From: Bradyrhizobium sp. Ash2021
Lineage (GTDB): Bacteria > Pseudomonadota > Alphaproteobacteria > Rhizobiales > Xanthobacteraceae
Assembly: GCF_031202265.1 (NCBI RefSeq)
Contig: NZ_CP100604.1
Location: forward strand, 5,252,501 to 5,316,500
DNA length: 64,000 nt
Reading direction: 5' to 3'
Shown here: piece after piece, positions 1-64,000 of the stretch
Layout of the letters: every line of letters starts with the position of its first letter
Numbering within the stretch: the first letter of the stretch is position 1
The notes under the pieces: model-generated
The model's database searches: none
What the model was told of the DNA's origin: nothing
What the model saw: the letters and a program-made list of their open reading frames with translations, nothing else
Position numbers and translations under genes: made by a program

Positions 1-1
1 T

Positions 2-205
2 CTGAGACGAGTAATCAATCGCTCGGCCACTCGCACTCAACCCGGGTCTGAACGGCGCGGCGACATCTCTCGCCGACCGCGGATCGGCGGCTACTGGTAT
101 CCGCGCGGCGGCATCCCGATCGACGTGTTCTGGCAGACCGGCAGATTGCCGAAGGGGATGTGGATGCCCGATCAGGGCGTAGCGCCCTATCGCGGCCGAG
201 GATGA
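2..205 (+). CDS. 3' end of an unrecognised protein (5' cut by window edge)
   Basis: The frame is open from the left edge to a TGA at 203-205 and has strong G/C preference at third codon positions, as in real genes of this genome. The visible C-terminus is rich in Gly, Pro, Trp and Tyr (for example [19 protein letters not shown]) and ends VAPYRGRG. I do not recognise a family. No start codon lies in the window, so length and function are unknown. The overlapping reverse frame is Arg/Ser rich and looks like a shadow. Coding status is inferred from composition only. Confidence 0.45.
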
Positions 206-555
206 TGCAGCGACGTCGACACATCGCGATGGCGGCGCGCTGGTAATTCAGACGGCGCGCCTCCGCGGTGAGATCGATTTATCATCACCCGTGTAGCCGG
301 CACATCTCCGCGCATTACGCGCGCATCCGGCGCTTGCGCAAATCTTTGCGGTGATGCGGCTTATTTCTGACGTTTGTGCGGCAACTATTTCGAGATGTTG
401 TCGGCGCGGTAACGAAGCGGCTGAACGACAACACGAATTCGCAGCACGCAAAAGGTTCCTCAATCCAGCAAGAAATTTGGGCGTCCAATCGTCACATGCC
501 CGTCGTGCATCAGGTGTTTTTTTCCGCTCCTCAAATAGCACCCAAGGAGCAGCGA
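206..555. other. Intergenic region upstream of the propeller-repeat gene
   Basis: About 350 bases without a convincing gene. It is less GC rich than its flanks and should contain the promoter of the downstream gene. An upstream in-frame ATG at 376 exists, but the 60 residues it would add look non-coding and have no good ribosome site. No repeat or RNA gene was recognised. Confidence 0.5.
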
Positions 556-3500
556 ATGGTTGCAATCAGCGGGATAAAAAAGTTTGCGTCAGGCGCGCCG
601 GTTGGCGCGACCTCCCCCGACTCCATCACCATTGAGAATGGCAGCATCTTCGTCGAGTACGGCAACGGCGCGGACTCGACCGGCGCAGGCGGTTCGAGCA
701 CGATCGTGCAGTACGACAAGAACGGGACGATCGAACACACCTACGCCGTCGCAGGATCGGTCGACGGTCTGAAATTCAATCCCTACACCGGCCAGATCTG
801 GGCGCTGCAGAACCAGGACGGAAACTCCACGCTGACGCTGATCGATCCAATCACCCACAAGGTGACCGGCCCGCTGAGTTTCGCGAATCCTTCTCCGACG
901 CGCGGCTATGACGACGTCGTGTTCAAGGGCGACAGGGTATTTTTGAGCTATACCAATCCGACCGGCACTGGCGATCCGACGCTGGTGGAACTGCTCAACG
1001 GTGACCATCCGAGCGGCACGTTGCTGACGACCACGGTGTTGGCCGACGGCGCGACCGGCTTCAACACGGTGACGGGCGCGACCGAAGTCGTTCCGCAGTC
1101 CGACCCGGACTCGCTCAAGCTCGCATCCGACGGCGACCTGATCTTCACCGACAATGCCGACGGCACGATCATCGACGTGCAGCATCCGGGCACCAGCAGC
1201 CAGGCGATTTCATTCACGACGATCAAGGGGATTCCGGCAGGCTCCGTCGGCAATGCCGGGCTCGACGACGTGATCAAGCCGAGCGCGACGGCCGGCACGT
1301 TCTACATGACCGACACGAAATCCGGGAACGTCTATTCGTTCCACGCCAGCGGCCTCAACACCAACGACTATTACGCTTCGGTTGCGAGCCTGGGCGGTTT
1401 TGGCCAGGTCGATCCGGCGACCGGCGTCTTCGCGCCGCTCGTCACCGGAGCGCAATTCGCCTCGGCGCACGGGCTGATCTTCGTCCCCGACAAGCATGCA
1501 CCGCCGGCGGCGCACGTCGATTCCATCGGGACGTTCGCCAGTCCGCCCAATGGCGTCACGGGACTCGATTCCATCACGATCGCCGGCAGGTACGTGTTCG
1601 TGGAGTACGGCAACGGCGTCGACTCGACCGGCGTCGTGCCGGGCAACAGCACGATCATCCAGTACGACAAGGCCGGACATTTCGTGCATGCCTATTCGAT
1701 CGAAGGATCGGTCGACGGACTAAAGTACAACCCGGAGACCGGGATGGTCTGGGCGCTGCAGAACCAGGATGCGCGCTCCTCGCTGACGCTGATCGACCCC
1801 AACACACAGACAATCGCGGCGCATTTCAACTACGCTAACCCCTCGACATCCCGCGGCTATGACGACGTGGTGTTCAAGGGCAAGGATGTGTTCCTGAGCT
1901 ACACGAATCCGACCGGCAACGGCGATCCGACCATCGTCAAGCTCCTGAACGGCCCGAACCCGAAGCCCGGCGACCTGCTCACCACAGCTCCCGTACTGCT
2001 CGACGGCACGATGGGATATGACACCGTGACCGGCAAGATGGAGCTGGTCCCGCAGACCGATCCGGATTCGCTGAAGCTCGCCGCCAACGGTGATCTGATC
2101 TTCAGCAGCAATGCCGACGGCGCGATCATCGACATCCAGAATCCCGGTACGTCCAAGCAGGCGGTTGCCTTCACCCCCATCAAGGGAATTCCCGCGGGCT
2201 CGGTGGGCAACGCAGGGCTCGACGACGTCATCAAGCCGACTGCGACATCGGGCACATTCTATATCTCGGACGCCAAGGACGGCCGGGTTCTTACCGTGCA
2301 CGCAAGCGGCCTCGACCCCAACGCCTATTATGCCTCGGTGGGTTCGCTCGGCGCGTTCGGTCAGGTCGACGAGAACACCGGCATGTTCACGGCGCTGGTC
2401 TCCGCGGAGAATGCGCCCGGCTTCACCTTCGGTTCGCCGCACGGCGTCGTCTTCGTTCCCGACAAGAACGCGGCTCCTTTCCCGCAGATCGGCACGGTCA
2501 AGACCTTCGAAGCTCCGCTCGATGGCTCGACCAGTCCCGATTCGGTAACAACCGCGAATGGCTCGACCTTCGTCGAATATGGCAATGGTGCTGATTCAAC
2601 CGGTGCCGGCGGTTCGAGCACGATCATCCAGTACGACAAGACCGGCAAAATCGAATTTTCCTACTCGATACCCGGCTCGGTCGACGGGCTGAAATACAAC
2701 CCTGTAACCGGCGAGATCTGGGCGCTGCAGAATCAGGATGGCAATCCCACCCTGACGTTGATCGACCCGAAGACGCACGCGGTATCGGCGCCGCTCAGCT
2801 TCGCCAACTCGTCGGCCAGCCGCGGCTATGACGATGTGGTGTTCAAGGGCGACAAGGTGTTCTTGAGCTACACCAATCCGGCCAGTCCCGGCGACGCGAC
2901 CCTGGTCGAGCTTGTCAACGGCGACCATCCGACGGGCGAACTGACGACCAAAACGATCCTGACCTTTGGCGCCATGGGCCTGGATACCGTGACCGGCAAG
3001 ACAGAACTGGTTCCGCAAAACGATCCCGACTCGCTAAAGCTCGCGCCAAATGGCGATCTCTTGCTGTCGAGCGGCGATGACGGCACCATCATCGATGTAA
3101 AGAATCCCGGTACCGCCCACCAATCGGTTTCCTTCACGCCGGTTGCCGGCGTCGGAGCCCACGCCGGGCTCGATGACGTCATCATGCCTGGCGCCAAATC
3201 CGGCACCTTCACCCTGACGGATACCGCAACCAACCACGTTTTTTCGTTCCACGCGACAGACCTTAACCCCAACGACTACTATGCCTCGGTGGGAAGTCTC
3301 CACGCGTTCGGTCGGGTGGACCCGACCACAGGGATCTTCACGCCACTGCTCTCGGCCGACAACGCGCCAGGCTTCAACTTCAGTTCGCCCCATGGCGTCA
3401 GCTTCACCGCTGATCCGTCTCCGGCTCCGGTGGTTGCCGACGTCGATCACATCTCGACCTTGGCCGCAGCTCCCGCTGGCGCCAAGTCACCCGACTCCAT

Positions 3501-4626
3501 CACGCTGGCGAACGGCGACATCTGGGTCGCCTACACCAACGGCGCCGATTCCACCGGCCTGTCGGGCTCCAGCACAATCGTCGAATATGATCGCAACGGC
3601 CACATCGATCACAGCTATCAGATCGACGGTTATGTCGACGGCCTGAAGTTCGATCCGTCGACCGGCGAAATCTGGGCGCTGCAAAACCAGGACGGCAATT
3701 CCACCCTCAGCATTATCCATCCGGACGATCACAGCGTCGGTCAGCCGTTGTCCTATGCCGATCCATCGTCGACACGAGGCTATGACGATGTCGTGTTCAC
3801 GCATGGCAACGTGTTCATGAGCTACACCAACCCGGCAAACCCCGGCGACCCGACGCTGGTACAGGTGACCAACGCCAACGACCTGGACGGCGGTCCCATC
3901 AAGACCAAGCCGATCCTCGATTTCGGAGATCAAGGTCTCAACCTCGAAACCGGCAAGATGGAGGTGATCCCGCAGAACGATCCGGACTCGCTCAAACTCG
4001 CGCCGAACGGCGATCTGCTGTTTGCCAGCGGCGCCGATCAGGCCATCATCGACGTGCATAACCCCGGCACCACGCATCAGTCGGTCAGTTTCACCCAGGT
4101 GCAGGGCGTGCCGGCCGGCGCCGGGCTCGACGACGTGCTCAAGGTCGATGCCAGTGCCGGGACGTTCTATCTGTCCGACACAGCCGATAACCGGGTGCTC
4201 GCAGTTCACGCGACCGGCCTCAACAGCAACGACTACTATGCTTCGGTCGGCAACGCGTTCGGCGTGGTCGATCCGCAGACCGGTCAGTTCACTGCATTGG
4301 TTTCAGCGGCCAACGCACCCGGCTTCAAGTTCGGCAGCGCCCATGGCGTCGAGTTCGTGGCGGATCACAATTCCGAACAAATCGCACATCATGGCGATGG
4401 CAATTTGGTCTCGGTCGACACCGTCAATGACGGCTTCGTGTTTGCCAACGGAGCCGGCAACGCCGCCTCCGACCACATCGTTCCGCAAGGTAACTTGTTT
4501 GGGGATAAGGCTTCGCAGCTTGCCGCGGACCTTTCCCATGCGGCGCAGAGCGGTTTCGACGTCCCGCACGACGCCTCCCCGTTCCATTTGCCTGGGTTCG
4601 ACTTCCACGATTTCCATCTCGTGTAA
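556..4626 (+). CDS. Giant protein of four tandem beta-propeller-like repeats, probably secreted
   Basis: The start at 556 is chosen because AAGGAG at 544-549 sits six bases upstream and the first repeat begins almost at once; the product is 1356 residues. Four homologous units of about 317, 324, 318 and 307 residues start near residues 10, 327, 651 and 969. Each repeats the same landmarks in order: PDSIT, VEYGNGADSTG, IWALQNQDGN, RGYDDVVF, SYTNP, DPDSLKLA, GLDDV, NDYYASV and a final HGV-F-V/T-D. Alternating short beta-type segments suggest each unit is a whole beta-propeller (inference). There is no N-terminal signal peptide. The last 80 residues are rich in Asp, His and Gly and end PGFDFHDFHLV, a pattern typical of uncleaved C-terminal type I secretion signals. 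No type I exporter lies nearby. Function is unknown; an extracellular binding or enzymatic role is possible. Confidence 0.85.
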   Translation: MVAISGIKKFASGAPVGATSPDSITIENGSIFVEYGNGADSTGAGGSSTIVQYDKNGTIEHTYAVAGSVDGLKFNPYTGQIWALQNQDGNSTLTLIDPITHKVTGPLSFANPSPTRGYDDVVFKGDRVFLSYTNPTGTGDPTLVELLNGDHPSGTLLTTTVLADGATGFNTVTGATEVVPQSDPDSLKLASDGDLIFTDNADGTIIDVQHPGTSSQAISFTTIKGIPAGSVGNAGLDDVIKPSATAGTFYMTDTKSGNVYSFHASGLNTNDYYASVASLGGFGQVDPATGVFAPLVTGAQFASAHGLIFVPDKHAPPAAHVDSIGTFASPPNGVTGLDSITIAGRYVFVEYGNGVDSTGVVPGNSTIIQYDKAGHFVHAYSIEGSVDGLKYNPETGMVWALQNQDARSSLTLIDPNTQTIAAHFNYANPSTSRGYDDVVFKGKDVFLSYTNPTGNGDPTIVKLLNGPNPKPGDLLTTAPVLLDGTMGYDTVTGKMELVPQTDPDSLKLAANGDLIFSSNADGAIIDIQNPGTSKQAVAFTPIKGIPAGSVGNAGLDDVIKPTATSGTFYISDAKDGRVLTVHASGLDPNAYYASVGSLGAFGQVDENTGMFTALVSAENAPGFTFGSPHGVVFVPDKNAAPFPQIGTVKTFEAPLDGSTSPDSVTTANGSTFVEYGNGADSTGAGGSSTIIQYDKTGKIEFSYSIPGSVDGLKYNPVTGEIWALQNQDGNPTLTLIDPKTHAVSAPLSFANSSASRGYDDVVFKGDKVFLSYTNPASPGDATLVELVNGDHPTGELTTKTILTFGAMGLDTVTGKTELVPQNDPDSLKLAPNGDLLLSSGDDGTIIDVKNPGTAHQSVSFTPVAGVGAHAGLDDVIMPGAKSGTFTLTDTATNHVFSFHATDLNPNDYYASVGSLHAFGRVDPTTGIFTPLLSADNAPGFNFSSPHGVSFTADPSPAPVVADVDHISTLAAAPAGAKSPDSITLANGDIWVAYTNGADSTGLSGSSTIVEYDRNGHIDHSYQIDGYVDGLKFDPSTGEIWALQNQDGNSTLSIIHPDDHSVGQPLSYADPSSTRGYDDVVFTHGNVFMSYTNPANPGDPTLVQVTNANDLDGGPIKTKPILDFGDQGLNLETGKMEVIPQNDPDSLKLAPNGDLLFASGADQAIIDVHNPGTTHQSVSFTQVQGVPAGAGLDDVLKVDASAGTFYLSDTADNRVLAVHATGLNSNDYYASVGNAFGVVDPQTGQFTALVSAANAPGFKFGSAHGVEFVADHNSEQIAHHGDGNLVSVDTVNDGFVFANGAGNAASDHIVPQGNLFGDKASQLAADLSHAAQSGFDVPHDASPFHLPGFDFHDFHLV
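583..4380 (+). repeat. Four in-frame tandem repeats of about 950 bp inside the propeller gene
   Basis: Units begin near 583, 1534, 2506 and 3460, aligned on the residue after the K-K/G-T/K-T/S-T step. Protein similarity between units is high, while the DNA has diverged at many third positions, so the duplications are not recent. Unit 4 is slightly shorter, lacking a few residues between the NDYYASV landmark and the following GVVDP segment. Confidence 0.85.
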
Positions 4627-4639
4627 GTAGCGAGAATGG

Positions 4640-4668
4640 CGCGAGAGTGCAGAGAACGCTCTCTCGCG
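4640..4668 (+). terminator. Hairpin after the propeller gene
   Basis: CGCGAGAG at 4640-4647 and CTCTCGCG at 4661-4668 form a perfect 8-bp stem with a 13-base loop, starting 14 bases after the TAA. It is followed by a pyrimidine-rich but not purely T tract (tccgcctcttt), so it is a plausible but imperfect intrinsic terminator. Confidence 0.55.
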
Positions 4669-4863
4669 TCCGCCTCTTTGCGAATACGAACGCCTGAACG
4701 CGAGCTGGCGACCCGCGGCGCGGACGACCGCCAACGGCGTTAAACGAATTCAGAAACTACGAATTAATTGCGAACGATCCCGCTAAACAGACGCCAATAG
4801 TTGTTCGGTAAAAGTAGCTGGAATGCCGGACGAGGCATGATCGAACAAGGGGTAAGGATCGAC

Positions 4864-5109
4864 ATGTTAGCAAATCGACGCCGAAGCGAACGTCAGCTTT
4901 GCAAAAAGCTCGCGAAAATCCAGTTCGGGACCGGCTCGTTGCCGCGCGACTGCACGATCACGGACATCTCGGACGGCGGCGTCAAGGTCATTGCCGATTA
5001 TCCCGAAATTCCGTCTGAATTCACCCTCATCCTTTCGACGGGCCATCCCCGCCAATGCAAGTTGCGATGGCGGATCGGCTTCGAATTCGGCGCCGAATTC
5101 GTCGGATAG
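4864..5109 (+). CDS. Small stand-alone PilZ domain protein
   Basis: An 81-residue product consisting of one PilZ fold, the family that binds cyclic di-GMP. The two signature pieces are visible: RRRSERQ near the N-terminus (RxxxR-type) and DISDGGVKV about 35 residues later (D/NxSxxG). The start at 4864 is preferred because AAGGA at 4854-4858 lies five bases upstream; an in-frame ATG at 4837 and a TTG at 4801 would add residues outside the domain. Rhizobiales carry many such single-domain PilZ proteins whose targets are mostly unknown. It lies beside the tad pilus locus, but nothing shows a direct link. Confidence 0.8.
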   Translation: MLANRRRSERQLCKKLAKIQFGTGSLPRDCTITDISDGGVKVIADYPEIPSEFTLILSTGHPRQCKLRWRIGFEFGAEFVG

Positions 5110-5156
5110 ACCGAAAAGCCTGTCGGAGCATTGGCCGGTTAACGCGCCTGGCCCAC

Positions 5157-5186
5157 GGGCCCGCCGCCGCACCGGGCGGCGGGCCC
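5157..5186. repeat. GC-rich 12-bp perfect inverted repeat
   Basis: GGGCCCGCCGCC at 5157-5168 pairs with GGCGGCGGGCCC at 5175-5186 around a 6-base loop. There is no T tract. It lies 48 bases after the PilZ stop and may end or stabilise that transcript. Confidence 0.6.
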
Positions 5187-5220
5187 GGATGGCCCCCTGA
5201 CCGGCGGCCGGCCCGCCGGC

Positions 5221-5235
5221 TTAACCTGAACTTAG
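5221..5235 (+). promoter_or_regulatory. Possible CtrA half-matched site before tadD
   Basis: The sequence TTAA-CCTGAAC-TTAG differs by one base from the alphaproteobacterial CtrA consensus TTAA-N7-TTAA, and lies 51 bases before the tadD start. CtrA controls pilus genes in Caulobacter. One near match in a region with several TTAA words is weak evidence. Confidence 0.25.
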
Positions 5236-5285
5236 GGTTAAGATGTAAGCATTCCTGACCAGTCGCCGACTACAGGTCAGATTAC

Positions 5286-6110
5286 ATGCTCCGGCAGTTG
5301 CTCCCGCCGCCTCGCTTCGCGAGGCTCATTGCATTCATAGGATCGTCCGCGGTCGTGGCGCTGGGGCTTTGCAGCTGCCAGACGTCGGGCCCGTCCGACA
5401 TCACGGGGTCGCTGGGCGACCAAACCGAATCAAGCCGCCCCGCCGAGCCGCGGCGCGAGGTGGGTTTCTATCGCGACCGCTTTCGCGCCAACCCCAAGGA
5501 CGTCGATGCGGCGCTCGAATATGGCAAGGCGCTCCGCGCCACCGGACAGCGCGCCCAGGCGGTCGCCGTGCTCGAACAGGCCACGATCGCCAATCCCGGC
5601 AGCAAGGCGCTTCTCGCCGGTTACGGGCGGGCGCTCGCGGACAACGGCAATTTCCAGCAGGCTTTCGACGTGCTCGGCCGCGCCCACTCCCCGGAAGATC
5701 CCGACTGGCGAATCCTCTCGGCTCAGGGCGCCGTGCTCGATCAGCTCGGCCGCTACGAGGAAGCACGGCAGTATTATGCGAGCGCGTTGAACATCGTGCC
5801 CGACGAACCCACCGTGCTGTCCAATCTCGGCCTGTCCTACGTCCTTTCCAAAGACCTGCCGAAGGCGGAGGAGACCTTGCGCCGCGCCCATGGCCAGGCG
5901 GGGGCGGATCAGCGGATCCGGACCAATCTGGCTTTCGTGGTGGGTCTGCAGGGCCGCGTCGCCGATGCCGAAGGCCTCGTTAAAGCCGATCTGCCGCCCG
6001 AGGAAGCCGCCGCGAGGGTCGCGGCCTTGAAGCAATTATTGTCCCGGAAAGAGCATGCACACGCGGACGGGGATAAAATACCGGTCGCGGCTGCCGCACA
6101 CGCGGACTAA
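5286..6110 (+). CDS. tadD: TadD-like TPR lipoprotein of the Flp/Tad pilus system
   Basis: A 274-residue protein with a hydrophobic N-terminal export signal ending LGLCSCQTSG, a weak lipobox with the modified Cys likely at about residue 33. It is followed by TPR repeats between about residues 60 and 235 (for example the stretches starting DAALEYGKALRATGQRAQAV and NLGLSYVLSKDLPKAEETL). TadD proteins are periplasmic/outer-membrane TPR lipoproteins that help assemble or localise the CpaC secretin. It faces cpaE convergently, with only 182 bases between stops. In other tad loci genes for CpaF, TadB and TadC lie between cpaE and tadD; here they are absent. Confidence 0.85.
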   Translation: MLRQLLPPPRFARLIAFIGSSAVVALGLCSCQTSGPSDITGSLGDQTESSRPAEPRREVGFYRDRFRANPKDVDAALEYGKALRATGQRAQAVAVLEQATIANPGSKALLAGYGRALADNGNFQQAFDVLGRAHSPEDPDWRILSAQGAVLDQLGRYEEARQYYASALNIVPDEPTVLSNLGLSYVLSKDLPKAEETLRRAHGQAGADQRIRTNLAFVVGLQGRVADAEGLVKADLPPEEAAARVAALKQLLSRKEHAHADGDKIPVAAAAHAD

Positions 6111-6219
6111 TCCCGAAGCAATGGCAATGGAGACCGGCAGCGGCCTGCACTGCCGAATAGCCCCTGCCTTGGAGTCTGTTTCAGCGACGCTGAATCAGAG
6201 TCTAAGCAAATATTTGTTT

Positions 6220-6292
6220 GGGCATGATCTATTCCGAAAACCGGTGTCCACCTCGCATCAAGTGCGGGGCAGGCTTTTTCGGGATCATGCCC
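6220..6292. repeat. REP-like palindrome abutting the cpaE stop codon
   Basis: GGGCATGATC at 6220-6229 is the exact reverse complement of GATCATGCCC at 6283-6292. The interior carries further imperfect inverted sequence (ttccgaaaaccgg / ctttttcggg). The same family recurs after tpiA (15272-15317) and, in short form, after ppiD (18223-18244). It touches the cpaE stop at 6293 and lies between two convergent genes, so it may act as a bidirectional transcription end. Confidence 0.75.
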
Positions 6293-7576
6293 TTACGAAC
6301 GGCCGCGGCCTCCCCGCATCTTCTTGAGGATCGGCATGATCGGCGACAGCAGCGAGCTGCGCGGCTTGGTCTCTGCGCGGCCCGTCATCCGCTGCGCCAT
6401 CTGCAGGAACATCTTCGTGGTGCGGTGATTGGCTGCGATTTCCGCGATCATCTGGCCGTTGTTGGCAGCCGTGCCGAACATTCGCGAATCGAAGGGAATG
6501 GCCGCGATCGGCTGGCTCTCGATGGTCTTGGCGAAGGCGCGCACCTCGATCTCGGGTCGCTTGCTCATGCCGACCTGGTTGAGACAATAGAGCGGCGGCT
6601 TGTCGTTGGGCCGCGACGCCTTCAGCAAGGTCATCATGTTCTTGGCGTTGCGCATATTGGCAAGATCGGGCTCGGCGACGATCAGAATGTCATCGGCGCC
6701 GATCAGCGCGCGCCGGGTCCACGCCGTCCATTGATGGGGAACGTCGAGCACGATGCAGGGCGTGGTCATGCGCAGCGTATCGAAGATCGAGTCGAAGGCG
6801 TCGGCGCCGAAGTCGTAGACCTGATCGAGCGTGGCCGGCGCGGACAGCAGGCTGAGACGGTCGGAGCATTTCGCCAGCAGGCGTTCCATGTAGGAGGTAT
6901 CGAGCCGATCGGGCGAGAATACCGCGTTCGCTATCCCCTGCACCGGATCCTGATTGTAGTCGAGGCTGGCGGTGCCGAACGCGAGGTCGAGATCGATGAC
7001 GACGGAATCCAGCGCGAGATCGCGCGCGATCGCCCAGGCCACATTGTGCGCGATGGTGGACGCGCCGACACCGCCTTTGGCGCCGACGACGGCGATCATC
7101 CGGCCGACCGCGACCGCCTCGGACGCCGAGAACAGGCTGCAGATCGAGCGCACCACATCGAGGACCACGACCGGCCCGATGACGTAGTCGTTGACGCCGC
7201 GGCGCACCAGTTCGCGATACGGCGCAACATCGCTGGCGCTGCCGATCACGACGACGCGGGTGCCGGGATCGCAGACGGTCGCGAGCTCATCGAGGCCGGC
7301 GAGGATGTCGTGGCCGCTCTCGGTTTCCAGGACGATGACGTTCGGCGTCGGCGCCTTGTGATAGGTTTCGATCGCGGCTTCGATGCCGCCCATATGGACC
7401 GACAGATGGGCCTTGGCGAGGCGGCGGTCTTCGGACGCCCCTCGCGCCGCCGCCGCGGTCGAATCGGACGTGCAGAAGGCCTGCACCGATACGCGGGGCG
7501 CCGGCGCGATGTAATCGTCGGCGTGCGGCGTGACGTCGAGTTGGTCTTCGGAGTTTTGACTGGCGCGGCTGCTCAT
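6293..7576 (-). CDS. cpaE: CpaE/TadZ pilus-assembly ATPase-like localisation protein
   Basis: A 427-residue protein with an N-terminal receiver-like domain (about residues 28-145, without the full phospho-acceptor set) followed by a MinD/ParA-type ATPase. The deviant Walker A motif VVGAKGGVGAST is at residues 163-174, and VVIDLDLAFG follows as the downstream motif. TadZ/CpaE proteins place the Tad secretion machine at a cell site. The ATG overlaps the cpaD stop as ATGA (7573-7576), which implies translational coupling. The C-terminus is complete and basic (KKMRGGRGRS). The usual next gene, the cpaF secretion ATPase, is missing: the stop codon is followed directly by a palindromic repeat. Confidence 0.9.
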   Translation of the reverse strand: MSSRASQNSEDQLDVTPHADDYIAPAPRVSVQAFCTSDSTAAAARGASEDRRLAKAHLSVHMGGIEAAIETYHKAPTPNVIVLETESGHDILAGLDELATVCDPGTRVVVIGSASDVAPYRELVRRGVNDYVIGPVVVLDVVRSICSLFSASEAVAVGRMIAVVGAKGGVGASTIAHNVAWAIARDLALDSVVIDLDLAFGTASLDYNQDPVQGIANAVFSPDRLDTSYMERLLAKCSDRLSLLSAPATLDQVYDFGADAFDSIFDTLRMTTPCIVLDVPHQWTAWTRRALIGADDILIVAEPDLANMRNAKNMMTLLKASRPNDKPPLYCLNQVGMSKRPEIEVRAFAKTIESQPIAAIPFDSRMFGTAANNGQMIAEIAANHRTTKMFLQMAQRMTGRAETKPRSSLLSPIMPILKKMRGGRGRS

Positions 7577-8313
7577 TTGCCTGTGTCGCTGAGTTTGGCC
7601 TTTTCGGCTTCGGGATAGACGGTCGTGGTTGGTTCGCCCTTGCGGTACTTCTCGAATGCTTCGGAGCGCCGCGGGGTATAGGCGGGGGTTTCAGATCGCG
7701 GCTGCACGAGGTCCGACGGATTGTCGATCATCGCGGCAAGATTGCGCTGGTTCGCGCAGCCGAAATTGTAATACTCCCTGTTTTCGCCATAGCCGGGGTC
7801 GTTGATCGAAGGACCGAGATCCTCCGGCCACAGACCGCAGGGGCCGGCAACCGCCGCAATCCTTGGATAGCTCAACCGGATCGTCGGCAATGTTCTGATG
7901 TCGTCGGGATGGTAGTGACGCAACTTGATCGCGCTCGCCGGCACGCCGCCAGCCGCAAGGATCCCCTGAGCTTCCCGGAAGGCCGCCGCAGCAGCCCTGG
8001 CGTTCGCCGTGTCGACCGGCACGTCGGCCACAATCGCACCGGTGCCTTCGCTGACCCAGGTCCGTGCCAGCCCCATGACGTCGGAACGTTGCGGCACGGT
8101 CAGACCGCCGCGGGCCTGGCCGACGAAGATCACGACCGAGCGGTTGGTCTCCGTTATCGCGATCGGATGACGCTGACGATAATCGTTGGGAACGCTCGCG
8201 GTGACGACTTCACCGGTCGTATAGTTGCATGCCCCCAACACCACTGAGAGCCCGGCCAGGGTACCCAGCAGGCGCAGCGTTCGGTAGCGACCCACCGGCG
8301 TTCTGTTTGTCAT
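7573..8313 (-). CDS. cpaD: CpaD pilus-assembly lipoprotein
   Basis: A 246-residue protein. The ATG at 8313 is chosen because a lipoprotein signal follows directly: a basic start, a hydrophobic core and the lipobox LGAC near residue 30. The body matches the CpaD family of Tad-pilus lipoproteins: NDYRQRHPIAI, a VFVGQARGGLT-type strand, and a C-terminal FGCANQRNLAAMIDNPSDL motif. CpaD helps the CpaC secretin assemble in the outer membrane. It lies 40 bases downstream of cpaC and overlaps cpaE by four bases. An in-frame ATG at 8334 is possible but has no better ribosome site. Confidence 0.9.
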   Translation of the reverse strand: MTNRTPVGRYRTLRLLGTLAGLSVVLGACNYTTGEVVTASVPNDYRQRHPIAITETNRSVVIFVGQARGGLTVPQRSDVMGLARTWVSEGTGAIVADVPVDTANARAAAAAFREAQGILAAGGVPASAIKLRHYHPDDIRTLPTIRLSYPRIAAVAGPCGLWPEDLGPSINDPGYGENREYYNFGCANQRNLAAMIDNPSDLVQPRSETPAYTPRRSEAFEKYRKGEPTTTVYPEAEKAKLSDTGK

Positions 8314-8353
8314 GGTTCTGTCCCCATCCCGCATCGGCCAAAGCCGCCCCGTC

Positions 8354-9826
8354 TCAGTCAATGATGAAACCAAAGTTGCCGTGGTAGAGCCCAACGGGTT
8401 CGACGCGGGCGGCAACGCCGTAGATCCGGTTGACCTGGGCCAGCAGTGCCGATTGGGAATCCGACGCGGGCGCAAACCCGTCATCGGGGCGCGACAACTC
8501 CTTCTGGGCAACCGCCCGAACCACATAGGGCGTCACGATGACCATCAATTCGGTCTGGTTGTTGATGAAGTCCTGGCTCCTGAAGAGCGCGCCAAAAATC
8601 GGCAACGAGTCGATGCCGGGCATTCCGTTGACGGCCTGCTTGGTCTGTTCCTGGATCAGGCCGGCCATCGCGATCGAGCCGCCGGACGGGATTTCCAACG
8701 TGGTTTCCGCACGCCGGGTCTTGATCGAGGGAATCGTCGTTCCATTGGCGCCGCCGGTCAAAGAGTTTTCGGCCGAGACTTCCGACACTTCGGTCATGAC
8801 CCGCAGGCTGATCCGTCCCTCGGTCAGCACCACCGGCGTGAAGTTGAGCGAGATGCCGAATTTCTTGAAGGCAACCGTCTGAACGCATTGTCCGATCGCG
8901 CCCGCCGTCGTCGTTTGGCAGGTTACGCCGGTCGGAATTGGAAATTCGCCGCCCGAAATAAACGTTGCGGACTCGCCGGAGATTGCCGTCAAATTTGGCT
9001 CCGCCAGCGTCCGGACCACGCCCGCGCTCTCCATCGCGCGCAAGGTAGCGGTGACCGACGGCAGACCGGCCTTGTTCAGGGCCGCCCCGGTCAACCCGTT
9101 GCCGGAGACCAGCGGTGCATTGTTTGCGGTGAACGGATTGGTATTGTTGAAAACGACCGCCGCGGTGCCGTAATTCATGCTGGCACTGAGATCGACGCCC
9201 AATTGCTTGATGATGTCCCGCCGCACTTCCGCGACCGTGACCTTGAGCGTCACCTGATCGCGGCCGCGGACGACGATGGAGTTGACGACCTTGTCGGCGC
9301 CGCCCACCAGACGCGCGACGAGATCGCCCGCCTGCTGGGCCTCGACCGGGCTGGATACCGAGCCGGTCAGCATGACGCTGTCGCCGACGCCTTCGGCCTG
9401 GATTACCGCGGCGGGCAGCATTTGCTTCAATGCGGTGCGCACGCCGTTGAGATCGCGCTTGACCGCGATGTCATAGGCCGCCACCTGCCCGCCATCGGCA
9501 TCGAAGAACACGACGTTGGTCTGCCCGACCGCCGCACCAATGATGTAGGCGCGCTGCGCCGAGCGGACGACCGCGTTGGCGATCTTCGGGTCGGCAACCA
9601 GCACGTCCTTGACGTCGCGCGGCAGATCGATGATCACCGATTTGCCGATGCCGAGCGCAAGAAAGCGGGTCTTGGCGGTGGCGACCGACGCCGTCGGATG
9701 GATATCGGAATCGGCCGCAATGACCGGCGACAGCGCCGGACTGAGCGCCAGTGCGGCGACGGCCGAGAACGACAGGGCACGGATCCAAAATGTTCGCGTC
9801 ACCAGTTGATTTGCCCTGCATTTCAT
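8354..9826 (-). CDS. cpaC: CpaC/RcpA secretin of the Flp/Tad pilus
   Basis: A 490-residue outer-membrane secretin. The ATG at 9826 is chosen because it forms an ATGA overlap with the upstream cpaB stop and has AAGGA eight bases before it. A Sec signal peptide covers about residues 1-36, ending in a hydrophobic stretch before AADSD. A pilus-secretin N-terminal domain follows (LGIGKSVIIDLPRDVKDVLV), then a BON-like segment and the secretin core with EPNLTAISGESATFISGGEF and the GGSIAMAGLIQ region. It ends with an extra tail after VTPYVVRAV. The protein looks intact although its neighbours cpaB and cpaF are not. Confidence 0.92.
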   Translation of the reverse strand: MKCRANQLVTRTFWIRALSFSAVAALALSPALSPVIAADSDIHPTASVATAKTRFLALGIGKSVIIDLPRDVKDVLVADPKIANAVVRSAQRAYIIGAAVGQTNVVFFDADGGQVAAYDIAVKRDLNGVRTALKQMLPAAVIQAEGVGDSVMLTGSVSSPVEAQQAGDLVARLVGGADKVVNSIVVRGRDQVTLKVTVAEVRRDIIKQLGVDLSASMNYGTAAVVFNNTNPFTANNAPLVSGNGLTGAALNKAGLPSVTATLRAMESAGVVRTLAEPNLTAISGESATFISGGEFPIPTGVTCQTTTAGAIGQCVQTVAFKKFGISLNFTPVVLTEGRISLRVMTEVSEVSAENSLTGGANGTTIPSIKTRRAETTLEIPSGGSIAMAGLIQEQTKQAVNGMPGIDSLPIFGALFRSQDFINNQTELMVIVTPYVVRAVAQKELSRPDDGFAPASDSQSALLAQVNRIYGVAARVEPVGLYHGNFGFIID

Positions 9827-10083
9827 ATCGAACGTCCTTGCCACTTCTGTGTCGTCGTCGAGCCTGATACGCCGTAGCGAACCACGCTGATGCTGCCACC
9901 CCGCTTCGGGGCTTGATTGTCGGATCCGTTCTCAACCGTGTTGACGTCGGCAATGCTGCGCAGCGCCAGCGACGGCGTGCTGCTTTGGCGCGCGGGCGCG
10001 CGCGTCTCCGATTGCTCAAGATAGGCCGCGACGCCGTCGGCGCTGAGCGCGGCCATCAGGACAAAAATGCGTGCGGTACTCAT
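9823..10083 (-). pseudogene. cpaB: Internally deleted cpaB (N- and C-terminal ends joined)
   Basis: Only 86 residues, compared with about 260 for the CpaB/RcpC family. The first ~30 residues (MSTARIFVLMAALSADGVAAYL) match the CpaB membrane anchor. The remainder, from about residue 35 (SLALRSIADVNTVEN, then KRGGSISVVRYGV and TTTQKWQG), matches the family's extreme C-terminus. The SAF domain and middle, roughly 170-180 residues, are gone, and the frame is maintained. The stop still overlaps the cpaC ATG as ATGA. The deletion may have arisen between short repeats, and an assembly collapse is possible. A functional product is unlikely. The family assignment of both ends is from memory of related CpaB sequences. 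Confidence 0.75.
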
Positions 10084-10277
10084 ACGCTTTACTAACTACT
10101 CTTACGCGCGCGCCCCTGCGGGCTGCGATGACAGCTTCTGGTCTAACGAGGACTAGGCGCTAAAAGTGTAAGGGAGCTTGAGGCGCGCCGGAGATTGCCG
10201 AAAGGGAAGCCGGGATTTGCCCGCATGGTGAACGGACGGTTATCGTTTGCCCCGACTCCCGGCAATGGGCGCGCCGA

Positions 10278-11471
10278 CTAGGTCGTTGCGGCGTCCGCCG
10301 GCCGCGTCTGCCGCAATAGCCGCGCGCAGACGAATCCCAGCACGATCATCACCGCGGCCGCCATAAGCAAGGTCGGCACCTTGCCGGCATGCTGGATGCC
10401 GAAACCATACGCGATGGGGCCGATGGTCTGGCCCATGAAAAAGAAGAACGAATGCAGCGACAGCGCGGTCGCGCGCGCCTCCACCGACAGCTCGCTGGCA
10501 AACACCTGCAAGCAGCCATGGATCATGTAGAAGCCCCAGCCCATGAAGAGCAGGCTCAGCATTTGAAGTTTCCAGTGCGGACCGAGTGCCACGGCGACGA
10601 GTTGCAGGGCGACCAGCGTCGCGCCCGCGAACATCATGCCCTTGACGCCGAGCCGCGGCAGGAACCGCGAGACGGTCAAGGTGTAGAACAACCCGCCGAT
10701 GGCAAATCCGGCGATCACGATGCCGGCGATCGAGAGCGAGGTTTCGCCGAGTTCGAACAGGAATGCCGCTAAGAACGGAAACAGCCCGAGCACGCAGCAG
10801 CCCTCGATGAAGACCGCCGAGTAGCAAACGCGCGCGTTCGGGTTGGTGAAGATCGTGCGGTAGCCGGTCCGGAGCGCCGACAGGCTGGTCCGCGGCGGAC
10901 GCGTCATGGCGGCGTTTCGAAACCCGGCGGCCACGGCAATCGCCGCCACGATGACCAGGGCACCAAGCACGGCGAGCACGCCGCGCCAGCCCAGGAAATC
11001 GCCGATCAGGCCGGAAGCCGAGGCACCGAGCAGATTGCCCGTCATCGAGCCCATCAGCGTGCGCCCGATCGCGATCTGGCGCTTCTCGGGGCCGACCAGA
11101 TCGCTGGTCAATCCAAGCGCGATCGGAAACACGCCGCCGGAGCCGATGCCGGCGAGAACACGGGTCGCAAACAACAGCGGGAACGACGTCGCCATCGCGC
11201 CCAGGATGTTGGCGAGGCCGAGCAGCACGAGACAGACGATCATCAGCCGCGCCTTGCCGAACAGATCGGCGGTGGCGCCGAGCACCGGCTGGATGATGGC
11301 AAAGGTGAAGGCGAACACGGCGGCGAAGCTGGCGGCGGCCGCGATGGTCACGCCGAAGTCGTCGGCGACATGCGGCAAAACCGGATCGAGCGCGCGTGCC
11401 GACAGGCTGGCGGCAAAGGTTGCGAGCGTAATGATATTCAGCGCCGGCGGCAGGCGGCTCGACGCGGTCAC
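10278..11471 (-). CDS. MFS transporter, 12-TM drug/metabolite efflux type
   Basis: A 397-residue polytopic membrane protein with about 12 hydrophobic segments. It has the MFS loop features GATADLFGKARLM (motif A-like, between helices 2 and 3) and GIGSGGVFPIALGLTSDLVGPEKRQIAIG (between helices 4 and 5). The start is a GTG at 11471, 16 bases after the kdsA stop, so the gene is probably cotranscribed with kdsA. The substrate cannot be told from sequence; arabinose-efflux/Bcr-type permeases look similar. Confidence 0.85.
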   Translation of the reverse strand: MTASSRLPPALNIITLATFAASLSARALDPVLPHVADDFGVTIAAAASFAAVFAFTFAIIQPVLGATADLFGKARLMIVCLVLLGLANILGAMATSFPLLFATRVLAGIGSGGVFPIALGLTSDLVGPEKRQIAIGRTLMGSMTGNLLGASASGLIGDFLGWRGVLAVLGALVIVAAIAVAAGFRNAAMTRPPRTSLSALRTGYRTIFTNPNARVCYSAVFIEGCCVLGLFPFLAAFLFELGETSLSIAGIVIAGFAIGGLFYTLTVSRFLPRLGVKGMMFAGATLVALQLVAVALGPHWKLQMLSLLFMGWGFYMIHGCLQVFASELSVEARATALSLHSFFFFMGQTIGPIAYGFGIQHAGKVPTLLMAAAVMIVLGFVCARLLRQTRPADAATT

Positions 11472-11487
11472 GGCAATATCCGCGCCA

Positions 11488-12351
11488 TCAACGCGCTGCG
11501 TGCTTGCTAAGGTTCTTGGCGAGCGCGTCGAACCCCATCAGGGTCCGTACCAGACCTTCGAATTCGCGCAGCGGCACCATGTTGGGGCCGTCGGACGGCG
11601 CAGAATCGGGATCGGGATGGGTTTCGATGAACACACCGGCAACCCCGACCGCGACCGCGGCGCGGGCCAGCACCGGGACGAATTCGCGCTCGCCGCCCGA
11701 TGAAGTCCCCTTCCCGCCGGGCTGCTGCACTGAATGGGTGGCATCGAAAATGACCGGGGCATTAGTTGTTCGCGCGAGGATCGGCAGCGCCCGCATGTCC
11801 GAGACCAGCGTGTTGTAGCCGAACGACGCGCCGCGCTCGGTGACCAGCACGTTGGGATTGTTGGCGCCGGTGATCTTGGCGACGACATTGGCCATGTCCC
11901 ACGGCGCCAAAAACTGCCCCTTCTTGACGTTGACGACCTTGCCGGTCGCGGCCGCCGCCAGCAGCAAATCGGTCTGCCGGCACAGGAAGGCCGGGATTTG
12001 CAGGACATCCACTGCCTGCGCCACCTCGGCGCATTGCGAGGCCTCGTGCACGTCGGTGAGGACGGGCAGACCGAGCGAGCCGCGTATCTCCGCAAAAATC
12101 GGCAACGCCTGCTTTAACCCGATGCCGCGCGCGGCGGAAACGCTGGTGCGGTTGGCCTTGTCGAAGGAGGTTTTGTAGACCAGCCCTATTCCGAGCCGCG
12201 CCGCGATCTCCTTCAGCGCACCCGCAACTTCCAGCGCATGCGCGCGGCTCTCGAGCTGGCACGGGCCGGCGATGATCGAAATCGGCAGATCGTTGCCGAA
12301 TTTGACCGCGCCCGCCGTTACGACCGGGGCTGCAGAGATGTTCGCGTTCAC
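11488..12351 (-). CDS. kdsA: 3-deoxy-8-phosphooctulonate (KDO-8-P) synthase
   Basis: A 287-residue enzyme that condenses phosphoenolpyruvate with arabinose 5-phosphate in the cytoplasm to make the KDO precursor for lipopolysaccharide. Family motifs are visible: IAGPCQLES near residue 27, [11 protein letters not shown] near 60, TDVHEASQ, and [12 protein letters not shown] near 205. The start is a GTG at 12351 with AAGGAA seven to twelve bases upstream. The MFS gene follows closely. It is part of the kdsA-pyrG-secG-tpiA backbone and ties functionally to the lpx genes at the other end of the window. Confidence 0.95.
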
Positions 12352-12442
12352 GGGTATTTCCTTCTTCAGGCGCGGACCATGCCGGTCCGCGCTATCAGGA
12401 TCAACCCTGTTCAGCCCCCGAATATCAGGGTTGCGCTTGGTG

Positions 12443-12769
12443 TCACTTCACCGACGAGAACGCCGTCGGCACCAGCAATTGATTGACGATATTGCCGACG
12501 ATCTGGCCGTCTTCCTCGGTCTTGGCGCGCGCGGAAATCCAGTCCGGATCGCTTTGGAACGCAGCCCACTTCTTCTCGCGATCGGCGAGCGATTCCCACG
12601 CCAAAAGATAGGTCAATTCCTGATTGGATTCGCCGACCAGCGTGGTGAAGAAACCGGCCTGCTTGATGCCGTGCTTTTCCCAAAGTTTTAAGGTGATGTT
12701 TTCAAAGCGCTTGAGCAGCGCCGGCAAACGGCCCGGCAGGCAGCGATAGACGCGGGTTTCGTAGATCAT
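12443..12769 (-). CDS. NIPSNAP family small protein
   Basis: A 108-residue protein of the NIPSNAP/dimeric alpha-beta barrel type. It starts [15 protein letters not shown], has a central Gly-Phe-Phe segment and [19 protein letters not shown], a layout common to this family. The biochemical role of bacterial NIPSNAP proteins is not established. It lies between pyrG and kdsA on the same strand and may be cotranscribed with them. Confidence 0.85.
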
Positions 12770-12944
12770 TGGTGGTCCTCCCTTTTCTTACGCGGCGTTT
12801 ATAGCGGGTGGTTGGGAGGCTGTCTTGGCCGGATCGAGCACGTCCTACGGCTTGGCACGCATGACTGCCCCGCATCGTCATTGCGATGAGCAACGCGACG
12901 AATGGCGCGGCAGACCCGCGCCAAGGATTGTTTCGCGGAGCCTC

Positions 12945-14588
<1,644 letters not shown>

Positions 14589-14742
14589 TTAAGGCCACTG
14601 GGCCGATTCGCCAAAACGAATCGCAGCCAGCGGCGAACATTCTGTCGGGCTGTGGGTGACGTGAAATCTAAAGCAATATCAGGGTATTGATGGGAAGTTC
14701 TGATGCGGGACGGTAGACGCCATCCTGCATAGCCACCCTGCT

Positions 14743-15135
14743 TTATTGCGAACGCGGGGCCTGAGGGCCCGATGGCGCCGGCTGGCCCTGCTGCTCATCC
14801 ACCTTCTTCAGCGAATCCAGGACGCCGCCAGAGGTCGGTGGCGTGATCGGGGTCGCGCCGCCGGCCGGCTGGGATTGCGACGCCGGGGGGTTACCGAGAA
14901 CCGAGGCCGGCTTGCGATCACCGCCTGCGATCCAGGCCAAAAACAAGCTGGTCGCAAAGAAGCCTGCCGCCAGGACGGCGGTGGTCCGGCTCAACAGATT
15001 GGCTGTGCCGCGGCTCGACATAAAGCCCGCGCCTCCACCCATGCCGAGGCCGCCACCTTCGGATTTCTGCAGCAACACGGAGCCGATCAGCACGGCGACG
15101 ATCATGAGGTGAATGACGATAACGACGGTCTGCAT
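14743..15135 (-). CDS. secG: SecG preprotein translocase subunit
   Basis: A 130-residue protein with two membrane segments: QTVVIVIHLMIVAVLIGSVL at the N-terminus and a second near residues 52-70. The characteristic Gly-rich loop QKSEGGGLGMGGGAG lies between them, followed by a long Pro/Gln-rich cytoplasmic or periplasmic tail typical of Rhizobiales SecG. The ATG at 15135 is preferred because GGAAGG sits nine bases upstream; an upstream in-frame ATG at 15180 would extend it before the first helix. SecG joins SecYE to aid protein export. Confidence 0.93.
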   Translation of the reverse strand: MQTVVIVIHLMIVAVLIGSVLLQKSEGGGLGMGGGAGFMSSRGTANLLSRTTAVLAAGFFATSLFLAWIAGGDRKPASVLGNPPASQSQPAGGATPITPPTSGGVLDSLKKVDEQQGQPAPSGPQAPRSQ

Positions 15136-15271
15136 CTTAAAACCTTCCATCGCAAGCCGAGAGCGCCGGTTCGGCTGCACATGAAGGCTTGCGGGTTTTC
15201 CTGAAGTTGCGCGGTGTTACACGATCGGACCGGGCATTGTCACCCCCGATCGCGCCCTATCCTTATGTTTG

Positions 15272-15317
15272 AGCATGATCTTTCGGAAAAGCGGCGACCA
15301 CTTTTCCGGATCATGCT
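15272..15317. repeat. REP-like palindrome after tpiA
   Basis: AGCATGATC (15272-15280) and GATCATGCT (15309-15317) form the outer arms, and CGGAAAAG (15284-15291) with CTTTTCCG (15301-15308) the inner arms, all perfect. It begins four bases past the tpiA stop and probably ends or stabilises the tpiA transcript. Confidence 0.8.
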
Positions 15318-15321
15318 TTAA

Positions 15322-16077
15322 CTAAGGGCAGCCAGCTGCGATCGCAAGGAAATCGGCCGCTTTCAGGCTGGCGCCGCCGACCAGGGCGCCGTTGACATTG
15401 GCAACCCCCATCAATTCGGCCGCGTTCGAGGGCTTTACCGAGCCGCCATAGAGGATCCGGACCTGAGCCCCCTCGCGGTTAAAGCGAGCTACCAGAACAT
15501 CCCGGATAAGCCGATGAACTTGCTCGACATCTTTGGCCGTGGGGGTCAACCCGGTGCCGATCGCCCAGACCGGCTCGTAGGCTACCACCAGATTGGCCGC
15601 GGTCGCCGCGTCCGGCAGCGAGCCCTTGAGCTGGCCGCCGCAAATATCGAGCGTCTGCCCGGCATCGCGTTGCGCGCGGGTTTCGCCGATACAGACAATG
15701 GCGGTGAGGCCCGCGCGCCAGGCCGCCTCAGCCTTCTGCCGAACCAGCGCGTCGGTTTCGCCATGGTCGGCCCGCCGCTCGGAATGGCCGACGATGATGG
15801 CGCCGGCCCCGGCATCCGCCAGCATTTCGGCCGAAAGATCGCCGGTATGGGCGCCGGAGGCCTTGGGATGGCAATCCTGCGCACCGACCGCGAGCTTTGA
15901 GCCCCGCGCCTTGTCGGCGAAGGCGGCAATCAGGGTCGCCGGGGGACAGACCAGCAAATCGGCTTTCCCCTCGAGCGCGGCGGCGCCCGCGCACATGGCG
16001 TCGAATTCGGCCAAAGAGGCCGTTAGGCCGTTCATTTTCCAGTTGCCGGCGATCAGAGGCCGGATGGTCTCGGTCAT
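15322..16077 (-). CDS. tpiA: Triosephosphate isomerase
   Basis: A 251-residue TIM-barrel enzyme interconverting dihydroxyacetone phosphate and glyceraldehyde 3-phosphate. Catalytic landmarks are present: GNWKMN (Lys), VGHSERR (His), [11 protein letters not shown] (Glu) and [14 protein letters not shown] (phosphate loop). The ATG at 16077 is chosen so that the protein starts [14 protein letters not shown] as usual; the in-frame ATG at 16107 adds ten residues not expected in the family. It is divergent from ppiD with about 240 bases between starts. Confidence 0.96.
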
Positions 16078-16320
16078 GTCAAATTCCCGCGAATATTGGG
16101 CCCGCATGCGCTAGCAGAGCGCGGCCATCAGTTCCAGACACCGCCGATACGATCCCTCAAGTCGTTAACTGCTTCAATTGGGCCACCCCGCTGAGGTTGC
16201 GACCGGGCGGCTGCCACTTTATGATGCGTTATCAACTCGGTGACGCCCTGTTGCGGAATTCGAACCCGAATCCGCCTTTGGGCACGACCCGGTTCCCCTC
16301 CTGCAAAACAAGTTGGACCC

Positions 16321-18222
16321 ATGCTTCGAGGAATGCGGAAAGCCTCATCAAACTGGCTCGGCAAGATCATCATGGCCACCGTGATGGGCGTCTTGATCGT
16401 GAGCTTCGGAGTCTGGGGCATCGCCGACATCTTCCGGGGATTCGGCCAGTCGACGCTGGCCAAGATCGGCCGGACCGAGATTTCGGCCGAGCTATTCCGT
16501 CAGATCTATAACGACAAGCTGCAGCAGCTGGGCCGCCAATTCGGCCGCCCCCTGACCATGGACCAGGCCCGCGCCTTCGGGCTTGACCGCCAGGTGCTGC
16601 AACAAACCATTGCCGAGGCAGCCCTCGACGAGGAAGCCCGCCGCATGGGGCTCGGTCAGTCCGACGCCGAGGTCATGCGGACGATCTACAACGATCCCAA
16701 TTTCAAGGGACTTAACGGCACGTTCGAGCCGGCCCGCTTCCAGTCCACCATCCGGCAGTTCGGATACACCGAGCAGCGCTATCTCGCCGAGCGGCGCCGG
16801 GTCGGGCTGCGGCGCCAGATCGCCGGCACCATTTCGGCCGGCCTCGAACCGCCGAAGGTGCTGATCGACGCGCTGACGCGCTTCCAGAACGAACAGCGCT
16901 CGGTCGAATATATCAAGCTCGACACCGCGCAGGCCGGCCAAATCGATCCACCCTCTCCCGAGACGCTCGCGGCCTATTTCGACGAACACAAGACCCAGTT
17001 CCGGGCCCCCGAATACCGCAAGCTTTCCTTCGTCGTTATCAACCCGGAAGAGATCGGTAAATGGACCGATGTCTCCGACGAGGATGCCAAGAAGGCGTTC
17101 GAGCAGCGGCGCGACAAACTCGGAACGCCGGAACGGCGCGAAGTGTCGCAAATGGTGTTTCCCAACGCGGAGGAAGCGCTGGCGGCGCGCGGACGCATCA
17201 CGTCCGGATTGTCGTTCGACGATCTGGCCAAGGAGCGCAACCTCAACGTATCCGACGTCGACCTCGGCATGATCGCGAAATCCGCGATCATCGATCCTGC
17301 GGTGGCGGAGGCTGCGTTTTCGCTGCCTTCCGGCGAGGTGAGCCAGCCCGTGCAAGGCCAGTTCGGCGTGGCGCTGGTCAAGATCGGCAAGATCGAGCCC
17401 GGCGTGACGCCCACCTATGAGAGCTTCGCTGCCCAGCTCAAGAAGGAAATCGCGACCGAACGCGCGCGCGCGAAGGTCGCCGAACTTCACAACAAGATGG
17501 AAGACGAGCGCGGCGGTGGCGCCAGCGTGGTCGAAGCGGCGCAGAAGCTTGGATTGGCCGCCGTCACGATCGACGCGGTCGATCGTTCCGGCCGTATGCC
17601 CAACGGTCAGCTGGTGGCCAATATTCCGCGCGGCCTCGACGTGGTCTCGCAGGCCTTCAACAGCGATGTCGGCGTCGACAACGACCCGATCCAGTTCGGC
17701 GGCGGCTATGTCTGGTACGACGTGCTCGGCATCACGCCGTCGCGCGAGCGCGCGCTCGACGAGGTCAGGGACCAGGTCGAGGCGCGCTGGCGCGATGACC
17801 AGATCTCGACCAAGCTGCGCGCCAAGGCGACTGAAATGGTCGAGAAGCTCGAGCATGGCGGCACGCTGGCCGAGGAAGCGGCGGCAGTGGGGTCGAAGGT
17901 CGAAACCGCGGCCGGTTTCCGGCGCGATGCCTCCCTGCCCGGCGTCCCCGCAAGCGTGGTGACGGCGGCATTTCGCACGGCCAAGGACGGCGTCGGCCAA
18001 ACCCCCGGCGCCGGCGGCAGCGAGTGGATCGTATTCCGCGTCACCGATATCAGCGTACCGCCGGTCGATGCCGCCTCGGACGACGTGAAGAAGCTGAAGG
18101 AAACGCTGGTGCGCGGGCTGACCGATGAACAGCTTGCGCAATATGTTACGAAACTCGAATCCGAGATCGGCACCACCATCAACCAGGCCGCCTTCGCACA
18201 GGTGACGGGCGCGAACAACTGA
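16321..18222 (+). CDS. PpiD/SurA-type membrane-anchored peptidyl-prolyl isomerase
   Basis: A 633-residue protein with a single N-terminal membrane anchor (IIMATVMGVLIVSFGVWGIA, about residues 17-36), then a SurA_N-like chaperone region (residues about 40-190) and a parvulin rotamase domain around residues 245-360 (REVSQMVFPNAEEA, LSLPSGEVSQPVQGQFG-type ending). It should act on proteins leaving the Sec translocon at the periplasmic face. The start at 16321 is chosen because the anchor follows directly; the in-frame ATG at 16240 lies in non-coding-looking sequence. It heads the ppiD-trpD-trpC-moaC group. Confidence 0.92.
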   Translation: MLRGMRKASSNWLGKIIMATVMGVLIVSFGVWGIADIFRGFGQSTLAKIGRTEISAELFRQIYNDKLQQLGRQFGRPLTMDQARAFGLDRQVLQQTIAEAALDEEARRMGLGQSDAEVMRTIYNDPNFKGLNGTFEPARFQSTIRQFGYTEQRYLAERRRVGLRRQIAGTISAGLEPPKVLIDALTRFQNEQRSVEYIKLDTAQAGQIDPPSPETLAAYFDEHKTQFRAPEYRKLSFVVINPEEIGKWTDVSDEDAKKAFEQRRDKLGTPERREVSQMVFPNAEEALAARGRITSGLSFDDLAKERNLNVSDVDLGMIAKSAIIDPAVAEAAFSLPSGEVSQPVQGQFGVALVKIGKIEPGVTPTYESFAAQLKKEIATERARAKVAELHNKMEDERGGGASVVEAAQKLGLAAVTIDAVDRSGRMPNGQLVANIPRGLDVVSQAFNSDVGVDNDPIQFGGGYVWYDVLGITPSRERALDEVRDQVEARWRDDQISTKLRAKATEMVEKLEHGGTLAEEAAAVGSKVETAAGFRRDASLPGVPASVVTAAFRTAKDGVGQTPGAGGSEWIVFRVTDISVPPVDAASDDVKKLKETLVRGLTDEQLAQYVTKLESEIGTTINQAAFAQVTGANN

Positions 18223-18244
18223 GCATGATCCGAACGGGTCATGC
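18223..18244. repeat. Short REP-like palindrome between ppiD and trpD
   Basis: GCATGATCC and GGGTCATGC with a four-base spacer form a near-perfect 9-bp stem (one mismatch) immediately after the ppiD stop. It is a shortened relative of the elements after cpaE and tpiA. Confidence 0.65.
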
Positions 18245-18269
18245 CCCCACCCAATCCTGAAAGCACGCG

Positions 18270-19283
18270 ATGGACGACCTCAAATCTATCATCGGGAAAG
18301 TCGCCACCGGCGCGACGCTGTCGCGCGAGGAGGCGGCGTCCGCCTTCGACAGCATGATGTCCGGCGAGGCCACGCCCTCGCAGATGGGCGGGTTGCTGAT
18401 GGCCTTGCGGGTGCGCGGCGAAACCGTCGACGAGATCACCGGCGCGGTATCGGCGATGCGCGGCAAGATGCTGCGCGTCAATGCGCCCGCCGAGGCGGTC
18501 GACGTGGTCGGCACCGGCGGCGACGGCTCGGGCTCGGTCAACGTGTCGACCTGCGCCTCCTTCATCGTCGCGGGCGCCGGCGTACCCGTCGCCAAACACG
18601 GCAACCGCGCGCTGTCGTCGCGCTCGGGCGCGGCTGACGTATTGGCTTCGCTTGGCGTCAAGATCGATCTTTCGCCCGAACACGTCGGCCGCTGCGTGCG
18701 GGAAGCCGGCATCGGCTTCATGTTCGCGCCCACGCATCATCCCGCCATGAAGAATGTCGGCCCGACCCGGGTCGAGCTCGCTACGCGCACGATCTTCAAT
18801 CTGCTCGGGCCGCTCTCCAATCCAGCCGGCGTCAAACGGCAAATGGTCGGCGTGTTTTCCAGGCATTGGGTGCAACCGCTGGCGCAGGTGCTGAAGAATC
18901 TCGGCTCCGAATCCGTCTGGGTGGTGCACGGCTCCGACGGGCTCGACGAGATCACCCTCACCGGCCCGAGCTTCGTGGCCAGCCTCGAGAACGGCAACAT
19001 CCGCACCTTCGAGGTGACACCGGACGACGCAGGGCTCACGCGCGTCGGCGGCGAGGCGCTGAAAGGCGGCGACGCCGATGCCAACGCGGTGGCGCTGCAA
19101 AGCGTGCTCAATGGCAAGCCGAGCGCCTATCGCGACGTGGCACTCTTGAACGCCGCGGCGGCGCTGATCGTGGCCGGCCGCGCCAAGGATCTGAAAGAAG
19201 GCGTGGCGATCGGCGGCAAATCGCTCGACAGCGGTGCGGCTGCAGCGCGTCTCAAGCACCTGATCGCGGTTTCCAACGCCTGA
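18270..19283 (+). CDS. trpD: Anthranilate phosphoribosyltransferase
   Basis: A 337-residue enzyme of tryptophan synthesis joining anthranilate to PRPP. Motifs: [14 protein letters not shown] for PRPP binding, [41 protein letters not shown], and [10 protein letters not shown]. It begins 47 bases after ppiD and is followed 19 bases later by trpC, so trpD-trpC-moaC are likely cotranscribed. No trpE or trpG is present in the window. Confidence 0.96.
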
Positions 19284-19302
19284 CCCCTCGGGAGCGCCTG
19301 AC

Positions 19303-20124
19303 ATGTCCGATATCCTCAGCAAGATCGAGACCTACAAGCGCGAAGAGATCGCCGCCGCCAGGCGCGCGCATCCGCTGGCCAACCTGGAGGTGCTCGCGAA
19401 CACGGCGCCGCCGCCGCGCGGTTTCGTGCGCGCGATCCGTGAAAAACTCGCGCGCGGCGACTACGCGCTGATTGCCGAAGTGAAGAAGGCATCGCCCTCG
19501 AAGGGGCTGATCCGCGCCGATTTCGATCCGCCGGTGCTGGCAAAGGCCTATGAGGCCGGCGGGGCGGCGTGTTTGTCGGTGCTGACGGATACGCCGTCAT
19601 TCCAGGGCCATCTCGATTTCATGGTCGCGGCGCGCGCGGCGACCAATCTGCCGGTGCTGCGCAAGGATTTCATGTTCGACACCTATCAGGTGGTCGAGGC
19701 GCGCGCCCACGGCGCCGACTGCATCCTGATCATCATGGCGGCGCTCGACGATGCCGCCGCCAAAGATCTCGAGGACGTGGCGATCGCGCAGGGCATGGAC
19801 GTGCTGATCGAAATCCACGACCGCGCCGAACTCGATCGGGCGCTGAAGCTTCGCTCGCCGATGATCGGTGTCAACAACCGCAATCTCCGCACCTTCGAGA
19901 CCTCGCTTGCGACCAGCGAGGCGCTGGCGCCGCTGATTCCGCGCGACCGGCTGATGGTCGGCGAAAGCGGTATCTTCGCGCCCGCCGATCTCGCGCGGTT
20001 GGAGCGGGTCGGCATGTCGACCTTCCTGGTCGGCGAAAGCCTGATGCGTCAGGCCGATGTGACCGCGGCCACGCGCGCCTTGCTGACCCGCGCCGAGACC
20101 CCCCGCGCGACCGGAACGCGCTAG
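19303..20124 (+). CDS. trpC: Indole-3-glycerol-phosphate synthase
   Basis: A 273-residue TIM-barrel enzyme that closes the indole ring in tryptophan synthesis. Signature segments: [68 protein letters not shown] and VGESGIF. Six bases separate its stop from moaC. Confidence 0.96.
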
Positions 20125-20130
20125 AAGAAG

Positions 20131-20628
20131 ATGGCCCGAAAATCGTCCAAAGGCGGATCCGCCCTCACCCATATCGATGCGTCCGGCGAAGCGCGGATGG
20201 TCGACGTCTCGGCCAAGCCCGCGACCGAACGAATGGCAGTCGCCGAAGGCTGTGTCGTCATGAGCAAGGCGACGCTCGAACTGATCGTTTCCGGCAACGC
20301 CAAGAAGGGCGACGTGCTGGGTGCCGCGCGCATCGCCGGCATCATGGCCGCGAAGCGCACGTCGGATCTGATCCCGCTGTGCCACCCGCTGGCGCTGTCG
20401 AAGGTCACGCTGGACATTACCCCGGACAGGAAATTGCCCGGCTGCCTGGTCCGCGCCACGGTCAAGGTCACCGGCCCGACCGGCGTCGAGATGGAAGCGC
20501 TGACGGCGGTGTCGGTCGCGTGCCTGACGATCTACGACATGATCAAGGCGGTGGAGCGCGGCGTTCGCATCGAGGGCATTCATCTCGTCGAGAAAAAGGG
20601 CGGCAAGTCCGGGCACTACCGCGCCTAG
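20131..20628 (+). CDS. moaC: Cyclic pyranopterin monophosphate synthase MoaC
   Basis: A 165-residue molybdopterin-cofactor enzyme acting with MoaA. Motifs: [29 protein letters not shown] and [23 protein letters not shown] are diagnostic. In related genomes moeA usually follows directly (recalled gene order); here moeA is 17.4 kb away at 38011, and the intervening DNA looks accessory. Confidence 0.96.
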
Positions 20629-20721
20629 GCAAGACCCATCACGGGGGTGTGACGGGACGATCCGGACTTAAGCGCCGGCGTGCGGTGTTATCCTCTTGTC
20701 ACCTTCATGCGGAGAAACGCG

Positions 20722-20997
20722 ATGCGGCTATTCAGGCTTCTCGGTGCAGCCACGGTTTTTTCGGTGCTCGCCCTGCCGGCGATGGCGCAGGCTGTCATCT
20801 ACGAGCCCGGCTATTGTGCGCAGTACTATCCCGACGCCAATTGCCAGAACATGGGCCCGGGCAATCCCAACAGCCTCGAATATCGCAGCCGCCTGGGACA
20901 GAACGACCGCACATGGTCCGGCGGTCAGACCGTCGGCGTCGCCGGAAAACGATCGCGGATACACCGCTCCGCTTCATCGGCGGTCCGCACGCAGTGA
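20722..20997 (+). CDS. Small secreted protein of unknown function
   Basis: A 91-residue product. The ATG at 20722 follows GGAG by eight bases and is followed by a clear Sec signal peptide (MRLFRLLGAATVFSVLALPAMAQ, cut likely after AMA). The mature part contains YEPGYCAQYYPDANCQNMGPGNP with two Cys that could form a disulfide. The last ~25 residues are basic and Ser/Arg rich and may reflect a frameshifted tail. The family is not identified. Confidence 0.7.
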   Translation: MRLFRLLGAATVFSVLALPAMAQAVIYEPGYCAQYYPDANCQNMGPGNPNSLEYRSRLGQNDRTWSGGQTVGVAGKRSRIHRSASSAVRTQ

Positions 20998-21235
20998 CGA
21001 CAAGCTTTCGCGCACACGACGGGATGTAGTTTCGCGGGTGATCGCCGATCGACAGTCGTGACCCGCCTTCGATTATTTCATCGCAAACCTGGTGCTGAGG
21101 CCCGGCAAAAGCCGGCGGCGACGCACCCAATCCCGGCGCGAAAACGCAAACCCGTTGCCCGGCCGGCCTGATCGATTTTTTTACGCGTTTTCTACCGCAG
21201 ATAAGTCTACGCAATCTGCGTAAACTTGATTGCTA

Positions 21236-21270
21236 TGCGAACCGGCACCCACTTCGCCTGAAAACGCTAC
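21236..21270. repeat. Fragment of a Bradyrhizobium-type intergenic repeat
   Basis: The reverse complement contains GTTTTCAGGCGAAGTGG followed by tgccggttcgca, matching the common short intergenic element of this genus (recalled, not searched). Relatives of its GTTTTC...GAAAAC arms occur at 41567-41644. Confidence 0.5.
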
Positions 21271-21298
21271 GCCACCTCGGGATGACGGAGAGTACAAA

Positions 21299-21441
21299 CC
21301 TCATCGTGAGGAGCTTGCCACTGGGTCCGCGCGAAGCGCGGCCCGATGATAAACTCCGCAAGCGTCTCGAAGGATGGACGCAACAATCGACTCGCCGCCA
21401 TCCTTCGAGACGCGGCGAAGACGCCGCTCCTCAGGATGAGG
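21299..21441. repeat. Composite nested palindromic repeat
   Basis: The outer arms CCTCATCGTGAGGAGC (21299-21314) and GCTCCTCAGGATGAGG (21426-21441) pair with one mismatch. The inner arms GCGTCTCGAAGGATGG (21362-21377) and CCATCCTTCGAGACGC (21398-21413) pair perfectly. A third, self-complementary block lies at 21323-21348 and has a near copy at 27491-27516. Confidence 0.75.
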
Positions 21442-21463
21442 TCCGAGATAGCTTCACAGCCTC

Positions 21464-22801
21464 TCAGTTCGGAATCGGCCGCTTCGGCGATACCGGCGCA
21501 TCCGCGTTGACGGTGACGCCGCGAAGCTGGTTGAAGGCTGCGATCAGCGCCTTGTCGTTCTTCTCCTCCGGCGGAACATAGGACTGCGAACCGGTCTGCT
21601 CGGCGCCTTCGGCGGACAGATGCCCGCGCATCGAGGCCTCGCCCTTGAGCTCGGAGCGGGTCTTGAATTCGTCCGGCACGTCCTGGAGCACTTCGATATC
21701 GGGCTTGATGCCGAGCGCCTGGATCGAATGGCCTGACGGCGTGAAATAGCGCGCGGTGGTCAGCGCCAGCGCGCCATTGCCGGTGCCGAGCGGAATGATG
21801 GTCTGCACCGAGCCCTTGCCGAACGAGCGCGTCCCGATCACGGTCGCGCGCTTGTGATCGTGCAATGCGCCGGCGACGATCTCGGACGCCGACGCGGAGC
21901 CGCCATTGATCAGCACCACAAGCGGCTTGCCTTTGGTCAGATCGCCACCCCGCGCTGTAAAACGCTGGGTTTCCTCGGGCGTGCGGCCGCGCGTCGAGAC
22001 GACTTCGCCCCGCGGCATCAAGGTGCTGGTGACCGAAACCGCCTGGTCGAGCAATCCGCCCGGATTGTTGCGCAGATCGATGACATAGCCCGCGAGCTTC
22101 TCCGGCGGGATTTCCTTCGAGATATCCGTGATCGCCTTGCGCAGGCCGTCGGTGGTCTGTTCGTTGAAGGAGGTGATCCTGACATAGCCGATATCGCCGC
22201 CTTCGGTGTGGTAACGCACCGGCCGCACCCGGATGATTTCACGGGTGATCGCGATGTCGATCGGCTTGTCGGCATCCTTGCGAATGATCTTCAGCCGGGT
22301 CTGGCTGTTGGGCACGCCCTTCATCTTGTTGACGGCCTGATCGAGCGTGAGGCCCTGGATCGCTTCGTCGTCGATCTGCGTGATCACGTCGCCCGACATG
22401 ATGCCGGCCTTGGAGGCCGGCGTGTCGTCGATTGGGGCTACGACTTTGACAAAGCCGTCTTCCATGGTGACCTCGATGCCGAGCCCGCCGAACTCGCCGC
22501 GGGTGGTCTCCTGCATGTCGCTCCAGCCCTTTTCATTCATGTAGCGCGAATGCGGATCGAGCGAAGAGATCATGCCGTTGATGGCGCCCTCGACCAGCTT
22601 GGCGTCGTCGGGCTTCTCGACATAGTCGGTGCGGATGCGCTCGAACACGTCGCCGAACAGATTGAGCTGCGAGTAGGTGTTGTCGGCGCGCGCGGCCGCC
22701 GTGGCGGCTCCAATTAGATGCGCCCCCTGCGGTCCGGCGACGAAAAGGGTCAGACAGGCGCCCGTAACCGTGCCAAGCAGAAAGGTAATGTTCTTGCGCA
22801 T
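21464..22801 (-). CDS. ctpA: S41-family carboxy-terminal processing protease
   Basis: A 445-residue periplasmic protease. It has an N-terminal signal/anchor (ITFLLGTVTGACLTLFVAGP), a PDZ domain at about residues 95-185 (GFVKVVAPIDDTPASKAGI), and the S41 catalytic core with Ser in NGGSASASEIVAGAL and Lys in TRSFGKGSVQ. Ctp enzymes trim or degrade periplasmic and membrane proteins from their C-termini. The ATG at 22801 has AAGGA ten bases upstream. It is followed by a Pro-rich tail ending KRPIPN. Upstream lies a remnant of a flavin oxidoreductase gene. Confidence 0.93.
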   Translation of the reverse strand: MRKNITFLLGTVTGACLTLFVAGPQGAHLIGAATAAARADNTYSQLNLFGDVFERIRTDYVEKPDDAKLVEGAINGMISSLDPHSRYMNEKGWSDMQETTRGEFGGLGIEVTMEDGFVKVVAPIDDTPASKAGIMSGDVITQIDDEAIQGLTLDQAVNKMKGVPNSQTRLKIIRKDADKPIDIAITREIIRVRPVRYHTEGGDIGYVRITSFNEQTTDGLRKAITDISKEIPPEKLAGYVIDLRNNPGGLLDQAVSVTSTLMPRGEVVSTRGRTPEETQRFTARGGDLTKGKPLVVLINGGSASASEIVAGALHDHKRATVIGTRSFGKGSVQTIIPLGTGNGALALTTARYFTPSGHSIQALGIKPDIEVLQDVPDEFKTRSELKGEASMRGHLSAEGAEQTGSQSYVPPEEKNDKALIAAFNQLRGVTVNADAPVSPKRPIPN

Positions 22802-22995
22802 CGCTCGCGATCCTTCTCGCTATTTTTTCGCTATTTTTGGCTTCATTCTTGGCGTCGACCCGGATGAATCGGCAGCCTCGCCCGGCGACGCCAAACACAC
22901 AACGGCTTTTTGGTCGGATCAAGGCCAAACCCTGCCGGATCATTACGGTCTCGTCACGACGGCTTTCCACCGAGTTTCAACGCCCAATCGGCCGG

Positions 22996-23185
22996 CTAGT
23001 TGGGATCATTGAGGATTTTCCGGCCACCCGCGATCAAATCTGCCTGTTTATTGCGCAGGGCCGGTTCGGTCTGATCGCGGTGGGTGATCAGACCACCTGC
23101 GATGGTCATGATATCGGCATGGCGTCCGATATATTCCAGCGGTGGCATTTGGCAGCTGTGTTTAATTTCCCTGCCGGTCGCGCGG
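22996..23185 (-). pseudogene. Remnant of an old-yellow-enzyme-type flavin oxidoreductase
   Basis: Read leftward, this stretch encodes REIKHSC..PPLEYIGRHADIMTIAGGLITHRDQ..RNKQADLIAGGRKILNDPN and then stops (TAG at 22996-22998). It aligns along its whole length with the C-terminal part of the flavin oxidoreductase at 35671-36851 (KEIKYSYQVPLSEYVKRHADIMTMAVGLIIHGDQ...LIAVGREILNNPN). Both ends of the gene are missing and no start codon is available, so it is a decayed duplicate. It abuts a kinase remnant at 23230. Confidence 0.8.
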
Positions 23186-23229
23186 AACGAAAGCGGACCT
23201 CCAGCAATTTCGCCATGGGCCAGAGCCAG

Positions 23230-23565
23230 TCATTTCCGCAGCGCCGCAAGTGGTAGTCTCATGCGAAACATCGCGCCGCGTCCGGCCCGGTTCTCTGCCG
23301 TTAGCTGCCCGCCGTGGGCCTCAACGATGGTTCGCGCAATGGACAGGCCCATGCCCAAGCCCTTCTCCTTGGTAGAAAAGAATGGATCAAAGATTTCCTT
23401 GAGCTTGTCGGGCGGAATGCCCGGCCCAGTGTCGGAAACGGACACTTCCGCAAACCTGTCCACGCGCGCGCTAACAACCGTGAGCCTGCGTTGATCCTCA
23501 GGTATCGCGGACATCGCGTCCAATGCGACGCAAAACGGCCTTTGAAAAAGCGACACCCTAAACAC
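23230..23565 (-). pseudogene. C-terminal remnant of a sensor histidine kinase
   Basis: Only the ATP-binding half remains: a damaged N-box (ALDAMSAIPEDQRR), then DTGPGIPPDKL (G1), FDPFFSTKEKGLGMGLSIA (F and G2 boxes) and a normal end MRLPLAALRK. There is no dimerisation helix with phospho-accepting His and no sensor domain. The first ~11 residues from the ATG at 23565 do not match the family, so the homology starts near 23531. It is transcribed away from the intact kinase at 23680. Confidence 0.8.
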
Positions 23566-23606
23566 GCTGTCGAGAGCTGGGACCGGTACCGAACCAATGG
23601 GTATCG

Positions 23607-23620
23607 TTGATCTAGATCAA
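23607..23620. promoter_or_regulatory. Perfect FNR/FixK-type anaerobox
   Basis: TTGATCTAGATCAA is a perfect palindrome matching the FNR/FixK consensus TTGAT-N4-ATCAA. Its centre lies at 23613.5. Activation from a -41.5 position would put the transcript start near 23655, which leaves a short leader before the GTG start at 23680. This suggests oxygen-limited induction of the kinase gene. Confidence 0.75.
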
Positions 23621-23679
23621 TCGACTGTGGAACCCGTCCTAATCTCATGCGCCTGACGCAACAACCACGGGGAAGTTTG

Positions 23680-24951
23680 GTGACGAGCACACCGAAATCA
23701 TCGCCTGCTTCGGAGGTGATGCTGTTCCCACAATTGCCCGCTCTGCAACTGATTTATGACACCGCCCCAATCGGCCTTGCCTGCCTGTCGCCTGACTGCC
23801 GATATCTACAGATCAACCAGCGCCTTACCGAGATTTGTGGCATATCGGTCGAGGGTCATCTGGGGCGCTTCGTCCGAGACTGCGTGCCGGCACTTGCCGA
23901 CTCCGTCGGGCAAATCGTTCGCTCTATCATGGAGACGGGAGAACCTGTCATCGGCATCGAAGTCGCGGGACAACGTGCAGATCAGGTCGAGGAGCGCTCC
24001 TGGATGACCTATTGGCATCCACTGCGAACGCCGAATGGTGAAATCGTTGCGGTCAATGTGGCTGCCGAGGAGATTACTGAACGCAAGCGCGCCGAGCGGG
24101 AAATCCGGAGCGCCAGGGACGCCGCTGAGACGGCCCTTCGACATTTGCGCGACATCCAGGACTCGCTGATCGAAGCTGAAAAACTTGCCGCGCTTGGCCG
24201 AATGGTCGCTGGTGTCGCTCACGAGATCAACAGTCCACTCGGTAGCAGCCTGACTGTTGCCTCGACGCTCCAGCGCAAGGCCGAGTTGTTCGCTGCCGAA
24301 GTCGCGCGCGGCGATCTCAGGCGTTCAACTCTGAGCGAGTTCGTGGAACTTGTCGGCGACGCTTCGGCGCAATTGGTATCAAATCTCGGTCGGGCCGCCG
24401 AGCGCGTGCAATCCTTCAAGCAAGTAGCGCCCGATCAAACTAAGTCCCATCGGCGAAGCTTCGACGCAAGCGAACTGGCAGGCCAGGTTCTCTCTCAATT
24501 TGCGCGGCAGCTGCAAAACCGCGACATTGCGCTCAGCCTCCGATGCGAACCTAATCTTGCCATGGACAGCTACCCCGGGCCATTCGGTCAGGCCCTGACC
24601 AATCTCGCTGTCAATTCAATGACGCATGCCTTCTCCGGTCGCCGCAAGGGGAACATCGACGTCTCGGTTCGCGCGGCCGGGCACGAGCATGTAGAAGTTC
24701 TGTTCGCCGACGACGGCTGTGGCATGGCTCCCGACGTCGAGAGGCGGGCCTTCGATCCGTTTTTTACCACGCGCCGACATGATGGCGCGAGTGGTCTTGG
24801 TCTGCATATCGTCCACAGCATCGTTGTGGATCGATTGGGGGGACAGCTCCGGCTTGAAAGCAAGCTCGGCTCGGGTACTACCGTTCAAATAATCTTGCCG
24901 CGAATGGCCCCGGACCGAAGCGTCGGTCACAACGAGGATTCTTCGGCTTAA
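23680..24951 (+). CDS. PAS-domain sensor histidine kinase, likely induced at low oxygen
   Basis: The start is taken as the GTG at 23680 because GGGGAAG lies four bases upstream and the FixK box geometry favours a start after ~23655; an in-frame ATG at 23647 is possible. The 423-residue soluble protein has a PAS domain (about residues 20-135, LQLIYDTAPIGLACLSPDCRYLQ... to TERKRAEREI), a short coiled linker, an H-box with phospho-accepting His in VAGVAHEINSPLGSS, and an HATPase domain with N-box NLAVNSMTHAF, DDGCGMAP, and GASGLGLHIVHSI. No membrane segment is seen, so it probably senses a cytoplasmic signal. No response regulator lies beside it, so it would be an orphan kinase. Confidence 0.88.
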   Translation: MTSTPKSSPASEVMLFPQLPALQLIYDTAPIGLACLSPDCRYLQINQRLTEICGISVEGHLGRFVRDCVPALADSVGQIVRSIMETGEPVIGIEVAGQRADQVEERSWMTYWHPLRTPNGEIVAVNVAAEEITERKRAEREIRSARDAAETALRHLRDIQDSLIEAEKLAALGRMVAGVAHEINSPLGSSLTVASTLQRKAELFAAEVARGDLRRSTLSEFVELVGDASAQLVSNLGRAAERVQSFKQVAPDQTKSHRRSFDASELAGQVLSQFARQLQNRDIALSLRCEPNLAMDSYPGPFGQALTNLAVNSMTHAFSGRRKGNIDVSVRAAGHEHVEVLFADDGCGMAPDVERRAFDPFFTTRRHDGASGLGLHIVHSIVVDRLGGQLRLESKLGSGTTVQIILPRMAPDRSVGHNEDSSA

Positions 24952-24962
24952 AACTTGATTTT

Positions 24963-25355
24963 GTGAATGTGACGAGCGATCCCGATCTGGATGGCGCCTT
25001 CGCATCCATCGCCAAACGAGACCCGCAAACGCACTTTGTTGGCGGCAGCCCCTTCTTCCTGATCCGTCGGGCCAGACTAGTCGCGCTGGCAGCGCGCCAT
25101 CGCATTCCCGCCATTTACCCCTGGCGTCAATTTGTCGTGGATGGAGGCTTGATGAGCTACGGAACAAGCTTCACAGAATCCGCTCGCCAGACAGGCGTCT
25201 ATGTCGGCCGGATCCTCAGCGGCGCCAAGCCCGCCGAACTACCCGTCCTGCAACCGACCAAGTTCGAACTGGTCATCAACCTCAAAACCGCCAGGGCGCT
25301 CGGCCTCACCGTGCCGCCCGCGCTGCTCGCGCGTGCCGACGACGTGATCGAATGA
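24963..25355 (+). pseudogene. C-terminal fragment of an ABC-transporter substrate-binding protein
   Basis: The frame encodes about 130 residues that match the last third of the TrpX-like/ABC substrate-binding proteins abundant in Bradyrhizobium: AFASIAKRDPQTHFVGGSPFF, RHRIPAIYPWRQFVVDGG, LMSYGTSFTESARQTGVYVGRIL, and PVLQPTKFELVINLKTA. The full family is about 320 residues with a signal peptide; both signal and N-lobe are absent. It follows the kinase stop by 11 bases. Probably a remnant left by a rearrangement rather than a working gene. Confidence 0.75.
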
Positions 25356-25404
25356 CGCCCCGCGTTGGTCAAGCGCGTGAGAGCCGCACAACTATGAGGC
25401 GAGG

Positions 25405-25560
25405 CTAGCCCGACTTGTTCATCTTCTTTACTTTGGCGTCGGTTGCCTCGATTGCCGCGGCCAATTCCAATATCGCTTTCGCCAAGAGGTCGGCAGCTTC
25501 CTTGGCGTCCTGCGATCGCTCGGCTCGAAGTGCATAGTTCTTTGCTGAGGACAGTGACAT
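25405..25560 (-). CDS. Small 51-residue helical protein of unknown function
   Basis: The product begins MSLSSAKNYALRAERSQD and continues as an Ala/Glu/Lys-rich, probably helical chain (AADLLAKAILELAAAIEATD) ending KKMNKSG. The ATG at 25560 has GGGAAAG seven bases upstream. A strong intrinsic hairpin (25590-25619) lies only 30 bases before the start in the direction of transcription, so expression may depend on read-through or on a promoter inside the leader. No family is identified. Confidence 0.65.
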   Translation of the reverse strand: MSLSSAKNYALRAERSQDAKEAADLLAKAILELAAAIEATDAKVKKMNKSG

Positions 25561-25589
25561 CGTGAACTTTCCCAAGAAAAACCCGAAGA

Positions 25590-25619
25590 AAAACCCGCCG
25601 GGTTGAGGCGGCGGGTTTT
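25590..25619. terminator. Strong bidirectional intrinsic terminator hairpin
   Basis: AAAACCCGCCG (25590-25600) and CGGCGGGTTTT (25609-25619) form a perfect 11-bp stem with an 8-base loop and T runs on either side. On the minus strand a second GGGTTTTTC follows. It lies in the 5' leader of the small gene at 25405-25560 rather than after a recognised gene, which suggests an attenuator or the end of a short upstream RNA. Confidence 0.8.
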
Positions 25620-25869
25620 CGTTACGCAATACTCTCGCGACGCTTTGGGGGCGCGATTGGCAAATACATAACTGTCGACGGTTAAGATTTGACGAAAGCC
25701 CGCCGGCATTACCGGTGGGCAGCGGCTGGCCAGGGCTCGGTCGGCCCGCTCGCCAGCACCGGGCCTCCCCGGGGTTGATGTCCAATTTGTAATCGACGCG
25801 GTTCGAACCGCCCGCCGACTTCATCGCGTCCCATCAGCGAAGGCCCGCTAGCAAGATGGAAGATGACCG

Positions 25870-26277
25870 ATGAAACGGACCATGATCGCGACGGCGCTGA
25901 GCACAACGCTTCTCCTGGTCGGCATGCTCCGCGCAGCCCACGCCGACACCTGGGTATTCAGGGATACGCTGCGGCCGAACGGTCACGACCGCAGCATGGC
26001 GGCCAAGCGCGCCGACGGCCGCAGCTGTGGCGCTTTGCGCAGTGGCCGGTCGTTCAGCGCCGCGGCCGCTCCTAACATGAGAGCGTGCATGTTCGTGCGC
26101 GGCTGGGCGCTCGATCATATCATTCCCGATCCGCCGTCGGCCCGCGCCCGCGTCGCCGGCGACGATTCACCCGCGTCACCCGCGCCCCAAATCGACACGT
26201 CCTCGAATGACGACATGGTTCGATGGCAGCAGGATCAGGACAACCTGCAACAGATGATCAACAACATGAACCAGTAG
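25870..26277 (+). CDS. Secreted hypothetical protein
   Basis: A 135-residue product with a Sec signal peptide (MKRTMIATALSTTLLLVGMLRAAHA, cut likely after AHA). The mature protein has two Cys (RSCGALRSG and MRACMFVRGWAL) spaced about 34 residues apart, a Pro/Ala-rich linker and a Gln/Asn-rich C-terminus (QQDQDNLQQMINNMNQ). It starts with GGAAG upstream of the ATG at 25870. The type is common in Bradyrhizobium, but I cannot name a family. Confidence 0.7.
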   Translation: MKRTMIATALSTTLLLVGMLRAAHADTWVFRDTLRPNGHDRSMAAKRADGRSCGALRSGRSFSAAAAPNMRACMFVRGWALDHIIPDPPSARARVAGDDSPASPAPQIDTSSNDDMVRWQQDQDNLQQMINNMNQ

Positions 26278-26967
26278 TGGAACGGAGAATTACGGCGACA
26301 CCCGCGAATCCTGCGCATTACCGATGGCTGACAGCTGCGTCGGACTCCTGGCCGATCCAGGCGGCAGCTGCGCGCGCATTTGAGGGCGCTGCACCTCGTC
26401 GTTGCTACGGATGCAACGTCATCAGAGCATCTCAGCCAGCGGCGTCCGTAATTCTTCCCTTGCCGGCACACGCCTTACACTGGACTGGATAAATTTTCCG
26501 ATTTGGCTGCGCCGGTTGCTTTATCGCTGGAAAGCCGGTGCCGTTGCAGGCCGGGCACCTATCTCATTGATTTTCGGTGACAGCTTCATTTGACCTTTCA
26601 GGCCGCCTCAGTTGACGGCCTCTTTCAAGGCAGTTCAATCGGCGCAACAACCGGCCCCGCGGCAACTGTGCCGGTTCCAACTATCATATCGGATTTCATT
26701 CATCGGGCCGTGATCAATATTGAAAACCGACGCCATACTTAAGGCGAGCATGAACCCTCCACACTGCAAATCCACGCTGAACAGCCATCTGCGTTCGCGG
26801 AGTTCCTTGCGTTTTGGGCCTCGATAGGTTTTAAGCCCGCAGACTTCATGACCACAGGTATGAACGAGAAGCGAGCTGCGTGGCTTTGCCGCGTTTTGGA
26901 CCGAGTGACGCACCCGGCGTATCTCATGCGCTTTAAATCGTTCTGAGCCTCCACAAAGGAATCCATC
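26278..26967. other. 690-base region without a firm gene, upstream of HU
   Basis: No confident gene. It is less GC rich than the flanking genes. One open frame, 26743-26946, is listed separately. The rest shows no recognisable domain or RNA. The promoter of the HU gene should lie in the last ~150 bases. Confidence 0.5.
26743..26946 (+). other. Open frame with protein-like composition but no early start codon
   Basis: After an in-frame TAA at 26740-26742 the frame stays open to a TGA at 26944-26946 and reads EQPSAFAEFLAFWASIG, then FKPADFMTTGMNEKRAAW and LCRVLDRVTHPAYLM. The composition is protein-like, but the first ATG leaves only 32 residues. It may be a decayed gene or a very small protein; it ends 21 bases before the HU start. 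Confidence 0.3.
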
Positions 26968-27264
26968 ATGACCAAGATGACCAAGAATCAGTTGATTGAT
27001 GCAATTGCAGAGGGAACCCAGGTTTCCAAGGGAGACGTAAAGGCCGTCATCGAGCAGATGGCGACCGTAGGCTATAAGGAGCTGAATGAATCCGGCGAGT
27101 TCGTCATTCCCGGCTTCGTCAAAATGTCCGTTGTGAACAAGCCTGCTACCGAGGCCCGCAGCGGGGTAAATCCTTTCACGAAAGAGCCTATGGAGTTCGC
27201 GGCCAAGCCGGCCAGCAAGTCGGTCAAGGCGTCACCGCTGAAGGTTGTGAAAGACGCTGTTTGA
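26968..27264 (+). CDS. HU-family nucleoid DNA-binding protein
   Basis: A 98-residue histone-like protein that bends DNA as a dimer. The N-terminal helices (MTKNQLIDAIAEGTQVSKGDVKAVIEQM) and the GEFVIPGFVKMSVVNKPATEARSGVNPFT arm match the HU/IHF fold. The C-terminal tail is Lys/Ala/Pro rich (AAKPASKSVKASPLKVVKDAV), as in several Rhizobiales variants. AAAGGAA lies seven bases before the ATG. Being in accessory DNA, it is probably a secondary HU paralogue rather than the main HupB. Confidence 0.92.
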   Translation: MTKMTKNQLIDAIAEGTQVSKGDVKAVIEQMATVGYKELNESGEFVIPGFVKMSVVNKPATEARSGVNPFTKEPMEFAAKPASKSVKASPLKVVKDAV

Positions 27265-27683
27265 GGCTCGTGCGGCGGATTAGTTGGCCGACCCCGTCCG
27301 TCATAGCTCGATTGAGCGAAGGCGGAACGCGCAATCCGCCGCTCAAGGCTCCAACGCCGATGTATCCCGTGCTATCCTCCGCCTGACGCCGAATTATCGT
27401 CACGCCTGGACGATTGGCGAGCAGCGATTTCCGTGAACGATAATAACCCGCGGCGGTTGGCCTGAAACGGCGGATTGCTCCAGAGCCTGTCATCGGGCCG
27501 CGCCTTGCGCGGACCCGTTGGGCTCCAATCCGCCCCACGGGCTGTAGCCGAGCGAGAACGCCGGAGCGCTTCTCCTCGCGCGAGGTCCGATTTGATTCTG
27601 TAATGTACTTCAAAGCAGACATCCGCCAACGCCCCAAAATTTGTGGCTTCGCGCTATAAGTTCACCGTCTCCGCAACAAGCCG
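27265..27683. other. Intergenic remnant region after HU
   Basis: No gene is supported over about 420 bases. Short inverted words recur (GGCGGATT/AATCCGCC at several points), and a repeat copy lies at 27491-27516. It looks like decayed intergenic repeat sequence. Confidence 0.5.
27491..27516. repeat. Second copy of the self-complementary block of the 21.3-kb repeat
   Basis: These 26 bases match the reverse complement of 21323-21348 with two differences, which are in the central loop. Each is itself a hairpin (GGGTCCGCGC/GCGCGG-CCC). Confidence 0.6.
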
Positions 27684-28571
27684 CTACACCAACTCTCTTG
27701 CAATCCACTCCGTGATCGAACGATGCTTCGGTCGCCAACCCAACAATTCGCTGGCGCGCTTGCCGCGGACGCGGCTGTTGGAACCGAGCGAGAATATTGC
27801 CTTCTCCCTGCCCCAGGCCGCGATCGCCTGCTCGGCCGGCCACGACTGTGCCACCCCCAGGCCGAGCCGCTTCGCGATCGCCTGCGCCACCTCGCCCAGG
27901 GCTTCCTCGCCGCTTTCGACATACATGAAACTTCCGGCAGGCGCCTTGGCGATGGCCAGCGCATAGAGCGCCGCGACGTCGGCGATGTGCACGTTGGACC
28001 AGCGGTTCAGGCCGCGGCCGATATAACGCGCAACACCGCTTTCCCTGGCCTGTTGCGCGAGCACGGGAACCTGCACGCTTTGCGCGGGTACGCCCAGCGC
28101 GTTGCCATAGATCATGCTGTTGCAGAGCACGACCGAGCGAATGCCTGCGGTACCGACGACGAGCCGGTCGATCGCGACCCGCACTGCCCGCTCAGGCTCG
28201 GGCTCGATCGGCGTGTCCTCGTGAAATATCCGGTCCGAGGGCTCGCCCATGGCTCTATCCGCCACGTTGCTGCTGCCGCTGGTATGGATCAAAGGCTTGC
28301 CCGAGCCCGCAAGTCCGGCGATCAAGGCGTCGATCGCGCCACGGTGGCCGCTGCTCGCCGCGTTGACGACGCCGTCGGAGGCGCGGGCCTCGGCTTGCAG
28401 CAACGCCGTATCGTCGAGCGAGCCGATCACCGCCTCGATGCCGTGCGCTGCGACTGCGTCAGCCTTGGCCTGGTCGCGAACCAGCCCGCGAACCCTATGA
28501 CCATCCGCGATCAGGGCGGAAGCGACCGCGCCGCCGATAAATCCGTTCGCGCCGGTGAGGAAGATGCGCAT
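27684..28571 (-). CDS. NAD-dependent epimerase/SDR-family oxidoreductase
   Basis: A 295-residue extended short-chain dehydrogenase. The Rossmann motif FLTGANGFIGGAVASALI is at the N-terminus. Family segments include LIHTSGSSNVADR, NSMIYGNALG with the YxxxN-like region shifted from the usual YxxxK, and a C-terminal GWRPKHRSITEWI. The catalytic Tyr-Lys pair is not obvious, which places it with atypical NmrA/epimerase-like members. It stands alone and faces away from the Liv operon. Substrate unknown. Confidence 0.85.
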   Translation of the reverse strand: MRIFLTGANGFIGGAVASALIADGHRVRGLVRDQAKADAVAAHGIEAVIGSLDDTALLQAEARASDGVVNAASSGHRGAIDALIAGLAGSGKPLIHTSGSSNVADRAMGEPSDRIFHEDTPIEPEPERAVRVAIDRLVVGTAGIRSVVLCNSMIYGNALGVPAQSVQVPVLAQQARESGVARYIGRGLNRWSNVHIADVAALYALAIAKAPAGSFMYVESGEEALGEVAQAIAKRLGLGVAQSWPAEQAIAAWGREKAIFSLGSNSRVRGKRASELLGWRPKHRSITEWIARELV

Positions 28572-28777
28572 GGTGTTCGCCCTGTCGTTGCCGCCGCTGC
28601 CGCGAAACCGGGCCTGGCCGACGGCTAGGCCGAAGGTCGCAACGGCCGCTCCGGGTTATCATTGGCAAAAGCAATTCGGAAGGGCTACGCTTAGCTCAAT
28701 GGCCAAAGGCATCGAGAGAATGCCGGCTATCGGGACATGTTCATACTGTCTGGTTCATATTGTCTGGGAGGACACGC

Positions 28778-30031
28778 ATGGGTAAGCCGCAACGGCCCTG
28801 GTCGGTCGATCGCAGGACTATTCTAAAGACAAGCGCCGTTATTGCTGCAGTGCAGGTTACTTCCCCCTTCATCATTCAGGCCCGCGGCGAAACGCCGGTG
28901 CGGATCGGCATGGTCGATCCGCTCACCGGCGTCTATGCCGCAATCGCGCAGAACGAAGTGGTCGGGGCGAAATTCGCGGCCGAAGAGATCAACAAGAAGG
29001 GCGGCATCCTGGGCCGGCCGGTCGAGCTGCTGATAGAAGACTCCGCCAATGACGTCGGCACCGGCGTGCAGAAAACCCGCAAGCTGATCGAGCGCGATCA
29101 GGTGAGCTTCATCATCGGCGACGTGAACTCCGGTATCGCGATCGCGATGGCGCAGGTCACCAGCGAAAAGAAAGTGCTCCATATCGTCTCGGGCGGCCAC
29201 ACCGATCCCGTCACCGGCGCAAATTGCTCCTGGAACGTGTTCAGGGTCTGCAACTCCACGACCATGGATGCCAACGCGATCGCCACCACGCTGATAGAGA
29301 AGTTCGGCAAGAAGTGGTACTTCCTGACGCCGGATTATGCGTATGGTCATTCGGTGCAGGCCGGATTCGAAAAAGTCCTGAAAGCCGCGGGTGGCACCTC
29401 CGCCGGCTCCCTCGTCCCCCTTGGCACCGCAGATTACTCCGCCTACCTGATTCAGGCCAAGTCGTACGGTCCGCAGGTGCTGATCAACGTCATGGGCGGC
29501 GGCGACCAGGTCTCGAGCCTCAAGCAGTTCGTCCAGTTCGGCCTCGACAAGCAGATGGCCGTCGGAGGCGCCTTGTTCGAGCTTGAGAGCATCCGCGCCG
29601 TGCCCGATGGCGCGCGCGTCGGATGGTGGACGATGGAATGGTGGTGGGACCAGCCGGGCGTGCCGCATGTCGCGGAATTCAACACCGCGATCAAGAAGAT
29701 CACAGGCGCCTCTGCCACCGCCCGCAACTGGTTCGGCTATGCGTCGGTGCAGACGCTGGCGCTGATCGCGAACCAGGAGAAAACACTGGACGCACCCAAG
29801 CTGGCGCATGCGCTTGCCGGATTCAAGCTGCCGCCGGAAGTCGCCCTGCAACCGGGAGCGCCGGAGTACCGCGCCGGCGACCATGAATTGATGAGCACGG
29901 TGTTTGTCGGCGAGGCGCACCCGCCGAAGGGCGACCCGGACAATATGTTCACGATACGCACCCCCGTGTCCGGCGAAAAGGCCGCCGGACCGGTCGAAAA
30001 CACCGGCTGCAAGATTCAGTGGCCAGCCTGA
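28778..30031 (+). CDS. Liv-type ABC transporter substrate-binding protein 1, Tat-exported
   Basis: The ATG at 28778 follows GGGAGG by six bases, giving 417 residues. The N-terminus has a twin-arginine motif (DRRTILK) before a hydrophobic core and a cut near IIQARGE, so export is probably by Tat. The mature protein is a periplasmic type-I binding fold of the branched-chain amino-acid/amide family: VRIGMVDPLTGVYAAIAQNE, GGILGRPVELLIEDSAND, FIIGDVNSGI, and TPDYAYGHSVQ. It heads a six-gene transport operon and is closely paralogous to the next gene. The ligand is unknown; amides, urea-like compounds or amino acids are possible. Confidence 0.9.
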   Translation: MGKPQRPWSVDRRTILKTSAVIAAVQVTSPFIIQARGETPVRIGMVDPLTGVYAAIAQNEVVGAKFAAEEINKKGGILGRPVELLIEDSANDVGTGVQKTRKLIERDQVSFIIGDVNSGIAIAMAQVTSEKKVLHIVSGGHTDPVTGANCSWNVFRVCNSTTMDANAIATTLIEKFGKKWYFLTPDYAYGHSVQAGFEKVLKAAGGTSAGSLVPLGTADYSAYLIQAKSYGPQVLINVMGGGDQVSSLKQFVQFGLDKQMAVGGALFELESIRAVPDGARVGWWTMEWWWDQPGVPHVAEFNTAIKKITGASATARNWFGYASVQTLALIANQEKTLDAPKLAHALAGFKLPPEVALQPGAPEYRAGDHELMSTVFVGEAHPPKGDPDNMFTIRTPVSGEKAAGPVENTGCKIQWPA

Positions 30032-30119
30032 ACCGAAACGGATTTCGCCTGGTGCCTGACCGCACCGGGCGAAATCACTTCTGCAACAAGAATCTGAACC
30101 TCCCAACGAGGACAAGCCC

Positions 30120-31376
30120 ATGACATCCTTCACCCCAAGAATCGAACGCCGCACGCTTCTCAAGGGCGCCGCCGCACTCGGCGCAATTCAGGTGGCTTCC
30201 CCCTTCATCATCCAGGCCCGCGGCGAGACCGCGGTCCGGATCGGCATGGTCGATCCCCTCACCGGCGTCTATGCCGCGCCCGCCGGCAATGAGGTGATGG
30301 GCGCCAAACTGGCCATCGAGCAGATGAACGCCAAAGGCGGCATTCTCGGACGCCAGGTCGAATTGCTGGTGGAAGATTCCGCCAATGACGTCGGCACCGG
30401 CGTGCAGAAGGCGCGCAAGCTGATCGAGCGCGACGGGGTCAATTTCATGATCGGCGACGTCAATTCCGGCATTGCGGCTGCGATCGCCCAGGTCACCAGC
30501 GAAAAGAAGATCCTGCACATCGTCTCCGGCGGCCACACCGACTCGATCACGGGCAAGGATTGCAAATGGAATGTGTTCCGGGTCTGCAACACCACGCGGA
30601 TGGAAGCCAATTCGGTATCGAGCGTGCTGTACAGCAAGTATGGCAAGAAATGGCACTTCATCACCCCCGACTATGCCTTCGGCCACACGCTGTATGACGC
30701 CTGCACCGACGATCTGAAGAAGCTCGGCGGCACGGTCACCGGCAACGAGCTGACGCCGCTCGGCACCACGGATTTCTCGGCCTATCTGATCAAGGCGCGG
30801 GCGGCGAACCCCGACGTCATGATCCTGCTGGTGCAGGGCTCCGACATGATCAACTGCCTCAAGCAGGTGGTGCAGTTCGGCCTCGACAAACAGATCCACG
30901 TCGCGGGAACGCAGCAGGAGCTGGAATCGCTCGCCGCGCTGCCGCCGGAAGCGCGGATCGGCGTCTGGATGTTCGAATGGTACTGGAAACAGCCGGGCGT
31001 GCCGGGGGTCGAGAAATTCGTCGCCGACATTCGCAAGGTCAACAAGGGCAACGTGCCGACCGCGCGGCACTGGTTCGGCTACGCCTCGGCGATGTCCTTT
31101 GCCCTGGTGGCAAACAAGGAGAAGTCGCTCGACGCGGTGAAGCTGGCAGCGGCGCTGGAGAATTTCGAGTTGCCGGACGACGTCAAGCTGCAGCCGAACA
31201 AGGTCTATTACCGCAAGGGCGACCATCAGCTGATGACGTCAGCCTTCGTCGGCGAGGCGCAGTCGAAAGGCAAGGACGATCCGGAAGATCTCTACCGGGT
31301 CGACGAAGTCGTGCCGGGCGACAAGACCGCGCCTACCATTGAGGAGACAGGCTGCAAAGTCCAGTGGCCGGCGTAA
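30120..31376 (+). CDS. Liv-type ABC transporter substrate-binding protein 2, Tat-exported
   Basis: A 418-residue paralogue of the preceding gene, with the same layout: Tat motif ERRTLLK, cut near IIQARGE, then VRIGMVDPLTGVYAAPAGNE, GGILGRQVELLVEDSAND and the shared ending ETGCKVQWPA. It starts 88 bases after the first protein's stop; AACGAGGACAAGCCC provides a ribosome site. The strongest similarity lies in the export signal and N-lobe, while the ligand-facing central parts have diverged, so the two copies may deliver different ligands to the same permease. Confidence 0.92.
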   Translation: MTSFTPRIERRTLLKGAAALGAIQVASPFIIQARGETAVRIGMVDPLTGVYAAPAGNEVMGAKLAIEQMNAKGGILGRQVELLVEDSANDVGTGVQKARKLIERDGVNFMIGDVNSGIAAAIAQVTSEKKILHIVSGGHTDSITGKDCKWNVFRVCNTTRMEANSVSSVLYSKYGKKWHFITPDYAFGHTLYDACTDDLKKLGGTVTGNELTPLGTTDFSAYLIKARAANPDVMILLVQGSDMINCLKQVVQFGLDKQIHVAGTQQELESLAALPPEARIGVWMFEWYWKQPGVPGVEKFVADIRKVNKGNVPTARHWFGYASAMSFALVANKEKSLDAVKLAAALENFELPDDVKLQPNKVYYRKGDHQLMTSAFVGEAQSKGKDDPEDLYRVDEVVPGDKTAPTIEETGCKVQWPA

Positions 31377-31430
31377 CATGAAGTCCGCGATGCCCTCGAC
31401 CCCGGGAGCGATTTCTCCCGGATCAATTCC

Positions 31431-32321
31431 ATGTCCATTATCCGGTACCCGATGACCCTGCTTCTGCTGTTCAACATCACCAACGGGCTCATCGTCGGCG
31501 CGTTCTACGTGCTGATGGCGCTTGGCCTGTCGCTCATTCTCAACCTCAGCAACACCATCAATTTCGCCCACGGCGGATTTCTCGTCATCGGCGGCTACAT
31601 CGCCTATGCGATCACGCCCTATATCGGCTTCTGGGGCGCACTCCTGATCGCGCCGCCCTTGACCGCCGTGATCGGGCTCGTGGTCGAGCGCGTGCTGATC
31701 CGGCCGCTCTACGGGCGCGATCCCCTGTACAGCCTGCTGCTCACGTTTGGGTTGGCCTTCATCATCGAGGACGGCACCCGCTTCATCTTCGGGCCGCAGG
31801 GCAAGCCCGTCACCATTCCGCCGTTTCTGGCGCAACCCCTGAGCAATGATTTCTTTTTCATCACCGGCTATCGCCTGTTCATGGTGGCCGTGGTGGTGAT
31901 CGCGGTCACGCTGTTGTTCGTGCTGCTGCGCTATACGCGGCTGGGCATCCGCATCCGCGCCGGCACCCTCGATCTCGAGACCGTTGCCGCCCTCGGAATC
32001 AACGTGCAACTGCTGCGCTCGCTCAATTTCGCGGTCGGCATTTTCCTGGCCGGCCTCAGCGGCGTGCTCGCGGCCGGGCAATTGGGGCTTGAACCGACCA
32101 TGGGGACCGGCCTTTTGATGCCGAGTTTCATCGCCATTATCGTCGGCGGCATCGGCAGCCTGCCGGGAACCCTGCTCGGCGGCCTCTTGATCGGGGTGGC
32201 CTCGGGATTGACCGCGGTATTCCTTCCCGCCGCCAGCGAGGCGGTCATCTATGTCATGATGGCGGTGGTCCTCCTGATACGCCCGCGCGGACTCTTGGGC
32301 GAAGAAGGAATGATGTCTTGA
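31431..32321 (+). CDS. livH: Branched-chain-type ABC permease LivH
   Basis: A 296-residue integral membrane protein with about eight helices. Family motifs: NGLIVGAFYVLMALGLSLI, NTINFAHGGFLVIGGYIAY, and ETVAALGINVQLLRSLNFAVG, the conserved cytoplasmic loop that contacts the ATPases. It forms the channel with LivM. The stop overlaps the livM TTG start as TTGA. An in-frame ATG twelve residues later (MTLLLLFNI) is an alternative start. Confidence 0.93.
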   Translation: MSIIRYPMTLLLLFNITNGLIVGAFYVLMALGLSLILNLSNTINFAHGGFLVIGGYIAYAITPYIGFWGALLIAPPLTAVIGLVVERVLIRPLYGRDPLYSLLLTFGLAFIIEDGTRFIFGPQGKPVTIPPFLAQPLSNDFFFITGYRLFMVAVVVIAVTLLFVLLRYTRLGIRIRAGTLDLETVAALGINVQLLRSLNFAVGIFLAGLSGVLAAGQLGLEPTMGTGLLMPSFIAIIVGGIGSLPGTLLGGLLIGVASGLTAVFLPAASEAVIYVMMAVVLLIRPRGLLGEEGMMS

Positions 32322-33271
32322 CCACCGAGCAGACCCGCAAGCTGATCGTCCTCGCGGCGATCTGGGCCGCCCTGATCTTCGCCCCCTACTGGATGGTGCC
32401 GCTCGGCGGCTACACCGCGCTCGCCACCCGCGTCCTGGTGCTGGGCCTCGCCGCAATGTCGCTGAATTTCCTGCTGGGATTTACCGGTGTGCTGTCGTTC
32501 GGCCACGCCGCTTATTTCGGCCTCGGCGCCTACGGCGCCGGGCTGACGCTGAAATTTCTCGCGGCGAGCACGCCGCTGGCGCTGCTGCTTGGAATGCTGC
32601 TGGGCGGTGTTTGCGGCGGCCTCCTGGGCACGCTGATCGTGCGGCGGCGCGGCGTCTACTTTGCCATGGTGACCATCGCCTTCGGCCAGGTGTTCTACTA
32701 CATCGCGTTTCAATGGAGCTCGCTGACCGGCGGCGATGACGGCCTGCGCGGCTTCTCGCGCCAGCCGCTCGACCTTGGCCTGTTCAAGATCGACATCCTC
32801 TCCAGCGCCAACAACTTCTACTTCTTCGTCCTGTTCTGTTTCGCGCTTGCCGTCGGCGCCATGGGATTTATTCTGCGTTCGCCGTTCGGCCGCACCATGA
32901 TCGCGATCCGCGAGAACGAGCGGCGCTCGCGTTTTCTCGGCATTCCCGTCGAACGGCACATCTGGATCGCTTTCACCCTGTCCTGCTTCTTCATGGGATT
33001 GGCCGGCGCGCTCTATGCGCTGGTCAATAATTTCGCCGATCCGAAGGGCCTGCATTACAGCCAATCCGGCGATTTCGTCATGATGGCGGTGATGGGCGGC
33101 ATGCGCAGCTTCTGGGGTCCGCTGCTCGGCGCCACCGTGTTCGTGGTGCTGCAGGATTATCTGTCCAGCGTCACCGTCAACTGGATGTCGTTCGTCGGCC
33201 TTCTGTTTGTGCTGGTGGTGTTGTTTTTCCCGCGCGGCCTGCTTGGCTTCCTGCAGCGGAGCAAGGCATGA
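32318..33271 (+). CDS. livM: Branched-chain-type ABC permease LivM
   Basis: A 317-residue membrane permease. The start is a TTG overlapping the livH stop, with AAGGA nine bases upstream. Motifs: LAAMSLNFLLGFTGVLSFGHAAYFGLGAYG and the coupling loop RSPFGRTMIAIRENERRSRFLGI. It ends with the typical FPRGLLGFL. The livG ATG overlaps its stop as ATGA. Confidence 0.93.
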   Translation: MTTEQTRKLIVLAAIWAALIFAPYWMVPLGGYTALATRVLVLGLAAMSLNFLLGFTGVLSFGHAAYFGLGAYGAGLTLKFLAASTPLALLLGMLLGGVCGGLLGTLIVRRRGVYFAMVTIAFGQVFYYIAFQWSSLTGGDDGLRGFSRQPLDLGLFKIDILSSANNFYFFVLFCFALAVGAMGFILRSPFGRTMIAIRENERRSRFLGIPVERHIWIAFTLSCFFMGLAGALYALVNNFADPKGLHYSQSGDFVMMAVMGGMRSFWGPLLGATVFVVLQDYLSSVTVNWMSFVGLLFVLVVLFFPRGLLGFLQRSKA

Positions 33272-34017
33272 ACGTCCTCGAAATCAACGGCGTCACCAAG
33301 CGCTTCGGCAATCTCGTGGCGGTGCGCGATGTATCGCTGAACGTGGCCAAGGGCGAGATGTGCGCCATCATCGGCCCGAACGGCGCCGGCAAGACCACCT
33401 TCTTCAACCTGATCTCCGGATTTTTTCCACCGACTTCCGGCAGCATCAGCTTCGACGGCCAGGACATCACAAAACTGTCCACGCATGAGCGCGTCACCCG
33501 TGGCATGGCGCGAACCTTCCAGGTCACCGAGATCTTTCCCGAACTCACCGTGTTCGAAAACGTCCGCATCGCCACTGAGGTCGCCAGCGGATACCGGTTG
33601 CGGCCGTGGATCAACCGCGCCGAACAGGCGCAAGTCCATGCCCGCGTCGAGGAGACGCTCAAGCTGGTGTCGCTGGAAACCAAGACCGACAGGCTGGTCG
33701 GCGAACTCGCGCATGGCGACCAGCGCGCCGCCGAAATCGCGATGGCATTGGCGCTGAAGCCGCATCTCTTGCTGCTCGACGAGCCGACTGCCGGCATGGG
33801 CGATCAGGAAACGTTTCAGATCACGCAACTGATCCGCCGCCTGCACCGCGAAAGCAATTACACCATCGTGCTGATCGAACACGACATGCGCGTGGTGTTT
33901 CATCTTGCCGACCGCATCTGCGTGCTCGATCAGGGCAGGATGCTGGCGCAGGGCACGCCGCAGGAAATCGCCGCCAACGAGACCGTTCAGGCCGCTTATC
34001 TGGGCACCGCCGCATGA
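33268..34017 (+). CDS. livG: ABC transporter ATPase LivG
   Basis: A 249-residue cytoplasmic ATPase. Walker A is GPNGAGKTT near residue 36, the signature region reads ELAHGDQRAAEIAMAL (a common LivG variant of LSGGQ), Walker B is LLLLDEPTAGM, and the switch His is in VLIEHDMRVV. The C-terminus has the LivG-type ending QGTPQEIAANETVQAAYLG. It overlaps livM and livF by ATGA. Confidence 0.94.
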   Translation: MNVLEINGVTKRFGNLVAVRDVSLNVAKGEMCAIIGPNGAGKTTFFNLISGFFPPTSGSISFDGQDITKLSTHERVTRGMARTFQVTEIFPELTVFENVRIATEVASGYRLRPWINRAEQAQVHARVEETLKLVSLETKTDRLVGELAHGDQRAAEIAMALALKPHLLLLDEPTAGMGDQETFQITQLIRRLHRESNYTIVLIEHDMRVVFHLADRICVLDQGRMLAQGTPQEIAANETVQAAYLGTAA

Positions 34018-34736
34018 CCGCCGCATTGATCGCCGAAGGCCTGCACACTTATTACGGCAAGAGCCACATCCTGCATGGCGTCAGCCTCGAAGTGGCCGAG
34101 GGCAAAATCACCGCCCTGCTCGGCCGCAACGGCGCTGGCAAGACCACGACGCTGCGCAGCCTGATGGGCCTGACGCCGCCGCGCGAAGGCAAGGTTTCCG
34201 TCTTCGGCGCGGATACCACGCGCTGGCCGACCTTCCGGATCGCAGCCAGCGGCGTCGGCTATGTGCCCGAAGGCCGGCGCATCTTCGCCAATCTCAGCGT
34301 CGAGGAAAATCTTAAAGTCCCGCTCGAGCGCGGCGGCCCGTGGACCATCGAGCGGATCTACCAGCTGTTCCCCCGCCTCGAGGAGCGCAAGCTCTATCGC
34401 GGCCGCCAGCTTTCCGGCGGCGAACAGGAGATGCTCTCGATCGCGCGCGCGCTCCTGCTCAATCCCCGCCTGCTCATTCTCGACGAACCCTCGCAGGGCC
34501 TGGCGCCGCTGATCGTGCGCGAGGTGTTTTGCATCGTCCAGCAGATGAAGGCCGAGGGCATTTCCGTTCTGCTGGTCGAACAGAACGCGCGCATGAGTCT
34601 CGAAATCGCCGACGACGCCTATGTGCTGGACGACGGCATCGTGGTCTATTCCGGAACCGCGCACGAACTCGCCGCCGACGAAGCCCGCGTCCGCGCGCTG
34701 GCCGGCGCCAGCGCCGAGGAATGGACGCTGACGTGA
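34014..34736 (+). CDS. livF: ABC transporter ATPase LivF
   Basis: A 240-residue cytoplasmic ATPase, partner of LivG. Walker A GRNGAGKTTTLRSLMGL, signature LSGGEQEMLSIARALL, Walker B LLILDEPSQGLAPLIV and switch VLLVEQNARMSLEIAD. The ATG at 34014 overlaps the livG stop; longer in-frame starts upstream lie inside livG and are rejected. The next reading frame begins with a GTG overlapping its own TGA. Confidence 0.94.
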   Translation: MTAALIAEGLHTYYGKSHILHGVSLEVAEGKITALLGRNGAGKTTTLRSLMGLTPPREGKVSVFGADTTRWPTFRIAASGVGYVPEGRRIFANLSVEENLKVPLERGGPWTIERIYQLFPRLEERKLYRGRQLSGGEQEMLSIARALLLNPRLLILDEPSQGLAPLIVREVFCIVQQMKAEGISVLLVEQNARMSLEIADDAYVLDDGIVVYSGTAHELAADEARVRALAGASAEEWTLT

Positions 34737-34825
34737 GCGTGATGGCCGAGCACAGCCGCCTGAAGGACGTTCCGCTCGTGTATGTCCGGCGTGACGTGCA
34801 AGGTATGCCGCCTCACACGCGGTAG
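34733..34825 (+). pseudogene. Beheaded downstream gene of the Liv operon (30-codon stub)
   Basis: A GTG at 34733 overlaps the livF stop as GTGA, the same coupling seen through the operon, and encodes MSVMAEHSRLKDVPLVYVRRD before running into sequence antisense to the PhyH gene and stopping. The first ~25 residues look coding. This is probably the start of a lost sixth gene whose remainder was replaced by the phyH/flavin-oxidoreductase segment. Confidence 0.5.
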
Positions 34826-35646
34826 GCGGTCTTGCCAGTACCGCGATAAAGCACGCGTACCTGCTCTTCCGAGACTTCCTTGTGAAAAGCCAGCGCCTCG
34901 GGCTCTAGGTCGCGCTTTGGCACGTGCGCTGGCAGAAAGTTGCGGTAGCTATCCTTGCCGCGCACCAGCGTCGCCCAATCCCGCGCGCCCACCGCCTGCT
35001 TCAAATGGGTCGGGATGTAGCGGACGGCAAGACCAATGCGCCGGTCGTCGGAGCGGTTCGGCTCCGATCCGTGAAACAGCAGCACATGATGAAGCGATGC
35101 CTGGCCGGGCTTCAGCTCCACATAGACCGCCTTAGCCTCATCGACATCGACCGCGATCTCCTGGCCTCGGGTCAGCAAATTGTTCTGGTCGAACGTGTCC
35201 TCGTGTTGGACTTGCTGCGTGTGGGTACCGGCGATGAACTTCATGCAGCCGGAAACCTTGTTGGCTGGCGACATCGCGATCCAGGCGGTCGCTACATCGG
35301 ATGAGCTGAGACCCCAATAAGTGGCATCCTGATGCCAGGACACGAAGCCCGGATCATGCGCTTCCTTGATGAAGAAGCTGGTATTCCAGCACAGGATGTC
35401 AGGCCCGAGCAAATCCTCGATCGCATCGAGGATTTTGGGGTGCCGGATCATCTCGTCGATCCAGGTGAAGAGCACGTGGCTGCGATGGCGCATCTCCGCC
35501 TTGATCGGGCCGCCGCTGGCGGTTTCATAGTCCTCGAGCTTGCGGCGGAAATCAGCGACTTCGCCGGCGCTGAGCGCATCGACCGGGAAGTGATAGCCGC
35601 GGTCGCGATAATCAGCGACGTCGTGTTCGCTCAGCAATTTCGGCAC
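34813..35646 (-). CDS. Phytanoyl-CoA dioxygenase (PhyH) family oxygenase
   Basis: A 277-residue Fe(II)/2-oxoglutarate-dependent dioxygenase. The metal pair HxD is in SWHQDATYWG near residue 125, the distal His in LLFHGSEPNRSDDRRIGLAVRYIP with the oxoglutarate-binding Arg. Bacterial PhyH proteins hydroxylate diverse small molecules; the substrate cannot be told here. It lies 24 bases after the frameshifted flavin oxidoreductase on the same strand, so the two formed an operon. Confidence 0.88.
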   Translation of the reverse strand: MPKLLSEHDVADYRDRGYHFPVDALSAGEVADFRRKLEDYETASGGPIKAEMRHRSHVLFTWIDEMIRHPKILDAIEDLLGPDILCWNTSFFIKEAHDPGFVSWHQDATYWGLSSSDVATAWIAMSPANKVSGCMKFIAGTHTQQVQHEDTFDQNNLLTRGQEIAVDVDEAKAVYVELKPGQASLHHVLLFHGSEPNRSDDRRIGLAVRYIPTHLKQAVGARDWATLVRGKDSYRNFLPAHVPKRDLEPEALAFHKEVSEEQVRVLYRGTGKTAYRV

Positions 35647-35670
35647 GGGCTTCCTCCGATGTTTCTTGTT

Positions 35671-36851
35671 TTAGCGAAGGGTGTCCCCTTTGACGCTGTC
35701 CTCACCCAGCCCGTTTTGCCATGTCGATGGCTGCGTCCCGAACCCGCGTTTGGCCCGCGTACCCAGCCAATAGCCGAACTGCGGCGGGACGTTGCGGAAC
35801 GGGCCTTCGACGCCGAGCTTCAGCGCCGCGTCCATCGGCCAGTTCGGGTTGTTGAGGATCTCGCGGCCGACCGCGATCAGATCGGCCTGCCCGTCGCGAA
35901 GGATCTGTTCGGCCTGATCGCCGTGGATGATGAGCCCGACCGCCATGGTCATGATATCGGCGTGGCGCTTGACGTATTCCGACAGCGGCACCTGGTAACT
36001 GTATTTGATTTCCTTGCCCAGGATCGGCGCCATTTCGGTGATGCCGCCGGACGAGCAGTCGATGACGTCGACGCCTTTTGTCTTGAGGGTTTTCGCGAGC
36101 CGCGCGCTCTGTTCGGGGCCCCAGCCGGCATTGTCCTCCACCGACAGGCGGACGAACAGCGGCTTGTGATCGGGCCAGTGCGTCCGCACCGCTTCGGTGA
36201 TTTCGGTGATGAAGCGCATCCGGTTCAGTTCGGACCCGCCATATTCATCGGTGCGCGCGTTGGATCGTTCCGACAGGAACTGGTGCACGAGGTAACCATG
36301 CGCGCCGTGCAGTTCCAGCACATCGAAGCCGGCCTCATGCGCCCGCCGCGCGGCGTCGCCCCAGGCCTGCACCAAATCTTTCACCTCGCCCCGCGCCAGC
36401 GCCTTCGGCACCGGCCATCGCTCGCTATGGGCAATCGCGCTCGGCTCCACCGGCGACCAGGCGTCCCAGTCCTCGATTTCGGGCGTCCGCTGCAGCGGCC
36501 GGTCGCCTTTCCATGGCCTTGTGGCGCGCGCCTTGCGGAATGGCCGAGCTGAATGCCGGCGACCGAATTCTGCTGCTTGATGAATTTGGCGAGCCGGCTG
36601 AGCGGCTCGACAAAGGCGTCATCCCAGATGCCGAGATCGCCGACCGTGCCGCAGCCGCGCCGCTCGACCTTGGTCGACTCGACCACGACGAGCCCGGCGC
36701 CGCCGGCGGCGAATTTTCCGGCGTTCATCAGATGCCAGTCGGTCGGAAAACCCTTGATGGCCGAATATTGATGCATCGGCGGCACCACGATCCGGTTGCG
36801 CAATTCGACGGCGCGGATCGTCATCGGTGAAAACAGCAGGGTTCCCGACAT
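35671..36851 (-). pseudogene. Frameshifted NADH:flavin oxidoreductase (old yellow enzyme family)
   Basis: The N-terminal ~108 residues (from ATG 36851: LFSPMTIRAVELRNRIVVPPMHQYSA ... AGIQLGHSARR) are in one frame. The rest (TRPWKGDRPLQ ... HGAHGYLVHQFLSERSNARTDEYGGS ... GREILNNPNW) is in another; the switch falls near 36520-36540. Compared with the family pattern QLGHxGRKA, about four bases appear missing. Joined, the product would be a near-normal length of about 390 residues: an FMN-dependent ene-reductase of the YqjM class, with His where many members have Cys in PPMHQYS. It is either a true pseudogene or a sequencing error. A decayed second copy lies at 22996-23185. Confidence 0.85.
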
Positions 36852-36918
36852 GTTTTGTTTCCTCGCATCCCGGTCACCATGATCCCGGCGCGGTGCCAGC
36901 AGACGTTCTTTTATATTT

Positions 36919-37206
36919 TTATTGCTTCGCGGCGCTGTCGGTCTTGGCCTTCGGCTTAACGTGGGCAGTCTTGGCCGGGGCCTTCGGCGCATTGTCGCTG
37001 CGCACAGCACCCCAGGGGTCCGCGCTTTTCTGTTCCGGAATATTGCTTAGCGACCTCTTGTAGGCCTTCTCAGCCTCTTTGTCGGCCTCGATCTCCTGCG
37101 GCGACTTGCCCTTGTCGACGTCGCCATATCTGGGAACCGACTGCGACTGGGCATAGGCCGGCCCGGCCAGCAACGCGATAACGGCGACGGCGCCCAAGAT
37201 TTTCAT
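36919..37206 (-). CDS. Small secreted Lys/Ala-rich protein
   Basis: A 95-residue product from the ATG at 37206, with GGGAG upstream. It has a Sec signal peptide (MKILGAVAVIALLAGPAYA), then a charged helical middle (KSPQEIEADKEAEKAYKRSL) and a Lys/Ala/Pro-rich C-terminus (APAKTAHVKPKAKTDSAAKQ). Similar small periplasmic proteins are widespread in Bradyrhizobium, without known function. Confidence 0.72.
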   Translation of the reverse strand: MKILGAVAVIALLAGPAYAQSQSVPRYGDVDKGKSPQEIEADKEAEKAYKRSLSNIPEQKSADPWGAVRSDNAPKAPAKTAHVKPKAKTDSAAKQ

Positions 37207-37374
37207 GCGTATTGCTCCCTCGACCTGCGCAGGCTCTCCACGAGAGCATATCATAGCGCGCGGCAAGTTCACGTGCAGCATTGAATAGCCGAAATTATGG
37301 AACGGCCAGGATGAGGCTGCGGCCGATACCGTCCAGCCATTGCCCGAATTGATCCGGTTTTGTAAACGACCGGG

Positions 37375-38001
37375 ATGATCTCAAGCCTCGCCCCCAACTC
37401 CGCCGACGCGTTGCTGTTCGATCTCGGCCGCGTGGTGCTCGATATCGATTTCGGCAAGGCGCTGGCCTGCTGGGCCGGCCATGCCGGCCGTGCGCCGGCC
37501 GACCTTGCCGCGCGATTCGTCCGCGAAGCATCCTACCGGGATCACGAGGTCGGCAAGATCGAGGACGCGGCCTACTTTCAAAGCCTGCGCGACGCGCTCG
37601 GCATCGGCATTTCCGATGCCCAGTTCCTGGAGGGCTGGAACGCGATCTTTGCCGGCGAAATGCCGGGCATCGCACCGCTTTTGAAGCGCGCGGCGGCCCA
37701 CCTGCCGCTTTACGCCTTCTCCAACACCAACCGGCCGCATGTCGCGCATTTCTCGAAAGCCTATGCCGATGTGCTCGGCCATTTCCGCGAAGTGTTTTTG
37801 TCATCGAGCATCGGGCTTCGAAAGCCCGATGCGGCAGCCTATGATCACGTGGTGAGAGCGATCGGCGTGCCCGCCGAACGCATCGTGTTCTTCGACGACG
37901 TTGCCGCCAATATCGAAGGCGCCCGGGCGCGCGGTCTGGTTGCGGTTCACGTGACATCGCCCGATGATGTCGTGAACGCGCTCGCTGCACTCGGAATTTA
38001 G
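37375..38001 (+). CDS. HAD-family phosphatase, YihX-like
   Basis: A 208-residue haloacid-dehalogenase-superfamily hydrolase. Motif I is FDLGRVVLDIDF (nucleophile Asp, with Gly at +2 as in YihX), motif II is FSNTNRPH, motif III the Lys in SSSIGLRKPDAAAYDHV, and motif IV VFFDDVAANIEGA. YihX releases phosphate from glucose 1-phosphate; the same reaction is possible here but not shown. It ends nine bases before moeA and is probably cotranscribed with it. Confidence 0.88.
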   Translation: MISSLAPNSADALLFDLGRVVLDIDFGKALACWAGHAGRAPADLAARFVREASYRDHEVGKIEDAAYFQSLRDALGIGISDAQFLEGWNAIFAGEMPGIAPLLKRAAAHLPLYAFSNTNRPHVAHFSKAYADVLGHFREVFLSSSIGLRKPDAAAYDHVVRAIGVPAERIVFFDDVAANIEGARARGLVAVHVTSPDDVVNALAALGI

Positions 38002-38010
38002 GAGTTTGCC

Positions 38011-39237
38011 GTGGCCTTGATGCCGGTTGCCGATGCTCTCAGCGCGATCCTGGCGGGCGCAGAACCGTTGCCCGAAGAAATGGTCGCGCTCGATGCCGCC
38101 TGGCATCGCGTGCTCGCGCGCGACGTCGCGGCACGGCGCACCCAGCCGCCGCAGGCGATGTCGGCGATGGACGGCTATGCGGTGCGCGCGGCGGACGCCG
38201 GTGATCTCACCGCACGGCTGAAGGTGATCGGCGAGGTCGCGGCCGGCCGCCCGTTTGAGAAAAAGGTCGGCGCCAACGAGGCGGTGCGGATTTTCACCGG
38301 CGGCGTGATCCCCGACGGCGCCGATGCCGTCATCATCCAGGAAGACACGATTCGGGAAGATTCGGCAGTCGACGGCGACCACATCACCATCACGGAGGCC
38401 GCGAAAACCGGCCGGCACATCCGCCCCGCCGGCGTCGATTTCCGCGAGGGCGACGTGCTGCTTGCCGGGGGAAGCCGCCTCACCGATCGCGACCTCTCGC
38501 TCGCCGCCGGCATGAACTATCCGGAACTCGCCGTCCGCCGCCGCCCGAAGGTCGCGGTGCTGGCGACCGGCGACGAACTGGTGATGCCGGGCACCATCCC
38601 CGGCCCCGGCCAGATCGTCTATTCCAACGGGTATGCGCTCCGCGCGCTGGCGCGGGCCGAGGGCGCCGAGACCATCGACCTCGGCATCGCCGCCGACACG
38701 GTCGCGGCCACCACCGAGGGCATCCGCCGGGCCCGCGCATCCGGCGCGGACATCCTGATCACCACCGGCGGCGCCTCGGTCGGCGACCACGACCTCGTCA
38801 AGCAATCGCTGGAGGCGGAGCGCGTCACCATGGCGTTTTGGCGGATCGCGATGCGGCCGGGCAAACCGATGATGCATGGCCGGCTCGGCGCAATGCGGGT
38901 GATCGGCCTGCCCGGCAATCCCGTCTCCTCCTATGTCTGCGGTTTTCTGTTTCTGGTGCCGTTGATTCGGGCGCTGTCGGGCCGCGCCAGCGTCCATCAC
39001 ACCAGAGAAACGGCGCTGCTCGGCCGCGATCTCGCCGCCAACGACCAGCGCGAGGATTACTTGCGCGCCCGCCTCGAGGAGCGCGCCGACGGCACGCTGA
39101 TTGCAACCCCGGTCACCCATCAGGACAGTTCGCTGCTCGGGAATCTCGCTGCGGCAAGGGCACTTGTGATACGTCCGCCGTTTGCACCCGCAGCCGGTGC
39201 CGGCGCGCCCTGCGAGCTCCTGCGTTTGCCGGAGTGA
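38011..39237 (+). CDS. moeA: Molybdopterin molybdenumtransferase MoeA
   Basis: A 408-residue enzyme that inserts molybdate into molybdopterin-AMP. It starts with GTG at 38011, with AGGAG six bases upstream. Motifs: AMSAMDGYAVR, the RIFTGGVIPDGADAVIIQED segment, TGDELVMPG, and the MPT-binding ITTGGASVGDHD and LPGNPVSSYV. It acts in the same pathway as moaC at 20131, from which it appears to have been separated by accessory DNA. Confidence 0.95.
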   Translation: MALMPVADALSAILAGAEPLPEEMVALDAAWHRVLARDVAARRTQPPQAMSAMDGYAVRAADAGDLTARLKVIGEVAAGRPFEKKVGANEAVRIFTGGVIPDGADAVIIQEDTIREDSAVDGDHITITEAAKTGRHIRPAGVDFREGDVLLAGGSRLTDRDLSLAAGMNYPELAVRRRPKVAVLATGDELVMPGTIPGPGQIVYSNGYALRALARAEGAETIDLGIAADTVAATTEGIRRARASGADILITTGGASVGDHDLVKQSLEAERVTMAFWRIAMRPGKPMMHGRLGAMRVIGLPGNPVSSYVCGFLFLVPLIRALSGRASVHHTRETALLGRDLAANDQREDYLRARLEERADGTLIATPVTHQDSSLLGNLAAARALVIRPPFAPAAGAGAPCELLRLPE

Positions 39238-39298
39238 AGCGCCGGGCGGCACGTTCCGGCAAAACCGGGTCCCGTTCACCGGAAATTAAGTGGTTGCG

Positions 39299-39313
39299 GA
39301 ACATGTATCGAAC
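39299..39313. promoter_or_regulatory. SOS box (LexA operator) before lexA
   Basis: GAAC-ATGTATC-GAAC matches the alphaproteobacterial LexA operator GAAC-N7-GAAC exactly, 124 bases before the lexA ATG. A near match in the other orientation (GTTC-ATGATTT-GTTT, 39325-39339) lies just downstream. Autoregulation of lexA is expected. Confidence 0.85.
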
Positions 39314-39437
39314 ATATAGTGTCCGTTCATGATTTGTTTCGAGACCTTGTGTCTAGGAACGGGAGTTTCGGACTTCCGATATCAGGCTCCCGATCTCAGG
39401 GAATCGAACGACGCGACCAACCGGGGGAATGCTCGAG

Positions 39438-40148
39438 ATGCTTACGCGCAAACAGTATGAACTTCTGCGTTTCATCAACGAAAGGCTGAAAGAGGCTGGC
39501 GTGCCGCCCTCCTTCGACGAGATGAAGGATGCGCTCGACCTGCGCTCGAAGTCCGGTATCCACCGACTCATCACCGCGCTGGAAGAGCGCGGCTTCATCC
39601 GCCGCCTGCCCAATCGCGCCCGCGCCATCGAGGTCATCAAGCTGCCCGAGCTGTCGGGCGGCGGTAACGGCAATGGCCGCCGCGGCTTCACCCCGAGCGT
39701 CATCGAAGGCACGCTGGGCAAGGTCCGCAGCTCCGGCGCCAGTGCTTCCGAGGACGACGGCAACCGCCCGGTCGCGGTGCCCGTGATGGGCCGGATCGCC
39801 GCCGGTACGCCGATCGAGGCGCTGCAGACCCGCAGCCATACCATCAGCGTGCCGCCGGACATGCTCGGCTCCGGCGAGCACTACGCGCTCGAAGTGCGCG
39901 GCGATTCCATGGTCGACGCCGGCATTCTCGACGGCGACATGGCGCTGATCCAGCGCAACGACACCGCCGACACCGGCGATATCGTGGTGGCGCTGATCGA
40001 CGAGGAGGAAGCCACGCTGAAACGCTTCCGCCGCCGCGGCGCCTCGATCGCGCTCGAGCCCGCCAATACCTCCTATGAAGTCCGCATCCTGCCGCCGAAT
40101 CGGGTCAGGATTCAGGGCAAGCTGATCGGGCTTTACCGGAAGTATTGA
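39438..40148 (+). CDS. lexA: LexA SOS repressor
   Basis: A 236-residue transcriptional repressor and self-cleaving protease. N-terminal winged helix: [41 protein letters not shown]. The Ala-Gly cleavage site lies in [11 protein letters not shown], the catalytic Ser in [10 protein letters not shown] and the catalytic Lys in ATLKRFRRR. The ATG at 39438 gives the usual MLTRKQ start; one three codons upstream (39429) is possible. A perfect SOS box lies upstream. DNA damage should induce RecA-stimulated cleavage and derepression. Confidence 0.96.
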
Positions 40149-40341
40149 GACCGGAAGTATTGAGCGGACGCGCTGGTCCGCTTTCGATTCCCTGCAAGGG
40201 GCGGATTATCCACCCCTGATGGATGGTCCTTCGGCAATCGTAAGGATTATCCGCGGCCCAGTCCGGCGCTAGATCCTCAGCACGCAAGCAACGAAGCGCA
40301 CCCGCTTCGTCGAAAATAGCGTGCAGCACGAGGAGACAACC

Positions 40342-40548
40342 ATGCGCAAGACCATTTTGACGGTTCTGGTTTCGGCATTGATTGCCGCATCGACGTCGCA
40401 GTTCGCTTCAGCGGCCGAACGGCACCGCGCCAACAAGGCGAACCGCGTGGTGGCCGGCGGACAATACCGCAACGCCAACAATTCAGTCGACGCCCCCGCG
40501 CCGTCCGGCTGGGCCTATGGCGGCTTCTCGGCACCCGCCGGTCACTGA
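40342..40548 (+). CDS. Small secreted protein
   Basis: A 67-residue product from the ATG at 40342, with GAGGAG upstream. It has a Sec signal peptide (MRKTILTVLVSALIAASTSQFASA) and a short mature chain of about 43 residues rich in Arg, Asn and Gly (RHRANKANRVVAGGQYRNANNS, ending YGGFSAPAGH). It is followed by a clear terminator, which supports it as a real single-gene transcript. No known function. Confidence 0.75.
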   Translation: MRKTILTVLVSALIAASTSQFASAAERHRANKANRVVAGGQYRNANNSVDAPAPSGWAYGGFSAPAGH

Positions 40549-40570
40549 TCAACTCGGCAACGACAAAGAG

Positions 40571-40597
40571 ACCCCGGCGGAGTCGGGGCTTTTTTTT
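40571..40597 (+). terminator. Intrinsic terminator after the small secreted gene
   Basis: CCCCG (40572-40576) pairs with CGGGG (40584-40588) and the hairpin is followed by CTTTTTTTT. It lies 23 bases after the stop at 40548. Confidence 0.85.
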
Positions 40598-40761
40598 GCA
40601 CGCACGGTTCGAACCGAGCGCGTGTTAGCGCGTTTGTGATCTGACAGGCCTACGCCAGCCGCACAATTGCCCACAAAAGCGCGTAAGCTGTCTCCACTCT
40701 GATAGAGGCCTGTTGCCTCAACAGGAGGCACGGGTCGGCTATCTCGAATGAGGAGCATCCG

Positions 40762-41190
40762 ATGTGTGACTATAGTCTGCACGCTATGGCAACCCGCCCC
40801 GCCAAGGTCGGAGAGACGCTGATCACCACGACATTCCGCGGCACATCGACCCGCGGATTTGCATCAGAGAGCGAACCCAATGTCGCGGTCTGCATGCTTC
40901 CCGGCACCGAGCTGGCGTTTGCCGAAGACGTCAAATACGACAACCGGTGGATCTGGACCCGGACCGTCGGCTTCCGCGTCGGCAAGTTCAACATGATTGA
41001 TCCGCATGTTCGGGAACGTCACCATGACGCGGTCGAGTTTCCGGACGGAAGCTTCGTGCTGGTGACGCAGCTCTGCGAGGGACAGCGGGTCAGCGTACTG
41101 CAATTGCCGGTGACGGTGACTCATCCGATCACCGAGCGCGCGGCTCCGGCTGTCGAAACGCGTCCGGCGACGTCGATCTCGATCGGCTGA
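40762..41190 (+). CDS. Conserved protein of unknown function
   Basis: A 142-residue soluble protein starting MCDYSLHAMATRPAKVGETL. Landmarks include STRGFASESEPNVAVCMLPGTELAF, a Lys/Trp-rich centre (YDNRWIWTRTVGFRVG) and HHDAVEFPDGSFVLVTQLCEGQRVSVLQLP. I believe this is a family seen across Bradyrhizobium and relatives, but no function is known. A purine-rich ribosome site (gaggagc) precedes the ATG. Confidence 0.75.
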   Translation: MCDYSLHAMATRPAKVGETLITTTFRGTSTRGFASESEPNVAVCMLPGTELAFAEDVKYDNRWIWTRTVGFRVGKFNMIDPHVRERHHDAVEFPDGSFVLVTQLCEGQRVSVLQLPVTVTHPITERAAPAVETRPATSISIG

Positions 41191-41323
41191 TCCTTCGCCG
41201 TCGGCTTCGGCCGGCGAGCGTTGCGACGCGCGGTGAGTGAAATCGTATTGGAGCGCCTCCGGTACGCAATCCGGAGGCGCAAAAAAGCTGTGTGTTGCCG
41301 AAACATGCCAAAGGGAGTGACCG

Positions 41324-41551
41324 GTGGTCACCAAGATCAGTTGGCAAAAAGCCGGGCACGTCACCGAGCCCGGCCGATACATGTTCAGATTCGGATGGCT
41401 TAACGTCGCAGCAGAAGACCTGGCGATCTGGGAACAATTTCCGGATGCGACGTTTACGCTGGTCCAGATGGCGGCGGCGGCGGACGGCATGGAGGAATTT
41501 CACCTCGGCGCGTTCGAAGTGCCGGCGCATCCCTTACCGGACAGACAGTAA
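41324..41551 (+). CDS. Small hypothetical protein
   Basis: A 75-residue product from a GTG at 41324 with AAAGGGAG eight bases upstream. The sequence MVTKISWQKAGHVTEPGRYMF...FGWLNVAAEDLAIWEQFPDATFTLV is protein-like with acidic and aromatic residues and no signal peptide. No family is recognised. It is convergent with comEC. Confidence 0.65.
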   Translation: MVTKISWQKAGHVTEPGRYMFRFGWLNVAAEDLAIWEQFPDATFTLVQMAAAADGMEEFHLGAFEVPAHPLPDRQ

Positions 41552-41566
41552 CAGCGCCCCCCATAG

Positions 41567-41644
41567 CGTTTTCGAAGAAAACCCGTCAAACCAAGGACTA
41601 CTCGTCGTTTTCGAAGAAAACGCATCAAACGAGAGACTACTCAT
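41567..41644. repeat. 39-bp tandem duplication at the 3' end of comEC
   Basis: Two adjacent 39-base units (41567-41605 and 41606-41644) share the palindrome GTTTTCGAAGAAAAC and most of their remaining bases. The second unit contains the comEC stop codon. The palindromic half resembles the genus-typical intergenic repeat. Confidence 0.75.
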
Positions 41645-43916
41645 CCGCCTGCACATCGGCCTCCGCCGGCGTTGCATCGATAGCGCGCGGTGCAGCCAGG
41701 CGCGGCGCGAGGATCGTTGTCTCGGCCTCGCCGGCCATCCCCGGCGACCACGGCCGGTCGAGACCCCTGGGCTTGACCGCGTCGACAGTAAATCCGTCGC
41801 GGCTTCGCCGCAGCGCCAATGCGCCCTGCCGCCGCAGGCGCTCGAGACCCATGACCGAAGCGGCGCACGAAGCCGGCGGCTGCCGCGCGCTCACCACCAG
41901 CGCTGCGCGCTCGCAATCGTCGGCGAGAGCCTCAGGCCGCAGCGCCAGTGCGACCAACGCACTGCCGGCCGCCTCGGTCACGCAGCCCGCCTCATCGCAT
42001 GAGACGCCCTCCGCCAGCGAGGCATCGGTCGAGAGGCGCGCGTCGGCATCCGCCGCCAGCCATTCCCTCACCAAAAAGGCATCCTTGGCCGTGCGCATCA
42101 GATGCAGCCGCCCATCTGCGCCGCGGACGCCGACATTGCGCCCATCGGCGGAAATCAGGATATCCGGCTGCGGCACCCTGATGGCCCACACCACCGCGAC
42201 CAGCAGCAAAGCTGCCCCCGACCAGCGCAGCGGCGTGCGGAGCAGCCCGAACAGGATGATCGCAGCACTCGCCGTGATCAGCGGGCCGATGCCGAAGGCG
42301 GCCATGCGGCCGACCGCGCCGGGTAGCGCCGCGACCCATTGCGTCACCACGATCATCCAGTCGATGCCCGCTCCCATGATCGCCCAGAACACGCCGTCGA
42401 AACCGAACGGCATCGCAACCAGGCCGAGCAGCCCCGCCGGCATCACCACCGCCGACACCACCGGCATCGCGGCGAGATTGGCCAGCAGGCCGTACGGCGT
42501 CACGCGATGAAAGTGAAACGCGGCATAGGGCGTCGTCGCCAGCCCCGCCACCAGCGACGCCAGCACCAGCGTCATGATCTCCCGCCCGCCCCACAACGCG
42601 ACCCTGGCGGCCGCCGAATTGTCGGGTGAAGCGAACAGACGCGGCATCCCGATCTGTATCAGCGCGACCAGGCCAAGCGTCGCCGCAAACGACATCTGAA
42701 AACTCGGATGCACCAGCGCCTCCGGCGCCATCGCCAGCACGATCATCGCGGCGACGGCGAGCGTGCGGAAGGTGATGGCGCGTCGGTCGACCAGGACCGC
42801 GATCAACACCACCGCCGTCATGAAGAACGATCGTTGCGTCGCGACCTCGGCGCCAGACAGCAAGAGATAGAACGCCGCGGCGACCAATGCTGCCGCCGCC
42901 GACCATTTCTTGATCGGAAAACCCGTGGCGAGCGCGGGGAACAACGCCAGCAGCGCGCGGACCGCAAAGAACACCACACCGGCGACGACGGCCATGTGAT
43001 AGCCCGATATCGACAGCACATGGCCGAGGCCGGAAATGAACATCGCATCATTGACGGGCTCCGAGATCGCGTCGCGGCGGCCGGTGAGCAGCGCGGTGGC
43101 GATGGCGCGTTTGTCGCCCTCCAGGACGTTGCGGATGCGCGCGTCGATCGCGTCGCGCAAGCCCTGCATGAAGGCGGCGTAGCCGAGCAAAAGGCCGCCG
43201 CTGGCCGGCGGCTCCTTTGCCTTGATGGCCCCCATCACAAAGCCGGAGGCGCCGATGCCCTGAAAATACAGGTCGCGGCCGAAATCGTAGGAACCCGGCC
43301 GCAAGGGTGCGAGCGGCGGCTGCAGCCGCGCCTTCAATTCGACAAAGCTGCCGACATCGGGCGCGGTGCCCTTCTTCACCGACAGCCGCACGCGCTCCAG
43401 TTTGGTCTGTCCGCGCGGGCTCTCCATCGTCGCGACGCGCAGCACAAAACGGTCGGTACGCTCGCGGATGTCGCGGGTTTCGACAAAACCCGTCAGCGCC
43501 ACGGAAAACATCGGCCGCGCCAGCACGCCATGCGCGATCCGCGCGGTCTTCCAGGTCGCAACTGCAAAGCCCGCCGCGACCGCGGCGATCATGACCGCGG
43601 CGGGAAACATCTTTTTCCGCCGCAGCAGCACCGCCACCGCGCACAGCGCGATCGCGACGATGGCCGCGACCGACAACACCGGCTCATGGTCGGCGGCAAA
43701 ATAGAAGGCGATGCCGGTGCCGAAGGCGATGGGCACCCAGGGCAACAAACGGCCGGCGCCGGCCTCCGCGCGTACCCATTGGCGCAGCGTTTCGGCGAAC
43801 GCCGGCCAAGCGCTCGGGCGCGACGGGACATAGCCGCCCGCCTGCGCCAACTGGCGCGGCGGCCAGGTGCCGGCATAGCCTCGCCTGCCGCCCGGCGTAC
43901 TGCCCTGCTCCGACAC
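41637..43916 (-). CDS. comEC: ComEC/Rec2-family DNA-uptake channel protein
   Basis: A 759-residue polytopic membrane protein. The N-terminal domain includes soluble OB-like sequence around residues 150-240 (VRLSVKKGTAPDVGSFVELKARL), then the Competence domain with FISGLGHVLSISGYHMAVVAG and SGAEVATQRSFFM. The C-terminal 200 residues lack the HxHxDH metal site of ComEC proteins with a metallo-beta-lactamase domain. In competent bacteria ComEC carries single-stranded DNA across the inner membrane; competence in this organism is not shown. It lies between lexA and the glnS/gltX genes. Confidence 0.9.
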   Translation of the reverse strand: MSEQGSTPGGRRGYAGTWPPRQLAQAGGYVPSRPSAWPAFAETLRQWVRAEAGAGRLLPWVPIAFGTGIAFYFAADHEPVLSVAAIVAIALCAVAVLLRRKKMFPAAVMIAAVAAGFAVATWKTARIAHGVLARPMFSVALTGFVETRDIRERTDRFVLRVATMESPRGQTKLERVRLSVKKGTAPDVGSFVELKARLQPPLAPLRPGSYDFGRDLYFQGIGASGFVMGAIKAKEPPASGGLLLGYAAFMQGLRDAIDARIRNVLEGDKRAIATALLTGRRDAISEPVNDAMFISGLGHVLSISGYHMAVVAGVVFFAVRALLALFPALATGFPIKKWSAAAALVAAAFYLLLSGAEVATQRSFFMTAVVLIAVLVDRRAITFRTLAVAAMIVLAMAPEALVHPSFQMSFAATLGLVALIQIGMPRLFASPDNSAAARVALWGGREIMTLVLASLVAGLATTPYAAFHFHRVTPYGLLANLAAMPVVSAVVMPAGLLGLVAMPFGFDGVFWAIMGAGIDWMIVVTQWVAALPGAVGRMAAFGIGPLITASAAIILFGLLRTPLRWSGAALLLVAVVWAIRVPQPDILISADGRNVGVRGADGRLHLMRTAKDAFLVREWLAADADARLSTDASLAEGVSCDEAGCVTEAAGSALVALALRPEALADDCERAALVVSARQPPASCAASVMGLERLRRQGALALRRSRDGFTVDAVKPRGLDRPWSPGMAGEAETTILAPRLAAPRAIDATPAEADVQADE

Positions 43917-44315
43917 TAACGTTACACCTTACGATCACCTGGCAGGGCCAAGGCTACCGGAAGGTGTTAGTCCCGGGATAGCGGAACAGATGCAGAATAC
44001 GGAGGAAATGCTGACGTCAGCGATGATCTCTTCCGCCTGCCTCAGGCCGATTGAGCCGAAAGTCTCATAAGCCACCAGTCCCATTAGGATTAAACTGCTG
44101 TCGCGCCTCTGCTCTCGGCCAGACGGGACAGAGGCAACGTTGGCTCGCGGTATGAAGGCCGCTGGAGCTCTCAGGTAGTTCAAGGCTTCCCTGAGACCAG
44201 GCGTTGCGGACGCAACTCGCAATTCCCGCCCGTACCGTCGCGCATCAAGCGTACTCCGCGAGCGAATAGCGCTGAAAAACGCGAGGAGAAGCCTTTGAAT
44301 TAACGGGAGCAGCAC
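43917..44315. other. Divergent intergenic region between comEC and the MFS gene
   Basis: About 400 bases with no supported gene. It should contain both promoters. A long leftward open frame crosses it and the MFS gene, but its composition over the gene is that of a shadow. No repeats stand out. Confidence 0.5.
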
Positions 44316-45644
44316 ATGGCAATTCAGATACCGAGTGATTTTCGCCGCGTGATTGTCGCTGCGTCGGTGGGAAACGTCATCGAATGGTATGACTTCTATA
44401 TCTTTGGCAGCCTGGCCGCCGTTTTGTCGGTCAAGTTCTTCGAGCAATCCCACCCCATCGCCGCGCTGCTGAGCACGATCGCGCTGTTCACAGCAGGATT
44501 CCTGATCCGTCCACTGGGAGCATTTCTCTTTGGATGGATGGGCGACCGGGTCGGCCGCAAATATACGTTCCTCATTACGCTCAGCGGAATGGGGCTGGGT
44601 ACCGGGGCGATCGGGTTGATCCCGACCTACCAGTCGATCGGTCTTGCGGCCGCATTCCTTCTCTTCGGCTTGCGCATGATCCAGGGTCTGTGCCTTGGTG
44701 GCGAATATGGAGGCGCCATCACTTATGTTGCCGAGCATGTGCCGGACGACAAGCGCGGCTACTATACTGGCTGGCTGCAGACCTCTCCGACACTCGGGAT
44801 CGTGGTGTCATTGGCCGTGATCGTTCTTACCCGAACCTATTTCGGTAATCAGGCCTTCGACGAATGGGCATGGCGCGTTCCCTTCCTGCTGTCGTTCCTG
44901 CTGGTGGCCATCGCCATCTACATCCGCCTCCAGCTCCAGGAGACGCCGATCTTCCAGGAGATCAAGGCTCGCGGACAGATGACCAGGAACCCCTGGAAGG
45001 AAGCTTTCCTGAGCGCCAACATCAAGTACATCGGGATCGCCATCATCGTTCTGATCGGACAGGGAGTTGTCTGGTACAGTGGTCAGTTCTGGGCGCTGTA
45101 CTTTCTGCAGCAGGTCTCCAAGGTGGACCCTGTGACCTCGGCCTACATCGTGGGAGCTGCGTTGCTGATTGCAACGCCGAGCCTGATCTTCTTCGGCTGG
45201 CTGTCGGATCATATCGGCCGCAAGCCGGTGATCCTGGGCGGCATGCTGCTCGCCGCGATCACGTACTATCCGCTCTATCTGTGGCTGGGAACGGTCACGC
45301 AGCCCGGTAACATCAATTATCCGATCGCGGTCTTCATCATCTTCATCCTCGTTTGCTATGTCGGGATGGTATACGGGCCGGTCGGCGCGTTCCTGGCGGA
45401 ATTCTTCCCCGGCAGGATCAGGTACACGTCGGTCTCGGTGCCGTATCACATCGGCAACGGCTGGGGTGGCGGATTGGTGCCGTTCATCACTTCGGCGGCT
45501 TTCGCGGCCACCGGCAGCATTGGTTACGCGCTGATTTACCCGATTGCAGTGCCCGCGGTGTGCTTCGTGCTCGCCCTCTTCCTGATGCCGGAGACCCGCA
45601 AGATCAGCATCTGGCAACCGATAGAGCCTCGAACCGCATCGTGA
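44316..45644 (+). CDS. MFS symporter of the metabolite:H+ (MHS) family
   Basis: A 442-residue, 12-helix transporter. Diagnostic segments: ASVGNVIEWYDFYIFGSLA at the N-terminus, GWMGDRVGRKYTFLITLSGMG, MIQGLCLGGEYGGAITYVAEH, and FPGRIRYTSVSVPYHIGNGWGGG. MHS members (ProP, ShiA, KgtP, citrate carriers) import organic acids or osmolytes with protons; the substrate here is undetermined. GGGAG precedes the ATG. A GC-rich hairpin follows the stop. Confidence 0.92.
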   Translation: MAIQIPSDFRRVIVAASVGNVIEWYDFYIFGSLAAVLSVKFFEQSHPIAALLSTIALFTAGFLIRPLGAFLFGWMGDRVGRKYTFLITLSGMGLGTGAIGLIPTYQSIGLAAAFLLFGLRMIQGLCLGGEYGGAITYVAEHVPDDKRGYYTGWLQTSPTLGIVVSLAVIVLTRTYFGNQAFDEWAWRVPFLLSFLLVAIAIYIRLQLQETPIFQEIKARGQMTRNPWKEAFLSANIKYIGIAIIVLIGQGVVWYSGQFWALYFLQQVSKVDPVTSAYIVGAALLIATPSLIFFGWLSDHIGRKPVILGGMLLAAITYYPLYLWLGTVTQPGNINYPIAVFIIFILVCYVGMVYGPVGAFLAEFFPGRIRYTSVSVPYHIGNGWGGGLVPFITSAAFAATGSIGYALIYPIAVPAVCFVLALFLMPETRKISIWQPIEPRTAS

Positions 45645-45655
45645 CAAAGTCGCCC

Positions 45656-45684
45656 CAGTGCGGGGCCGCCATGGCCCCGCGCTG
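45656..45684 (+). terminator. GC-rich hairpin after the MFS symporter gene
   Basis: CAGTGCGGGGCC (45656-45667) and GGCCCCGCGCTG (45673-45684) form a 12-bp stem with one G-T pair, 11 bases after the stop. There is no T run, so termination strength is uncertain. Confidence 0.55.
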
Positions 45685-45761
45685 AGGGCGCGACCGATAG
45701 ACCACGTTGCCGAGATCCTGCCTCTCTGCTTGAGCCCTCTTAGCCCGACCGTTATCTCATC

Positions 45762-45797
45762 GCTGGCCGAATGATGTCAGCTGGCCGAATGATGCCA
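45762..45797. repeat. 18-bp tandem duplication at the 3' end of the SPW gene
   Basis: Units 45762-45779 and 45780-45797 (gctggccgaatgatg-tca / -cca) are adjacent and nearly identical. The stop codon of the SPW gene (TGA, 45777-45779) is at the end of the first, so the duplication added or displaced the C-terminal codons. Confidence 0.7.
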
Positions 45798-46139
45798 GCG
45801 ATCGTGCCACCAGGTGCTGAAATCGCGATCGGTCGTTAGTTCCCAGACTGCAAGCAAAATCACCAATATGCCTGAGACCGCACTGTTTACCGTGGCCGAT
45901 CCCGGCTGGTAGCCGACCGTCCACGGCGCCGCCACGAGAGCCAAGCCGATGAGGATTTCTCCCCATTCCTCCAGATAGGACGGAATGACAAATCCTTCTA
46001 CGGCAAACAGAATGACGCATAACCCAAGCGCCATGGTTATCCAGACAGCCGCCCCGGCGAAGCCCAAGGCGAACGGCGACAAGACCAGCCACACGCCTAA
46101 CAACAGGCTGCCGGCGTCTTGCCAATGTTGAATGCGCAT
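45777..46139 (-). CDS. SPW-repeat membrane protein
   Basis: A 120-residue inner-membrane protein with four hydrophobic helices and two SPW-type motifs, LSPFALGFAG and AAPWTVGYQPG, each beginning a repeat. The ATG at 46139 follows GGGAGG by eight bases; longer in-frame starts lie in non-coding-looking sequence. SPW proteins are of unknown function and are often next to stress or redox genes. The C-terminus is His/Trp rich (FSTWWHDRWHHSAS), unusual and possibly altered by the tandem duplication at its end. Confidence 0.88.
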   Translation of the reverse strand: MRIQHWQDAGSLLLGVWLVLSPFALGFAGAAVWITMALGLCVILFAVEGFVIPSYLEEWGEILIGLALVAAPWTVGYQPGSATVNSAVSGILVILLAVWELTTDRDFSTWWHDRWHHSAS

Positions 46140-46350
46140 GATGCTCACCTCCCTTCCTTCCCTGTATGTGGTGATGCACTGATGACAATGCATCCGGCCA
46201 ACATCCTGGCGGCCCATAATTTGGAAGGAGGCTCTTGCAACTGTCCCGCGCCAGGATGAAACTGTGCGGGCTTGATAGGTGTCAACGTCTACGGTTCTGC
46301 TGCCCGGCTGGAGTTCACGGCCGCGCGCAGAGCGAGAGGAGCATGACGCC

Positions 46351-46533
46351 ATGCGAGAAATCGAAATCCATGATTATGCGCGGCAGTTACTGGAAGCCCA
46401 CGGCGTGAAGGCCATTGCGGAAGCTGCTCAGAACGCCATCGAACTTGAGGCGAAGGGCGAGTCCGAACTTGCCAAGGACTGGCGGCATATCGAAGACGCC
46501 ATGAAGCTCATGCGCGGGCCGCACCAAAGCTGA
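46351..46533 (+). CDS. Small 60-residue soluble protein
   Basis: The product MREIEIHDYARQLLEAHGVKAI continues as an amphipathic helical chain (AEAAQNAIELEAKGESELAKDWRHIEDAMKLM) ending RGPHQS. The ATG at 46351 follows AGGAG by ten bases. Similar small proteins of unknown function occur in Bradyrhizobiaceae. It is divergent from the SPW gene and precedes the glutamine synthetase gene by 150 bases. Confidence 0.7.
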   Translation: MREIEIHDYARQLLEAHGVKAIAEAAQNAIELEAKGESELAKDWRHIEDAMKLMRGPHQS

Positions 46534-46683
46534 AACTGCGGGCTCGCGCGTGACAAGGCGTGTCTGAATGCGAGCGCCACCATGCCAGATCAAGGCCGGC
46601 GCGGCGGCGGCGTGGGAGCTTGGCGGCAGCGGAACGGCAGCACGATCTTCGAGGCGCCCCCTCTCGTTTACAGGAGCTAAGCC

Positions 46684-48114
46684 ATGGTTCCGAATTGTAC
46701 GACAGCCGAAGATCTCGTGAAGACGATTAAGGACGAGAAGGTCCAGATGGTCGATCTCCGGTTCACCGACTTGCCGGGGGTGTGGCAACATTTTTCCGTT
46801 CCGCCGAGCGCAGTGAATGTCGATGCTCTCAACGAGGGCATTGGATTCGACGGCTCATCGATCCGCGGCTTTCAGGAGATCCAGGAAAGCGATATGCTGG
46901 TCGTCCCTGACCCGACGACGGCCTTCCTCGACCCGTTTTCCTCGGCAACGACCCTGGTCCTGATTTGCAACATCAGGGATCCAGTAACCGGTCAATCCTA
47001 TAGCCGCGACGCCCGCTATATCGCCCAGAAGGCCGAGATCTACCTCAAGGGCAGCAGCCGCGCCGATACGAGCTATTTCGGCCCGGAGGCCGAGTTCTTC
47101 GTATTCAACGACGTGCGCTACGGACAGGGTATCAACTACGCTTTCCACGAAATTGATTCCAGCGAAGGCAGCTGGAACACCGGCACGAAGGAAGCGCCGA
47201 ATTTGGGCCACAAGCCGCGCCCGAAGGAGGGATACTTTCCGGTTCCTCCGACTGACAGCATGCAGGATCTCCGCACCGAAATGGTGCTGACGATGGAACG
47301 GCTGGGAATCGCGATCGAAGCCCATCACCATGAGGTCGCAACCGGCGGCCAAAACGAAATCGACATGCGCTTCACCACGCTCACCCGCATGGCCGACAAT
47401 CTGATGATGTACAAATACGTGGTGAAGAATACTGCCCGCCAAAACGGCATGACCGCGACGTTCATGCCCAAACCGCTGTTCGAGGACAACGCCTCGGGAA
47501 TGCACGTTCATCAGAGTCTGTGGAAGGGAGAAACCAACCTGTTCTACGACAAGGCGGACTACGCCGAGCTGAGCGAGCTTGGCCGCTACTACATCGGTGG
47601 GCTGCTGACCCACGCCTGGGCGTTATGCGGGCTTTGCGCCCCCACCACGAACTCCTATCGGCGGCTGGTGCCGGGTTATGAGGCTCCGATCAACCTGGTC
47701 TATTCCCAACGCAATCGCTCAGCCTGCTGCCGCATTCCGATGTATTCGCCGAACCCGCGGGCAAAGCGCGTCGAGTTTCGTTCGCCGGATCCGTCCTGTA
47801 ATCCCTACCTGGCCTTCGCCGCGATGCTGATGGCCGGCCTCGACGGCATCAACAACCGGATCGACCCGGGCAGGCCGATCGACAAGAATCTTTACGACCT
47901 TCCGCCCGCCGAGGCGAAGGACGTGAAGTCGACGCCCGGATCGTTGGACCAGGCGCTTGACGCGCTCGAACGCGATCACGCATTCCTGCTGCGCGGCGAA
48001 GTGTTCACCCGCGACGTGATCGAAACCTGGCTCGACTACAAGCGAAAAAAGGAGGTCGATGCCATCCGGCTGCGCCCTCATCCGCACGAGTTTCATCTCT
48101 ATTACGACATCTAG
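46684..48114 (+). CDS. Glutamine synthetase, type I (likely a paralogue)
   Basis: A 476-residue enzyme making glutamine from glutamate, ammonia and ATP. Motifs: [45 protein letters not shown], the ATP loop [28 protein letters not shown] and NLYDLPP with the Tyr adenylylated in GSI-beta enzymes. The ATG has AGGAG seven bases upstream. No glnB lies beside it, unlike the standard glnB-glnA pair, and it is in accessory surroundings; it is probably a second GSI. The segment [22 protein letters not shown] differs slightly from the usual NRSASCRIP. Confidence 0.92.
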
Positions 48115-48150
48115 TCTAGCAGCAGTCGCGCCAGCTGACATCCGACCAGC

Positions 48151-48543
48151 TTACCGCTCGATCAGCGGGGTCTTGGAGGAGACGTGGTGGCTGACAATGC
48201 GCCACTCACCGCCCTCGCGCGCGATGACCCAGCTGATCTTGACCGACAGCGGCGGTTCGCCTTCCCCGAGAGAGAAAGACGCGGTGCCCGCAAAGTTGAT
48301 CAAATCGGCATTGACCTCTGCGGTCCTCACATCGGTAAATTGAACGGTCGGCGAAGCCCAGCGCGGCAGCCCGTTGAAATAGGCGGCGACGCCCTCGCTG
48401 CCGCGATACAGCGTCGGGTTCGAGCCGAAGAAGAAGGCGTTGTTCGAGTAGAGCGATGCGAGAGCGTTGGCGTCGAGTTTGCTGAATCCAGCCGACCATC
48501 GCTCGATGATCGCTGCTACGACGTCTTCAGCCGCGTTTCGCAT
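48151..48543 (-). CDS. SnoaL/NTF2-like small protein
   Basis: A 130-residue cone-shaped NTF2-fold protein of the SgcJ/EcaC type: DVVAAIIERWSAGFSKLDANALASLY, RGSEGVAAYFNGLP, and the C-terminal GEWRIVSHHVSSKTPL. It could be an enzyme or a ligand-binding protein; no catalytic assignment is possible. The ATG at 48543 is used; a GTG at 48555 overlaps the glnS stop as GTGA, so the two are coupled either way. Confidence 0.82.
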   Translation of the reverse strand: MRNAAEDVVAAIIERWSAGFSKLDANALASLYSNNAFFFGSNPTLYRGSEGVAAYFNGLPRWASPTVQFTDVRTAEVNADLINFAGTASFSLGEGEPPLSVKISWVIAREGGEWRIVSHHVSSKTPLIER

Positions 48544-48551
48544 CGCCGCCC

Positions 48552-50234
<1,683 letters not shown>

Positions 50235-50328
50235 GTAAGGGTTCCCGCAGGCGTTCAAGCGGACCTTCTGCCAAATTCGCACCGAGCCGCCAAGTGGCGT
50301 TCGCCGAATTCGGGGCGCGGCCAAGGCC

Positions 50329-50376
50329 TTAATTGCCAAGGCTCTTAATTGCCAAGGCTCTTAATTGCCAAGGCTT
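50329..50376. repeat. Three tandem 16-bp repeats between glnS and gltX
   Basis: TTAATTGCCAAGGCTC is repeated at 50329-50344, 50345-50360 and 50361-50376 (the last ending in T), preceded by a partial unit GCCAAGGCC. They lie 60-110 bases before the gltX start and about 95-140 bases before the glnS start, in the shared promoter region. Confidence 0.85.
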
Positions 50377-50436
50377 TAGTTATGCACGGTTCCTGCTATA
50401 CACCACGGCCGTTCACGCATAGGCCCTGCCCCCGCA

Positions 50437-51861
50437 ATGACTGAATCCGTCGTAACCCGCTTCGCCCCCTCGCCGACCGGCTTCCTCCACATCGGGGGCG
50501 GCCGCACCGCGCTGTTCAACTGGCTCTACGCCAGGAAGCGCGGCGGCAAAATGCTGCTGCGGATCGAGGACACGGACCGCGAGCGCTCGACCGAACCCGC
50601 AATCGCGGCCATTCTCGACGGCCTGAAATGGCTCGGGATCGAGTGGGACGGCGACGTCGTCTACCAGTTTACCCGCGCCGCCCGCCACCGCGAGGTGGCG
50701 GAGCAATTGCTGGCCAGCGGCAAGGCCTATCGCTGCTACGCCACCCAGGAAGAACTGACGGCGATGCGCGAGCAGGCGCGCGCCGAGGGCCGCACGCGGC
50801 TCTATAACGGCCTGTGGCGGGACCGCGACCCCGCAGAAGCCTCGGCCGGCATGAAACCGACCATCCGGCTCAAGGCACCGCAGACCGGCGAGACCGTGAT
50901 CGAGGACCAGGTTCAGGGCCGCGTGGTCTGGCAGAACGAGAACCTCGACGATCTCGTGCTGCTGCGCGGTGACGGCAACCCGACCTACATGCTGGCGGTG
51001 GTGGTCGACGACCACGACATGGGCATCACCCATGTGATCCGGGGCGACGATCATCTGATCAACGCCGCGCGCCAGAAACAGATCTACGACGCGCTGGAAT
51101 GGGACCTCCCGAACATGTCCCATATCCCCTTGATCCACGGCCCGGACGGCTCAAAACTCTCCAAGCGCCACGGCGCGCTCGGCGTCGATGCCTACCGCGC
51201 CATGGGATATCTGCCGGCGGCGCTGCGCAACTATCTGGTGCGGCTCGGCTGGAGCCATGGCGACCAGGAGATCTTTTCGACCCAGGAGATGATCGACGCA
51301 TTCGACCTGCCGCAGATCGGACGATCCGCGGCGCGGTTCGACTTCGCAAAACTGGAAAATCTCAACGGCCATTATATCCGGCACAGCGACGATCAGTTCC
51401 TCGTGAGCCAGTTCGAGAACGTGCTGGATTACGTGCCCGACGGCGCCGATTTGAAGGCGAAACTCAACGACACCACGCGCGCACAATTGCTGCGGGCGAT
51501 GCCGAGCTTGAAAGAGCGCGCCAAGACGCTGATCGAGCTGATCGCGGGTTCCTATTTCATCTTTGCCGACCGGCCGCTCGAGATCGAGCCGAAGGCGCTG
51601 GCTTTGCTGACGCCGGAAACCCGCGAACTGATCGGCAAGCTCCGCGCCGCGCTGGAAACGGTCACCGACTGGCGTTCGGAGACCGCTGAAACCGCCATGC
51701 GGAATTTCGCGGATGCCAACAACCTCAAGCTTGGCGCCGTTGCCCAGCCGCTGCGGGTGGCGCTGACCGGACGGACGACTTCGCCGGGCATCTTCGATGT
51801 CCTGGCGGTGCTGGGACGGCAGGAATGCCTGGCCCGGCTGGCCGATCAGGCCTCCGCATAA
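50437..51861 (+). CDS. gltX: Glutamyl-tRNA synthetase
   Basis: A 474-residue class I synthetase charging tRNA-Glu. HIGH motif in [24 protein letters not shown] motif in GSKLSKRHG, and the C-terminal helical cage ending with [10 protein letters not shown]. The ATG at 50437 gives the standard [15 protein letters not shown] start. It is followed by gltA after 160 bases. Confidence 0.97.
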
Positions 51862-52022
51862 GGTGGTATCGCACCTGCGCGGCGGCCATCTTGCAGTGCA
51901 CAGGGCAATAAGCTACCCATTTAAGGCAGCCTTCTAGACAACCCGGCCTGCCTCACCATCTCCTGTAGAATGGCACCAAGGTCAGCCCGGTTTTTCGCAA
52001 CGATTTCATCGGGGACTTCACG

Positions 52023-53327
52023 ATGGACGCAAAATCCAGCACCAAAACAGCCACCCTCACGGTCGGTAACAAGACCTATGATTTCCCGATTTTAAGCGGC
52101 ACGGTGGGGCCTGATGTCATCGACATCGCCAAGCTCTACGGCCAGGCCGGGATGTTCACCTATGACCCCGGCTTTACCTCCACCGGCAGCTGCCAGTCCA
52201 AGATCACCTATATCGACGGCGACGCCGGTATTTTGGAATATCGCGGCTACCCGATCGAGCAGCTCGCCGAACACGGCGACTTCCTCGAAACCTGCTACCT
52301 CCTGCTTTACGGGGAGCTTCCGACCCCGGCGCAGAAGAAGGACTTCGACAACCGCGTGATCCATCACACCATGGTTCACGAACAGATGGCCCGCTTCTTC
52401 CAGGGTTTCCGCCGCGACGCCCATCCGATGGCCGTCATGGTGGCATCGGTTGGCGCGCTGGCCGCGTTCTATCACGACAGCACCGACATCAACGATCCGC
52501 AGCAGCGCATGATCGCCTCGATGCGCATGATCGCGAAGATCCCGACGCTGGCCGCGATGGCCTTCAAATACACCATCGGCCAGCCCTTCGTGTATCCGAA
52601 GAACTCGCTGACCTTCGCCGAGAACTTCCTCAACATGTGCTTCGCGGTGCCCTGCGAGGAATACAAGATCAATCCGGTGCTGGCGGACGCGCTTGACAAG
52701 ATCTTCATCCTGCACGCCGACCACGAACAGAACGCCTCGACCTCGACGGTGCGTATCGCCGGCTCCTCCGGTGCCAACCCGTTCGCCTGTATCGCCGCCG
52801 GCATCGCCTGCCTGTGGGGTCCGGCGCATGGCGGCGCCAACGAGGCTGCGCTGGCGATGCTGGCCGACATCGGTACCGTCGATAAAATCCCCGACTTCAT
52901 TGCGAGGGTGAAGGACAAGAACAGCGAAGTCCGCCTGATGGGCTTTGGCCACCGCGTCTACAAGAACTACGATCCGCGCGCCAAGATCATGCAGAAAATG
53001 TGTCACGCGGTGCTGGGCGAGACCGGCCATGGCGACGATCCGATGCTCAAGGTCGCACTCGAGCTGGAAAAGATCGCGCTCAGCGATCCCTACTTCATCG
53101 ACCGCAAGCTCTACCCGAACGTCGACTTTTATTCGGGCATCACGCTGAAGGCGATGGGTTTCCCGACCTCGATGTTCACTGTGCTGTTCGCCGTCGCCCG
53201 CACCGTCGGCTGGATCAGCCAGTGGAGCGAGATGATCGAGGACCCGCATCAGAAGATCGGCCGCCCGCGCCAGCTCTACACCGGCGTCGCCCGCCGCGAT
53301 TACGTCGATATCGCCAAGCGGACGTAA
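52023..53327 (+). CDS. gltA: Citrate synthase
   Basis: A 434-residue type II citrate synthase that makes citrate from oxaloacetate and acetyl-CoA, the entry step of the TCA cycle. Catalytic His segments [14 protein letters not shown] and [14 protein letters not shown] and the Asp in PNVDFYSGI are present. The start ATG at 52023 leads into the typical N-terminal beta region. A strong terminator follows the stop at 53372-53404. Confidence 0.97.
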
Positions 53328-53342
53328 CAGGCGCTGCACAAT

Positions 53343-53374
53343 ACGTTACGTTAGAAAGACGTTACGTTAGAAAG
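53343..53374. repeat. Two perfect 16-bp tandem repeats after gltA
   Basis: ACGTTACGTTAGAAAG occurs twice back to back (53343-53358 and 53359-53374), running into the left arm of the gltA terminator. Confidence 0.85.
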
Positions 53375-53404
53375 CCGGATGCGTTCGTCGCATCCGGCTT
53401 TTTC
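53372..53404 (+). terminator. Intrinsic terminator of gltA
   Basis: AAGCCGGATGCG (53372-53383) pairs perfectly with CGCATCCGGCTT (53389-53400) around TTCGT and is followed by TTTT. It is the strongest terminator in the window. Confidence 0.92.
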
Positions 53405-53529
53405 ATTTTGAGAGTAATTTCGACGCAGCTTCACGCTCCCGCGACGCATTGCGCCCGAGCCCTTTGTCTCCCTCGTCGTTGACAGCAGTGGCCAGATCCA
53501 GGCGCTAGAGGCATTCGAACTCATCTGGA

Positions 53530-54306
53530 CTATGGTGCGCGTTCACCGAACAACCGCAGCGGGAAGCCGAACGTCAAGCCTGCGCGTATTTCGTTCACCG
53601 GATGGCCGTTCCTGAGCGCGTGACGCAGCCCGACGTCGAAACTGAGATTGTCCTGGACCCGCCAAATGAGGCCGATCAGGGCAGATATCGTTTCGGATTG
53701 GCCAAATTCCTTCTCGTAAAAGAATTCGGCAACCGGCCGGACTGACCATTTTGACGGTCCTTCGACGATGCCGCCAAGAAAGATATCGGCGTGATGGGTC
53801 CGGGTCAGCGCGGTCGCCGCATTCAAGTGAACGGTTCCCCAATCCCAGCGCTGCGAGACGATGCCGGCCAGGCTTGCGCCGACGCCTGAACTCCCCATGC
53901 TGTCCGGAAGCAGCACGCCAAATTCAGTCGCGATGCTGGGGCCGCTCTTATCCTGCAGACTGCCGGGCTGCAGCACATGCTTGAGGAATGCTCCCGCTGC
54001 CGTCAGGCTGGTTGGGCCCGCAGGCGACAGCGGAGTTTGGCCCGCCCCCTCGAACACGGCTTCCCATCCCTCGCTCAATCCGTAATTAACAACCGTTGCC
54101 GGCGCAATCAGAGTGGTGGTCCCACTCTCACGCAAGGGCCCGGCCGGTTGAAACTCGATTTCCAGCTCTCCCGGCGCTGCCACCGCAGCATCTGTTCCAT
54201 CGAACGGCCGATAGGCCAAGGCAGGGTCGGACCACGCGACGAAACACGCAGCGATGATCGCCCATTTCGGGAGCCCCGGTTTCGAACGCTTCCGTTTCGT
54301 GCCCAT
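53530..54306 (-). CDS. Secreted beta-barrel-like outer-membrane protein
   Basis: A 258-residue protein with a signal peptide (basic start then AIIAACFVAWSDPALA). The mature sequence alternates polar and hydrophobic strands and contains GELEIEFQPAG, TEFGVLLPDS, and a closing NEIRAGLTFGFPLRLFG, resembling outer-membrane porin-like proteins (MetA/phenol-degradation transporter type). It is the last gene of a nine-gene leftward cluster, 30 bases after the YncE-like gene. Assignment is by layout only. Confidence 0.6.
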   Translation of the reverse strand: MGTKRKRSKPGLPKWAIIAACFVAWSDPALAYRPFDGTDAAVAAPGELEIEFQPAGPLRESGTTTLIAPATVVNYGLSEGWEAVFEGAGQTPLSPAGPTSLTAAGAFLKHVLQPGSLQDKSGPSIATEFGVLLPDSMGSSGVGASLAGIVSQRWDWGTVHLNAATALTRTHHADIFLGGIVEGPSKWSVRPVAEFFYEKEFGQSETISALIGLIWRVQDNLSFDVGLRHALRNGHPVNEIRAGLTFGFPLRLFGERAP

Positions 54307-54336
54307 GCGTTTGTCTTCGGTGCCGTGGCGACGGAA

Positions 54337-55344
54337 TCAAGGCGTTGGCCGGAATACCCAAATGGCTGCGGGCTCTCCGGAACTCGCCCGGACGGCAAGC
54401 AGCAGACGATCCATCTCGAGCACAAAGAGCGAAGTTCGGGCGCCGGAAACCGTGGGGATACGCACGATTCGGCGATACGTCCCGTCTTTCGCTTCCAAAA
54501 CATCCAGGAAGCCAGCCCCGCAACTGACGTAAACGCGCGCGCGTTTGGCATCGACAAACAAGTCGTCGGCATCGCCGCAGGTTTCGATCGTCGCGATCGG
54601 CTTGCCGTCCGTCATTAAAAAGACGCCAAGTTCGGCGGGAGAGCGAAAGATCACGAGGACATGGCGACGGACGGGATCCAGGGCCATCGGAAAATTCGCA
54701 CTCCGATTGGCCAGCGGCCATTTTCCGGTTTGCTTTTGCGAACCTTGATCCACGACCGCGATCCCTCGCGCCTCCGGGACGTTGACGAAGATCTGGCTGG
54801 TATCCAGGTCGATCTGGAAACTTTCGGGGTGCGCCGTCAGTGAAATGTCTCCCACCCTGCGGCGGGTTGCGGGATCGATCACGGCCAGCGCTCCACTGCC
54901 GTACCCGATCAAGACCCGACGGGCCGCCGCGTCGATGCGAACATTGTCGGCGTCGCTACCAAGCTCGATTCGTCCCGTGGCCTTGTAGTCGCTCCCTTCA
55001 AACAAGTGCACCGAGCCGTCACCGGCATTGGCGACATAAAGCATATCGGTCGTGGGCTCGTACCCGACGCCTTGTGGGTGCTTCAGTCCCGCGATCCTGC
55101 GGATCAATTTGCGATTTGCGAGATCAACAATTCCGACACTATCGTTGCCTAACTCGGCAACGAACAAACGTTGCCTCTTCAAATCGATCGCCATGTGATC
55201 GATGCGGCCACGCACGTCGCCCAGCACAATTTTGGTCTCGAGTTGAAGCGGGCTTGCATCCGCTGACTGAGCAGGGGCTGCGGCGTTAGCCAGCATCACA
55301 ATGCTGGCTAACACCGTCAAGGTTGTCCGAAGCGAATTCAACAT
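54337..55344 (-). CDS. Secreted YncE-like beta-propeller protein
   Basis: A 335-residue periplasmic protein with a signal peptide (TTLTVLASIVMLANAAAPAQSA) and seven-bladed propeller character: repeated segments such as RQRLFVAELGNDSVGIVDL, DMLYVANAGDGSVHLFEG, and RARVYVSCGAGFLDVLEA. YncE-family proteins bind DNA or cofactor-related ligands in E. coli, but most members are uncharacterised. The ATG at 55344 is used; a GTG two codons upstream is possible. Located between a PepSY-like gene and an outer-membrane-like gene on the same strand. Confidence 0.85.
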   Translation of the reverse strand: MLNSLRTTLTVLASIVMLANAAAPAQSADASPLQLETKIVLGDVRGRIDHMAIDLKRQRLFVAELGNDSVGIVDLANRKLIRRIAGLKHPQGVGYEPTTDMLYVANAGDGSVHLFEGSDYKATGRIELGSDADNVRIDAAARRVLIGYGSGALAVIDPATRRRVGDISLTAHPESFQIDLDTSQIFVNVPEARGIAVVDQGSQKQTGKWPLANRSANFPMALDPVRRHVLVIFRSPAELGVFLMTDGKPIATIETCGDADDLFVDAKRARVYVSCGAGFLDVLEAKDGTYRRIVRIPTVSGARTSLFVLEMDRLLLAVRASSGEPAAIWVFRPTP

Positions 55345-55411
55345 CGCCACACCATTCCCGAGGGACGAACGGCGTCTCTCTGCCGATGCGTTGCTCAGTG
55401 CAGAGGCGCCC

Positions 55412-55954
55412 CTAATCCAAGGGCTGTTGCACAGTTTTCATTTGCTCACCGTCGAGGAAGGCAATCGAAACAACGGGACGCCCGTCTTTCAGGCTGGGCG
55501 CCGCACTTACCACCCGGATTTTGGCTGACTGGGCGGCGGCCTTATCGACCGCGTCCTTCAACGTGGTCTTTGCCTTGGCCATCGTCGCGCTCTGCGATTT
55601 GGCCGCTGCGAGGTCGTCTCCCTCGGTGATTGGCTCTGCCTTCATCACTTTGCCATTGGTATAGTCGACCAGCACCTCCGAGAACTTGCCATCTTTCGCG
55701 GTATAGACCGAAAGCTGGAGCTTGCCCTCGTCGACCTCGAATTTAGCCGAGATCGGCTGGCCCTGCTGTTCGCTGGCCGCTAGACCCTGCTGCAGGTTGA
55801 TCTTCGAAGTGTCCAGCAGTTTGATGAGCTTCTCCTGACCTTCGTCATCATCGTCGTTTGCAAAGATAGCATTCTGATCGGCGAAGCCTACCAAGGCGGC
55901 CAGTCCAAGCACCGTCGCGCCGCCAGTCATCAGCAACATCTTTCTTCGGGTCAT
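55412..55954 (-). CDS. PepSY-like periplasmic protein
   Basis: A 180-residue protein with a short basic start (MTRRKM, not a full Tat motif) and a hydrophobic signal, followed by an acidic patch (NDDDDEGQE) and two PepSY-like halves: ISAKFEVDEGKLQLSVYT...VLVDYTNGKVMKAE and RVVSAAPSLKDGRPVVSIAFLDGEQMKTV. PepSY domains often inhibit or sense proteases or bind metals. It lies 49 bases downstream of chrA and probably shares its transcript. Confidence 0.8.
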   Translation of the reverse strand: MTRRKMLLMTGGATVLGLAALVGFADQNAIFANDDDDEGQEKLIKLLDTSKINLQQGLAASEQQGQPISAKFEVDEGKLQLSVYTAKDGKFSEVLVDYTNGKVMKAEPITEGDDLAAAKSQSATMAKAKTTLKDAVDKAAAQSAKIRVVSAAPSLKDGRPVVSIAFLDGEQMKTVQQPLD

Positions 55955-56003
55955 GTTGACCTCCTTCGGTGGGTTGTTATCGCCCCATTTCGCCTTCCTT
56001 GAT

Positions 56004-57185
56004 TTAGAATTTCGTCATGACCCAAGTGGGCTGCAGCAACGGAAACGCGATCAGGCCGACGACGGCCGTTGCGGCAATCAGGAGCGGGTTGCTGACTTTC
56101 CAGCGGAACAAAACAGCGAGCGAGACCAGCCCGATCAAGGCGGTCAGCCAATCACCGACGGCGATCCGTCCCAAGAGGATGCAGGCTCCCAGGATCGTTC
56201 CGATCGCCGCCGCGTAGGCACCCTTGACGAATCCCTGCACGTTGGGATTGCCGCGATGACGTGCGAGCAGTGGTGCTGCTATCAGCACCAGCAGAAACGA
56301 TGGAAGGAAAATGCCGATCGTCGAGACGAGCGAGCCCCAGAATCCCGCGACGAGATAGCCGACAAAGGTCGCGGTGATGACAACCGGTCCCGGGCTGATC
56401 ATGCCAATGGCCACTGCGATCAGGAACTGGCGTTGATCCAGCCAGCCGAATTGTTGAACCAGTCCCTGCTCAAGGAACGGCACGATCACAAGGCCGCTTC
56501 CAAAGGTGAGCGAGCCCGCCTTGAGGAAGAAGAGCAAAAGCTTGCCGAGAATTGAGCTTGAGGCAGTGGGCGCGAGTTGTGCGAGAACCGGCGCCACGGT
56601 TACCGAGAGCGCTGTTGGCGTTCGCTTAAACAGGCTGCCGTAATACAGAATTCCGACAATGCCTGCGCCGATGAACAGCAGCGCCACTTCGGCTTGAAGG
56701 ATAACGGTAACGGCAACGCAGACCGCCGCGATCACCCATTGCAACCAGTCTTCCATGCCAAGCTTGGCCAGCCGGTAGCAGGAATGCAGGATCAGCGCGA
56801 TAACCGCCGGGCTCACGCCGTAGAAGATGGCGGTTACCGGCTGCAGGTCGCCGAGATAGACATAGAGGGCACCGAGTGCGGCGACGATGACAAAGTTCGG
56901 AAGGATGAAAGCCCAGCCACCCGCCCAGGCTCCCCAAAACCCGCAACGGAGATAAGCAACGTAGATGCCAACCTGAATCGCAAGAGGTCCGGGAAGTGAC
57001 TGGCAGATCGCGATGGCCTCGCGCATCTGGTCTTTCGTGAGCCATTTTTTCTCATTGACCAGTTCGCGCTCCATCTGGCCGACCAGCGCAACCGGACCGC
57101 CGAAGCCGAGAAAGCCGAGGCGCAGGAAGTACCGCACCAACTCGCTGATTCCGCCGCTCGGAATTGTCGTTGTAGTCGTCGTCAT
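56004..57185 (-). CDS. chrA: Chromate transporter ChrA
   Basis: A 393-residue inner-membrane protein of the long CHR type with two homologous halves. The N-half carries LRLGFLGFGGPVALVGQME and CQSLPGPLAIQVGIYVAYL; the C-half carries FLKAGSLTFGSGLVIVPFLE and IGMISPGPVVITATFVGYLVAG. ChrA expels chromate from the cytoplasm. Chromate operons elsewhere often include a superoxide dismutase (ChrC) and a rhodanese-containing ChrB, and both kinds of sequence occur just upstream here. Confidence 0.92.
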   Translation of the reverse strand: MTTTTTTIPSGGISELVRYFLRLGFLGFGGPVALVGQMERELVNEKKWLTKDQMREAIAICQSLPGPLAIQVGIYVAYLRCGFWGAWAGGWAFILPNFVIVAALGALYVYLGDLQPVTAIFYGVSPAVIALILHSCYRLAKLGMEDWLQWVIAAVCVAVTVILQAEVALLFIGAGIVGILYYGSLFKRTPTALSVTVAPVLAQLAPTASSSILGKLLLFFLKAGSLTFGSGLVIVPFLEQGLVQQFGWLDQRQFLIAVAIGMISPGPVVITATFVGYLVAGFWGSLVSTIGIFLPSFLLVLIAAPLLARHRGNPNVQGFVKGAYAAAIGTILGACILLGRIAVGDWLTALIGLVSLAVLFRWKVSNPLLIAATAVVGLIAFPLLQPTWVMTKF

Positions 57186-57297
57186 GTCATGCCCCGCCCG
57201 TTGTGAGATCTCGAATTTCGCCCTTGCCGTCGGATTGTCGCAGGACCGGTCGGCTGATGCTGGTCCGTGTGTCTCGCGTCGTCATTTACATTTCCAC

Positions 57298-57687
57298 TCA
57301 GTTACGATCAGTTGGCTTCTGGAGAATACCTTCGATGGTCAAACCCAACCCGAAGGGCTTCATCTCAATGCGATTCCCCGAGAGCGACACTTCGTAACAA
57401 CCATCTTCCGGTTCCTTGAAATAAACACAGAGCTCGTCCTTCTCGATTACCCATTTGCCGACTCTCTTCTTTCCATCTGCATAGCTTCTCAACGAGCCGT
57501 CACGGTCGTAGACGTCACGCCAATGCACTTCGTCGGTCAGCTGCATCCCGGCGATTTTTGCGCGGATTTGATTGCCCGAAAGTTTTTGTACGTTCTCTGC
57601 CGCGACGGGCCTGATCGTGGACGAGAGCGAGCCTATTGTTACGGCAGCGAATACAGACAATTTCTTCAAGATTGCGCCATATCCCAA
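57298..57687 (-). CDS. Secreted small protein, paralogue of the gene at 58021
   Basis: A 129-residue protein with a signal peptide (ILKKLSVFAAVTIGSLSSTIRPVAAE). The mature part (VQKLSGNQIRAKIAGMQLTD, HW, DGSLRSYADGK, G-K-W-V-I, LCVYF, D-GCYEVSLSGNRIEM) aligns with the product of 58021-58401. The pattern GxWxIxxxxLC with a later Cys is that of small rhizobial secreted families such as DUF995 (tentative). Lower GC than the core. It follows the Cys-rich peptide gene by 13 bases and precedes chrA by 112. Confidence 0.72.
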   Translation of the reverse strand: MGYGAILKKLSVFAAVTIGSLSSTIRPVAAENVQKLSGNQIRAKIAGMQLTDEVHWRDVYDRDGSLRSYADGKKRVGKWVIEKDELCVYFKEPEDGCYEVSLSGNRIEMKPFGLGLTIEGILQKPTDRN

Positions 57688-57700
57688 GCAAATCAGCGGT

Positions 57701-57886
57701 TCACGACTTCTTTCCGCAAGATTTCATGCACATTTTATATTCGGACTTGCAGGTCGGCCCGGCATAATTCTTCATGCACGCTGCTTGCTGCTCGCTGCAT
57801 ACCTTGCAGCTGGATTGAGCCTGTGCCGCTTCATTAGCGGCCCAAAGGCCAGTAAGAATCAGCAACGCCATCGCAAAGATTTTCAT
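57701..57886 (-). CDS. Secreted Cys-rich peptide
   Basis: A 61-residue product with a signal peptide (MKIFAMALLILTGLWAANEAAQAQ) and a mature chain of about 37 residues with six Cys: CxxC-x6-C-x8-C-x6-C-x3-C. It is strongly basic (SCKVCSEQQAACMKNY, TCKSEYKMCMKSCGKKS). Three disulfides or a metal site are possible. It lies between two paralogous secreted genes in the chromate cluster. No family is recognised. Confidence 0.75.
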   Translation of the reverse strand: MKIFAMALLILTGLWAANEAAQAQSSCKVCSEQQAACMKNYAGPTCKSEYKMCMKSCGKKS

Positions 57887-58020
57887 GATGAGAGTACCTT
57901 TTTTGAAAGCGGGGAGACCTAGCTCTTCGTGCTCGCCGTCTAAACCATGTTACGCATTGTTCGGTCCTCCTTGGTTGGCCTGGTTGCGGGTTCTTGCTCT
58001 TGTGAGCATGAAGCCTGTGA

Positions 58021-58401
58021 TCAATTCGCCTTGTGTTTCTCGACGACGGCGTCGAAGGTCTCTTGACCCTTGTTCGCCCGCATCCTTATGCTGGCGCCCG
58101 ACATCCAGACTTCATTGCAATCGGACGACTCCAGATTTGGATTCGACATGCAGAGCTTGTTGTTCTGTATTTTCCAGGTCCCGGTCCATTTCCGACCCAT
58201 TTCGTCGCTAAGGAGTACGCCGTCGGGCCGGAGGTAACTCACCCAATGAGTGCTATCGGTAATGTCCTTGCCGACTACTCTTGCTTGGATTTCCTTCTCG
58301 CCAAGCAGTTTGAACGTTTCCTCCGCGTGCGCAGTCCGTACACAAACCGTCGCAGGCAACAAAATTGTCAGCGCAAGGATTTGTGACGCTCGGCAGCTCA
58401 T
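58021..58401 (-). CDS. Secreted small protein, paralogue of the gene at 57298
   Basis: A 126-residue product from the ATG at 58401 (GGAG upstream). Signal peptide SQILALTILLPATVCVRTAHA, mature part FKLLGEKEIQARVVGKDITD, HW, DGVLLSDEMGRKWTGTWKI, KLCMSN, DCNEVWMSGASIRMR. It shares with the 57298 product the order TD-HW-DG-L-G-G.W.I-LC-C.EV-SG-I.M. The longer in-frame ORF upstream is non-coding-looking. Function unknown. Confidence 0.72.
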   Translation of the reverse strand: MSCRASQILALTILLPATVCVRTAHAEETFKLLGEKEIQARVVGKDITDSTHWVSYLRPDGVLLSDEMGRKWTGTWKIQNNKLCMSNPNLESSDCNEVWMSGASIRMRANKGQETFDAVVEKHKAN

Positions 58402-58477
58402 GACCGAACTCCGTCGTAAGCGTGCCGCATCGCCAGCCAATTGTGCATCTCTACGCAAGGTATCTCGCACGCAGCCA

Positions 58478-59203
58478 CTAGCTTTCGCGGCTGTACTGAT
58501 CGTACAGCTTCGCGGCGTTGTCCCAGCGGATGGCCTCCATGTAGATGTCGACATAGCGCGCGGCGGCCGCACCGTAGTCCATATGATAGGCATGCTCGTA
58601 CATGTCGAGCACCAACACCGGCCGGCCGCCGGCCAACGTCGTGGTGTGGTCCGCGGCCCATTGATTGACGAGGCGTTTGTCGCGCGGCGAGTAGGACAGG
58701 ATCACCCAGCCGGAGCCGCCGCCTTCCGCCTTGCCCATCGCGACAAATTCCGAGCGCCAGCGCTCGAGGCTGCCGAAGTCGCGAACGATGGCCTCCGCCA
58801 GCGCGCCGCTTGCGGCGGCACCACCACCGAGCCCATCGAAATATATCTCGTGCAGGATCATCGAGTTCGCAGCGATCAACTCTTCACGCTTCAAGCCGTT
58901 GACCATGAAATTCGGCGCCTTGGCGAAATCGAGCTCGGCCAGCTGCGCGCCGATCGCGTTGAGGCGCTTTACGGCACCAACGTAGTTGTTTTCATAGTGG
59001 CTCACGAGAACCTTTTCCGAAATGCCCTTGATCGACTTTGGGTCGAGTGACAGGGGTTTTGCTTGATACGACATCGTTCTGGCTCCGCTCGGTTGGTTGC
59101 TTTGGGCGAATGCAGGGTTCGCGGCCAGCGTCGCTGTCGATGCGGCGGCAGCGACGAGCCCTGCTCCCTGAATGAAGCTTCGGCGTTCGGTTGAGATGGT
59201 CAT
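58478..59203 (-). CDS. Tat-exported Fe/Mn superoxide dismutase (ChrC-like)
   Basis: A 241-residue protein with a twin-arginine signal (TERRSFIQGAGLV, cut after PAFAQ) followed by the SodFM fold. Metal ligands are likely His in LVSHYENNYVGAVKRLN, His in NSMILHEIYFDGLGG, and Asp/His in VLVLDMYEHAYHMDYG. It would remove superoxide outside the cytoplasm. A SodFM-type ChrC is a known accompaniment of ChrA. It lies 76 bases after the rhodanese fragment and 76 bases before the next gene. Confidence 0.9.
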   Translation of the reverse strand: MTISTERRSFIQGAGLVAAAASTATLAANPAFAQSNQPSGARTMSYQAKPLSLDPKSIKGISEKVLVSHYENNYVGAVKRLNAIGAQLAELDFAKAPNFMVNGLKREELIAANSMILHEIYFDGLGGGAAASGALAEAIVRDFGSLERWRSEFVAMGKAEGGGSGWVILSYSPRDKRLVNQWAADHTTTLAGGRPVLVLDMYEHAYHMDYGAAAARYVDIYMEAIRWDNAAKLYDQYSRES

Positions 59204-59279
59204 GGAAATCTCCTGGGCTGACAGTCGCGAAAGGTGAATGCGGGAGGTGAATGCGGAAGATGACTGACTGGTTGCAGGC

Positions 59280-59576
59280 TCATGGCAACGGTACGATCTC
59301 GATCGGGTCGAACCGCGTGATGCTGTCGCCTTTGCTCCAAAACGCGATGCGGCCCGGCCGGGACAGAGTCTTGTTGAACCCGGTAAACAACCAAATCCGA
59401 TCGAGGGAGACGGTGAATTTGTCGTCCGTCGCCCGAACCACTAAAGCGGGAGCAACCAGCCGATCGGCACCGGCAATGTCAGCATCGCGCCGTACGTCGA
59501 CGACAATCGGCGCCGCTTCGGAGCCTGGCCGTGCATACAGGTCATTCGGGGAAATTGAGTGTTTGCTTCGATCCAT
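59280..59576 (-). pseudogene. Truncated rhodanese-like (chromate-resistance type) gene
   Basis: From the ATG at 59576 (GAGGAG upstream) the first ~45 residues match rhodanese-like sulfurtransferase/ChrB-type starts: ISPNDLYARPGSEAAPIVVDVRRDADIAGADRLVAPAL. The rest (VVRATDDKFTVSLDRIWLF ... DPIEIVPLP) does not resemble a rhodanese, and the active-site Cys loop is absent. The chain is 98 residues instead of about 150 or more. It is either a pseudogene or a fusion with an unknown short domain. Confidence 0.6.
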
Positions 59577-59867
59577 GCGCAAATCTCCTCGACAAATCGA
59601 GTGTTGCGCAGTCATTGGACCGGAGTCTCAAGGGGAGACTGCTTCTTCCCCTTCGGGATTATTAATTTGGCCCGATCGCAAACGCAATAGGAACCGCTAC
59701 CGAGCACCTTTCAAGCCTCCTTTCTCGGAGCACTCGCGTCTGCTTTCCCAACAAACTCGCACCTTCAAGCGCTCCTCGAACTGCGCATCACAAATTTGTG
59801 CGGATCGAGTTAGCGCCTTCCCGGGTGAGGTTTGTGTTGGGGCACGCCGGAACCTTGCAACCGTCCG

Positions 59868-61061
59868 CTAATTCGTCCTTCGCGCCTTCCGCATCGTCGC
59901 CAGCACGATATCGGCGGCGCGGGCGCTCGGCGGCTGGTTGCCGGTCGACATGATCCGATCGATCTTTGCGAAAGCCTCGAGCTGTTTTCGCCGCAGCGCT
60001 GAATCGCCGAGCACCTCGCGCAGCGCCTGCGACAGTTTTTCCGGCGTGCAGTCTTCTTGCAGAAATTCCGGAACGACGTTCTCGCCGATCACGAGATTGG
60101 CGAGGATCACCGAATTGACCTTGATCGCCTTGCGCAAAATCCAGGCTTCCGCCGAGCCGGTCCGGTAGGCCGTCACCATCGGCACGCCCGAGAGCGCGAG
60201 TTCGAGCGTGACGGTGCCGGATTTCGCCAAGGCCGCGTGCGCGATCCGGAACGCCGCCCGCTTCTCCTGCTCGCCGACCACGATGCGGGGCTGCACCTGC
60301 CAGCCCGCCAACGCTTCGGCGATCGCCTCCTGCAGATGCGGCATGGTCGGCAACACCAGTTCGAACGCCACACCGTCGTCGCGCAGCCGGCCCAGCGCCT
60401 GGCCGAACACGGCCATGTGGTGGCGGATTTCGCTGCGGCGGCTTCCCGGCAGCACCAGCAGCACCGGCGGCGCCAGATCACGCCGCTTCTGTTCATCGGC
60501 GCCAGGCCGCAGCGCGGCGAGCTGCTCGGTCAGGGGATGGCCGACATAGCTGCAGGGTGGGCCGCGAAGCCGCTGATAGGCCGCCGGCTCGAACGGCAGC
60601 AGGGCCAGGACATGATCGACATAAGAGAGCATCGCGCGGGCCCGCCCCGGGCGCCACGCCCAGACCGAGGGCGAGACATAATCCACGATCGGGATCTGGG
60701 GGTCGGCGGCGCGAACGCGCCTGGCGACGCGGTGGGTGAAATCGGGGCTGTCGATGATGACGAGAATATCCGGCCTGGCTTCCGTCACGGCGGCCGCGGT
60801 TTCCCGGATCAGCCGCAGGATTTTCGGCAAATGTTTGACGACCGCGGCAAGGCCAATGATCGACAGTTCCTCGATCGGAAACCGCGATACCAGCCCCTCG
60901 CGCGCCATCGAGCGGCCACCGACGCCTTCGAATCGCACCGCGTCGCCAAGGCGCTGTCGCAAAACCTTCATCAGATTGGCGCCGAGCCGATCCCCGGATT
61001 CCTCGGTCGCGATCAGAAAGATTTTCCGCCCCCGATCGGCGATTGGGCGCGCCGCCGTCAC
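59868..61061 (-). CDS. lpxB: Lipid-A-disaccharide synthase
   Basis: A 397-residue glycosyltransferase that joins UDP-2,3-diacylglucosamine and lipid X. Motifs: ATEESGDRLGANLMKVL near the N-terminus, ELSIIGLAAVVKHLPK, DSPDFTHRVAR, VSPSVWAWRPGRA, VLPGSRRSEIRHH and SGTVTLELAL. It starts with GTG at 61061, overlapping the lpxI stop as GTGA. The lpxA-lpxI-lpxB order is the usual one in Rhizobiales. Confidence 0.96.
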   Translation of the reverse strand: MTAARPIADRGRKIFLIATEESGDRLGANLMKVLRQRLGDAVRFEGVGGRSMAREGLVSRFPIEELSIIGLAAVVKHLPKILRLIRETAAAVTEARPDILVIIDSPDFTHRVARRVRAADPQIPIVDYVSPSVWAWRPGRARAMLSYVDHVLALLPFEPAAYQRLRGPPCSYVGHPLTEQLAALRPGADEQKRRDLAPPVLLVLPGSRRSEIRHHMAVFGQALGRLRDDGVAFELVLPTMPHLQEAIAEALAGWQVQPRIVVGEQEKRAAFRIAHAALAKSGTVTLELALSGVPMVTAYRTGSAEAWILRKAIKVNSVILANLVIGENVVPEFLQEDCTPEKLSQALREVLGDSALRRKQLEAFAKIDRIMSTGNQPPSARAADIVLATMRKARRTN

Positions 61062-61915
61062 GCGGGCAGGCCCTGGATGAAGAGGCCGGCCCTGTCGGCC
61101 GCTTCGATCATCGTCTGCGATTCAGCGGCGATGGTGTGACCGGCGATGATGGCAATGCCGGCAAGCCCTGCCTTGGCCGCGCCTTCGATGGTTTTGGCCC
61201 CGACCGTCGGCAGGTCGAAGCGCAGATCCTGGCCGCTCTTCGGCGCCTTGACCAGCACGCCGCGGCCGGCCTTGGCGCGGATGCGGCCCTCGGCGCGCAG
61301 CCGCGCCACGCGCGCCAGCAGGCCGTCGGTGCCTTCGATATCTTCCACCGCCACCACGTGACCGTCGATCACGACCACGGCCTGGCCGATATCGAATGGC
61401 CCGAGCGCGCGGAGCACCTCCTGCCCCCTGGCGATATCGGCGGTCGCGGCGGGATCCGGCGCTGCGCGGGCAATGCGCCCCTCGGGCATCAGGACGTCAG
61501 GGGCGACATCCCTGATTCCGACCATGCGGAAACCATCCTGTTCGAGAATACGGCCGATCCCCGACAGCAGATGATCGTCGCCGCCGCGAAACGACGTCAT
61601 CACCTTGCTGATCACGCGGATCGTGCCCCAGTCCAGCCTGATCTCCGACAGTGCCGGCCGCAGCAGCGTGCCGATGAAGATCAGGTCGCGGCAGCCTTCG
61701 CTGCGAAACAGCTTTGTCGCGCGGCCGAGCTGGCCGACCGAAATCCAGTGATGGCGGAAGCGTTCCACCGCGACCGGATCGCAGGCGCCTCGAAGCGCGA
61801 AGATCACGGGTGCGATGCCGCGTGCGGTGAGCGAATCCGCCACCGCGAACGGCATGGCGCCGCCACCTGCGATCACGCCCACCGGCGAGGAAATCCCTGA
61901 AACCGCCGACATCAT
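61058..61915 (-). CDS. lpxI: UDP-2,3-diacylglucosamine diphosphatase LpxI
   Basis: A 285-residue enzyme of the DUF1009/LpxI family, which replaces LpxH in alphaproteobacteria and produces lipid X. Visible: SPVGVIAGGGAMPFAVADSL at the N-terminus, RDLIFIGTLLRPALSEIRLD, and VLVKAPKSGQDLRFDLPTVGAKTIEGAAKAGLAGIAI near the end. Two adjacent ATGs (61915 and 61912) could start it. It lies 19 bases after the lpxA stop. Confidence 0.94.
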   Translation of the reverse strand: MMSAVSGISSPVGVIAGGGAMPFAVADSLTARGIAPVIFALRGACDPVAVERFRHHWISVGQLGRATKLFRSEGCRDLIFIGTLLRPALSEIRLDWGTIRVISKVMTSFRGGDDHLLSGIGRILEQDGFRMVGIRDVAPDVLMPEGRIARAAPDPAATADIARGQEVLRALGPFDIGQAVVVIDGHVVAVEDIEGTDGLLARVARLRAEGRIRAKAGRGVLVKAPKSGQDLRFDLPTVGAKTIEGAAKAGLAGIAIIAGHTIAAESQTMIEAADRAGLFIQGLPA

Positions 61916-61934
61916 GGTTGCGGCGATCCCGTCA

Positions 61935-62738
61935 TCAGTGCTTGTTGCCGTCGTCGGCCGGAAGGCACAGCGCGCGGTGCTTGCCGTCGCCAATGAAGGC
62001 GAGGATTTCCGCAATCGCCGGATCCTGCGCGGCCATCGGCTGCACTGCGGTCAGCCGCTCGGCAAATATCCCGGGGCCGTGAAACAGTTTTTGGTAGAAC
62101 GACCGCACGGTCGCCAGCCGCTCTTTGGTAAACTTGCGGCGCTTCATGCCGATGATGTTCAACCCTTCGAGGCTTGCATACTGGCCGTTGACGAGGCCGA
62201 ACGGGATCACATCGCCGCGCACGCCGCACACTCCGCCGACCATCACCTGCGGACCGATTCGCGTGAACTGGTGCACTGCAGAGAGCCCGCCGATGAAGAC
62301 GAAATCGCCGATCTCGCAATGGCCGCCGAGGGTTGCCGAGGTCGCGAAGATCACGTCATTGCCGACCTGGCAATCATGCCCGACATGGCTGCAGTTCATG
62401 AAATAGCCGCGCTCGCCGACCCGCGTGACGCCGCCGCCCGCGACCGTACCGGCGTTCATGGTGACGGATTCTCTGATCGTGCAGCCCGCGCCGATCTCGA
62501 GCCGGGTGAGTTCGCCGCGATAGCTTAGCGATTGCGGCGGGGTGCCGAGCGAGACGAACGGATAGATCGTGCAGCCGGCGCCAATGGTGGTTTTCGCGGT
62601 GATATGGACATGCGCGATCAGCTTGCAGCTGTCGCCGATGACGACGTGGGGGCCGATGATGCAGTAGGGACCGATCGAGGTGCCCTCGCCGATCACCGCG
62701 CCGTCTTCAATCCGCGCGGTGGGATCGATCATGCTCAT
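61935..62738 (-). CDS. lpxA: UDP-N-acetylglucosamine acyltransferase
   Basis: A 267-residue hexapeptide-repeat enzyme starting lipid A synthesis by acylating UDP-GlcNAc. The left-handed beta-helix repeats fill residues 1-180; the catalytic His lies in MNCSHVGHDCQVGND, and GLSAVHQFTRIG and MKRRKFTKERLATVRSFYQKLF are typical. It ends with a short C-terminal tail. Upstream, where fabZ would be adjacent in many genomes, a small secreted gene is inserted. Confidence 0.96.
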   Translation of the reverse strand: MSMIDPTARIEDGAVIGEGTSIGPYCIIGPHVVIGDSCKLIAHVHITAKTTIGAGCTIYPFVSLGTPPQSLSYRGELTRLEIGAGCTIRESVTMNAGTVAGGGVTRVGERGYFMNCSHVGHDCQVGNDVIFATSATLGGHCEIGDFVFIGGLSAVHQFTRIGPQVMVGGVCGVRGDVIPFGLVNGQYASLEGLNIIGMKRRKFTKERLATVRSFYQKLFHGPGIFAERLTAVQPMAAQDPAIAEILAFIGDGKHRALCLPADDGNKH

Positions 62739-62999
62739 CCAGACAGGTCCGCCGATTCGTTAACAAGAAGGGAGGTTAAAACGTCGGGTTTTCCGGTGGT
62801 TACCGCGACATGCTGATGCTGTCTAGTGACGTATCGTTACGGCGTATTTCGGCGCTGCACCCATGATCGGGGTCCGCATCCCGGCAGCAATTTCTCGCAG
62901 CCGGCGGCGAGCGCATTGATCATGAAGCACTGGAAAAGGCGCACTTGAAATTGGAATGATCGTTCGCCCGGCTAGGCAGACATCCCGGATCCGCAGACA

Positions 63000-63353
63000 T
63001 CACGTCATGCTGCCGGGCATGAAGCAGCGGATTGAAGTCCCGGACGGGCCCTTGAGGGGCCAGACCATGGTTCGACCGGCGCGGTTTGGCTCCGTAACGA
63101 CGGCATCATCCGGAACCATGATCCACTCGCCCTCGATACGAACGCGGAAGTGCCCGTCTTTGGATTCCCAGTCCGGATCGGCGACGACAAAACCGTCCGC
63201 AACGGAGCAACACAATCCCTTTGCGCTCCTGAGTGTGTCGAACCACGGCTTCAGCGGGGACCCGGAATAGCGGCCATCGTCGCGCGCGGTTGCGTTTCCT
63301 GCCAGAACGGCAGCCAAAGCCATCACCGCCATCGACACCTTGATAAAACTCAT
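63000..63353 (-). CDS. Secreted hypothetical protein between lpxA and fabZ
   Basis: A 117-residue product from the ATG at 63353 with a signal peptide (FIKVSMAVMALAAVLAGNATA). The mature part contains PLKPWFDTLRSAKGLCCSVADGF, DPDWESKDGHFRVRIEGEWIMVPDDAV and a second Cys region SIRCFMPGS. This small family with the CCSxADG and WIxVPDxAV segments is common in Bradyrhizobium. Function unknown. The longer in-frame start at 63491 is rejected. Confidence 0.82.
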   Translation of the reverse strand: MSFIKVSMAVMALAAVLAGNATARDDGRYSGSPLKPWFDTLRSAKGLCCSVADGFVVADPDWESKDGHFRVRIEGEWIMVPDDAVVTEPNRAGRTMVWPLKGPSGTSIRCFMPGSMT

Positions 63354-63548
63354 CAACCGGTCTCGCGCGCAAGCGCCGAGAAGGCCGTCGACGCCAGACT
63401 GACAAACCGCAAGCCGGGCTGAAGTTCCGCCTGCAGACGGCGATCCCTTGATCCTGCAAAATACCCCGTTGCGCAAAGCGGTACAATCCAAACCGCGGCG
63501 AAATCAACGTGGCAGAATCGATTACCGATCTTGCCGACCGGTCCCGCC

Positions 63549-64000
63549 TCAATCCGTCAGCATCGCGCCGACGTCGGCTTCGGCGACCGTGGTGTCGTTG
63601 ACCTTGGCGTCGCCGTGAAACCACCACATGGTCTTGCGGCGGCCGATCGAGCGCATGTGGTACTCGATGGTGTCGCCGGGCATCACCGGCTTGCGAAACT
63701 TGCATTTGTCGATGGTCAAAAAGTAAACCGCGCGCGGCTTCTCGGTGCCTTCGACCGACTTGATGCCGATGACGCCGGCGGTCTGCGCCATGGCTTCGAT
63801 CATCATCACGCCGGGATAGACCGGGCGATCCGGAAAATGCCCAAGAAACGGCGGCTCGTTGAAGGTGACGTTCTTGACGCCGATGCCGCTGTAATCGGTC
63901 CGGATCTTCATCACCCGGTCGATCAACAGCATCGGATAGCGGTGCGGGAGCGTCTTGAGGATTTCATTGATATCCACGAGCTCAAATCTGACCGGTGCCT
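63549..64000 (-). CDS. fabZ: 3-hydroxyacyl-ACP dehydratase FabZ (start beyond the window edge)
   Basis: The hot-dog enzyme dehydrates 3-hydroxyacyl-ACP in fatty acid synthesis. Motifs: [13 protein letters not shown], catalytic His in [14 protein letters not shown], catalytic Glu in [14 protein letters not shown], and [23 protein letters not shown] at 63977 could start it, but the frame stays open to the edge and reads [14 protein letters not shown], which resembles the usual N-terminus. The true start therefore probably lies outside the window. Confidence 0.93.

Follow-up and report, generated by a model that had tools for sequence, protein, structure and literature searches.

The cpaB gene at a Tad pilus locus of Bradyrhizobium sp. 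Ash2021 is reduced to its two ends by an internal deletion, and operonic cpaB genes have been reduced by various deletions in nearly every genome of the genus found to encode an extra, full-length CpaB elsewhere: in 17 of the 18 such genomes at least one operonic cpaB was shrunk or lost. The remnant lies directly upstream of intact cpaC-cpaD-cpaE (Table 1) within the window, by which is meant the whole 64,000-nucleotide stretch of DNA that was analysed. We think it fairly probable that a combined explanation holds, with CpaB supplied in trans and operonic cpaB surviving as a translated leader for cpaC.

Structure of the cpaB remnant in the window

Clusters were named by gene content after the Bradyrhizobium Tad clusters outlined in PMC12918737: the window cpaBCDE genes with the tadD-like gene were taken to be a partial cluster 1, cpaA-cpaBCDEF-tadB to be cluster 2, and TadE-like genes to be cluster 4. 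In most of the relatives compared, the partial cluster ends with the convergent tadD-like gene. The preliminary description of the window had read the 86-residue frame as the N-terminal anchor region of CpaB joined to the CpaB C-terminus, and the alignments bore this out: its first 22 residues and the ~58 residues that precede the old stop correspond to the N- and C-terminal ends, respectively, of intact CpaB from Bradyrhizobium. The reference was cpaB from cluster 1 of genome G053, the closest intact one found (80% DNA identity), a locus assigned to cluster 1 because a convergent tadD-like gene follows and no cpaA was found in the ~870 nt available upstream. In pairwise alignment a single 555-nt deletion, equal to 185 codons and hence in frame as had been claimed, separated the window remnant from this gene; the remaining differences were point changes and one 3-nt gap 3' of the old stop, and the DNA match blocks to G053 were interrupted at the same point. 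The loss had been put at about 170–180 residues including the SAF domain; SAF is indeed gone, the size was slightly underestimated, and the RcpC domain is missing as well (in intact CpaB, Pfam places SAF at ~43–109 and RcpC at ~116–226). Searched against Pfam, the 86 residues matched no family, neither SAF nor RcpC PF16976; against NCBIfam they gave one weak match far under the cut-off, and against solved structures none. The hydropathy peak (17-residue) was 1.88 for the remnant vs 2.46 for intact CpaB. No short direct repeats at the deletion ends were seen on inspection of the alignments.

Table 1. Positions of the cpaB remnant, its neighbours and the extra cpaB (window coordinates unless a locus is named)
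Feature	Position	Strand	Basis or remark
cpaB remnant, 86 residues, cluster-1 Tad locus	9823..10083	-	ends align to intact CpaB
Retained 5' end, from the start codon through the hydrophobic N-terminal segment as far as AAYL	10019..10083	-	pairwise alignment with G053
Deletion junction, few bases uncertain; 555 nt missing vs G053 cluster-1 cpaB	10018..10019	-	alignment
Retained cpaB 3' end, EQSET...TTTQK	9844..10017	-	alignment to intact CpaB
Ancestral cpaB stop position	9841..9843	-	alignment; TGA in relatives, TGG in window, TTG in GAS478
AAGGA, likely cpaC Shine-Dalgarno, now within remnant frame	9835..9839	-	similar AAGGAC in relatives
ATGA, cpaC start overlapping remnant stop	9823..9826	-	sequence
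cpaC (secretin), intact	8354..9826	-	PF00263, PF13629, BON
cpaD ORF, listed 5' end probably too long	7573..8526	-	PF09476 / TIGR02522
cpaE	6293..7576	-	AAA_31; Ssd/MinD-type models below cut-offs; named by position and similarity
Convergent TPR gene, tadD-like (name by position)	5286..6110	+	TPR families, conserved neighbour
Extra cpaB, window genome	L143:5562-6359	-	between TadE-like and fatty-acid-hydroxylase-family genes, beside cluster 2

The junction with cpaC has changed as well. In most loci compared, the cpaB or remnant TGA stop stands ~15–17 nt upstream of the cpaC ATG, and AAGGAC or a similar sequence precedes that ATG. With the old TGA changed to TGG in the window, the frame continues through the likely Shine-Dalgarno sequence into the ATGA overlap. 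This overlap had been described as kept; it was gained instead, as cpaB of most relatives stops ~17 nt before the cpaC ATG. Nor is it peculiar to remnants, since the intact cluster-2 cpaB of genome G013 likewise has an ATGA overlap. Elsewhere in the window, positions 376–4626 (plus strand) hold a 1416-residue ORF with, judged by eye, about four similar long repeats.

We examined if the short form could stem from an assembly collapse, one of the readings that the preliminary description had offered, or from a sequencing artefact; the genome comprises 9.7 Mb in two contigs. Bradyrhizobium erythrophlei GAS478 has an 86-residue form at the same place (L033:4762-5022), followed by a cpaC 98% identical to that of the window; the two remnants share the deletion junction and differ by ordinary point divergence. 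Genome G201, taken to be the GAS478 strain on account of matching coordinates, showed 95% DNA identity across all 501 bases of the region. Three protein clusters, with 15, 7 and 2 members, are headed by relatives of 86–87 residues whose identities are 97, 92 and 88%, respectively (the 15-member cluster may include the window's own protein). Because GAS478 and these three protein clusters carry the same form, and the copies diverge by ordinary point changes, a collapse or artefact was rejected in practice; no evidence supporting it was found, and its probability is negligible.

A second reduced cpaB and an extra full-length CpaB

Cluster 2 of the window genome (locus L143) consists of cpaA, cpaB, cpaC, cpaD, cpaE, cpaF and tadB, and its cpaB is also reduced, to 90 residues; the cluster-2 cpaB of GAS478 is reduced to 89. 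Family matches within the cluster were T2SSE for cpaF and leader-peptidase for cpaA (both in L143), and T2SSF for tadB (in the GAS478 copy). Both genomes encode an intact 265-residue CpaB outside the cpaB-cpaC operons, from a gene on the opposite strand to the adjoining cluster 2. The families flanking it were named from the copies in relatives (TadE, PF07811; fatty acid hydroxylase, PF04116), and the genes dubbed "tadE" and "tadG" both match PF07811. The extra CpaB of the window genome scored over the Pfam cut-offs (PF16976, 113 bits; SAF, 27.7 bits) and weakly matched the solved RcpC structure 9gzr (E 2e-4); the two PF16976 matches of this genome both lie away from the remnant. A 318-residue CpaB is also encoded there, in a different Tad cluster (L144). 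Upstream of this third cluster, two near-identical ORFs of ~250 residues (L144:1035-1763 and 3934-4710), 3 kb apart, flank a 502-residue ORF.

All 18 extra CpaB proteins found in the genus end in C-x-P-x-C, the operonic tail being typically VVRYGV...TQK; the new tail occupies the region corresponding to the RcpC hairpin for which contact with the secretin has been modelled (PMC12307814). The extra cpaB lay between TadE-like and hydroxylase-family genes in 14 of the 17 carriers with neighbourhood examined, and in most of these the stretch also took in cluster 2; the hydroxylase-family gene was ~2.7 kb from the extra cpaB in G209, and the contig ended before cluster 2 in G259. No TadE-like gene was found near the extra cpaB in URHD0069 (G229), G048 or G289. 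Four loci of the intact type (L294, L295, L104 and L108) showed the row from TadE-like to hydroxylase-family gene with no cpaB between, some of these being edge-cut. In a tree of CpaB cores, 13 of the 18 extra copies were separated from the remainder by one branch, and the remainder fell into two groups among operonic copies, so that the extra CpaB did not form one clade (two changes); inner support was weak, and a single origin may be compatible with the tree. Cluster 1 and cluster 2 CpaB of related MAGs (L038, L053 and L058 with L106 and L108) grouped together in the same tree, a possible sign of gene conversion between clusters 1 and 2.

Distribution of extra and reduced cpaB genes

A model of the last 55 positions of the extra CpaB, made from 8 sequences, was searched across 265 genomes of the genus; at most 25 first-look candidates per genome were scored, and for this reason an extra copy may have been missed. 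The 18 copies obtained were open frames of 267–287 codons with E <= 7.4e-19, and the next-best match (1.9e-11) was an ordinary operonic CpaB aligned at model positions 2–32 only. The 18 carriers have two cpaC each, and of these 36 operonic loci 29 held remnant ORFs (~40–149 residues, with deletions that differ among lineages), 4 were without recognisable cpaB, and 3 were intact. Both operonic copies were intact in G013 and the cluster-1 copy in G048, and these two genomes look like early stages of the process. The loci without recognisable cpaB were cluster 1 of G017, G206, G228 and G259, where cpaC is still present. At these same loci (L276, L275, L272 and L255, respectively) the first ~10–38 residues of CpaC were unaligned to the window CpaC.

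Genomes without an extra copy, chosen as those with CpaC nearest to that of the window, presented a uniform picture: in the 53 tested, all 62 assessable operonic cpaB genes were intact. These loci come from the best 80 of 162 confirmed cpaC loci, 11 of which belong to extra-CpaB genomes; 5 of the 69 others were cut by a contig end and were left out together with L050 and L063, which lie in genomes outside the set analysed (L054, among the 62, starts at a contig end with its core present). Fisher's test at genome level, 17/18 vs 0/53, gave 2e-15, a descriptive figure only since it ignores shared ancestry. The 53 come from 58 named genomes (48 + 10) whose loci had looked intact or cut and which were searched for the extra CpaB; one of the 58, dw_78 (= G048), has it; nine of the 17 other extra-CpaB genomes are also present as named records by coordinate match and were counted once. 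Counts of the RcpC domain followed suit, with at least two matches in 239 of the 247 genomes without the extra copy and only one in 7 of the 18 with it; the 8 genomes without the extra copy that had fewer than two matches are draft assemblies of ~20 or more contigs.

Short open frames in G041, G100 and G132 were considered as remnants without an extra copy and were rejected: the G041 gene is full length, and those of G100 and G132 are cut by contig ends. In G041, a genome with no extra CpaB, cpaB carries a single in-frame TAG (G041:C25:30456-30791, minus strand), which may represent either the onset of gene loss or a mistake in the MAG.

Frame retention in the remnants

The original frame was found at the cpaC end of 25 of the 29 remnants, and 20 of the 29 finish at the original stop. 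In the cluster-1 remnants of the window genome and GAS478 the original frame runs through the mutated stop to ATGA; in cluster 1 of G229 and cluster 2 of G206 and G017 it stops within the last few codons. In the cluster-2 remnants of G051, G091 and G289 the original end is gone and the stop now overlaps the cpaC start in a new ATGA; the cluster-2 remnant of G228 terminates in another frame. When the remnants were grouped by eye on shared structure into 22 lineages (some of which may share a first deletion), the frame was kept in 19 of the 22, or in 19 of the 20 with the original end (binomial at one third, 4e-7 and 1e-8). The cluster-2 remnant of GAS478, compared with that of the window strain, has changes of -1 and +4 bases ~33 bases apart, plus a six-base gap; the codons between the two changes are therefore scrambled and the frame is restored after them.

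Retention of a frame was compared with a null simulation. Of randomly deleted cpaB genes with no substitutions, 78% remained open until close to the end or beyond it, which makes an open frame alone weak evidence. The informative part is the ending at the original stop: with one deletion, this occurred exactly in 32% of simulated genes, and in 8% when up to 15% substitutions were allowed. The simulation bears upon the view that operonic cpaB is a plain pseudogene, dead after duplication and decaying, with an open frame that is due to chance in GC-rich DNA and with neutral deletions. The 78% figure, the four loci without cpaB and the values of dN/dS near 1 reported below for 5 of 6 remnant pairs all agree with such decay; against it stand the excess of the original frame over the roughly one third expected, both for the 29 remnants and for the lineages counted by eye, as well as the compensating indels in GAS478 cluster 2 and the new ATGA overlaps in three lineages. 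We regard plain decay as rather unlikely, while granting it a real share of the probability.

Sequence constraint on the remnants

Values of dN/dS (Nei-Gojobori) were calculated for six pairs of remnants, each with 4 to 28 nonsynonymous changes. The window remnant vs that of GAS478 gave 1.07 (from small counts), the adjoining cpaC giving 0.12; the next four pairs gave 1.22, 0.94, 0.76 and 0.72, and the sixth, cluster 1 of G051 and G091, gave 0.17. The cluster-2 value for the window strain and GAS478 takes in the scrambled stretch. By comparison, dN/dS was 0.05–0.24 for cpaC, cpaD and cpaE (15 values, from five of the remnant locus pairs), and 0.08–0.15 for the extra CpaB (4 pairs). Two remnants tested, cluster 1 of G209 and cluster 2 of G259, have no hydrophobic N-terminus. 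GAS478 cluster 2 has a frame-scrambled tail, and at three loci the tail has been deleted; in cluster 1 of G051 and G091 it has diverged, in an alignment without gaps.

These data are hard to reconcile with a minimal CpaB, the second reading of the preliminary description, whereby the remnant would be a small membrane protein with its own function via the membrane helix and the C-terminal tail. The hydrophobic N-terminus and recognisable tail of the window remnant, together with the low dN/dS of the G051/G091 cluster-1 pair, fit such a protein; the other five pairs (0.72–1.22), the absence of SAF and RcpC, the remnants without a hydrophobic N-terminus or with a scrambled or deleted tail, and the spread of lengths from ~40 to 149 residues do not. 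The window remnant is probably not a minimal CpaB, and a function of its own for such a protein appears improbable to us. Furthermore, the CpaB homologue RcpC acts in P. aeruginosa as an essential alignment complex that lies in the periplasm and is anchored to the inner membrane (PMC12307814), so that a remnant without SAF and RcpC would be very unlikely to replace CpaB.

One further arrangement would be a split CpaB, in which the old C-terminal hairpin of the remnant, with its modelled secretin contact, would assemble with the differently tailed extra CpaB. The C-x-P-x-C ending of the extra protein, the survival of the old tail in many remnants and the need of P. aeruginosa RcpC for its C-terminal hairpin (PMC12307814) are in its favour; it is opposed by the several remnants in which the old tail is missing or scrambled, and by a dN/dS near 1 for this tail in most pairs, so that we consider it very improbable.

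Discussion

Comparison of the sequences established the deletion and its sharing with GAS478, its recurrence, the association with the extra CpaB and the retention of frame; it points, on small counts, to a relaxed sequence in most remnants, and it supports replacement of operonic CpaB in trans. The explanation that we favour runs as follows. The extra full-length cpaB, outside both cpaB-cpaC operons, would supply the alignment-complex protein CpaB in trans; with no need to encode CpaB any longer, the cpaB genes of clusters 1 and 2 would lose their cores by lineage-specific deletions. The ORF that begins at the old start codon and reaches the cpaC start would be retained as a translated leader by which ribosomes stay on the mRNA as far as cpaC, through termination-reinitiation coupling and/or prevention of polarity, and its amino-acid sequence would no longer matter. 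The window remnant, having lost its own stop and overlapping the cpaC ATG, would be such a leader. We infer that translation of the remnant takes place and aids expression of cpaC, and that both secretins are served by the extra CpaB. The remnant is usually kept as an ORF into the next gene, which suggests that being translated counts more than the product. The first reading of the preliminary description, a deletion kept for translational coupling to cpaC, thus fits best of the readings offered there, with the coupling still presumed; the deletion is not peculiar to this locus, and is one case among repeated reductions of operonic cpaB across genomes with a full CpaB elsewhere. Whether, in many lineages, the old copy is an ORF selected for translation and not for content, with one new-tailed CpaB acting in trans for the secretins of two Tad clusters, is to us an evenly balanced matter.

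Several observations go against the favoured explanation. cpaC retains an apparent Shine-Dalgarno sequence of its own and might therefore do without coupling. At four cluster-1 loci cpaC stands without recognisable cpaB, the cluster-1 remnants of G051 and G091 show constraint on small counts, the cluster-2 remnant of G228 is out of frame, and G013 keeps both intact operonic copies beside the extra one. For these reasons, and since no tree underlies the statistics and CpaC similarity guided the choice of comparison genomes, the favoured explanation was held at fair probability and plain decay was left the share given it above.

If the favoured explanation is true, these genomes separate two roles of an operon gene, that of making a protein and that of carrying ribosomes to the next gene. 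About twenty lineages would then be natural experiments in which the protein role was lost and the ribosome-carrying role apparently kept, i.e., a natural, replicated series of coupling genes that are "contentless". A further prediction is that the CpaB used by the Tad pili of these bacteria is encoded apart from both secretin operons, and the explanation advises caution with "small hypothetical proteins" annotated in such places, which may have no function at the level of product.

The literature searched, at the level of titles and abstract openings, showed nothing on a reduced operonic cpaB or on an extra cpaB beside TadE-like genes. PMC12918737 describes Bradyrhizobium Tad clusters 1–4 and proposes that cluster 1 may derive from a duplication of cluster 2; its passages on these clusters make no mention of cpaB beside TadE-like genes or of reduced operonic cpaB. 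The Caulobacter CpaB is treated in PMC13170226.

With respect to known systems, the remnant derives from the CpaB/RcpC of Tad pili (PF16976 with SAF PF08666; PDB 9gzr) and occupies the same place before cpaC; it differs from them in that both domains are gone. The extra CpaB resembles CpaB/RcpC in PF16976, SAF and, weakly, its match to 9gzr, and differs in lying outside cpaBCDE(F) operons and in having the C-x-P-x-C tail instead of the operonic tail. With translationally coupled gene pairs that have short overlaps and act by termination-reinitiation, the window locus shares the ATGA stop/start overlap; it differs from these pairs in an upstream product that is apparently without selected sequence, and its own coupling is putative.
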